Origin: Eubacterium sp.
Lineage (GTDB): Bacteria; Bacillota; Clostridia; Lachnospirales; Lachnospiraceae
Reading direction: 5' to 3'
Length of the DNA: 34,483 nucleotides
Assembly (NCBI GenBank): GCA_017614395.1
Contig: JAGABX010000013.1
Location: 1 to 34,483, forward strand
Shown here: piece after piece, positions 1 through 34,483 of the stretch
Layout of the letters: the number at the start of each line of letters is the position of its first letter
Numbering within the stretch: the stretch's first letter is position 1
Notes under the pieces: generated by a model
What the model saw: the letters and a program-made list of their open reading frames with translations, nothing else
Told to the model about the DNA's origin: nothing
Databases searched by the model: none
Position numbers and translations under genes: made by a program

Positions 1-48
1 ATTTAATACACCTCCTTGTGGTTTATATATAATATAATACCACATAAT

Positions 49-77
49 ACTATATAATGCAACAGGAAATTTGACAA
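49..77 (-). promoter_or_regulatory. Promoter for a minus-strand gene beyond the left edge
   Basis: On the minus strand TTGTCA (77-72) is followed after 17 bp by TATAGT (54-49). Just downstream lies an inverted repeat, TGTGGT (17-22) with ACCACA (39-44), 16 bp apart, over the expected transcription start, and then the ribosome binding site at 17-9. The dyad is operator-like. The regulated gene cannot be seen. Confidence 0.55.
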
Positions 78-84
78 AAAAAAT

Positions 85-117
85 AACCGCTTTTCAGCGG
101 TTTGGCATTAAAATGCC
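85..117 (-). terminator. Tandem hairpins with a T-run on the minus strand
   Basis: AACCGCT (85-91) pairs with AGCGGTT (96-102) around a 4-nt loop. Read on the minus strand it is followed by eight T residues (83-76), which is the form of an intrinsic terminator for leftward transcription. A second perfect hairpin, GGCATT/AATGCC (104-117), sits beside it. No annotated leftward gene ends here, so it may stop antisense transcription or act as an attenuator for the gene off the left edge. Confidence 0.45.
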
Positions 118-174
118 CCTATTCAACTGTCAAACTCCCGGACAAGTCCGCTAAACTTCGGGAATTTCGTGCAG

Positions 175-203
175 TTGACAACAGGTAGCATAGTGGATAT
201 AAT
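175..203 (+). promoter_or_regulatory. Sigma-70-type promoter for aroF
   Basis: A consensus-perfect TTGACA (175-180), 17-bp spacer and TATAAT (198-203) precede aroF. The start site would be near 210, giving a leader of about 140 nt. No T-box signature or convincing leader peptide was recognised in the leader. Confidence 0.85.
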
Positions 204-350
204 AGGATGAGCGTGCAAAACGGTTATTTTCTGCCGGAGCAACACATGGGGCATATTTGATATATTGGCGCGCGTACAACGAATCGGTATTTGGCAACCG
301 GACGGGTTCAGTCAGATAATTATACATGATCAGAGAAGGAGCGTATCAAA

Positions 351-1379
351 ATGGGAATGATCTATGAAAGACAGTTGGCAATACCTGCGGAACTCAAGGA
401 AATGTATCCGCTGACCGCAAAAATGAATGAAACGATCCAGGAGAGAAAGGCAGAACTCATATCAATATTGGAGGGCAGGCGCGATCAGCTGATTCTGATC
501 ATAGGACCGTGCTCTGCCGACAACGAGGAAGCGGTCATGGATTATATCGGTCGGCTTGTTCCCGTTCAGGAAAAGGTTAAGGACAAGATATTTATAATTC
601 CCAGAATCTACACAAATAAACCGAGGACAACAGCCGAGGGTTACAAAGGAATGCTCCATCAGCCTGATCCGACGGAAAAGCCCAACCTTTTTAAGGGAAT
701 CGAGGCAACCAGGCATCTGCATATGCGCGCCGTGATGGAGACTGGCTTTGCATGCGCGGATGAAATGCTGTACACAGAGAACTATGGATACCTTGATGAT
801 CTGCTCGTATATGTCGCGGTCGGAGCGCGTTCCGTAGAGGATCAGCAGCATCGTCTGACCTCGAGCGGCATCAGTGTTCCGGTCGGGATGAAAAACCCCA
901 CCTCCGGTGATTATGGTGTTATGATGAACGCGATCAGCGCGGCGCAGAACGGACATTCATTCATCTATCGCGGATGGCAGGTTCATTCCGACGGAAACAG
1001 CCACACCCATGCGATACTTCGCGGCTACACCGATCAGCACGGAACGATGAAGGCGAATTATCATTATGAGGATCTCGTGAGACTGTGTGACTGTTTTGAT
1101 GAGATGAACCTTTTAAATCCGGCATTCATCGTTGATACTAACCATTGCAATTCCAATAAAAATCCGTTTGAACAGCGGCGTATTGTCAAGGAAGTTCTTC
1201 ATTCCGCCAGACATGATGATCGCATCGCGAAGATACTCAAAGGCTTCATGATAGAGAGTTATATAGAGGAGGGGGCTCAGGAGCCCGGAGGCGGCTGCTA
1301 CGGCAAATCCATAACGGATCCGTGCCTCGGTTGGGAGGATTCGGAGAAGCTGATTTATGAGATTGCCGAGCTTCTGTAA
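351..1379 (+). CDS. aroF: 3-deoxy-7-phosphoheptulonate synthase, class I (AroF/G/H type)
   Basis: It condenses phosphoenolpyruvate with erythrose 4-phosphate to make DAHP, the first step of the cytosolic shikimate pathway to aromatic amino acids. The 342-residue length fits the class I AroFGH family. Visible hallmarks in order are IGPCSADN (about 51-58, including the metal-binding Cys), KPRTTAEGYKG (about 89-99), VGARSVEDQQHR, PVGMKNPTSGD, DTNHCNSNK, the GFMIESYIEEG segment, and GKSITDPCLGWEDSE near the C-terminus. The ATG at 351 is preceded by AGAAGGAG (334-341) at good spacing; a second ATG at 357 is possible. It has its own strong promoter, and a further promoter separates it from asnB. 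Which aromatic amino acid inhibits it cannot be read from the sequence. Confidence 0.96.
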   Translation: MGMIYERQLAIPAELKEMYPLTAKMNETIQERKAELISILEGRRDQLILIIGPCSADNEEAVMDYIGRLVPVQEKVKDKIFIIPRIYTNKPRTTAEGYKGMLHQPDPTEKPNLFKGIEATRHLHMRAVMETGFACADEMLYTENYGYLDDLLVYVAVGARSVEDQQHRLTSSGISVPVGMKNPTSGDYGVMMNAISAAQNGHSFIYRGWQVHSDGNSHTHAILRGYTDQHGTMKANYHYEDLVRLCDCFDEMNLLNPAFIVDTNHCNSNKNPFEQRRIVKEVLHSARHDDRIAKILKGFMIESYIEEGAQEPGGGCYGKSITDPCLGWEDSEKLIYEIAELL

Positions 1380-1387
1380 ATTTTTAC

Positions 1388-1416
1388 TTGACAAACTGAA
1401 TAATATATGATATGAT
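1388..1416 (+). promoter_or_regulatory. Promoter for asnB
   Basis: TTGACA (1388-1393), 17-bp spacer and TATGAT (1411-1416) begin 9 bp after the aroF stop codon. Transcription would start near 1423, just before the structured leader described next. Confidence 0.85.
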
Positions 1417-1425
1417 ACCGTGCAG

Positions 1426-1481
1426 TGAGGCAAAGGCGTCTCAGAGAATTCTCTGGGATGTCTTTGTCTTTTTCTTTGTTT
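1426..1481 (+). terminator. Attenuator in the asnB leader with a competing ANTAR-like hairpin
   Basis: A long hairpin runs from 1431 to 1466 (CAAAG with CTTTG at the base, CAGAG/CTCTG at the top, three G-U pairs between), about 16 bp with an AATT loop. It is followed by the T-rich tract 1467-1481, as in an intrinsic terminator, but it lies between the promoter and the asnB ribosome binding site. An alternative hairpin at 1426-1443 (stem TGAGGC/GTCTCA, hexaloop AAAGGC) uses the left arm of the terminator, so the two exclude each other. The hexaloop has A at position 1 and G at position 4, as known for ANTAR targets such as EutV. Only one such hairpin is clear; the usual upstream partner is not visible. 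The seen structure is firm, the ANTAR link is inferred. Confidence 0.65.
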
Positions 1482-1497
1482 AGGAGGTTTTTTCAAT

Positions 1498-3273
1498 ATG
1501 TGTGCGATACTGACTTATGCCAGACCTGATGTGTCGGAAAGCTTTTTTGTGGAAATGCTGATGAAGACACAGTCGCGCGGCCCGGACATGACGGATCATG
1601 TAAAGGTAAAGGGCGGACGGATCGGGTTTAACCGTCTCTCGATCATGGGACCGGGAGCGACGGGGATGCAGCCGTTCACACATCGTGGTAACGCGGTCGT
1701 TTGCAACGGAGAGATTTACGGGTTCGAGCCGCTGAAGGAGTACATGGCATCCATAGGATATCCGTTCGAGAGCGGCAGTGATTGCGAGTTGTTGATGCCG
1801 TTGTATGAGAAACTCGGAACAGCAATGTTTAATCTTCTCGATGCGGAGTTTGCCTGCGTGATATATGACGGAGAGAAGAATGAATTCATCGCAGCGAGAG
1901 ATCCGATAGGGATCAGACCTCTTTACTACGGATATGATGCTGACGGATATATAGTATTTGCATCGGAACCGAAAAATATCGTGGGAGTAGTTAATGAAAT
2001 AAAACCGTTTCCGCCGGGACATTATTATGAAAAAGGAGAGTTTGTATGCTACCGGGATATGACGACCGGAGGGGTGTATGCAAAAACCGGCTGGGAACCC
2101 GGTGTGGCCGGCCGGGGAAGACATTTGAGCGGTGTGGGGAATGCCCAGAGCAGAAAGACGATAGGAAGTCTTACTCTGGACAACATGCAGTTTGACCGGT
2201 CCGTTGTAAAGTACACAGGAGCACAGGCAGATGAGATACCGAATGATGCTCAGGCAAAGGATTCACCGGAGGGCCGTGAAGATCTGGATGCAATCTGCGA
2301 GGGAATCCATGATCGACTGGTAAACGGAATCAAAAAAAGATTAACCGCGGATCAGCCGATAGGTTATCTGCTCTCGGGCGGACTTGATTCCTCACTCGTA
2401 TGCGGTGTGGCCGCGAGCCTGCAGGACGGACCGATAGAGACATTTGCTATCGGAATGGATATCGACGCGATCGATCTGAAATACGCGAGACAGGTAGCGG
2501 ATTACATCCACAGTAATCATCATGAGGTCATTATTACGGCAAAGGATGTGGTTGATGCATTAGAACCTGTAATAAAGGCGCTGGCTACATATGACATAAC
2601 AACTATCAGGGCGTCGATAGGAATGTATCTGCTATGCAAGTGGATCAGGGAGAACACGGATATTCGGGTTTTGCTGACCGGAGAGATTTCGGATGAATTA
2701 TTCGGATACAAATACACCGATTTCGCGCCTGATGCGAAGGCGTTTCAGGAGGAGTCGAAAAAGCGTATCCGCGAACTTCACATGTATGATGTGCTCCGTG
2801 CGGACCGCTGCATCAGCGTAAACTCGCTGGAAGCCAGAGTTCCGTTCGGTGACCTCGATTTCGTCGATTACGTGATGGCAATCGATCCTGAGAAAAAGTT
2901 GAACCGTTACGGCATAGGAAAATATCTCCTGCGTCACGCCTTTGAGAAGGACGCACTGATCCCTCACGAAATACTGATGAGAGAAAAAGCCGCCTTCTCC
3001 GACGCCGTCGGTCACTCCCTGCGAGACGATCTGATGGAGCTCGCGGATAAAACCTACACGGATGAAGCTTTTGAAGAGGGAATCAAAAAATATTCGCATG
3101 CGAAGCCATTCACCAAGGAGTCATTACTATATCGCGACATCTTTGAAAAGTATTACCCCGGTCAGTCCCATATGGTAGACGATTTCTGGATGCCCAACAA
3201 ATCATGGGACGGCTGTAACGTTGACGATCCCTCCGCGCGCGTGTTATCTAACTATGGCGCCAGCGGAGAGTAA
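1498..3273 (+). CDS. asnB: Asparagine synthetase, glutamine-hydrolysing
   Basis: It makes asparagine from aspartate and ATP using glutamine as the nitrogen donor. The N-terminal class II amidotransferase domain begins with the nucleophile Cys2 directly after Met and shows CNGEIY (about 69-74). The synthetase domain has the PP-loop SGGLDSS (about 293-299) and GEISDELFGYKY. Cys2 and the AGGAGG at 1482-1487 fix the start. At 591 residues it is longer than the AsnB proteins I recall from related Clostridia (about 525). The extra is a Gly-, Ser- and Asp-rich segment of about 60-70 residues (roughly 189-260) in the linker between the two domains. The gene sits behind its own promoter and attenuator, suggesting control by nitrogen status. 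Confidence 0.95.
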   Translation: MCAILTYARPDVSESFFVEMLMKTQSRGPDMTDHVKVKGGRIGFNRLSIMGPGATGMQPFTHRGNAVVCNGEIYGFEPLKEYMASIGYPFESGSDCELLMPLYEKLGTAMFNLLDAEFACVIYDGEKNEFIAARDPIGIRPLYYGYDADGYIVFASEPKNIVGVVNEIKPFPPGHYYEKGEFVCYRDMTTGGVYAKTGWEPGVAGRGRHLSGVGNAQSRKTIGSLTLDNMQFDRSVVKYTGAQADEIPNDAQAKDSPEGREDLDAICEGIHDRLVNGIKKRLTADQPIGYLLSGGLDSSLVCGVAASLQDGPIETFAIGMDIDAIDLKYARQVADYIHSNHHEVIITAKDVVDALEPVIKALATYDITTIRASIGMYLLCKWIRENTDIRVLLTGEISDELFGYKYTDFAPDAKAFQEESKKRIRELHMYDVLRADRCISVNSLEARVPFGDLDFVDYVMAIDPEKKLNRYGIGKYLLRHAFEKDALIPHEILMREKAAFSDAVGHSLRDDLMELADKTYTDEAFEEGIKKYSHAKPFTKESLLYRDIFEKYYPGQSHMVDDFWMPNKSWDGCNVDDPSARVLSNYGASGE

Positions 3274-3359
3274 ATTTAAACCGAGTGGTAATGATTGCCG
3301 ACTCCATAGATTTTTTCGGGCCGGCAATAAATACAGTAATTCAGGAACAGTAATCTCAG

Positions 3360-3428
3360 CACGAGCGGCGTGAGTTTTCTCACAGCGAGCTTGCGAGTCG
3401 TGAGAAAAGCTCACATCAGCGCTCGTGC
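3360..3428. repeat. Long interrupted palindrome before glnN
   Basis: GCACGAGCG (3360-3368) pairs perfectly with CGCTCGTGC (3420-3428). Inside, GTGAGTTTTCTCAC pairs with GTGAGAAAAGCTCAC apart from one bulged base, and the tip carries two copies of GCGAG. Each inner arm can also fold alone as a small hairpin, so the transcript could switch between one long stem and two short ones. It lies in the glnN leader and is not followed by a T-run. It resembles the palindromic intergenic repeats common in Lachnospiraceae genomes, but copy number cannot be judged from this window. Confidence 0.7.
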
Positions 3429-3459
3429 GACAAATAGGTAAATAAGGAGGGAAAAATCT

Positions 3460-5568
3460 ATGATGGAAGCAAAGAAATTACCCGAGGAATACGGAAGCCT
3501 CGTATTCGGAGACAAAGTAATGCGTGAACGCCTGCCCAAGGACATTTACAGGGCAGTTCATAAAACAATCGTGAACGGCACTCACCTCGAACTCGACGTT
3601 GCCAACGCGGTTGCGGTAGCCATGAAGGAGTGGGCAATCGAGAACGGAGCCACTCATTATACACACTGGTTCCAGCCGATGACAGGGCTCACCGCCGAGA
3701 AACACGATAGCTTTATCTCCCCTGAGGGTGACGGAAGCGTTATCATGGAGTTCTCGGGAAAGGAACTGGTAAAGGGCGAACCGGATGCTTCGAGTTTCCC
3801 GTCAGGAGGACTTCGCGCCACATTTGAGGCGAGAGGATATACCGCATGGGATCCGAGTTCTCCGGCATTTATCAAGGACGGATCACTCTATATCCCGACA
3901 GCGTTCTGCTCTTACGGAGGCGAGGCACTCGATAAAAAGACACCGCTCCTGCGTTCCATGGAAGCTCTCTCAAAGGAAGCGGTAAAGATGATGAAGATCC
4001 TCGGATATGAAGATGTGTCACGGGTAAACACGACCATCGGATCAGAGCAGGAATATTTCCTTATCGACAAGGAAGATTATATGCAGAGAAAGGACCTGCT
4101 TTTTACCGGACGCACACTGATCGGCGCGCCTGCGACAAAAGGTCAGGAGATGGAGGACCACTATTTCGGAGTTATCAAACCGAAGGTATCCGCATTCATG
4201 CATGATCTCGATGAGGAGCTGTGGAAACTCGGTATCCCTGCCAAGACAAAGCATAACGAGGTTGCACCCTCGCAGCATGAGATGGCGCCTGTATTTGAAA
4301 CGGCAAACGTTGCTGTGGATCACAACCAGCTGACTATGGAGGTTATGAAAAAAGTAGCCGACAAACACGGATACGCATGCCTCCTTCATGAAAAACCGTT
4401 TGACGGAATTAACGGTTCCGGAAAGCATAATAACTGGTCAATCTGCACGGATACAGGCATCAACCTCCTAGATCCGGGCAAGCATCCTGATGACAATGTA
4501 CCGTTTCTCGTTACCCTGATCGCTGTTATCGCGGCGGTTGATGAATATGCAGAGCAGCTTCGTCTGTCTGTGGCATCGGCAGGAAACGATCACCGTCTCG
4601 GAGCAAATGAGGCTCCGCCGGCAGTTATATCAATCTTTGTCGGTGATGAGCTCGCCAGGGTTTTGGAGAGCATAGAACAGGGTACAGCGTTCAAAAGCGG
4701 GGACAAGGAAAAAATGGAAATGGGAGCACAGGTTCTCCCGCATATAACAAAGGACAACACGGATCGTAACCGTACATCACCGTTTGCGTTTACCGGAAAC
4801 AAATTCGAGTTCCGCATGCCGGGGTCGAGCGTATCCGTAGCAAATGCGAACATTGTCCTGAACACGGCAGTAGCGGAGATTCTGTCACGCATGAGCGCAG
4901 AAATAGAAGGCCTGACCGGCAATGCGCTTCATGACAGACTGACGGAATTACTGAAGGAAACACTTATTGCTCACAAGAGGGTTCTTTTCAACGGAAACGG
5001 ATACACGGACGAGTGGATCGCAGAGGCTGAGAAGAGAGGTCTCCCGAACCTTAAATCACTGCCGGATGCAATGCCGGAGTGGATTTCCGAAAAATCGATC
5101 AAACTTTTTACATCACACCAGATCTTCACAAAAGAGGAGATTGAGTCTCGTTACGAGATCCTGCTTGAGAACTATTCAAAGTCCATCAATATCGAGGCTC
5201 TTACCATGCAGGAGATGGTTCGCAAGGATCTGACATCAGGTCTCATCGCATACGAGCAGGATCTGACCAACGAGATTATGCAGAAAAAGGATGTGATGCC
5301 GGCAGCTAAGGCTACGCTCGAGATAGGCATCCTGAAAACTCTTGACGATACATCAGCTCAGATTGCAGAAAAACTTGAGACATTGAAAAAGGATACGCTC
5401 GAGGCTGAGGGTATAGAGGATGTCCAGAAGCAGGCGGATTTCTACGAGAAAAAAGTGTTGGCTGATATGAATGAGCTGAGAGTATATGCAGATCAGGCAG
5501 AGGCTCTGATTCCGGATGAGTATCTGAGTTATCCGACCTACGGACAGATGCTGTTTTCACTCAGATAG
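3460..5568 (+). CDS. glnN: Glutamine synthetase type III
   Basis: It forms glutamine from glutamate, ammonia and ATP in the cytosol and is probably the main ammonium-assimilating enzyme here. The 702-residue length is typical of the GSIII family, far longer than type I. Recognisable blocks are GSEQEYFLID, KHNEVAPSQHE, HEKPFDGINGSGKHNNWS, AGNDHRLGANEAPPAVIS and DRNRTSPFAFTGNKFEFR, so the metal- and substrate-binding elements are all present. AAGGAGG (3444-3450) with 9-nt spacing selects the ATG at 3460. It lies between asnB and the glutamate synthase genes. No convincing promoter was found in the 186-bp gap before it, which is largely filled by the palindrome at 3360-3428. Confidence 0.96.
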   Translation: MMEAKKLPEEYGSLVFGDKVMRERLPKDIYRAVHKTIVNGTHLELDVANAVAVAMKEWAIENGATHYTHWFQPMTGLTAEKHDSFISPEGDGSVIMEFSGKELVKGEPDASSFPSGGLRATFEARGYTAWDPSSPAFIKDGSLYIPTAFCSYGGEALDKKTPLLRSMEALSKEAVKMMKILGYEDVSRVNTTIGSEQEYFLIDKEDYMQRKDLLFTGRTLIGAPATKGQEMEDHYFGVIKPKVSAFMHDLDEELWKLGIPAKTKHNEVAPSQHEMAPVFETANVAVDHNQLTMEVMKKVADKHGYACLLHEKPFDGINGSGKHNNWSICTDTGINLLDPGKHPDDNVPFLVTLIAVIAAVDEYAEQLRLSVASAGNDHRLGANEAPPAVISIFVGDELARVLESIEQGTAFKSGDKEKMEMGAQVLPHITKDNTDRNRTSPFAFTGNKFEFRMPGSSVSVANANIVLNTAVAEILSRMSAEIEGLTGNALHDRLTELLKETLIAHKRVLFNGNGYTDEWIAEAEKRGLPNLKSLPDAMPEWISEKSIKLFTSHQIFTKEEIESRYEILLENYSKSINIEALTMQEMVRKDLTSGLIAYEQDLTNEIMQKKDVMPAAKATLEIGILKTLDDTSAQIAEKLETLKKDTLEAEGIEDVQKQADFYEKKVLADMNELRVYADQAEALIPDEYLSYPTYGQMLFSLR

Positions 5569-5627
5569 GTTTATGGTAAATGCTTTTTTTAAAAAGTGCT
5601 TACTGTAGATAGAAAGAGGTTTTTCAT

Positions 5628-8600
5628 ATGCGTGGGGGACACAGGGGGAACTCTGTGTTTCCTACTGTAAAAAATAACAAAAATGAATGGATGATGATGA
5701 TGAATAATAGTGACAATAATAACGCGAATAATAATACTGACTGGTGGAAAAACGAGCATGATGCATGCGGTATCGGTGCCGTAATAAATATCGATGGGAA
5801 AAAGGATCACAGAGTCCTTGATGACGCGCTCAGCATTGTCGAAAAACTCGAGCACCGCGCCGGAAAGGACGCTACCGGAAAGGTCGGTGACGGTGTCGGA
5901 ATACTGACTCAGATATCGCATTCCTTTTTCAAAAAACTGTGTAAAAAAACAGGGATAGAAATAGGCGATGAAGGTGACTACGGAATCGGCATGTTTTTCT
6001 TTCCTCAGGAGGTTATAAAACGCCGTTTTGCAATGAGGATGCTCGAGGTAATCGCGGAAAAGGAGGGAATAGAATTCCTCGGCTGGCGTGATGTGGACAC
6101 CCATCCCGAGCTTCTCGGACAGGTTGCAGTGGATTGCATGCCACACATCAGCCAATGCTTTTTAAAAAGACCGGACGATGTTTCCAGGGGACTCGAATTT
6201 GACAGAAGACTTTTCTGCCTGCGTCGTGAGTACGAGCAGAGCTCTGAGGATACCTATATCTGTTCTCTTTCATCACGTACAATTGTTTACAAGGGCATGT
6301 TTTTAGTCGGGCAGCTGAGGAATTTTTATGAGGATCTGCTGTCAAAGGATTACAAAACAGCGATAGCGCTGGTACACTCCAGATTCTCCACAAACACTAC
6401 CCCGTCGTGGCAGCGTGCCCATCCGTATCGTATGATCGCGCACAATGGTGAGATAAATACCATTCGCGGAAATGCAGACCGCATGCTGGCACGTGAGGAG
6501 ACTATGAGTGGCGCTGTATTGACGGATGATCTGAAAAAAGTATATCCTGTTATCGCGGCATCCGGTTCCGATTCGGCAATGCTTGATAACACTCTCGAGT
6601 TCCTATATATGAACGGAATGGAGCTTCCGCTGGCGATGATGATCACAATTCCGGAGCCTTGGAAACATGATGATGCCATGAGTCAGGAACGCAAGGATTT
6701 TTATCACTATTACGCAACCATGATGGAGCCGTGGGATGGCCCGGCGGCGATACTTTTTACCGACGGAGAGTTATTCGGGGCGACACTTGACCGGAACGGA
6801 CTCCGTCCCAGCCGTTACTATGTGACCAGGGACAAGAGACTTATCCTGGCATCAGAGGTCGGAGTTCTCGATATACCCGAGGACACGATCGAGAAAAAAT
6901 CGAGACTGTCACCGGGAAGGATGCTCGTAGTTGACACGAAGGAGGGGAGAATCCTCTCGGATGCCGAATGCAAGGAGCGTTACGCGCATGCTCATCCGTA
7001 CGGTGAGTGGCTCGACAGACATCTGCTGCACCTCGATCATCTGAACATCCCGAATAAAAAGATTCCGACGCATGAGCAGTCTGTTCGTGACAGGCTGTAC
7101 AAGGTGTTCGGGTATTCGTATGAGGATGTAAAAAGCCAGATACTTCCTATGGCGATGGATGGCGTGGAGCCGACGGTCTCCATGGGAAATGATGTGCCGT
7201 TGGCGATGTTATCCTCCCATCACCAGCCGTTGTTCTGCTATTTTAAGCAGCTGTTTGCTCAGGTTACAAATCCGCCGATCGATTCGCTCAGGGAGAAGAT
7301 TGTTACCGACACGACTGTTTATATCGGTTCCGATGGTGATCTCCTGCAGGTAAAGGGTGATAACTGCAGAGTGCTCGAGATCAATTCCCCGATATTGACC
7401 GGTGTTGATCTGATGAAGATCGAAGCACTCGATACGGAAGGATTTCACACTGCAAAGGTATCGCTGTTATATTATAAAAACACCCCGCTTGAGCGCGCTC
7501 TGGATCAGTTAAATATTGCGGTAGACAGGGCGGTTTCAGAGGGTGCGAATATCATAACCCTTTCGGACAGGGGAGTTGATGAAAACCATATGCCCATACC
7601 TTCACTGCTCGCTGTTTCATCGGTTGAGCAGCACTTGGTGCGCACGAAAAAGAGAACCCAGGTATCACTCATTCTCGAGAGCGGCGAACCCCGTGATGTT
7701 CACCAGATAGCATGCCTTCTCGGATACGGTGTGCGGGCAATCCACCCGTACCTTGCCCACGAGTGCATCTCGGAGATGATCGATATCGGAATGATCGACA
7801 AGGATTACCATACAGCGATAGAAGATTATAATAAAGCGCTGTTGAACGGGGTGGTCAAAATTGCCGCAAAGATGGGAATATCCACACTGCAGTCCTATCA
7901 GTCTGCACGTATTTTTGAGGCAATAGGACTTTCACGGGAACTCATAGACAAATACTTTACAGGAACAGTGAGCCGCGCGGGTGGCATCGGGATCAGAGAG
8001 ATCGGAGAGGATGTAGAACTGTGTCATAACAGGGCATTTGATCCTCTGGGACTGCCGGTGGACTCGACGCTTGACTCCATAGGTTTCCACGGACTGCGAA
8101 GCGGACATGACGCTGAGGATCATATGTATAATCCGAAAACGATCGTAACACTGCAGCGCGCGGTCAGAGAAGGAAACTATGATATATTCAGGGAGTACGC
8201 TCAGATGGTGGATGACGAGAACAGACCGCATACACTGCGGGCCCTGCTCGAGTTTGTACCTGCTGAAACTCCGGTTCCGTTAGATGAGGTTGAGAGCGAG
8301 GATGAGATAGTAAAACGTTTCCAGACCGGAGCGATGTCCTATGGTTCGCTGTCTCAGGAGGCGCATGAAACACTTGCTATGGCGATGAACCGCCTCGGCG
8401 GCAGGTCGAATACCGGTGAGGGCGGCGAGGCTACCGAGAGATTCGGCACCGAGAAAAACAGTGCGGTCAAACAGGTTGCGAGCGGGCGTTTCGGCGTGAC
8501 CTCAAGTTATCTGCTCAGCGCAAAGGAAATTCAGATAAAAATGGCGCAGGGAGCAAAGCCCGGCGAGGGTGGTCATCTGCCCGGGAAAAAGGTGTATCCG

Positions 8601-10247
8601 TGGGTTGCCAAGACCAGATTTTCAACTCCGGGCGTATCGCTCATCTCCCCGCCGCCGCATCATGATATTTATTCGATCGAGGATCTGGCTCAGTTGATCT
8701 ACGATCTTAAAAATGCGAATGACAAGGCAAGAATTTCAGTAAAGTTAGTTTCAGAGGCGGGAGTAGGAACGATCGCGTCCGGCGTTGCGAAAGCCGGCGC
8801 GGGTGCCATTCTGATATCGGGTTACGACGGAGGAACCGGAGCTGCACCATCCTCCTCGGTGCATCATGCGGGACTTCCGTGGGAACTCGGTGTCAGTGAG
8901 GCACACAGATGTTTAGTTGAAAACGGCCTCAGATCCCACGTTGTTTTGGAAACCGACGGAAAACTCATGACCGGCCGTGATGTTGCCATAGCTGCGTTGC
9001 TCGGAGCGGAGGAGTTCGGATTCGCGACAGCGCCGCTGGTATCGTTAGGCTGTATGATGATGAGGGTTTGTTCCAAGGATACCTGTCCCGTCGGGATCGC
9101 GACACAGAATGAGTGTCTGAGGAAACGTTTCGCAGGCAAGCCTGAGCATGTGATGAATTTCATGAGATTTGTTGCGAGACAGCTCAGGGAGATCATGAGC
9201 GAGATGGGATTTCGAACTGTCGAGGAGATGGTGGGACGCACGGATCGTTTGAAAACCAGACAGGAGGGAAGGACCGACAGGGCTGTACTCGCGGATCTGT
9301 CACGGATATTAAACAGTGATATTGATAAAGAGTTTTCGCTGAACACGCATTTTGTTGCGAAGGACAGCTACGATTTCGGACTTGAAAAAACACTCGACGC
9401 AACAAAACTCATTCCCGTGTATAAAAAGAAAAAGAGCTCGCAGAAAACGGAAATTGATGTGGAGATATCGAGCACTGACAGAAGCTTCGGAACGTTGCTC
9501 GGTTCACGGATTACTGAGGAGCATGCGGACGGACTTAAGGAGGATACAGTTACGGTTGTTGCGCGCGGTGGAGCCGGCCAGTCGTTCGGAGCCTATATAC
9601 CGAAAGGACTGACGCTTCGCCTGTACGGTGATGCCAATGACGGATTCGGCAAGGGACTTTCCGGAGGGAAACTGATTGTAACACCACCTGAGGAGGCTGC
9701 ATACAAAGCGCATGATAACATCATAATCGGAAATGTTGCCCTGTATGGAGCAACAGCAGGAAAAGCATATATAAACGGCGTTGCCGGTGAGCGGTTCTGC
9801 GTGAGAAACTCCGGCGCAACTGCGGTTGCCGAGGGGTGCGGCGACCACGGGCTCGAGTACATGACAGGCGGGCGCGCGGTAATTCTCGGAATGACAGGTA
9901 AAAACTTCGCGGCCGGCATGAGCGGCGGTATCGCATATGTTCTTGACAGAGAGCATACGTTGTATCTGCGGATGAACAAGGATATGGCTTCGCTCACGGA
10001 GGTAACCGGAGAGTATGATATCAGTGAGCTGAAGGGAATCCTGACAGACTATGTTGCTGAGACCGGATCGGAGTTCGGCAGGGAAGTGTTGGAGCATTTT
10101 GATGAGTACCTGCCTGATTTTAAAAAGATAGTGCCGAACGATTACCAGAAGATGCTGACGGCAATTTCGCATTATGAGGAGCAGGGCGTCGATTCGGAAA
10201 CTGCCGTGTATGAGGCGTTTAAGGAGGTGACCGGTCAAAATGGGTAA
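5628..10247 (+). CDS. gltB: Glutamate synthase large subunit
   Basis: It transfers the amide of glutamine to 2-oxoglutarate to give two glutamates, together with GltD. Order of parts: a leader peptide, the class II amidotransferase domain starting at Cys47 (CGIG), the central domain, the FMN-binding synthase domain with HLPGKKVYPWVAKTR, the 3Fe-4S cysteines C-x5-C-x4-C (about 1142, 1148, 1153, then PVGIATQ), and the Gly-rich GXGXG C-terminal domain. The 1539-residue length is normal. The propeptide of about 46 residues is unusually rich in Asn with a run of Met (about 22-37). The ATG at 5628 has AAAGAGG upstream; later in-frame ATGs near 5691-5700 lack a good ribosome binding site but cannot be excluded. 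A hairpin overlaps the first codons. The gene follows glnN by 59 bp. Confidence 0.95.
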   Translation: MRGGHRGNSVFPTVKNNKNEWMMMMNNSDNNNANNNTDWWKNEHDACGIGAVINIDGKKDHRVLDDALSIVEKLEHRAGKDATGKVGDGVGILTQISHSFFKKLCKKTGIEIGDEGDYGIGMFFFPQEVIKRRFAMRMLEVIAEKEGIEFLGWRDVDTHPELLGQVAVDCMPHISQCFLKRPDDVSRGLEFDRRLFCLRREYEQSSEDTYICSLSSRTIVYKGMFLVGQLRNFYEDLLSKDYKTAIALVHSRFSTNTTPSWQRAHPYRMIAHNGEINTIRGNADRMLAREETMSGAVLTDDLKKVYPVIAASGSDSAMLDNTLEFLYMNGMELPLAMMITIPEPWKHDDAMSQERKDFYHYYATMMEPWDGPAAILFTDGELFGATLDRNGLRPSRYYVTRDKRLILASEVGVLDIPEDTIEKKSRLSPGRMLVVDTKEGRILSDAECKERYAHAHPYGEWLDRHLLHLDHLNIPNKKIPTHEQSVRDRLYKVFGYSYEDVKSQILPMAMDGVEPTVSMGNDVPLAMLSSHHQPLFCYFKQLFAQVTNPPIDSLREKIVTDTTVYIGSDGDLLQVKGDNCRVLEINSPILTGVDLMKIEALDTEGFHTAKVSLLYYKNTPLERALDQLNIAVDRAVSEGANIITLSDRGVDENHMPIPSLLAVSSVEQHLVRTKKRTQVSLILESGEPRDVHQIACLLGYGVRAIHPYLAHECISEMIDIGMIDKDYHTAIEDYNKALLNGVVKIAAKMGISTLQSYQSARIFEAIGLSRELIDKYFTGTVSRAGGIGIREIGEDVELCHNRAFDPLGLPVDSTLDSIGFHGLRSGHDAEDHMYNPKTIVTLQRAVREGNYDIFREYAQMVDDENRPHTLRALLEFVPAETPVPLDEVESEDEIVKRFQTGAMSYGSLSQEAHETLAMAMNRLGGRSNTGEGGEATERFGTEKNSAVKQVASGRFGVTSSYLLSAKEIQIKMAQGAKPGEGGHLPGKKVYPWVAKTRFSTPGVSLISPPPHHDIYSIEDLAQLIYDLKNANDKARISVKLVSEAGVGTIASGVAKAGAGAILISGYDGGTGAAPSSSVHHAGLPWELGVSEAHRCLVENGLRSHVVLETDGKLMTGRDVAIAALLGAEEFGFATAPLVSLGCMMMRVCSKDTCPVGIATQNECLRKRFAGKPEHVMNFMRFVARQLREIMSEMGFRTVEEMVGRTDRLKTRQEGRTDRAVLADLSRILNSDIDKEFSLNTHFVAKDSYDFGLEKTLDATKLIPVYKKKKSSQKTEIDVEISSTDRSFGTLLGSRITEEHADGLKEDTVTVVARGGAGQSFGAYIPKGLTLRLYGDANDGFGKGLSGGKLIVTPPEEAAYKAHDNIIIGNVALYGATAGKAYINGVAGERFCVRNSGATAVAEGCGDHGLEYMTGGRAVILGMTGKNFAAGMSGGIAYVLDREHTLYLRMNKDMASLTEVTGEYDISELKGILTDYVAETGSEFGREVLEHFDEYLPDFKKIVPNDYQKMLTAISHYEEQGVDSETAVYEAFKEVTGQNG
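5633..5661 (+). promoter_or_regulatory. Hairpin at the start of gltB
   Basis: GGGGACACAG pairs with CTGTGTTTCC (with two G-U pairs) around an 8-nt loop, a few bases after the gltB start codon at 5628. It could limit initiation at the first ATG, or be leader RNA if a downstream ATG is used. There is no T-run after it, so it is not a terminator. Confidence 0.4.
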
Positions 10248-11706
10248 AACAGGTGGATTTTTAGAATATGACAGAAATGAGAATAAAAAGGTTTCGCCAT
10301 TGGAACGCATAAAAAACTTTAACGAGTTTTATGTGATGAACGAGGAAAAAGACAGACGGTGTCAGGCAGCGAGATGCATGGACTGCGGAGTTCCGTTTTG
10401 TCAGTCGGCAATGAATTTAGGCGGCATGGTTGTAGGCTGTCCTCTTCACAACCTGATTCCCGAGTGGAATGATGCCATATATAAAAAGCAGGACAGACAT
10501 GCACTGTCAAGACTGTTGAAAACAAATCCGTTTCCTGAGTTTACGGGGAGAGTCTGTCCTGCTCTCTGTGAGAAGGCGTGCATCAACGGTCAGGACGGAG
10601 AGAGTGTAACAGTTCATGACAACGAACGTTATATTATTGAAACGGCCTATGAAAACGGGTGGATGAGTCCTGGACCCCCTAAACAGCGCAGTGGGAAAAA
10701 GGTTGCTGTGATCGGCAGCGGTCCGTCCGGACTGAGTACCGCATATACACTGAACAGAAGAGGGCATCAGGTAACGGTATTCGAGAGGGAGGATCGGATC
10801 GGCGGACTTCTGATGTACGGCATACCCAACATGAAACTCGATAAAAAGGTAATAGCCCGCAGGCAGAAACTGATGGAGGAGGAAGGTATACTTTTTAAGA
10901 CAGGAGTAGATGTCGGAAAAGACATAACCGTTGCCAAACTGAAAAAGGAATTTGATGCCATCGTGATGTGCTGCGGAGCGAAAAAGCCGAGAAACCTCAC
11001 TGCAAAGGGGATCGATAACGTAAATCATGTTTATTTTGCGGTTGATTTCCTGACCGATGTAACCAAAAGTTATCTCGAAAAATGCCTGGATAAAAAGGTA
11101 GCGCCTTTAGTTAAAAACAAACATGTCGTTATCGTCGGCGGAGGCGATACGGGAAACGATTGCATAGGTACCTCAATACGACTCGGCGCGAAGAGTGTTA
11201 CCGCTCTCGAGATGATGCCGAAACCTCCTGTAGAGAGAGCCGAAAACAATCCGTGGCCGCAGTGGCCGAAAACCCTGCGAACTGACTACGGTCACGAGGA
11301 GGCGATAGATAAATTCGGAGAAGATCCGAGAGTGTTTGAGACTACCGTAAAGGAGGTAAAATCCGTAAAGGGCGCTATCAAAGAAATCGTTACCGTAAAG
11401 GTATCGTTCAAAAACGGAAAACTATCTGAAGTGAAGGGCACGGAACAGACTCTTCCATGTGATCTGCTTCTCATTGCTGCGGGATTTGTCGGGGCAGAGG
11501 AGTATCTTCCGAAAGCAGCAAAAACAGAGCTAGGTCCCAGAGGATGTGTTGCAACCGAAGAAGGAAAACATAAAACAAGCGTGGACGGCATTTTTACTGC
11601 GGGAGATATGCATCGCGGACAGTCATTAGTCGTATGGGCCATCGCAGAGGGCAAGGCATGCGCGAGAGAGGTGGACGAATATCTGATGGGATACACAAAT
11701 ATGTAG
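10240..11706 (+). CDS. gltD: Glutamate synthase small subunit
   Basis: This 488-residue flavoprotein passes electrons from NAD(P)H through FAD and Fe-S clusters to GltB. The N-terminal Fe-S region has Cys at about 46, 49, 54, 67, 106, 110 and 114 (CMDCGVPFC, GCPLHN, TGRVCPALCEKAC). The FAD dinucleotide fold follows (GSGPSGLSTAY, about 159-169), then a second nucleotide fold (GGGDTGNDC) and the C-terminal FAD contact GDMHRGQSLVVWAIAEG. The ATG overlaps the end of gltB by 8 bp with AAGGAGGTG upstream, so the two are translationally coupled and made in step. Confidence 0.96.
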   Translation: MGKTGGFLEYDRNENKKVSPLERIKNFNEFYVMNEEKDRRCQAARCMDCGVPFCQSAMNLGGMVVGCPLHNLIPEWNDAIYKKQDRHALSRLLKTNPFPEFTGRVCPALCEKACINGQDGESVTVHDNERYIIETAYENGWMSPGPPKQRSGKKVAVIGSGPSGLSTAYTLNRRGHQVTVFEREDRIGGLLMYGIPNMKLDKKVIARRQKLMEEEGILFKTGVDVGKDITVAKLKKEFDAIVMCCGAKKPRNLTAKGIDNVNHVYFAVDFLTDVTKSYLEKCLDKKVAPLVKNKHVVIVGGGDTGNDCIGTSIRLGAKSVTALEMMPKPPVERAENNPWPQWPKTLRTDYGHEEAIDKFGEDPRVFETTVKEVKSVKGAIKEIVTVKVSFKNGKLSEVKGTEQTLPCDLLLIAAGFVGAEEYLPKAAKTELGPRGCVATEEGKHKTSVDGIFTAGDMHRGQSLVVWAIAEGKACAREVDEYLMGYTNM

Positions 11707-11718
11707 AGTCAGAAAGGG

Positions 11719-11747
11719 TTGATTTTTTATAGGCGTGGGTGTAGAAT
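11719..11747 (+). promoter_or_regulatory. Possible promoter for carAB
   Basis: TTGATT (11719-11724), 17-bp spacer and TAGAAT (11742-11747) lie 12 bp after gltD. Start would be near 11754, leaving a leader of about 60 nt. carAB could also be read from upstream. Confidence 0.5.
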
Positions 11748-11812
11748 GTGTGGGTATAGATGAATTAATGTCGTATGTCGGCAAATCTGTTTGGGCAAGG
11801 AGTAACAGATCA

Positions 11813-12901
11813 ATGAATAACAATAAAAGGAAACTGATCCTCGAGGACGGGAGTGTGTACGAGGGATACGGTTTCGGAGCGGATACCGATACTGGGGGTG
11901 AGCTGGTGTGTAACACATCCATGGTCGGCTATCAGGAGATCGTATCCGATCCGTCGTACACGGATCAGGCGGTGGTCATGAGTTATCCGCTGATCGGAAA
12001 TTACGGGATTACCGATGAGGATTTTGAGAGCAGGATAGTATCGCCGCAGGCCATGATAGTCAGGGATTACAACGATCAGCCCTCTAATTTCCGTTATACG
12101 AAAACACTGGCTGAACTGTTGTATGATAACGGCGTGGTCGGAGTCAGCGGTGTTGATACGAGAAAACTAGTGAGACATATCAGGGATGTCGGCTCGCAGA
12201 GGGTGTTGATAACCTCTGACGACATCAGTGCGGATGAGGGGAAGGAGAGAATACAAAACGAACCAGTTCCGCATGATGCGGTGAGCCGTGTCAGTTGTAA
12301 AAAGCGCTGGTATGCCAGAACTGCCAATCCGAAATATAACGTGGTCGCCATCGATTGCGGGATCAAACTGAATATCGTCCGAATGCTGAACCGGTACGGG
12401 TGCAACGTGGTAGTAGTACCCTATGATACCGATAGTGATACAATTCTTCAGATGCATCCGGACGGTGTTTTTGTGTCTAACGGTCCGGGTGACCCTGCGG
12501 ATGTAACGGTGGTTGTCGAGACTATTCGCAAACTCAGGACATTGCTTCCGATTTTCGGAATATGTCTCGGACATCAGTTGATCGCGAGGGCGTACGGCGC
12601 TGAAACCTACAAACTGAAATTCGGTCACAGAGGTGGAAACCATCCGGTGAAAAACCTGATCACCGGGAGGATAGAGATTACCTCACAGAACCATAGTTAC
12701 GCGGTTGATGAGAAGTCGATCGCTGATAAAAAAATAAAGGTCTCTCACATAAACCTTTTGGATAACACCGTGGAGGGACTTTTTGCGGAAGAAGACAGGG
12801 TGATTTCAGTCCAGTATCACCCTGAGAGCGCGCCGGGTCCTCAGGACAGCGCCTATCTGTTTGATCGGTTTATCGGGATGATGGGAGGAAAAAATGTCTA
12901 A
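11813..12901 (+). CDS. carA: Carbamoyl-phosphate synthase small subunit
   Basis: It hydrolyses glutamine and channels ammonia to CarB to make carbamoyl phosphate for arginine and pyrimidines. The N-terminal half has the CarA-specific block with [13 protein letters not shown] and [14 protein letters not shown]. The C-terminal half is a class I amidotransferase with FVSNGPGDP, the nucleophile motif FGICLGHQ, and the catalytic HPE in [10 protein letters not shown]. An earlier in-frame start near 11735 would add 26 residues not found in the family. The ATG at 11813 with AAGGAG at 11797-11802 gives 362 residues, as expected. It overlaps carB by 8 bp. Confidence 0.95.
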
Positions 12902-15900
12902 AAGAGATGATATAAAAAAAGTATTGGTAATAGGCTCCGGTCCCATAGTAATCGGTCAGGCAGCGGAGTTTGACTATGCCGGTACCCAGGCATGTTTAGC
13001 ACTGAAAGAAGAGGGTTATGAGGTTATCCTTGCAAACTCCAATCCCGCTACCATTATGACAGATACGTCAATTGCGGATAAGGTTTATATGGAACCTCTG
13101 ACACTTGAATTCATGGCGAGAATCTGCCGGTATGAGAGACCTGATGCGATCGTTCCCGGAATCGGCGGGCAGACCGGATTAAACCTTGCTTTGCAGTTGA
13201 GTGAAAAAGGGGTTTTGGAAGAGTGTGAAATAGAACTGTTGGGAACTGACAAGGAAAGCATCATGTGCGCGGAGGACAGGGAGCGTTTTAAGGAACTGTG
13301 TGAGTCGATAGGCGAACCGGTCATTCCGTCACAGATAACTTACAGTGTCGAGGAGGGGCTTGATGCCGCCGCAAAAATCGGGTATCCGGTTATTCTTCGT
13401 CCTGCGTTTACGCTGGGAGGAACAGGAGGCGGATTTGCCAACGACGAGGCAGAGATGAAGGTCAGGATGGCTCATGCCCTCGAGGCGTCACCCGTTCATC
13501 AGGTTTTAGTTGAAAAAAGCATACGTGGATTCAAGGAAATTGAATATGAGGTGATCCGTGATAAAAATGACACTGCGATAGTTGTCTGCAATATGGAGAA
13601 TTTAGATCCTGTCGGCATCCACACCGGAGATTCAATTGTAGTTGCACCGTCGCAGACGCTCACAAACAGGGAATACCATATGCTCAGGGATTCCGCCCTG
13701 AGAATTATCAGGGCGCTCCGGGTAGAGGGAGGCTGTAATGTGCAGTTTGCGCTCGATCCGGAGAGTTTTCGTTATTATGTGATAGAGGTAAATCCGAGGG
13801 TGTCCAGATCATCGGCACTCGCGTCAAAAGCAAGCGGATATCCGATAGCCAGGGTTTCCGCTAAAATAGCGGTCGGTATGACGCTGGATGAAATACAGCT
13901 TGCGAATACGCCCGCATGTTTTGAGCCTTCCCTGGATTATGTGGTAACAAAGGTTCCGCGGTTTCCGTTTGATAAATTCACGACGGCATCAAACACGCTT
14001 TCTACTCAGATGAAGGCAACGGGCGAGGCGATGAGTGTGGGACGGACCATGGAGGAAAGCCTGTTGAAGGCAATCAGGTCTTTGGAGGACGGCAAAAACC
14101 ACATTCATCTGGAGAAATTTGATTCCGCGAATATGACTGTGGATGAGCTTCTTGACTATATAAAAGAGGGCACTGATGACAGACTGTATGCGATAGCGCA
14201 GCTGATGTGGTGCGGAGTGGATCCGTCGGTAATTAACCAGAGGACAATGATCGATATGTTCTTCCTCGATAAAATAAAAAATATAGTTATGTTTGAAAAA
14301 GAATTAGAGGGAGTATCGATTACGGACGATCTGTTGATCAGGGCGAAAAAGATGGGCTTTTCAGATTCGTATATCGCGGAACTGACCGGCGTTACTGAGG
14401 ATGAGATATGGGAACTCAGACGGCAGAAAAACATCTATCCGGTGTATAAAATGATCGATACCTGCGCGAGTGAGTTTGAGAGTTATGTGCCTTATTTTTA
14501 TTCTACCTATGAGGAGGAAAACGAATCAATAGTATCGGACAAGGAAAAAATAATAGTGCTCGGCAGCGGACCGATACGGATAGGCCAGGGAGTGGAATTT
14601 GATTACTCAACTGTACATGCGATACATGCCATCAGAGAGCTCGGATATGAGGCAATTGTGATCAACAACAATCCCGAAACGGTATCTACGGATTATACCA
14701 CGGCTGACAAACTATATTTTGAGCCGCTGACAATAGAGGATATCATGAATATAATTGATCTTGAAAAACCGAAGGGTGTTATAGTTACACTTGGAGGTCA
14801 GACTGCCGTTAATCTCGCGGAACCGCTCACGAGACGCGGTGTTCCCATTATCGGAACTGACAGCGCAGCAATTGACAAGGCTGAGGACAGGGATTCATTT
14901 GAGTCAGTCATAATGGAACTCGGGATACCGCATCCTGTCGGTGAGGCGGTAACGGATATAGAGAGTGGAGTGACGGCAGCGGAGAGGATCGGATATCCGG
15001 TTCTCGTGCGTCCGAGTTTCGTTCTCGGCGGCCGCGCGATGGAGATAGTTGCCAATGAGGAGATGCTTCGCCATTATCTGAAAAACGCAGTGGAGGTTGA
15101 TGTCGACAAGCCTGTTTTAGTCGATCAGTACATAGTCGGCAAGGAGGTTGAGGTTGACGCGATCTGCGACGGAGAGGATGTATTCATCCCGGGTATTATG
15201 GAGCTTGTCGAGAGAACCGGAGTTCATTCCGGTGATTCCACGAGTGTTTATCCTCCGTTCTCAATTTCGGAAAAAGTAAAAGAAACAATACGTGATTATA
15301 CGACGAGAATAGGGCGTGGGATTGGCATTGTAGGACTGTTTAATATCCAGTATATAGTTGACGGTGAGAAGGTTTATATAATTGAGGTGAATCCACGAGC
15401 CAGCCGGAGCGTTCCCTTTTTATCAAAATCGACAGGTTTCTCGCTGGTCGGAATCGCTACAAAGGCTATGCTGGGTGTATCATTGAGGGAGCAGGGAATA
15501 GTGGACATGTATCCGGAGGAGGCGGAGTGCCATTTTGTAAAAGCGCCTGCGTTCTCGTTTGAAAAACTCTCCGGAATGGATGCCTATCTCTCGCCGGAGA
15601 TGAAATCGACAGGAGAGGCGATCGGCTATGACACACAGTTGAACCGTGCTTTTTATAAAGCGATGCAGGCATCCGGGATCAAGATGAAGGAATACGGAAC
15701 CGTAGTTGTGACGCTGGCGGACGAGGACAAGGAGGAGGCGTTGCCTCTGGTGCGCAGGTTCTACCAGTTGGGATTCAACATAGAGGCGACAGTCGGGACC
15801 GCAAACTTTTTAAAAGAACATGGAATCAGGACGCGTATGAGGGGAAAACTGTCGGAGGGCAGTGATGAAGTACTACGGTCGATACGCGCCGGTTATGTCA

Positions 15901-16079
15901 GTTATATTATCAATACCAGAGCAGTGCTGTCAGGGATACATTACGAGGACGGCGTCGCAATCAGGCAGTGCGCTGTCGCAAACGGAGTGACGATGTTTAC
16001 TTCGCTTGATACAGTGAGGATTTTGTTGGATGTTTTGGAGGAAATCTCCCCGCGAATCAGAGCGATGTGCGCGATATAG
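12894..16079 (+). CDS. carB: Carbamoyl-phosphate synthase large subunit
   Basis: The synthetase subunit makes carbamoyl phosphate from bicarbonate, two ATP and ammonia delivered by CarA. The duplicated architecture is plain: the first half opens with [20 protein letters not shown] and the second (near residue 550) with [19 protein letters not shown]. Each half has an ATP-grasp domain ([13 protein letters not shown] and [14 protein letters not shown]). The last 130 residues form the MGS-like allosteric domain. At 1061 residues it is full length. GGGAGG just before the ATG, inside carA, and the 8-bp overlap imply coupled translation. Confidence 0.96.
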
Positions 16080-16106
16080 CGCGAGGATGGACGATAGATA
16101 CGAGCC

Positions 16107-16122
16107 TGCGTGCTTGCACGCA
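16107..16122 (+). promoter_or_regulatory. Hairpin directly before the glnA-like ribosome binding site
   Basis: TGCGTGC (16107-16113) pairs perfectly with GCACGCA (16116-16122) around a 2-nt gap, ending 2 nt before AAAGGAG (16125-16131). There is no T-run after it. It could modulate translation of the glutamine synthetase homologue or protect an RNA end after the carAB message. Confidence 0.45.
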
Positions 16123-16136
16123 AGAAAGGAGTTTTT

Positions 16137-17306
16137 ATGGAATATACAAAGGAAGAAATCATGCAATACATGGAGGAGGAAGACGTGAAGTTTATCCGTC
16201 TGATGTTCCGTGATGCGTTCGGTGTCCAGAAGAATATTTCGGTGATGCCTACTGAGCTAAAAAAAGCATTTGAGGGAGGCATCGGGATCAACGCGAGGAG
16301 GATACCCGGATTTGAAAAAAGCGAGACGGGTGAATTGTATCTGGTTCCGGATCCGGAGACAATCACCGTGCTCCCGTGGAGGCCGGAAAGCGGACGTGTG
16401 GTGAGGATGTATTGTGATGTTTGCAGGGGGAACCGCATTCCGCACGAGAACGATACGCGCGTGATGTTGAAAAAGGCCACAGAGCATGCAAAAAATGAAG
16501 GGATAGAGTTTAAATTCGGTTCAAAATCGGAGTTCTATCTTTTTAAGCTGGATGATGAAGGGAACCGTACGGATATTCCGCATGATGAAGCAGGATACAT
16601 GGACATAGCCCCATTGGATACGGGTGAGAATATCCGCAGGGAAATATGCCTGACCATAGAGGAGATGGGATTGAGACCGGAGAGATCGCACCACGAGCAG
16701 GGTCCCGGTCAGAACGAAATAGATTTTCACTACGGCGTTCCGCTGGATGCAGCAGATCAAATGTCAACATTTATGATGGCTGTCCGCACTATTGCCGGAA
16801 GAAACGGGTTGTATGCGGATTTTTCACCGGTTCCTCTGAAGGACAAGCCCGGCAATGGTTATCACATAAACATATTTGCGACAGATAAGGATGGAAATGA
16901 TGTGTGTAAGTTTGTTGCAGCGGGGATACTTGAAAAGATCCGCGAGATCACGCTTTTTCTGAACCCATCTGAAAACTCATATAAACGGTTTGGAACGAAC
17001 ACGGCGCCTGATCGGATCAACTGGTCGGCGGAGGGAGAGACTTCGTTGATGCATGTAGCTGAGCGCGCCGGTTTTATAAGGGCTGAACTCCGGTCTCCTG
17101 ATGCATTGAGCAATCCTTATCTTGCATATTCCATTCTGATCGAAGCGGGATTGTACGGCATTAAAAACCACCTTGAACTGCCGGTCGAAACAGGAGATGA
17201 GTGCCTCCTTCCGCAGTCTCTCAAGGAAGCAAGAGAGATCGCGGCAAAGAGCGATTTTATTCGCAGTGTGGTACCAAAGGATATTTTTGAAGAATACATG
17301 GGCTGA
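16137..17306 (+). CDS. Degenerate type I glutamine synthetase homologue
   Basis: The fold is clearly type I glutamine synthetase, but at 389 residues it is shorter than the usual 440 or so and several catalytic positions differ by eye alignment. The Asp-bearing FDGSSIEGF segment is INARRIPGF (51-59), placing Asn52 at the ammonium-site Asp. The GPExEF metal motif is GSKSEF (128-133), with Lys130 for the first Glu. The Glu of the GYEAP flap is absent (GTNTAP, 286-291), and the RNRS arginine stretch has become AEGETS. Kept are SHHE (Glu187), QNEIDF (Glu194), His243 and RAELRSPD (Glu317). It probably binds nucleotide or glutamine but makes little glutamine. The ATG at 16137 follows AAAGGAG. The next gene is an ANTAR regulator 6 bp away, suggesting a sensor role. 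A weak or altered ligase remains possible. Confidence 0.85.
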   Translation: MEYTKEEIMQYMEEEDVKFIRLMFRDAFGVQKNISVMPTELKKAFEGGIGINARRIPGFEKSETGELYLVPDPETITVLPWRPESGRVVRMYCDVCRGNRIPHENDTRVMLKKATEHAKNEGIEFKFGSKSEFYLFKLDDEGNRTDIPHDEAGYMDIAPLDTGENIRREICLTIEEMGLRPERSHHEQGPGQNEIDFHYGVPLDAADQMSTFMMAVRTIAGRNGLYADFSPVPLKDKPGNGYHINIFATDKDGNDVCKFVAAGILEKIREITLFLNPSENSYKRFGTNTAPDRINWSAEGETSLMHVAERAGFIRAELRSPDALSNPYLAYSILIEAGLYGIKNHLELPVETGDECLLPQSLKEAREIAAKSDFIRSVVPKDIFEEYMG

Positions 17307-17312
17307 TAACAT

Positions 17313-17900
17313 ATGGCAGAAAGAAAAACAAGACAGCATGATATACTGGTCGTCTCTTCGTATGAGAAGTTCAGTGACTCGATGAAGCGGGTTCTCTCGG
17401 ATGGGAGATACCGCGATGTTTGCGTGCGAAAAAGCGCGTCTGCAGCCCGCAGGGAACTGCTTGAAAAGGATTACGATGTTACGTTGATAAATATTCCGCT
17501 GAGTGATGAGCCGGGAGTTGACCTGGCAATTGACATCGCGTCGACATATCCGACGGGAGTGCTCGTAGTCGCCTCCTCTGAAATCAGCGAGGATGTCGCG
17601 GAAAAAGTAACCGATGACGGCGTGATAGTTATCGCGAAACCGGTTTCGGCCCGTGTGGTAAAGAGAGCGATCAGGGTATTATGCGCGCTTCTGGACAAGC
17701 TGAAAAAATCCGAGAAAAAGGTTCTGACTCTCGAGGAGAAAATGGAGGAGATCCGAATAGTAAACCGAGCCAAATGGAAACTGATCGACGAGCAGGGGAT
17801 GAGTGAGGATGAGGCTCACAGGCATATCGGGAAACTCGCCATGGACAGATGTGTTTCCAAACGGGAGATAGCTGAGGAAATATTGGGTAACGCCGGCTGA
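17313..17900 (+). CDS. ANTAR-domain antiterminator with pseudo-receiver (NitR-like)
   Basis: The 195-residue protein has a receiver-like domain (about 10-120) and a C-terminal ANTAR RNA-binding domain (about 140-192, with NRAKWKLIDEQGMSEDEAH). ANTAR proteins bind paired hexaloop hairpins in nascent leaders and prevent termination. The receiver lacks phosphorylation residues: the acidic pair after strand 1 is Ser-Ser (15-16) and the acceptor Asp is Asn60 (TLINIPL), while the conserved Lys109 (AKP) remains. It is therefore likely controlled by protein binding, as AmiR is by AmiC. It follows the glutamine synthetase homologue by 6 bp and lacks a clear ribosome binding site of its own, suggesting coupled translation. 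A glnA-nitR pair is known in solventogenic clostridia. The asnB leader in this window is a candidate target. Confidence 0.88.
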   Translation: MAERKTRQHDILVVSSYEKFSDSMKRVLSDGRYRDVCVRKSASAARRELLEKDYDVTLINIPLSDEPGVDLAIDIASTYPTGVLVVASSEISEDVAEKVTDDGVIVIAKPVSARVVKRAIRVLCALLDKLKKSEKKVLTLEEKMEEIRIVNRAKWKLIDEQGMSEDEAHRHIGKLAMDRCVSKREIAEEILGNAG

Positions 17901-17934
17901 CATCGTTGATTAAAACGGTATCAGCCGGCGTTTT
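17889..17934 (+). terminator. Intrinsic terminator after the ANTAR gene
   Basis: AACGCCGGCTGA (17889-17900, including the stop codon) pairs over 12 bp with TCAGCCGGCGTT (17921-17932) and is followed by a short T-run. It closes the long rightward nitrogen block. Confidence 0.85.
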
Positions 17935-17951
17935 GTAATGGAGATTTTTAC

Positions 17952-18263
17952 TCACATAAACTTTACCGCAGTTCCGTAAGCCATCATTTCCGCAGCACCC
18001 TCAGACAGCTCTGATGATGCATATCTCATGGCTATGACTGCGTCCGCGCCCATTCCCTGAGCCTGCTCGGTCATACGTGAAAGCGCAAGGTCTCTGGATT
18101 TAGCCATCATTTCATTGTACTTTTTCAGTTCTCCGCCGACGAGGTTTTTCAGTCCGGCACCTATATCCCTGAGTGCATTGACTGTCTGAACAGTACTTCC
18201 CTGCACCAGGCCGAGTACCTCAAATTGTTTTCCCGGAATGTCATTTGATGTTACAATTAACAT
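17952..18263 (-). CDS. YbjQ-like (DUF74) protein
   Basis: A 103-residue protein of the YbjQ/UPF0145 family, whose cellular role is not settled although the family is often labelled a heavy-metal-binding domain. Family features seen are the opening MLIVTSNDIPGKQFEVLGLVQG, a central Ala-rich helix region, and MGADAVIAMRYASS followed by YGTAVKF at the end. AGGAGG (18276-18271 on the minus strand) is 7 nt before the ATG at 18263; an ATG at 18269 is too close to it. It has its own divergent promoter and a palindrome in the leader. It converges with the ANTAR gene. Confidence 0.85.
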   Translation of the reverse strand: MLIVTSNDIPGKQFEVLGLVQGSTVQTVNALRDIGAGLKNLVGGELKKYNEMMAKSRDLALSRMTEQAQGMGADAVIAMRYASSELSEGAAEMMAYGTAVKFM

Positions 18264-18303
18264 AATCATACCTCCTAAAACAGATAATAATAAGAATATC
18301 CCA

Positions 18304-18320
18304 TGGCAGACTGTCTGCCA
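18304..18320. promoter_or_regulatory. Perfect 8-1-8 palindrome in the ybjQ-like leader
   Basis: TGGCAGAC, one T, then GTCTGCCA form a perfect inverted repeat. It lies 12 bp downstream of the -10 box of the minus-strand promoter, at or just after the transcription start, and could be an operator or a leader hairpin. No regulator is assigned. Confidence 0.55.
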
Positions 18321-18331
18321 ACTGATTATAC

Positions 18332-18360
18332 ATTTTATCATAATCAGACTGGGCGGTCAA
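18332..18360 (-). promoter_or_regulatory. Promoter for the ybjQ-like gene
   Basis: On the minus strand TTGACC (18360-18355) is followed after 17 bp by TAAAAT (18337-18332). Confidence 0.7.
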
Positions 18361-18372
18361 GGGAAATATCTA

Positions 18373-18401
18373 TTTACAATTCGGTTCTATAGGAGTATAA
18401 T
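18373..18401 (+). promoter_or_regulatory. Promoter for the flavin reductase-like gene
   Basis: TTTACA (18373-18378), 17-bp spacer and TATAAT (18396-18401), back to back with the divergent ybjQ-like promoter. Confidence 0.75.
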
Positions 18402-18450
18402 GGGAATGCTTGAAAGATGTTTAATGAATCATGAGATGGAGGTAGGACAG

Positions 18451-18921
18451 ATGACTTTTGAAACAGATATTTTTTCGCAATTTGACAAAAAGTGGGCGCT
18501 GCTCACTGCCGGCACGATCGATAATTATAATATGATGACGATCAGCTGGGGAGGCTTTGGAACTCTGTGGAGCAAGCCGGTGGCGACTGTGTATGTCAGG
18601 ACATCCAGGTATACACATGAATTTATGGACAATAATGATTATTTCACAATCAGTTTTTATCCGGAGCAGTATAAAAAGATGCTGGGAGTCATGGGGTCGA
18701 AATCCGGAAGGGATATGGATAAAATGAATGATTCAGGGATCACCGCAATGGAGGTATCCGGTTCGGTATCATTTGAGGAGGCAGAGGTAACGTTTGTTTG
18801 CAGAAAACTGTTTAAGCAGGAGCTGGCAGTAGAGAACATGCCGACAGACGTAGCAGAAAGTCTCTATGCGGGAGATGCGCCGCATGATATGTATATCGGC
18901 GAAGTGGTTGACATCATATAA
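18451..18921 (+). CDS. Flavin reductase-like, FMN-binding split-barrel protein
   Basis: A 156-residue protein of the flavin reductase-like group, expected to bind FMN and act in the cytosol on an unknown substrate. Family features include the early LLTAGTIDNYNMMTISWGG, the SKPVATVYVRTSRYTHEFM stretch, and FTISFYPEQYKKMLGVMGS, the usual FMN-phosphate region, then a GEVVDI ending. The ATG at 18451 is chosen because TGGAGGT (18437-18443) lies 7 bp before it; the open frame extends further upstream across the divergent promoter, which is not plausible coding. It is a single gene with its own promoter and terminator. Confidence 0.82.
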   Translation: MTFETDIFSQFDKKWALLTAGTIDNYNMMTISWGGFGTLWSKPVATVYVRTSRYTHEFMDNNDYFTISFYPEQYKKMLGVMGSKSGRDMDKMNDSGITAMEVSGSVSFEEAEVTFVCRKLFKQELAVENMPTDVAESLYAGDAPHDMYIGEVVDII

Positions 18922-18940
18922 CGCAGCATTGTATCGCGGG

Positions 18941-18966
18941 AAGGCTTGTGCGTGCAGGCCTTTTTT
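18941..18966 (+). terminator. Intrinsic terminator after the flavin reductase-like gene
   Basis: AAGGC (18941-18945) pairs with GCCTT (18958-18962), followed by TTTTTT (18961-18966). Confidence 0.75.
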
Positions 18967-18975
18967 GTGTATAAT
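18946..18975 (+). promoter_or_regulatory. Possible promoter for the TtcA-like gene
   Basis: A perfect TATAAT (18970-18975) directly follows the terminator. The best -35 is TTGTGC (18946-18951) at an 18-bp spacing and overlaps the terminator loop. Confidence 0.5.
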
Positions 18976-19010
18976 ATAGTCCAAAAAAGGATTGAGGAAA
19001 ATAATCATAA

Positions 19011-19844
19011 ATGAAAGAAGAAAAAAGAAAGCGTGCCGAAGAAAGCATACAGAAAAAGTTTCATAAGAAGATTTTTTCTCCATTTGCAAAGGCATGTAAG
19101 ATGTATAAGCTTATTGAAGAGGGAGACCGCATAGCAGTTTGTATTTCCGGGGGCAAGGATTCCATGCTGATGGCCAAACTTTTTCAGGAGATTAAGCGTC
19201 ATCGGCAGGTGGAATTTGAACTGACATTTCTGGTCATGGATCCGGGATACAACAAGGAAAACAGGGCGATGATAGAAAGCAACGCTGAAGCCCTCGGGAT
19301 TCCGATTACTATCTTTGAAAGCACCATATTTGATGCGGTTGATACAATAGATAAAAATCCCTGCTATATGTGCGCCAGAATGAGACGCGGTTATCTATAC
19401 AGCCATGCCAAAGAACTCGGCTGTAACAAAATAGCTCTCGGACATCACTATGACGATGTAATCGAGACAATCCTCATGGGCATGATATACGGAGCGCAGA
19501 TTCAGACTATGATGCCCAAACTTCACAGCACGAACTTCGAGGGCATGGAGCTTATCAGACCACTTTATTTGGTCAGAGAAGCCGATATATGTGCGTGGCG
19601 GGACTACAATGAACTGAAATTTCTTCAGTGTGCCTGCCATTTTACGGAGACCTGTGCCACCTGTCATGAGGATGGCACTACATCGAGCAAGCGATTGGAG
19701 ACAAAAAGAATAATTGCGGAGCTAAAAAAAACCAATCCTTATATTGAGACGAACATTTTTAACAGTGTTTCAAATGTACATCTGGATACCGTAATTGAGT
19801 ACAAGAAGGACGGCGTGAGACACAATTTTTTGGATGAGTATTAA
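19011..19844 (+). CDS. TtcA-like PP-loop ATPase (tRNA thiolation family)
   Basis: A 277-residue member of the TtcA/TtuA group, enzymes that adenylate and thiolate a tRNA base using an Fe-S cluster. The PP-loop SGGKDS is at 46-51. The CYMC pair (Cys118, Cys121) matches the cluster-binding CxxC, and a second Cys group lies at 207-218 (CACHFTETCATC). ALGHHYDDVIET is the conserved central motif. Whether it makes 2-thiocytidine or modifies another position or substrate cannot be decided. The ribosome binding site is weak. It is followed after 9 bp by a radical SAM gene whose AAGGAGG overlaps its stop codon, so the two are co-transcribed. Confidence 0.82.
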   Translation: MKEEKRKRAEESIQKKFHKKIFSPFAKACKMYKLIEEGDRIAVCISGGKDSMLMAKLFQEIKRHRQVEFELTFLVMDPGYNKENRAMIESNAEALGIPITIFESTIFDAVDTIDKNPCYMCARMRRGYLYSHAKELGCNKIALGHHYDDVIETILMGMIYGAQIQTMMPKLHSTNFEGMELIRPLYLVREADICAWRDYNELKFLQCACHFTETCATCHEDGTTSSKRLETKRIIAELKKTNPYIETNIFNSVSNVHLDTVIEYKKDGVRHNFLDEY

Positions 19845-19853
19845 GGAGGTTTA

Positions 19854-21020
19854 ATGAAAGCGGCGAGCATACTGATCAAACCGGCTTCAGCCAATTGTAA
19901 CATCGATTGTAAATACTGTTTTTATAAATGTCTCAGTGAAAACCGTGAGCGGTACAGTCTCGGTTTTATGAGTGAAGATACACTGGAGACACTGATTAAA
20001 CGCGCCTTTGAATACGTGGAGGAATCGATCACGTTCGCGTTTCAGGGTGGTGAGCCGATGCTGGCCGGCTTGGACTTTTTCAAAAAAGCATTTAAACTTC
20101 AGAGTAAATATAATACCAAAAACATCCGTATTGAAAACACGATCCAGACCAATGCGCTGTTGGTTGACAGGGAGTGGGCACAGTTTTTTGCTGAGAACAA
20201 TATCCTCCTCGGTGTTTCGCTGGACGGGCCGGCCGAGTTGCATGATGCCTATCGCAGGGATACAGCGGGCAACCCGACATTTGACCGGGTGATGGAATCG
20301 ATCGCAATACTGAACGAGTGCGGAGTTAACTACAATATCCTCACGGTCGTCACATCGAAAACCTGTGAACATGCGGCAGACCTGTATGCGTTCTACCGAC
20401 GGAATCATTTTCCCTATGTGCAGCTGATCCCGTGTATGGATGAACTCCATCGTGATGATGAACAAAACGTCAACCGGTTTGCTGTTGGCCCGGAAAAATA
20501 CGGTGCATTTTTATGTGAGTTTTTTGATAAATGGTATTGGGATTTTGATCGCGGATACCGGATGGAACACGGGCAGAAAATGCCGCCGTTGGATGTACGC
20601 TTTTTCTCAAACCTGGCACAGATGGCCGCAGGTTATCCGGCTGAGGAATGCGGTATGTGCGGCCATTGCACCTGCTATATGGTGGTGGAGGGAGACGGCA
20701 GCGTATATCCCTGTGATTTTTATTGCACGGATGAATGGAAGCTCGGTACGGTGGCGGAGCGATTCAGCGATCTGGTCGCATCGGAAAAAGCAACCGAGTT
20801 CGTCCGTCTGTCCGAGACACTGCCTGATGAGTGCAGAGCCTGCGAGCATCTCTCACTCTGCCGCGGCGGATGCCGTCGCTGGCGCGAGACCGGTGTTGCC
20901 GGTCATTTCAATGTCAACTACCTCTGCCCTGCATACAAGGTGTTTTTTCCGCATGCGCGAAAGACTATTGATAAACTTGCCGGGATCATTCTGGATACAT
21001 ACGGGACGAAGATGTGTTAG
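19854..21020 (+). CDS. Radical SAM/SPASM protein, anaerobic sulfatase-maturase type
   Basis: The 388-residue protein has the radical SAM motif CNIDCKYC (Cys15, 19, 22), QGGEPMLAG, and a C-terminal SPASM region with Cys clusters (CGMCGHCTCYMVVEGDGSVYPC about residues 262-283, then CRACEHLSLCRGGC, and a last Cys in YLCPAYK). This arrangement is typical of enzymes converting an active-site Cys or Ser of sulfatases to formylglycine. No sulfatase is encoded in the window, so the substrate could be elsewhere or different. It shares an operon with the TtcA-like gene, and its 3' end overlaps the convergent dtxR-family gene by 35 bp. Confidence 0.85.
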   Translation: MKAASILIKPASANCNIDCKYCFYKCLSENRERYSLGFMSEDTLETLIKRAFEYVEESITFAFQGGEPMLAGLDFFKKAFKLQSKYNTKNIRIENTIQTNALLVDREWAQFFAENNILLGVSLDGPAELHDAYRRDTAGNPTFDRVMESIAILNECGVNYNILTVVTSKTCEHAADLYAFYRRNHFPYVQLIPCMDELHRDDEQNVNRFAVGPEKYGAFLCEFFDKWYWDFDRGYRMEHGQKMPPLDVRFFSNLAQMAAGYPAEECGMCGHCTCYMVVEGDGSVYPCDFYCTDEWKLGTVAERFSDLVASEKATEFVRLSETLPDECRACEHLSLCRGGCRRWRETGVAGHFNVNYLCPAYKVFFPHARKTIDKLAGIILDTYGTKMC

Positions 21021-21384
21021 TGAATTCTTTATAGTGCGCTTTGATCGCATCAAATGTCTTATCACTGATATAATGCTCAACGCGGCAGGCATCCTCTGCC
21101 GCTGTTTTTTCATCGACACCGAGTTTGGTGAACATTGCCGTGAGTACGGTGTGACGCTCATATATATTTTTTGCAAGGATTTCTCCGGCTTTAGTCAGCT
21201 TTATACATCCATCGGAATCTTTTTTTATTAGACCTTCGTCTTTCAAAAGTCCAAGTCCGCGACTGACGGAGGGCTTCGAATATCCCATGTATTCTCCAAT
21301 GTCTATTGCACGAACCTTATCGGATTCCTGCGAAAGAACAAATATCGTTTCGATATACATTTCTCCTGATTCCTGAAGTGCCAT
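20986..21384 (-). CDS. DtxR/MntR-family metal-dependent regulator
   Basis: A 132-residue repressor-type protein with an N-terminal winged helix (about 8-65; recognition region MGYSKPSVSRGLGLLKDEG) and a metal-binding/dimerisation domain (ERHTVLTAMFTKLGVDEKTAAEDACRVEHYISD). There is no SH3-like third domain, as in MntR-size members. The ATG at 21384 has AGGAGG just before it. It is divergent from the feo operon, and TTAGC/GCTAA dyads fill the shared upstream region, so iron is the likely signal; manganese remains possible. It probably represses feo and perhaps itself. Its last 35 bp overlap the convergent radical SAM gene. Confidence 0.9.
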   Translation of the reverse strand: MALQESGEMYIETIFVLSQESDKVRAIDIGEYMGYSKPSVSRGLGLLKDEGLIKKDSDGCIKLTKAGEILAKNIYERHTVLTAMFTKLGVDEKTAAEDACRVEHYISDKTFDAIKAHYKEFTNTSSSRMYPE

Positions 21385-21410
21385 GTTAATCCTCCTATTT
21401 TGAAAAGTGA

Positions 21411-21424
21411 TTAGCAAAAGCTTA
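21411..21424. promoter_or_regulatory. Weak DtxR-type dyad at the regulator's start site
   Basis: TTAGC-AAAA-GCTTA, one mismatch from a perfect dyad, lies just downstream of the minus-strand -10 box, fitting autoregulation. Confidence 0.5.
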
Positions 21425-21431
21425 CTATTTC

Positions 21432-21460
21432 ATAATAAAGGAAATGTATGTGAATTTCAA
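21432..21460 (-). promoter_or_regulatory. Promoter for the DtxR-family gene
   Basis: On the minus strand TTGAAA (21460-21455), 17-bp spacer and TATTAT (21437-21432). Confidence 0.7.
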
Positions 21461-21489
21461 GGATTTTTTAAAAATAATTCAAAAAACAC

Positions 21490-21518
21490 TTGACAAGTTA
21501 GCATGTGCTAATTATAAT
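21490..21518 (+). promoter_or_regulatory. feo promoter with a dyad operator in the spacer
   Basis: Consensus TTGACA (21490-21495) and TATAAT (21513-21518), 17 bp apart. The spacer contains the perfect dyad TTAGCA-TG-TGCTAA (21498-21511), so a bound repressor would block RNA polymerase directly. Confidence 0.88.
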
Positions 21519-21523
21519 AATAG

Positions 21524-21552
21524 TCGGTTAGGGTTCGCTAACCGATATTTTT
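21524..21552 (+). promoter_or_regulatory. Second feo dyad, also a terminator-like hairpin
   Basis: TCGGTTAG (21524-21531) pairs perfectly with CTAACCGA (21538-21545). The core GGTTAG/CTAACC matches the DtxR/IdeR operator style. Because it lies at the expected RNA start and is followed by TATTTTTT, the same bases could also fold as an early terminator in the transcript. Confidence 0.7.
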
Positions 21553-21561
21553 TGCCTATGA

Positions 21562-21579
21562 GGTTAGCGTTTGCTAACC
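21562..21579. promoter_or_regulatory. Third feo dyad (DtxR-type operator)
   Basis: GGTTAGC-GTTT-GCTAACC is a perfect 7-4-7 inverted repeat, just before the feoA ribosome binding site. Centres of the three feo dyads are 30 and 36 bp apart. Confidence 0.75.
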
Positions 21580-21600
21580 AAAACGAACGGGAGGAAACCT

Positions 21601-21813
21601 ATGATGCCGCTGGTTTATGCAGAAATCGGGAAACCGCAGATCATCAAAAAAACAGGCGGAAGCCCCGAGATTAAAAAACATCTTGAAGACCTTGGCTTCT
21701 GCGTCGGCTCTCAGGTGAGCGTGGTAAGCTCGCTCGGTGAGAACCTGATCGTAAAAGTGAAGGAAAGCAGGGTCGCCGTCAGCGATGAGCTGGCAAGAAA
21801 GATAATGGTTTAG
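21601..21813 (+). CDS. feoA: FeoA domain protein (first copy)
   Basis: A 70-residue SH3-like FeoA protein, a small cytosolic partner of the ferrous iron transporter FeoB. The family pattern is seen in KKHLEDLGFCVGSQVSVVSSLGENLIVKVKESRVAVS and the terminal RKIMV. The ATG at 21601 follows GGGAGG; an earlier in-frame start would read through the operator region. It is the first gene of the feo operon, 19 bp before a second feoA. Confidence 0.9.
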   Translation: MMPLVYAEIGKPQIIKKTGGSPEIKKHLEDLGFCVGSQVSVVSSLGENLIVKVKESRVAVSDELARKIMV

Positions 21814-21832
21814 ATAACAGGAGGACGCTAAA

Positions 21833-22060
21833 GTGAAAACACTCAGAGATGTAAAAGTCGGAGACCGGGCAACAGTCGTGAAGTTGCATGGTGAGGGCGC
21901 TGTGAAGCGAAGGATCATGGACATGGGAATCACCAAAAATACCGAGGTATTTGTGCGCAAGGTAGCACCACTCGGAGACCCCATCGAGGTCACGGTCAGA
22001 AACTATGAACTGTCGCTTCGCAAAGCGGATGCTGAGATGATTGAAGTGGGGGAGGTGTAA
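21833..22060 (+). CDS. feoA: FeoA domain protein (second copy)
   Basis: A 75-residue FeoA protein with the classic VGDRATVVKLHGEGAVKRRIMDMGI, then PLGDPIEVTVRNYELSLRKADAEMI. It begins with GTG behind AGGAGG. It differs clearly from the first copy, so the two probably serve distinct roles in the Feo complex rather than being a recent duplication. It ends 2 bp before feoB. Confidence 0.93.
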   Translation: MKTLRDVKVGDRATVVKLHGEGAVKRRIMDMGITKNTEVFVRKVAPLGDPIEVTVRNYELSLRKADAEMIEVGEV

Positions 22061-22062
22061 AC

Positions 22063-24474
22063 ATGGCTATTCGTATCGCACTTGCAGGTAATCCCAACAG
22101 CGGAAAAACCACACTTTTTAATGCACTTACCGGCTCCAATCAGTTTGTCGGAAACTGGCCGGGAGTAACAGTAGAGAAAAAGGAAGGAAAACTCAAGAAG
22201 CACGATGATGTGACGATTACGGATCTTCCGGGTATCTATTCGCTTTCCCCATACACTCTGGAGGAAGTCGTTGCCAGGAATTACCTGATCAGCGAGCGTC
22301 CGGATGCTATCCTGAACATCATAGACGGAACAAACCTTGAAAGGAATCTGTACCTGACTACGCAGTTGATCGAGCTGGGAATCCCGGTCGTTGTGGCCGT
22401 CAACATGATCGATATCGTTAGGAAAAACGGGGATCAGATCAATATAAATGATCTGTCTGACAAGCTCGGATGCGCGGTTTTGGACATATCCGCGCTGAAG
22501 GGAGAAAAGACCATGGAAGCTGCTGAGGCAGCGATCAAGGCAGCGCTTGCTGCGAAGAGTGTTCCAATGCATACATTCTCGGGTCCTGTAGAGCATGCAC
22601 TCGCCCATATAGAAGAGGCGGTTGTACATGAGATGCCTGAGGAACAGCAAAGATGGTACGCCATCAAGATCTTTGAGCGTGATGACAAGGTGCTCGAGCA
22701 GATGAATATACCATCGGATACGATGGCTCATATTGAAAAAGATATCAAAGCGGCGGAAACAGAGCTTGACGATGATTCGGAAAGCATCATCACCAATGAG
22801 AGATACATATACATCGCTGAAGTGATCAAGTCCTGCTACAAAAAGAAAAATGCGGGCAAAGCATCGACTTCTGATAAGATAGATAAGGTTGTTACCAATC
22901 GATTCCTGGGACTGCCGATATTTGCGGCCATTATGTTTTTGGTATACTGGATTGCTATGGTCGGCGTCGGAGCGCCGGCTACTGACTGGGCAAACGACGG
23001 GCTTTTCGGAGATGGCTTCCATCTGTTCGGCATGGACGGAGGATATGAAGAAATCGCTGAGGAATACGCTGATGCATCAGCTATTGTAGACGGTTATGAT
23101 GCGTATGTGGAGGAAAAAGGATCTGCTCCGACGGGAGACTTCACATATACCATTGAAGACGAAGAAACGCTGGAAATAACTGAGGAAACAGCATCACTTG
23201 ATGATTACAAGGAAGCTAAAGAAACAGTAGATAAAATCGGTGAGGAACCCGATCCGGCGGATTACGGCACATGGGTTCCGGGGATCCCGTCTCTGGTTGA
23301 ATCGGGACTTGATTCTGCAGGCGCTGCCGACTGGCTGAAAGGACTTATCCTTGACGGTATCGTTGCGGGTGTCGGCGCAGTACTTGGGTTTGTTCCACAG
23401 ATGCTGGTATTATTCCTGATGCTTGCATTTTTGGAAGCGTGTGGTTATATGGCGAGAATCGCCTTTGTACTTGACAGGATTTTCAGGAAATTCGGTTTGT
23501 CAGGAAAATCATTTATCCCGATGCTTGTCGGTGTCGGTTGTGGTGTTCCGGGTGTCATGGCCAGCCGTACGATAGAAAATGAACGAGACAGGCGAATGAC
23601 CATCATGACTACAACCTTTATCCCCTGTGGGGCCAAGGTTCCATTTATTGCCATGATCGCCGGTGCGATCTTCGGTGGCAGCGCATGGGTTTCCACATCG
23701 GCATACTTTATCGGAATGGCGGCAATCGTGATTTCCGGTATCATGCTGAAAAAGACAAAGATGTTTTCCGGTGATCCTGCACCGTTCGTCATGGAGCTTC
23801 CTGCTTATCACATGCCGACTCTTGGCAATGTCTTGAGATCCATGTGGGAAAGGGGCTGGTCATTTATTAAAAAGGCCGGTACCATCATCCTGCTTTCAAC
23901 TATCGTGGTCTGGTTTACATCCAATTTCGGATTCGCAGATGACGGCTTTAGGATGCTCGAAGAAAGCGAACTTGAATTATCGATTCTTGCAAAGATCGGA
24001 AATGTCATATCGTGGATATTTGCTCCTCTCGGCTGGGGAAACTGGCAGGCAACTGTCGCATCGATCACCGGCCTTGTGGCAAAGGAAAACATCGTCGGGA
24101 CCATGGGCATCCTCTACGGCGGAGGGGATCTGACAGCATGGCAGTCGTTGGCAGCAGCATTTACAGGCATCACCGGATTCTCGTTCCTTGTTTTCAACCT
24201 TTTGTGTGCACCGTGTTTCGCAGCGATCGGAGCGATTAAACGAGAAATGAACAGTGCCAAGTGGACCTGGTTCGCCATCGGCTACCAGTGCGGATTTGCA
24301 TATGTGGTTGCGCTAATGATCACTCAGTTCGGCAATATTTTTACAGGAGAAATAAATGTGATCGGTCTTATCGCGGCCGGGTTGCTTTTGATAGGGATCC
24401 TATATATGATTTTCATTAAGAAATATAAGGAAGCTGACAGATTGGAAATAGCAGCTTCAGCATCTCGAAAATGA
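22063..24474 (+). CDS. feoB: Ferrous iron transporter FeoB
   Basis: An 803-residue membrane protein for ferrous iron uptake. The N-terminal GTPase domain has GNPNSGKTTLFN (9-20), the NWPGVTVEKKEG switch, DLPGIYSL (54-61) and NMID (114-117), then a helical domain to about 280. The membrane part carries two Gate regions (GFVPQMLVLFLMLAFLEACGYMARIAF and SFIKKAGTIILLSTIVVWF areas) with the conserved LVGVGCGVPGVMASRTIE. An acidic segment of about 75 residues (327-403) lies between the first and second membrane helices and should face outside the cell. GGGGGAGGTG precedes the ATG. Confidence 0.95.
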   Translation: MAIRIALAGNPNSGKTTLFNALTGSNQFVGNWPGVTVEKKEGKLKKHDDVTITDLPGIYSLSPYTLEEVVARNYLISERPDAILNIIDGTNLERNLYLTTQLIELGIPVVVAVNMIDIVRKNGDQININDLSDKLGCAVLDISALKGEKTMEAAEAAIKAALAAKSVPMHTFSGPVEHALAHIEEAVVHEMPEEQQRWYAIKIFERDDKVLEQMNIPSDTMAHIEKDIKAAETELDDDSESIITNERYIYIAEVIKSCYKKKNAGKASTSDKIDKVVTNRFLGLPIFAAIMFLVYWIAMVGVGAPATDWANDGLFGDGFHLFGMDGGYEEIAEEYADASAIVDGYDAYVEEKGSAPTGDFTYTIEDEETLEITEETASLDDYKEAKETVDKIGEEPDPADYGTWVPGIPSLVESGLDSAGAADWLKGLILDGIVAGVGAVLGFVPQMLVLFLMLAFLEACGYMARIAFVLDRIFRKFGLSGKSFIPMLVGVGCGVPGVMASRTIENERDRRMTIMTTTFIPCGAKVPFIAMIAGAIFGGSAWVSTSAYFIGMAAIVISGIMLKKTKMFSGDPAPFVMELPAYHMPTLGNVLRSMWERGWSFIKKAGTIILLSTIVVWFTSNFGFADDGFRMLEESELELSILAKIGNVISWIFAPLGWGNWQATVASITGLVAKENIVGTMGILYGGGDLTAWQSLAAAFTGITGFSFLVFNLLCAPCFAAIGAIKREMNSAKWTWFAIGYQCGFAYVVALMITQFGNIFTGEINVIGLIAAGLLLIGILYMIFIKKYKEADRLEIAASASRK

Positions 24475-24489
24475 GGGGGGTGAGAAAAC

Positions 24490-24699
24490 ATGATCTCATG
24501 GATAACGGAAAATATTGGCACGATTATTATAACGCTCTTACTCATTTTGCTTGTTGTGGTAATAATCCGTTCGATGGTAAATCATAAAAAACGTGGGATT
24601 TCATCATGCGGTGGGAACTGTGCAGGCTGTAAAGCCTGTAGAAATCCTGTAAAATCGGACGATAACGACAAGCAGTATGATAAGGAAAAAATGTGTTGA
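24490..24699 (+). CDS. FeoB-associated Cys-rich membrane protein
   Basis: A 69-residue protein with one N-terminal membrane helix (about 8-27) and a cytosolic Cys motif, CGGNCAGCKAC (about 40-50), characteristic of the small protein often encoded after feoB. Its role in iron delivery is assumed, not established. GGGGGGTGAG precedes the ATG. Last gene of the feo operon. Confidence 0.9.
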   Translation: MISWITENIGTIIITLLLILLVVVIIRSMVNHKKRGISSCGGNCAGCKACRNPVKSDDNDKQYDKEKMC

Positions 24700-24723
24700 T
24701 TTTTCAGGGGAAAATGGTATAAT
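24696..24723 (+). promoter_or_regulatory. Promoter for the antitoxin/Fic pair
   Basis: TTGATT (24696-24701), 16-bp spacer and TATAAT (24718-24723), overlapping the stop codon of the preceding gene. Confidence 0.65.
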
Positions 24724-24763
24724 AAAAATGTAAACACTACGCTATGAAGAGAGGTGAAGGATT

Positions 24764-24928
24764 ATGACAAATGCGCAGGCATGGGATTATGCAGTTGGCA
24801 TGATCAGAGTTGATGGTTTAGAGCCGACCAGAGAATTTAAAGAATACATAGAAAAAGAAAAGCGTGGTGAGGTCACCATGAGCGACGTAAAGCAATACCT
24901 GGATAAGAGATACAAAGTTAAGGACTGA
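24764..24928 (+). CDS. VbhA-like antitoxin
   Basis: A 54-residue protein, MTNAQAWDYAVGMIRVDGLE at its start, then PTREFKEYIEKEKRGEVT and a Lys-rich helix ending. This is the pattern of VbhA-type Fic antitoxins, whose single inhibitory helix blocks ATP binding by the Fic active site. The class motif [S/T]xxxE[G/N] appears here as MIRVDG, so Met and Asp replace the two key positions; similar variants may exist in Clostridia. AGAGAGGTGAAGG precedes the ATG. It ends 3 bp before the Fic reading frame, the normal arrangement for these pairs. Confidence 0.85.
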   Translation: MTNAQAWDYAVGMIRVDGLEPTREFKEYIEKEKRGEVTMSDVKQYLDKRYKVKD

Positions 24929-24931
24929 TCC

Positions 24932-25416
24932 ATGAAGGATAGATATTTATATGAGAATAGTCTGGTTCTGAAGAATCTGTTGGACATTCGGGATCCGGAA
25001 CTTTTGAATCAGGCGGAAGCTGATTATGTAACATTCCGGCTAAAGGAGATAGTAGCAAACCCGTTAGCAGGGGAATATGATTATGCCCACCTTCTCAGTA
25101 TGCATCAATACATCGGAAAGAGATGGATACGCATGATGCGGCGGTGAGTTTTTCCGCATCCTTAGCGAAGATTTGGAAGGTTCATCCTTTTAGAGAAGGA
25201 AATACCCGAACAACTGTGACATTCTGTTGCCAATTTGCAGACCATATAGGTCTGAATCCGGACAGAAAGCTGTTTGAGGATAATGCTCAGTATGTGAGAA
25301 CTGCTTTAGTGGCATATAATGCTGTTTTTAAAGATCTGGGTGATCTATCAAAGCCAGAGTATCTGATAAAGATTGTAGAAGATGCATTTGAAAGAGGGAA
25401 GAATAAAAACAAGTAA
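24932..25416 (+). pseudogene. Fic-family toxin gene broken by an internal deletion and frameshift
   Basis: The first part (24932-25147) encodes the N-terminus of a VbhT-like Fic protein up to HLLSMHQYIGK and then runs into an out-of-frame tail and a stop. The second part, in another frame from about 25123 to 25416, encodes HDAAVSFSASLAKIWKVHPF, the catalytic HPFREGNTRT motif and a normal C-terminus (AYNAVFKDLGDLSKPEYL). The middle of the Fic domain, which in relatives includes the segment after HQYIF with WAG, is missing, roughly 70-90 residues. Fic enzymes transfer AMP to target proteins; this one should be inactive. The junction lies near 25115-25125. A sequencing error alone would not explain the missing block. 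Confidence 0.85.
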
Positions 25417-25445
25417 CCCCGGCAGTGAGTGCGATTGCCGGGGTT
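25415..25445 (+). terminator. Strong hairpin after the Fic remnant
   Basis: AACCCCGGCA (25415-25424) pairs perfectly with TGCCGGGGTT (25436-25445). Only two T residues end the right arm, so termination strength is uncertain. Confidence 0.65.
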
Positions 25446-25505
25446 CCTGTCTGTCAGATGTTTAAATCGGAGCTGACAGGTTGATATCATGTGGGGCAAA
25501 TTCCG

Positions 25506-25554
25506 TTTTTGACTACCACCTTTTTCAGGTTTCCGACTCCATTTTTTGACTACC
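25506..25554 (+). repeat. Direct repeat TTTTTGACTACC, 37 bp apart
   Basis: Two identical 12-mers at 25506-25517 and 25543-25554 lie upstream of the methyltransferase gene. Both contain TTGACT. They could be a protein-binding pair or end repeats left by an IS21-like element; no transposase is present. Confidence 0.55.
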
Positions 25555-25567
25555 CTATAAAAAGTTA

Positions 25568-25596
25568 TTTCTTTCTTTGCCCGCAAGTGCTATAAT
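25568..25596 (+). promoter_or_regulatory. Possible promoter for the methyltransferase gene
   Basis: A perfect TATAAT (25591-25596) has a poor -35 (TTTCTT, 25568-25573) at 17 bp. Confidence 0.5.
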
Positions 25597-25622
25597 AATT
25601 TAAATTGAGGAGGAACGTGAAT

Positions 25623-26420
25623 ATGGAGATACGTGACAGCAGGATTGATTCAGGAAAGGCATTTGACTGGGGAAGAACATCAAGAGAATATGCGAAATAC
25701 AGGGACATTTATCCAGATGAGTTTTATGAGAAGATACTGGATAGAGGTCTTTGCGTCAAAGGACAGAAGGTTCTGGATCTTGGAACCGGTACGGGAGTCC
25801 TTCCGAGAAATATGTATCAATATGGTGCTGACTGGGTTGGATGCGATATATCTCCGGAACAGATAGAGCAAGCGAAGATCCTTTCTAAAGAGAAAAATAT
25901 GAAAATCGATTTTCGGACTGTATCTACCGAGGATATTGATTTTCCGGATGAGACCATTGATGTTATCACTGCCTGTCAGTGCTTTTGGTATTTTGATCAT
26001 GAAAAGGTTATGCCTAAGTTGTCAAAATTGCTTAAGAAAGACGGAAAGCTTCTGATCCTTTATATGGCCTGGTTGCCATATGAAGATAAAATCGCGGGGG
26101 CAAGTGAGGAACTTGTACTGAAATATAGCCCCGACTGGTCGGGTGCAGGAGAAACCCTCCATCCGATATGGATCCCTGATATTGCTTACGAATACTTCGA
26201 GATGGAAGATCATGAAGAATACAAAGTGATGGTTCCGTTTACAAAGGAATCATGGCACGGACGGCTAAAGGCCTGCAGGGGCGTAGGAGCCTCGCTTGAC
26301 GCTAAGGAACTTACTAAATGGGATTCTGAACACAGACAGTTGCTTGACAGGATAGCACCTGAACAGTTTGAAGTGTTGCATTATGCGGCATTGGCATTGT
26401 TAAGGAAGCGAAGGGGTTAG
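25623..26420 (+). CDS. Class I SAM-dependent methyltransferase
   Basis: A 265-residue cytosolic methyltransferase with motif I VLDLGTGTGVLPRNM (50-64), the acidic end of strand 2 in GCDISPEQIEQAK, and motif IV region DVITACQCFWYFDHEKV. The C-terminal half holds a substrate-binding part with several aromatic residues. The substrate is not known. The ATG at 25623 has GAGGAGG at 25607-25613; an upstream TTG in frame overlaps that site and is less likely. It is followed 60 bp later by a cysteine synthase-like gene, but the two may be separate units. Confidence 0.85.
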   Translation: MEIRDSRIDSGKAFDWGRTSREYAKYRDIYPDEFYEKILDRGLCVKGQKVLDLGTGTGVLPRNMYQYGADWVGCDISPEQIEQAKILSKEKNMKIDFRTVSTEDIDFPDETIDVITACQCFWYFDHEKVMPKLSKLLKKDGKLLILYMAWLPYEDKIAGASEELVLKYSPDWSGAGETLHPIWIPDIAYEYFEMEDHEEYKVMVPFTKESWHGRLKACRGVGASLDAKELTKWDSEHRQLLDRIAPEQFEVLHYAALALLRKRRG

Positions 26421-26480
26421 TCAAACATCGGTTGTAAGTCATATAATTCTGTTACGGCAAATATTTATGTGGAGGAAAAA

Positions 26481-27413
26481 ATGATTTATAATTCTGTTTT
26501 GGAAATAGTGGGAAGTACACCTATGATACGGCTTAATAATTTGCCGGAGAAGGATAGCGCCGAAATCCTGGTGAAGTTTGAGGGTGTTAACATAGGTGGC
26601 TCTATCAAAACGCGCACGGCATTAAATATGATCGAACAGGCAGAGAAAGCCGGTGAGATAAGTCCGGAAAAGACGATCATCGTTGAGCCGACAAGTGGAA
26701 ATCAGGGGATAGGATTGGCTCTGGTGGGTGCGGTTAAAGGCTATCGGACCATCATTATTATGCCTGATTCGGTCAGTGAGGAAAGGGCAAAACTGGTCAG
26801 GCATTATGGCGCTACGGTTAAGCTGATTCATGATGCGGGAGATATAGGGAAAGCGATCAAAGAGTGTTTGCAGCTTGCTCTCAAAATGAGAGATGAGAAT
26901 CCGGATGTTTTTGTGCCGGAACAGTTTGATAATCCGAATAACACGCTTGCTCACCGCTATGGTACGGCGCAGGAGATTCTGGAACAGGTCGACGGTCCGA
27001 TACATGGTTTTTGCAGCGGGATCGGGACAGGAGGAACATTGACGGGAGTCGGTGAGGTTCTCAAGGAGAAAAACCCGGATATGAAAATATGGGCAGTTGA
27101 ACCGGAAAAAGCTGCGATATTGGCTGGCGGCACGATTGGAACGCATATGCAGATGGGAATCGGTGACGGTATTATTCCATCGATACTGAATCGTGAGATA
27201 TATGATGAGATATGTATCATATCTGATGATGAGGCAATTCGTATTTCCAAGCGACTTGCCAGTGAAGAAGGGCTGCTATGTGGGATTTCCTCCGGGACAA
27301 ATGTGGCTGCGGCCATAAAACTGGCGAAGAAACTTGGAGCAGGGAAAACAGTAGTGACGATTCTGCCGGATACAGGCGAAAGATACTTTTCTACACCATT
27401 GTTTTCAGAGTGA
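26481..27413 (+). CDS. cysK: Cysteine synthase-family PLP enzyme
   Basis: A 310-residue fold-type II PLP enzyme; the usual reaction is O-acetylserine plus sulfide to cysteine. Landmarks are GSTPMIRLNN, the PLP lysine in GGSIKTRTA (Lys43), the substrate loop TSGNQG (71-76), the phosphate cup GTGGTLTGVG and the ending GISSGTN with PDTGERYFSTPLF. Two positions differ from the common CysK forms: NIGGSIKTR instead of NPGGSVKDR, and TSGNQG instead of TSGNTG. These could reflect a lineage variant or another substrate. The ATG at 26481 has GGAGG directly upstream. Confidence 0.88.
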   Translation: MIYNSVLEIVGSTPMIRLNNLPEKDSAEILVKFEGVNIGGSIKTRTALNMIEQAEKAGEISPEKTIIVEPTSGNQGIGLALVGAVKGYRTIIIMPDSVSEERAKLVRHYGATVKLIHDAGDIGKAIKECLQLALKMRDENPDVFVPEQFDNPNNTLAHRYGTAQEILEQVDGPIHGFCSGIGTGGTLTGVGEVLKEKNPDMKIWAVEPEKAAILAGGTIGTHMQMGIGDGIIPSILNREIYDEICIISDDEAIRISKRLASEEGLLCGISSGTNVAAAIKLAKKLGAGKTVVTILPDTGERYFSTPLFSE

Positions 27414-27414
27414 G

Positions 27415-27443
27415 CAGGGTGTGATAATAACAACCCTGGTTTT
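27415..27443 (+). terminator. Terminator after the cysteine synthase-like gene
   Basis: CAGGGT (27415-27420) pairs with ACCCTG (27433-27438), followed by GTTTT. Confidence 0.6.
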
Positions 27444-27463
27444 AAATATAGTAGACGAGCCCA

Positions 27464-28372
27464 TTATAATGTGATAACAAATGCTTTGGTATATACAATT
27501 TCATTTTTGCAGACATACACTTCGCCGCCATGGCGGTCGATGATCCGTTTGGTGATTGCAAGCCCAAGTCCGGAACCGCGGCCGGGTGTCCGGGATGTGT
27601 TCTCTGTCACAAACGGCTCAAAAACATCCATTCCCTCCGGTATAGGCTCCCCGCTGTCAGCAATTCGAATGACGGCTTTTTCACCCTCTCTGTGAACGGA
27701 GATGCACGCGCTTATCCCGTCCTCATTATGTTTGTAGATATTCACGATCAGATTAGTGATCGCCCGTTTCAGTTCCGCAGAGTCTCCGGTGATGAGGATA
27801 CGATCCTCCGGTATATCAATGATTGGATTGATATCATGATCCTCAAAATCCATATAGTTTTCTGCTATAATCCCACGAACAAATGAACATAGTTCGATCT
27901 CCGAAAACTCCGGTTTGTATTCATCCGTACCGAGTCTGGAATATTCAAACAGCATATCAACCATATCATTCATACTGCATGACTTCCGATAGATGATGTC
28001 ATAAATCTCATCGACCTCCTCCGGTTTAATCTTCCCGTCTGCAAGTGCTTTTGCAAAACCGTGTACAGAAGTCATCGGTGTCTTCAGGTCATGTGCGATC
28101 GCCGCATAGATCAAGTTTTTTTCCTGCATCTGACGGTCGCTTTCTTTTTTTATGGTCTTTTTCGTCAACAGAAAAAAAATAAAGCCGCTCGCTACATAGA
28201 TAAGAATAATCAGTGCTAAAAACAGTATTGCAAAAAGAGCAACCAGTTTGCCATCGTTTACAATCTTCGGGAGCAGTATTTCCGGAAGGATATCCAGAAT
28301 GCTTGTCAGTATTCCTGTGATGATAGTAAGCGCGAGAAAACTGATCACCATCTTGTTCCGCAGTTTTGTCAT
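27464..28372 (-). CDS. Sensor histidine kinase
   Basis: A 302-residue membrane kinase with two membrane helices (about 9-31 and 43-69) joined by a very short outside loop of about 12-15 residues, so it likely senses within the membrane or through a partner protein. There is no HAMP domain. The H-box is AAIAHDLKTPMTSV (His94), followed by the N-box region (NLIVNIYKHNEDG) and Gly-rich boxes (ADSGEPIP, GRGSGLGLAITKR). The ATG at 28372 is 4 bp after the response regulator stop codon, so the two are one operon. The neighbouring ABC exporter suggests a role in antimicrobial peptide or envelope stress response. Confidence 0.9.
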   Translation of the reverse strand: MTKLRNKMVISFLALTIITGILTSILDILPEILLPKIVNDGKLVALFAILFLALIILIYVASGFIFFLLTKKTIKKESDRQMQEKNLIYAAIAHDLKTPMTSVHGFAKALADGKIKPEEVDEIYDIIYRKSCSMNDMVDMLFEYSRLGTDEYKPEFSEIELCSFVRGIIAENYMDFEDHDINPIIDIPEDRILITGDSAELKRAITNLIVNIYKHNEDGISACISVHREGEKAVIRIADSGEPIPEGMDVFEPFVTENTSRTPGRGSGLGLAITKRIIDRHGGEVYVCKNEIVYTKAFVITL

Positions 28373-28376
28373 TCCG

Positions 28377-29051
28377 TTAGTTTTTTTCAAAGCGATACCC
28401 CAATCCACGAATTGTTTTTATGCGTTCAGAACCGATCTTGTCACGCAGGCGGCTTATAATGACGCGAATCGTATTGTCATCAACCGGACCGTAATCGTAC
28501 CAGCCACTCTCGTAAATCTGTTCTTTGGTAAAGACACGTTTGGGATGAGACATAAGGAGTTTAAGCACATTGAATTCTGCCTTGGTCAGGTCGATCGTCT
28601 CATCATTTTTTATAGCAACGCACGTGTCCAGATCCAGTGTCATATCTCCGACGGTAATGGTGTTGTTTTCAGGTTGCCCGGAGGAAGTGAGATTCAGTCT
28701 TCGCAGCTGTGCCTTAACCTTGGCCGCCACCTCCAACGGTTCAAACGGTTTAGTGATATAGTCGTCTGCACCGAGATCAATCCCGAGTACACGATCGGTG
28801 AGCGTGATCTTGGCGGAGATGACGATGACAGGTATATATCGCTCGCGCTTACGGATCTGCTTGATCAGTTCATAACCGTCGACCTTTGGCATCATGATAT
28901 CGATGAGAGCCAGATCCGGTTCCTCCGCCAGTAGATCGAGCGCCTCCTGTCCGTCATTTGCCTCCAGGATTGTCAATTCCTCTGACTCCAGGTGGATACG
29001 CAGGAGTCTTATGATCTCTTTTTCGTCATCCGCAATCAGTAATTTGGGCAT
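28377..29051 (-). CDS. OmpR-family response regulator
   Basis: A 224-residue regulator: receiver domain with the acidic pair DDE (8-10), phospho-acceptor Asp51 (LIDIMMP) and the conserved Lys of TKPFEP, then a winged-helix DNA-binding domain (LTKAEFNVLKLLMSHPKRVF, then VDDNTIRVIISRLRDKIG and IRGLGYRF). All phosphorylation residues are present, in contrast to the ANTAR protein. GGAAGGA lies upstream of the ATG. It is transcribed with the kinase from its own promoter. Likely target: the exporter genes upstream on the same strand. Confidence 0.93.
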   Translation of the reverse strand: MPKLLIADDEKEIIRLLRIHLESEELTILEANDGQEALDLLAEEPDLALIDIMMPKVDGYELIKQIRKRERYIPVIVISAKITLTDRVLGIDLGADDYITKPFEPLEVAAKVKAQLRRLNLTSSGQPENNTITVGDMTLDLDTCVAIKNDETIDLTKAEFNVLKLLMSHPKRVFTKEQIYESGWYDYGPVDDNTIRVIISRLRDKIGSERIKTIRGLGYRFEKN

Positions 29052-29139
29052 ATTTTACACGAATCCTTCCTGTCTTTTCATTCTATGCAGCATTAAGGAA
29101 ACGCCGAATATAGCATCTCCTTAACGTGACTTGCTAAAA

Positions 29140-29168
29140 AGTATAGCATATACGGTTGATTTTTGCAA
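29140..29168 (-). promoter_or_regulatory. Promoter for the two-component genes
   Basis: On the minus strand TTGCAA (29168-29163), 17-bp spacer and TATACT (29145-29140), giving a leader of about 80 nt before the response regulator. Confidence 0.65.
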
Positions 29169-29179
29169 GGTGCCGGGGA

Positions 29180-29914
29180 CTACTTCAGCTCCTCCTTTCT
29201 CAGTTTCATGTAGGAGATAAGCAGGATGAAAAGAACTCCTGTAACAGCAGTTATAGAAGCTTGGATCAGATTGGCGAGACTTCCGTCTCCGACCAATAAA
29301 AAGGTTTGTCCCAGAGATGTGAACTTCAGTATCGGTACTGCCCAGGTTTTGCTGACCAGAAACTGTCCGATGCCGTTCAATACCAGCATGGATATCAGAT
29401 TCACGGCTATTGAAGCACCGACATTTTTCATCAGCAACGAGATGAAGAAGCATATGCCGGCAAAGGCGACTTCGATGCATACATACAGAATGATCCTTAC
29501 GATCACTTCGCGGAAGAACCCTCCTGTAAGTCCTGAGAAACCACAGCCGACAAAAGCAATCGCGGAGGATGCCGTAAGTGATCCGATGCTGAATACGGCG
29601 ACCGAAACAGCAAATGAGATCAGCTTTGCAAACACGACCTGAAAACGGCTGTTGCCCGCCATCACAGCTGCCTGGATTCGCCGTCCCTCCATCGCTCCCG
29701 TCACGTGGATACCGGCAAAGATCCCTACGAGTAAAACGATCAGTGAGTTCGTGTTGCCGAGACCCTGAAGGAATAGTTCATAGCCTGTATGACTGCCTGT
29801 GAGAAGGGGCGTTAGTGTAAAGGCCACGCTTCCGAGGATAAATACGATCGCTAATCCGATAAACAGTTTTGATGTAAGAGTTTGTTTCATTTCCCATTTA
29901 ACCAGATTTTTCAT
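29180..29914 (-). CDS. ABC-2 type exporter permease
   Basis: A 244-residue membrane protein with about six hydrophobic segments, beginning MKNLVKWEMKQTLTSKLF as typical for ABC-2 permeases of the bacitracin/lantibiotic immunity type. The stretch EGRRIQAAVMAGNSRFQVVFAK is the coupling-helix region usually seen after the second helix. The start ATG overlaps the ATPase stop by 4 bp, so the two are translated together and likely form one exporter. Substrate unknown. Confidence 0.85.
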   Translation of the reverse strand: MKNLVKWEMKQTLTSKLFIGLAIVFILGSVAFTLTPLLTGSHTGYELFLQGLGNTNSLIVLLVGIFAGIHVTGAMEGRRIQAAVMAGNSRFQVVFAKLISFAVSVAVFSIGSLTASSAIAFVGCGFSGLTGGFFREVIVRIILYVCIEVAFAGICFFISLLMKNVGASIAVNLISMLVLNGIGQFLVSKTWAVPILKFTSLGQTFLLVGDGSLANLIQASITAVTGVLFILLISYMKLRKEELK

Positions 29915-30630
29915 GATGCTTTCCTCCCTAAAAGATTCATATAATAGTCTTCCAAAGACCGGTCCGCCAGTTCCTCTTTTGAATTTGTCTGTAATATCCG
30001 TCCGTGTGAGATCATAATGAAATCCGTGACCAGTTGATCGAGCTCAGCCAGAATATGACTGGATATCAGAATAGTGATTCCGTCATCTCGGCAGAGCGAG
30101 AGGAACAGCTCGCGGACATCGACCATTCCCATAGGATCCAGACCGTTCACCGGCTCATCCAGGATCAGAAGCTCCGGACTGTGGATCAGAGCCATCGCGA
30201 TTCCCAGACGCTGTTTCATGCCGAGTGAGAAGTTCTTTACTTTTTTGTTTTTCACATCTCCGAGACCGACGCGCGTGAGAACCTGTCGTACCCGGTCGTC
30301 ATCACTTAGTCCGAAAAGTAATTGCTGTTGTTTCAAATTCTTGAAAGCGGATTGATTTGGTGACAGGATAGGCTGCTCGACCAGGCTTCCCATCCTTTTT
30401 CTGGCGGCTAAAAGCCCCTTGCGGTCGGAAGTTCCGAAAAGCTCGATCGATCCCTCGGGAACAGGTGTAAGACCGGTGATCGCTCGGATCGTTGTTGTCT
30501 TTCCTGCACCGTTCTCGCCGATAAAGCCGTAGATTCTTCCCCGCTTGAGTGAAAAGCTGACATCGTCAAGTGCGGTGATCCCATGGTACGCTTTGTTTAG
30601 ATGATTGACTTCCAGTATGGTTTCATTCAT
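29911..30630 (-). CDS. ABC exporter ATPase (BcrA-like)
   Basis: A 239-residue ATPase with Walker A GENGAGKTT (38-46), a Q-loop at SLVEQPILSP, the signature FSLGMKQRLGIA, Walker B LLILDEPVNGLD and the switch His in LISSHILAEL. Its closest style is the bacitracin or lantibiotic self-protection exporters. AGGAGG lies before the ATG at 30630. First gene of the exporter operon; a direct repeat of 11-bp period lies upstream at 30705-30723. Confidence 0.92.
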   Translation of the reverse strand: MNETILEVNHLNKAYHGITALDDVSFSLKRGRIYGFIGENGAGKTTTIRAITGLTPVPEGSIELFGTSDRKGLLAARKRMGSLVEQPILSPNQSAFKNLKQQQLLFGLSDDDRVRQVLTRVGLGDVKNKKVKNFSLGMKQRLGIAMALIHSPELLILDEPVNGLDPMGMVDVRELFLSLCRDDGITILISSHILAELDQLVTDFIMISHGRILQTNSKEELADRSLEDYYMNLLGRKAS

Positions 30631-30669
30631 TGAAGTGTCCTCCTATATCTGATTTATTGATATGATCCC

Positions 30670-30723
30670 ATCTTACAGGAGGTACCTTAAAAGAAAAATC
30701 GAATAGTATTAACAGAGTATTAA
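30670..30723 (-). promoter_or_regulatory. Exporter promoter with candidate response-regulator sites
   Basis: On the minus strand the octamer TTAATACT occurs twice with an 11-bp period (30723-30716 and 30712-30705), the usual layout for OmpR-family sites. Seven bp further on lies a poor -35 (TTTTTC, 30698-30693) and, at 17 bp, a -10 TAAGAT (30675-30670). A poor -35 next to an upstream repeat suits an activator-dependent promoter. Confidence 0.55.
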
Positions 30724-30749
30724 AAAAACATAAATGCCTATCTTTCAGC

Positions 30750-30778
30750 AAACAGGCGGCCAACCGGCTGCCTGTTTT
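30750..30778 (+). terminator. Intrinsic terminator in the gene-free stretch
   Basis: AAACAGGC pairs with GCCTGTTT, extended by one G-U pair and GCC/GGC around AACC, and is followed by TTTT on the plus strand. No intact plus-strand gene precedes it, so it may be left from a deleted gene. Confidence 0.65.
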
Positions 30779-30943
30779 GCTCTTGCCACAGATCACTCCC
30801 CACCCTGGGGATAAACTGTGGTTCGTATGTGTTTTGGTCAAGTACATGGCATAGGGATCGACTCGGCCATAGGGGCATTGGCTGAATTATTGAAATAATG
30901 GTAGTATATTGCGTACCAAACTTTGAAAAAAAGGTATTCAGGC

Positions 30944-30972
30944 TTACATTTTTGAAGAATCGGTAGTATAAT
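30944..30972 (+). promoter_or_regulatory. Promoter for the truncated ATPase gene
   Basis: TTACAT (30944-30949), 17-bp spacer and TATAAT (30967-30972). Confidence 0.6.
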
Positions 30973-31024
30973 CGATTTGTAATAATGAACAAACGGAACC
31001 AAGCATTCTGTGGGGAGACAAGAT

Positions 31025-31168
31025 ATGTTCAAAAGAAAAGCGCTTGACGAGTTAAAAAAATGGAAAGAAAACAAAGCTCCAAGGTATTCTGTTCTTTTGG
31101 AAGGGGCAAGACGTGTAGGAAAAACTACAATAGCAGAGGAGTTTGCGAGGCGGGAATACCGATCATAA
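31025..31168 (+). pseudogene. Truncated AAA ATPase (DUF4143-type) remnant
   Basis: The 47-residue frame starts MFKRKALDELKKWKENK and reaches the Walker A motif EGARRVGKTTIAEEF, then stops after EYRS. This is the typical start of the large ATP-binding proteins with a C-terminal DUF4143 domain, of about 400 residues, so only the first tenth is left. TGGGGAG precedes the ATG and a promoter is intact. The rest was lost by deletion; the following bases are the merR promoter. Confidence 0.8.
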
Positions 31169-31176
31169 AAAATCTC

Positions 31177-31207
31177 TTGACTTGTTCATATATGGACATG
31201 ATAGAAT
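31177..31207 (+). promoter_or_regulatory. MerR-type promoter with 19-bp spacer
   Basis: TTGACT (31177-31182) and TAGAAT (31202-31207) are separated by 19 bp, not the usual 17. An imperfect dyad (CTTGTTCATATATGGACATG, 16 of 20 positions symmetric, 31181-31200) fills the spacer. Both are hallmarks of promoters that MerR-family activators untwist. It lies 45 bp before the merR-family gene. Confidence 0.78.
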
Positions 31208-31251
31208 AGACAGGTGGGAGAGTGTGAGACGATGGTTTCCGGGAGGAGCCT

Positions 31252-32085
31252 ATGAATAATAAAAAAGATTTTGAGATTAATGGTGAAAAACTATATTCTA
31301 TCAGCGAGATGGCTAAAATCAGCGGTCTTGGGCGCTCTACGCTACTTCGTTTAGAGGAGTATGGGATCGACAAACCAAGGTATATCAATTCAAAGAACGG
31401 TTATCGGTATTATGACGTAGTCAATGTTCATAATGCGATGCAATATCAGATGTTTCAGCGTCTTGGTTTGTCTGTACATGAGATTGCCAGTTATTATAAC
31501 GGGACGATGAACAAGGAAGAAACATTGGATCTGTTGCGTGATCGATTAGCAATCGCGCAGCGGACACTTGATGAGTTTGAGTCAAGATTTACGGAGCGGG
31601 GCAGCCTTTCTTTTTCTCATATTACCATTCCGGCTTACAATTGTTTCCACTTTTCCTGTGATATCGAGAACCCAAAAGATCAGATAGAGTATAATTATCG
31701 AAAGATACAGGAAATGTATGAAAAGGGCTTTCGTCCGTACCCGACGACTCCTATGTTTTCCGTGGTGCCGGATTTTGATTCGGTTTATGAGGGCAAGAAT
31801 CCCAAGCCGTTTCGAAGTGAAATCTGCGTAACGGTGTTTCAGGAGGAAGTGCCGGATCCGGACTCTTTTATCCGATTCAGGAGCCGAAATGCATTTTCTC
31901 TTCTATATCACGGAAACGATACGGAAATCATGAATGCCGGTGCTGAGATATTATATAAAGAAATGAAAAAAAGAGGAATCCGGTCTACCGGTCCGGTGTT
32001 TGGGTTTTGTATAGTGGGACCATTTTTCGGAACCGGAATTGATCCTGAGGATTATCTGTTCCGCTGGGCAATACCGGTGGATTGA
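31252..32085 (+). CDS. MerR-family regulator with GyrI-like effector domain
   Basis: A 277-residue regulator with an N-terminal winged helix (about 14-85; [20 protein letters not shown] and the NGYRYY wing), a coiled-coil linker (about 90-115) and a C-terminal domain of the BmrR/GyrI small-molecule-binding type. The effector is unknown. GGGAGGAG lies before the ATG at 31252. It is followed 13 bp later by a chemoreceptor gene in the same operon, and its promoter has the 19-bp spacer expected of its own regulation, so it probably controls both genes. Confidence 0.88.
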
Positions 32086-32098
32086 GAGGAGGATAGAC

Positions 32099-34102
32099 AT
32101 GAAATCTGTAACCAAGAATAAGACTATCAGAGAGAGACTTTGGAAGTTCGTGCTGGCGGCTATGACGGTTGCTGTAGTTGCGCTGATGCTCGTGCTCGGC
32201 GGCGTTGCCATTGGATTCCAAGTGAATCTGACTAATGAACTGCAGGATTCCGAGACGAACTCCGTGGAACAGAGCGTATCCGTATGGTATGCGGAGAGGA
32301 TGGCTGAGGTGCGCAGTATCCGAGATGCAATTGAGAATTACGACATGACATCGAAGCCTGATGATTACGCGCTTGCGGACTATCTCGGATATATGTTGAA
32401 GGAGAATGAGAGTAAAGGGATATATGACTACTATGTAGGAATGGAGGATACGACCTGCTATTTCGGTGGCGGTTGGGAGCCGGCACCCGGAGAGTATGAT
32501 CCGACCACAAGGGACTGGTATAAGCAGTCGATAAACTCGGATGATATCTATGTGTCGGAGGCGTATGTGGATGCAGAAACAGGACGAGTAGTCATAACGA
32601 TGTCCACCGCTATCAAAAAAGACGGCAAGTCCGTGGGAGTTCTAGCAGCAGATATTTTTACCGATGATGTTCAAAAGATCGCCACATCAGCGTTCCCTGA
32701 GGACTCATCAAAGTATGTTATCCTCGTGGATCGTGCCGGTACTGTCATCGCTCATAAGAATAAAGAATTCTTGCCAACAGCTGATGCGGATGGAACCGAG
32801 CATCTGACATCAGCTGCAAATGCTGACATACCTGAAGATGTTGTAAATAACTCTGAGGTAACCAGAAAAACAGGCTCTGACTATGATGGATTATTTAGGG
32901 TGTATACGGGACTTTTGCTTCAGGATGCAGCCGTTTCCGTTATCGTGGTAGATACCGGTATACATTATTACAGAGGCGTTTTGATATTTGGGATACTCTG
33001 TATCGTGATGTTTGTAATCGTCGTTATTCTGAGCAGGAGACTGACGAAACGATTCCTCTATCCTCTGCTGAATCCGCTGAATGAGCTTATGGAGATGGCG
33101 GATGACATGTCCAAGGGTAAGCTTGACTATACTGCCAAGTATGATGTGGATGATGAGATCGGTGTTCTGTGTGCGGCGATCGAGGAGTCAAACCACTCCG
33201 TGCGAAGCTATATTGACGACATAGGATTGAAGCTTGAGTCGCTGTCGAACGGTAATCTGACCGCTCGTGTTGATGATGAGTACATCGGTGAGTTTGCTCA
33301 ACTGAAGGAATCAATCAACCGTATTTCCGAGTCGCTGAATGCGACCATGAATACGATTCTGGAGTCTTCAAACTCGATCCGCAGGCAGACCGGAGTCGTT
33401 TCGGAGCAGGCTGAAAACCTTGCCGTTAATGTGTCCGGTGTGGATGAACGTATGAATGATGCAATACGAGGTATCTCCGAGGTGAAGGAGCGTTTCGAGG
33501 AGAATCTCGAGCAGACCGGTGAGTCCATTCGTATTTCCGATGATGCTAAGTCGACTGTCGACCAAATCTATCTCAGGATGGAGGAGTTAACAGCGGCTAT
33601 GGACAGGATTTCAGAAAAATCAAACGGCATCGCGGAAATTATTGATATGATCAACAGTATTGCAGCTCAGACGAATCTTCTTGCGTTGAATGCTTCTATA
33701 GAGGCGGCTCGTGCAGGTGAGTCCGGAAAGGGATTTGCGGTTGTTGCCGATAATGTCCGTGAGCTCGCTGCCCAAACTGCGGATGCGGTATCAAACTCCG
33801 GTGCGCTTATCAATGAAACGCTCGGAGCAGTCAAAGAGGGCGGTATACTCGTTTCTTCCACTGTGGAGGAGATGAAGGAGATTGTGTCGAAGACAGAAGA
33901 GGTCAACAGTCATATCGCAGTTATAGCCGACTCTATCCGTGCAGAGAGCGAGATTGTAGAGGGTGTAGCTGCTACGATAGGCTCTATAGAAGGCTTTGTA
34001 AATGAAACCGAGAATACTTCCAAGGAGTGTGTACAGTTGACCACCGGTCTTTATGAGGAGGTCGATCACATGCACGAGATCATCGGTAAGTTTGAGCTGT
34101 AA
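32099..34102 (+). CDS. Methyl-accepting chemotaxis protein with dCache sensor
   Basis: A 667-residue chemoreceptor: membrane helix about 17-40, extracellular dCache_1 domain about 41-290, second helix about 292-312, HAMP about 313-365, a second HAMP-like stretch to about 415, and the signalling domain with the hairpin tip [20 protein letters not shown] (521-540). In the dCache domain Tyr133, Arg138, Trp140, Tyr141, Tyr156, Asp158 and Asp185 reproduce, at a constant offset, the residue pattern described for amino-acid-binding dCache_1AA domains. So it likely senses amino acids. The ATG at 32099 follows AGAGGAGG; an upstream in-frame ATG at 32039 lies inside merR and is rejected. Confidence 0.93.
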
Positions 34103-34380
34103 TTCGATGTGTATCTAAAATGTTTTTGGATAAAAACAAGGAACCCCGGCGGTTTTGGGATCCAACACCGATATGGCGTTTGAAAAAGAGAGGAGACCTG
34201 ATGACAACGAAAAGTGAAAAAGCGAGATGAGAATAGAGTAAATGTCAACTCATGCGATAAATCAACTAAGAATTAGCCCCTTTTAGAATTAGCCCCCTGC
34301 CCTTCGCGGACAAGTCGCGGACAACCTGGCTGTCAAAATATGTCGCATTTTGTAGAATTTTGAAAAAATCTTACGGACGT

Positions 34381-34425
34381 AAAACGGGGATTGCGAGGTC
34401 GAAAACCCTCACAATCCCCGTTTTT
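34381..34425. terminator. Strong bidirectional terminator
   Basis: AAAACGGGGATTG (34381-34393) pairs over 13 bp with CAATCCCCGTTTT (34412-34424); after one mismatch the stem continues with GAGG/CCTC. A T-run ends the right arm and an A-run begins the left arm, so it can act in both directions. Confidence 0.85.
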
Positions 34426-34447
34426 ACAGGGGGCCCAGGAGATCGAA

Positions 34448-34477
34448 GGTAAACTCTTCGCTGCGCTCGAGTTTACC
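34448..34477. repeat. Palindrome with GC-rich loop at the right edge
   Basis: GGTAAACTC (34448-34456) pairs perfectly with GAGTTTACC (34469-34477) around TTCGCTGCGCTC. Like the element at 3360-3428 it has an AT-rich stem and a GC-rich core built from GCG and CTC/GAG units, so the two may belong to related palindromic repeat families. Confidence 0.6.
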
Positions 34478-34483
34478 GAAAGA

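Follow-up and report, generated by a model that had tools for sequence, protein, structure and literature searches.

A glutamine synthetase (GS) homologue that lacks six catalytic residues is encoded directly upstream of an ANTAR-type antiterminator protein in a stretch of 34,483 nucleotides from Eubacterium sp. (contig JAGABX010000013.1; hereafter, the window). Judged from comparisons across the Clostridia, this catalytically dead GS would serve as the sensory partner of the ANTAR protein and thereby control the antiterminator, a reading to which we assign a probability of roughly 0.7.

The two genes stand at the end of a same-strand run that reads, in order, asnB, a type III GS gene (GSIII), gltB, gltD, carA, carB, the GS-like gene and the ANTAR gene (Table 1). 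Re-reading of the frames reproduced the coordinates, the strand and the 6-bp gap between the last two genes given in an initial annotation of this DNA. A profile search of the genome, which is 94.7% complete, found a single ANTAR protein. GS-family genes number three, namely the GS-like gene and two of type III, one in the run and the other on contig C38, which bears out the earlier remark that a full GSIII in the same block makes the GS-like copy redundant for catalysis. A DAHP synthase gene (351-1379) lies just upstream of the asnB leader; by eye, the sequence before the asnB promoter looks different in the loci L064, L065, L066 and L069. An imperfect inverted repeat in the gap between asnB and GSIII (3355-3425) was considered as a leader of GSIII and rejected, since its 22-base core has 14 copies in the genome at up to three mismatches (10 of them exact; none in a reversed control), as befits an interspersed palindromic element. 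Farther downstream, a short frame at 25123-25416 with the motif HPFREGNTR looks, by eye, like a fragment of a Fic-domain protein.

Table 1. Features of the asnB leader and of the gene run that ends with the GS-like/ANTAR pair (positions in the window)
Feature	Positions	Strand	Basis and remarks
Predicted promoter before asnB (TTGACA 1388-1393, 17 nt, TATGAT 1411-1416)	1388-1416	+	Read from sequence
Hairpin, arms TGAGGC and GTCTCA around AAAGGC; ANTAR-type hexaloop (A1, G4, closing C-G)	1426-1443	+	Near predicted mRNA 5' end
Intrinsic terminator, 5' arm shared with the hairpin	1427-1478	+	20-bp fold, -30.8 kcal/mol, z -7.0, U tract
asnB, glutamine-hydrolysing asparagine synthase; first gene behind the leader	1498-3273	+	Profile matches
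Type III glutamine synthetase (GSIII)	3460-5568	+	Profile matches
gltB, glutamate synthase large subunit	5628-10247	+	Profile match; true start probably downstream of 5628
gltD, glutamate synthase small subunit	10240-11706	+	Profile match
carA, carbamoyl-phosphate synthase small chain	11735-12901	+	Profile match; true start probably downstream of 11735
carB, carbamoyl-phosphate synthase large chain	12894-16079	+	Translation read by eye and adjacency to carA
GS-like protein (type I GS fold, no C-terminal thong)	16137-17306	+	389 aa; Pfam/NCBIfam profiles and alignments
ANTAR protein, receiver without phospho-site (S15 S16 N60)	17313-17900	+	195 aa; Pfam and alignment

The fold of the GS-like protein is that of a GS: PF00120 and PF03951 both score above their cut-offs, and GS domains are its only Pfam matches at E <= 0.001, with no solute-binding-protein fold of the kind present in AmiC-AmiR type pairs. 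Its score against the GlnA equivalog profile, 253.8 bits, falls below the cut-off of 429. We scored 13 residues whose catalytic roles and positions (Salmonella numbering) we assume from general knowledge of the enzyme. According to the alignment, six are missing (D50, S53, E129, E327, R339 and R344) and seven are retained (E131, E212, E220, H269, R321, E357 and R359); D50 has become Asn, S53 Arg, E327 Thr and R344 His. The initial annotation had called N52 and K130, in the protein's own numbering, as replacements of catalytic residues beside the retained E187, E194, H243 and E317, and it had described a flap without Glu and an altered RNRS region. Translation and alignment agree with these calls, the flap reading FGTNTAP and the RNRS region EGET. 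Nor have the residues merely shifted: alignments to three solved type I GS and to 125 homologues concur, and none turned up elsewhere in the protein. The changes S53 to Arg and R344 to His come in addition to those described earlier, as does the loss of the C-terminal thong region, the part that joins the two GS rings (PMC9249791). The GS-like protein is, on this evidence, almost certainly a pseudo-enzyme.

Pairs of this kind recur in the Clostridia. Among 61 genomes (our own and 60 relatives), 49 gave a GS match and 46 an ANTAR match, and the two genes were usually adjacent in the loci that were read; in the class sample, 105 of 196 genomes carry an ANTAR gene. From 83 ANTAR loci of the class sample, taken from 86 candidate places, and the loci of the relatives, with identical GS and frames below 300 aa dropped from the alignment, we collected 89 distinct type I GS whose gene immediately precedes an ANTAR gene on the same strand. 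All 13 residues are kept in 22 of these, and all 12 besides S53 in 37; S53 was set aside in the counts, as it is often the only residue changed in a protein that is complete elsewhere. The other 52 miss at least one residue other than S53, and 33 miss at least two. The control consisted of type I GS not linked to an ANTAR gene, picked by hand from the class sample and the relatives. Four of its 37 members were excluded because a locus edge cuts them (L294b, L315, L316 and L320), and the remaining 33 complete proteins keep all 13 residues; this control covers the conventional kind of GS, the three fetched matches with E above 1e-63 all being cut by an edge. The contrast between linked and unlinked GS is strong (Fisher 1.7e-10), with relatedness ignored here as in all our counts across genomes. 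Hence, the pair and its residue loss, first noticed in the window, are found again elsewhere (52/89 linked against 0/33 unlinked GS degenerate), with different residues affected in the two main lineages. The thong region is likewise absent from 28 of the 52 degenerate linked GS and from 1 of the 37 others. Because these 37 proteins have lost none of the 12 residues besides S53, the pairing does not depend on a dead GS. One locus (L244/L294; G096:C1:2277307-2281880) has two type I GS genes in tandem: an intact copy directly precedes the ANTAR-linked one, in which only S53 is changed. This duplication may show how a sensor copy originates. The linked GS of locus L010 (G007:C13) carries about 30 extra residues after a GNGYH-type motif.

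The neighbouring protein has a clear ANTAR domain (PF03861, 58.7 bits; cut-off 27.3). Its receiver carries S15, S16 and N60 instead of the acidic pair and the phospho-acceptor Asp, as had been described, and so has neither hallmark of a response regulator controlled by phosphorylation. The phospho-acceptor Asp occurs in 9 of the 89 GS-linked ANTAR proteins as opposed to 21 of the 24 encoded in the fetched loci without an adjacent GS. It is found in 6 of 37 proteins beside a GS that has lost at most S53 and in 3 of 52 beside a degenerate one. Since the Asp is so rarely kept, the input to most GS-linked ANTAR proteins is not ordinary phosphorylation, whether their GS is dead or not. The Asp-lacking exceptions among the 24 GS-free proteins are L269, L245 and L228; the first lies 104 bases from a contig start, so that an adjoining GS could be missing, an explanation that the other two lack.

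An RNA element before asnB had escaped the initial annotation. The hairpin starts nine nucleotides past the predicted promoter, its 3' part also falls within the 5' arm of the terminator, and a similar promoter arrangement precedes most of the other leaders that we read. A1 and G4 were reported as important for the hexaloops of ANTAR targets, which have a closing C-G pair (PMC3369931), and the asnB leader combines such an A1/G4 hexaloop with a paired stem and overlap with a terminator. In an alignment of 17 seeds from the genome itself and its relatives, C6, A7, A8, G10 and G13 are invariant while the stem covaries: 84.4% of its cells are paired, and 11 cells are double-changed against a shuffled mean of 3.3; the number of pairs changed on both sides was matched by 60 of 500 shuffles, the remaining measures by 0 or 1. 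A further alignment of 34 rows (A3), which was fitted to the model and in which at least three rows are opposite-strand or off-target (L355, L362 and L365), has 88.7% paired cells and 37 double-changed cells against a shuffled mean of 15.2. Here, both-side changes were matched by 266 of 500 shuffles and further pair types by 55, and the remaining measures again by 0 or 1. The bare 16-base motif at three mismatches did not rise above its reversed control (16 versus 43 matches), so that only the model and its best matches carry weight. Rfam reported nothing at gathering score in the window, its weak matches to the leader lying far below the cut-offs.

A tandem pair of hexaloops with stems of at least four pairs was absent from the window (20 simulated sequences averaged 0.6), and the single-hairpin motif then came from reading the leaders by eye. 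The leader of asnB has one hairpin, and no upstream P1 hairpin was found; the predicted promoter leaves no room for one there. Two leaders before GSIII (L349 and L350, from G127 and G253) possibly contain two hexaloop-like hairpins in a row. Both hairpins are reported to matter in the eut leader (PMC3369931). A crystal-structure paper redefines the minimal ANTAR target as one hexaloop and raises single-hexaloop sites as a possibility (PMC8934654), so that the leaders described here would form a natural single-hexaloop regulon. It is very likely that the ANTAR protein acts on the asnB leader.

The model found four matches in the genome, before asnB, amtB, purF and dapL, with E-values from 3.9e-12 to 1.1e-7. 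The match that follows (E 0.11) is weaker by six orders of magnitude and corresponds to the asnB leader read on the other strand. Among 195 other genomes of the class, none of which supplied seeds, a leader was detected at E < 1e-3 in 50 of 104 genomes with an ANTAR gene and in 3 of 91 without one (G093, G097 and G242). This is the co-occurrence test to rely on, since the set in which 34 of 46 ANTAR-positive and 2 of 15 ANTAR-negative genomes had a match contains the seeds. At the same threshold and under strict filters, the leader occurs in 19 of 30 fetched genomes with a degenerate linked GS, 11 of 29 with another linked GS and 2 of 14 with only an unlinked ANTAR gene. At least 30 of the 68 class matches lie on the same strand within 400 nt upstream of a GS gene, a lower bound in that part of the GSIII places and seven type I places were used and distances run to the start of the profile match. 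The genes behind the leaders were read by eye: 36 of the 51 matches in the relatives precede asnB, GSIII, gltB, amtB or purF, and 24 of 29 class loci precede GSIII, amtB, asnA, asnB, gltB, a glutamate dehydrogenase or a type I GS gene (four were checked against the library), the remaining five including the wrongly located L362 and L365. Eight of the 51 relatives' matches stand before genes for a RelA/SpoT-region protein (four), a PPDK_N protein (two), a C26 amidotransferase (one) or an S1-domain protein (one), and seven before unrelated-looking genes, one of these matches being inside a gene (G043:C7). Two such genes, for a RelA/SpoT-region protein (L133:1054-2040) and a PPDK_N protein (L138:2-2545), were seen behind the same leader in relatives; proteins of these kinds behind the leader imply that the regulon may reach beyond nitrogen assimilation. 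An alternative in which the hairpins act as attenuators recognised by a different factor is improbable: 54 of the 104 ANTAR-positive genomes lack a match at E < 1e-3 and three ANTAR-negative genomes have one, but A1, G4 and the closing C-G are invariant as in reported ANTAR targets (PMC3369931), leaders and ANTAR genes strongly co-occur, and the genome yielded a single ANTAR protein.

The active site of the linked GS has been lost in more than one way. In the clade of the window protein, D50, the flap Glu and R344 of the phosphate site have disappeared whereas E131, E212, E220, H269 and E357 persist, and the changes D50 to Asn, E327 to Thr and R344 to His are identical in its eight aligned members. 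Nine other loci of the same genus (L022 and L024-L031) have lost E212, E220, H269, E327 and E357 and have kept R339 and R344; the notion that these other species possess a working type I GS is therefore ruled out for the nine that were aligned. A tree of 122 GS, computed by a quick method, places the two degenerate kinds in different major clades; the degenerate state requires nine changes on it, at least six of which are forced by well-supported branches. By these sequence criteria, the losses represent at least two independent lineages, both of them represented in the genus of the window and there in the same gene cluster. Both kinds accompany gltB, gltD, carA and carB, the window kind following carB and the other lying between gltD and carA. 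The window pair is more distant from the other pair of its own genus (GS 38-39%, ANTAR 23-27% identity) than from pairs of two other genera of its family (GS 59-61%, ANTAR 43-48%). The distances of GS and ANTAR proteins correlate over 89 pairs (r 0.72; 0 of 500 shuffles as high), a value to which shared ancestry contributes. That the two proteins differ together within one genus and that their distances correlate suggests that their genes travel together. We give slightly better than even odds to the wider proposal that, on at least two occasions, a GS lost a different half of its active site and became a metabolite receptor dedicated to an RNA antiterminator. According to this proposal, the GS-ANTAR cassette would have been exchanged between bacteria as a unit while keeping to the same nitrogen cluster, and the dead enzyme would report glutamine to the nascent RNA through a one-hairpin, 5'-terminal ANTAR switch.

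Named relatives whose GS-like protein is 88% identical to that of the window are Lachnospiraceae bacterium P6B14, an uncultured Lachnospiraceae and an uncultured Clostridiales bacterium; one of those at 75% identity is labelled as coming from sheep rumen. Both genes are under purifying selection in close relatives. Among three relatives that are each 88% identical to the window protein (L322-L324), dN/dS is 0.02-0.03 for the GS-like gene and 0.07-0.09 for the ANTAR gene; when the window serves as the reference, 11 of 12 comparisons have saturated synonymous sites, and dN of the GS-like gene is 0.085-0.205. Because its dN/dS is below that of the ANTAR gene, the GS-like gene does not look like a decaying one. 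Strong selection would also fit a different ligase, for instance a gamma-glutamyl-amine ligase, whose adjacency to the ANTAR gene reflects only co-regulation. GS-like ligases for other substrates exist (the NCBIfam GGputSyn profile matches the window protein at 146 bits, with a cut-off of 650), and the window clade has kept most metal ligands and the substrate arginines. We nevertheless find such a ligase unlikely: R339, R344, the flap Glu and one metal-binding Glu (E129) are absent from the window protein, a new chemistry shared with the other lineage of the genus is implausible given that the latter has no E212, E220, H269, E327 or E357, and the linked ANTAR proteins, mostly without phospho-acceptor, need another input.

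A role of the GS-like protein as regulatory subunit of this run's GSIII, with the ANTAR protein acting alone, is similarly doubtful. The window and several relatives do have GSIII in the cluster, and the 30 genomes of the class sample whose linked GS is degenerate all encode it; however, it is also present in 27 of 30 genomes (counted by locus) with an intact one, no significant difference between the two groups (p 0.24). Moreover, the constant neighbour of the GS-like gene is the ANTAR gene, GSIII often being elsewhere (the loci were chosen by ANTAR, which favours this point), and GS and ANTAR proteins differ together within one genus (39% and ~25% identity). Least probable is a decaying glnA leftover beside an ANTAR protein that regulates alone. 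The absence of six catalytic residues and of the thong would agree with it, but a dN/dS lower than that of the ANTAR gene, the same replacements of D50, E327 and R344 in all eight members of the window clade, and losses that arose several times beside ANTAR genes, with 0/33 among unlinked GS, speak against it.

For the dead GS as sensory partner, the simplest model would be ligand-gated sequestration of the ANTAR protein, for which we infer the contact, the ligand and the direction. The GS-like protein would probably be the direct partner. It would bind glutamine (or glutamate) in its old substrate pocket and, when nitrogen is plentiful, hold the ANTAR protein; at low glutamine, it would free it, much as AmiC and NasS free AmiR and NasT when their ligands appear. 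A dimer of the ANTAR protein would then bind the 5'-terminal hexaloop of the nascent mRNA and hold the stem, so that the overlapping terminator could not form, and transcription would read through into the asnB run, amtB, purF and dapL. The run from asnB through GSIII, gltBD, carAB and the GS-like gene to the ANTAR gene may be one transcript; if it is one operon, the circuit would be self-reinforcing.

We presume that R321 and R359 bind the substrate amino acid in GS and that R339 and R344 form the phosphate site. None of the 13 residues is retained better than R321 and R359, each of which is missing from 1 of the 89 linked GS; this points to an amino-acid ligand, and the chances that it is glutamine or glutamate appear about even. 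Where the initial annotation had the pseudo-enzyme bind glutamine or a nucleotide, the first option is thus favoured by the retained arginines and the second weakened by the changes at R339 and R344. Its broader idea of a glutamine-sensing RNA switch holds up in the parts that sequence can test, namely residue loss under selection, a receiver without phospho-acceptor, a recurring pair, redundancy with GSIII and an RNA element. R62, an Arg through which Bacillus GS contacts GlnR, has been replaced by Lys in the window protein and persists in 5 of the 52 degenerate linked GS, so that the GS-GlnR contact cannot be the same here. Bacillus-type GS reports glutamine to GlnR/TnrA mainly through the E-flap and the D50 loop (PMC9249791). 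Because these two elements supply most of the GlnR contacts in that complex, their remodelled counterparts would be the likely docking face for the ANTAR protein, and the lost residues may have been traded for this face. The Bacillus-type enzymes differ in being active, dodecameric or tetradecameric, and in having DNA-binding partners, whereas the window protein lacks catalytic residues and thong and its partner would bind RNA.

Among the closest known arrangements is that of Clostridium saccharobutylicum, for which we assume the gene order glnA-nitR. The GS of this pair is a working enzyme. We regard the GS-like/ANTAR pair and its leader as a variant of this clostridial system, likened to it by gene arrangement, with an ANTAR protein in a GS/GOGAT cluster and a type I GS directly upstream; new is the GS without catalytic residues, which by its residues is not a competent enzyme. 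The window further departs from glnA-nitR by the presence of GSIII and by leaders that also precede amtB, purF and dapL. NitR was reported, by a review citing Stutz et al. (2007), to induce the GS/GOGAT genes by antitermination upon nitrogen limitation, with which the direction proposed here fits (PMC6316151). Clo1313_2030-2036 of Clostridium thermocellum resembles the window in gene content, an ANTAR gene for a proposed ammonia-sensitive antiterminator lying with GS and glutamate synthase genes (PMC4676874). The leader shares with those of the Enterococcus faecalis eut genes a short stem capped by a hexaloop that has A1 and G4, and the overlap with a terminator (PMC3369931, PMC8934654), but it has one hexaloop near the predicted mRNA 5' end.

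That a partner other than a kinase holds an ANTAR protein and frees it upon a change of ligand, as we propose for the window pair, has counterparts elsewhere. AmiC binds amides. NasS is similar to a nitrate-binding protein (PMC3795266), and AmiC-AmiR and NasS-NasT are the precedents for ANTAR proteins held by a partner (PMC3369936, PMC3795266); unlike the GS-like protein, neither AmiC nor NasS is an enzyme of the pathway that is regulated. Our literature search, most subscription papers lying outside its reach, found no description of a dead GS paired with an ANTAR protein, which is no proof of absence.

The control of ammonium assimilation with NitR in C. saccharobutylicum has been described as not fully understood (PMC6316151). 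A GS that is under selection without its catalytic residues, beside a receiver that lacks its phospho-site, offers a concrete answer for NitR-type control. It is also a caution for annotation: in Clostridia, a gene labelled as glutamine synthetase that adjoins an ANTAR gene may not make glutamine. Collectively, our data suggest that such bacteria have more than once made this enzyme a nitrogen sensor; if true, this would add an enzyme-derived receptor to the known partners of ANTAR proteins and a nitrogen regulon to these Lachnospiraceae.
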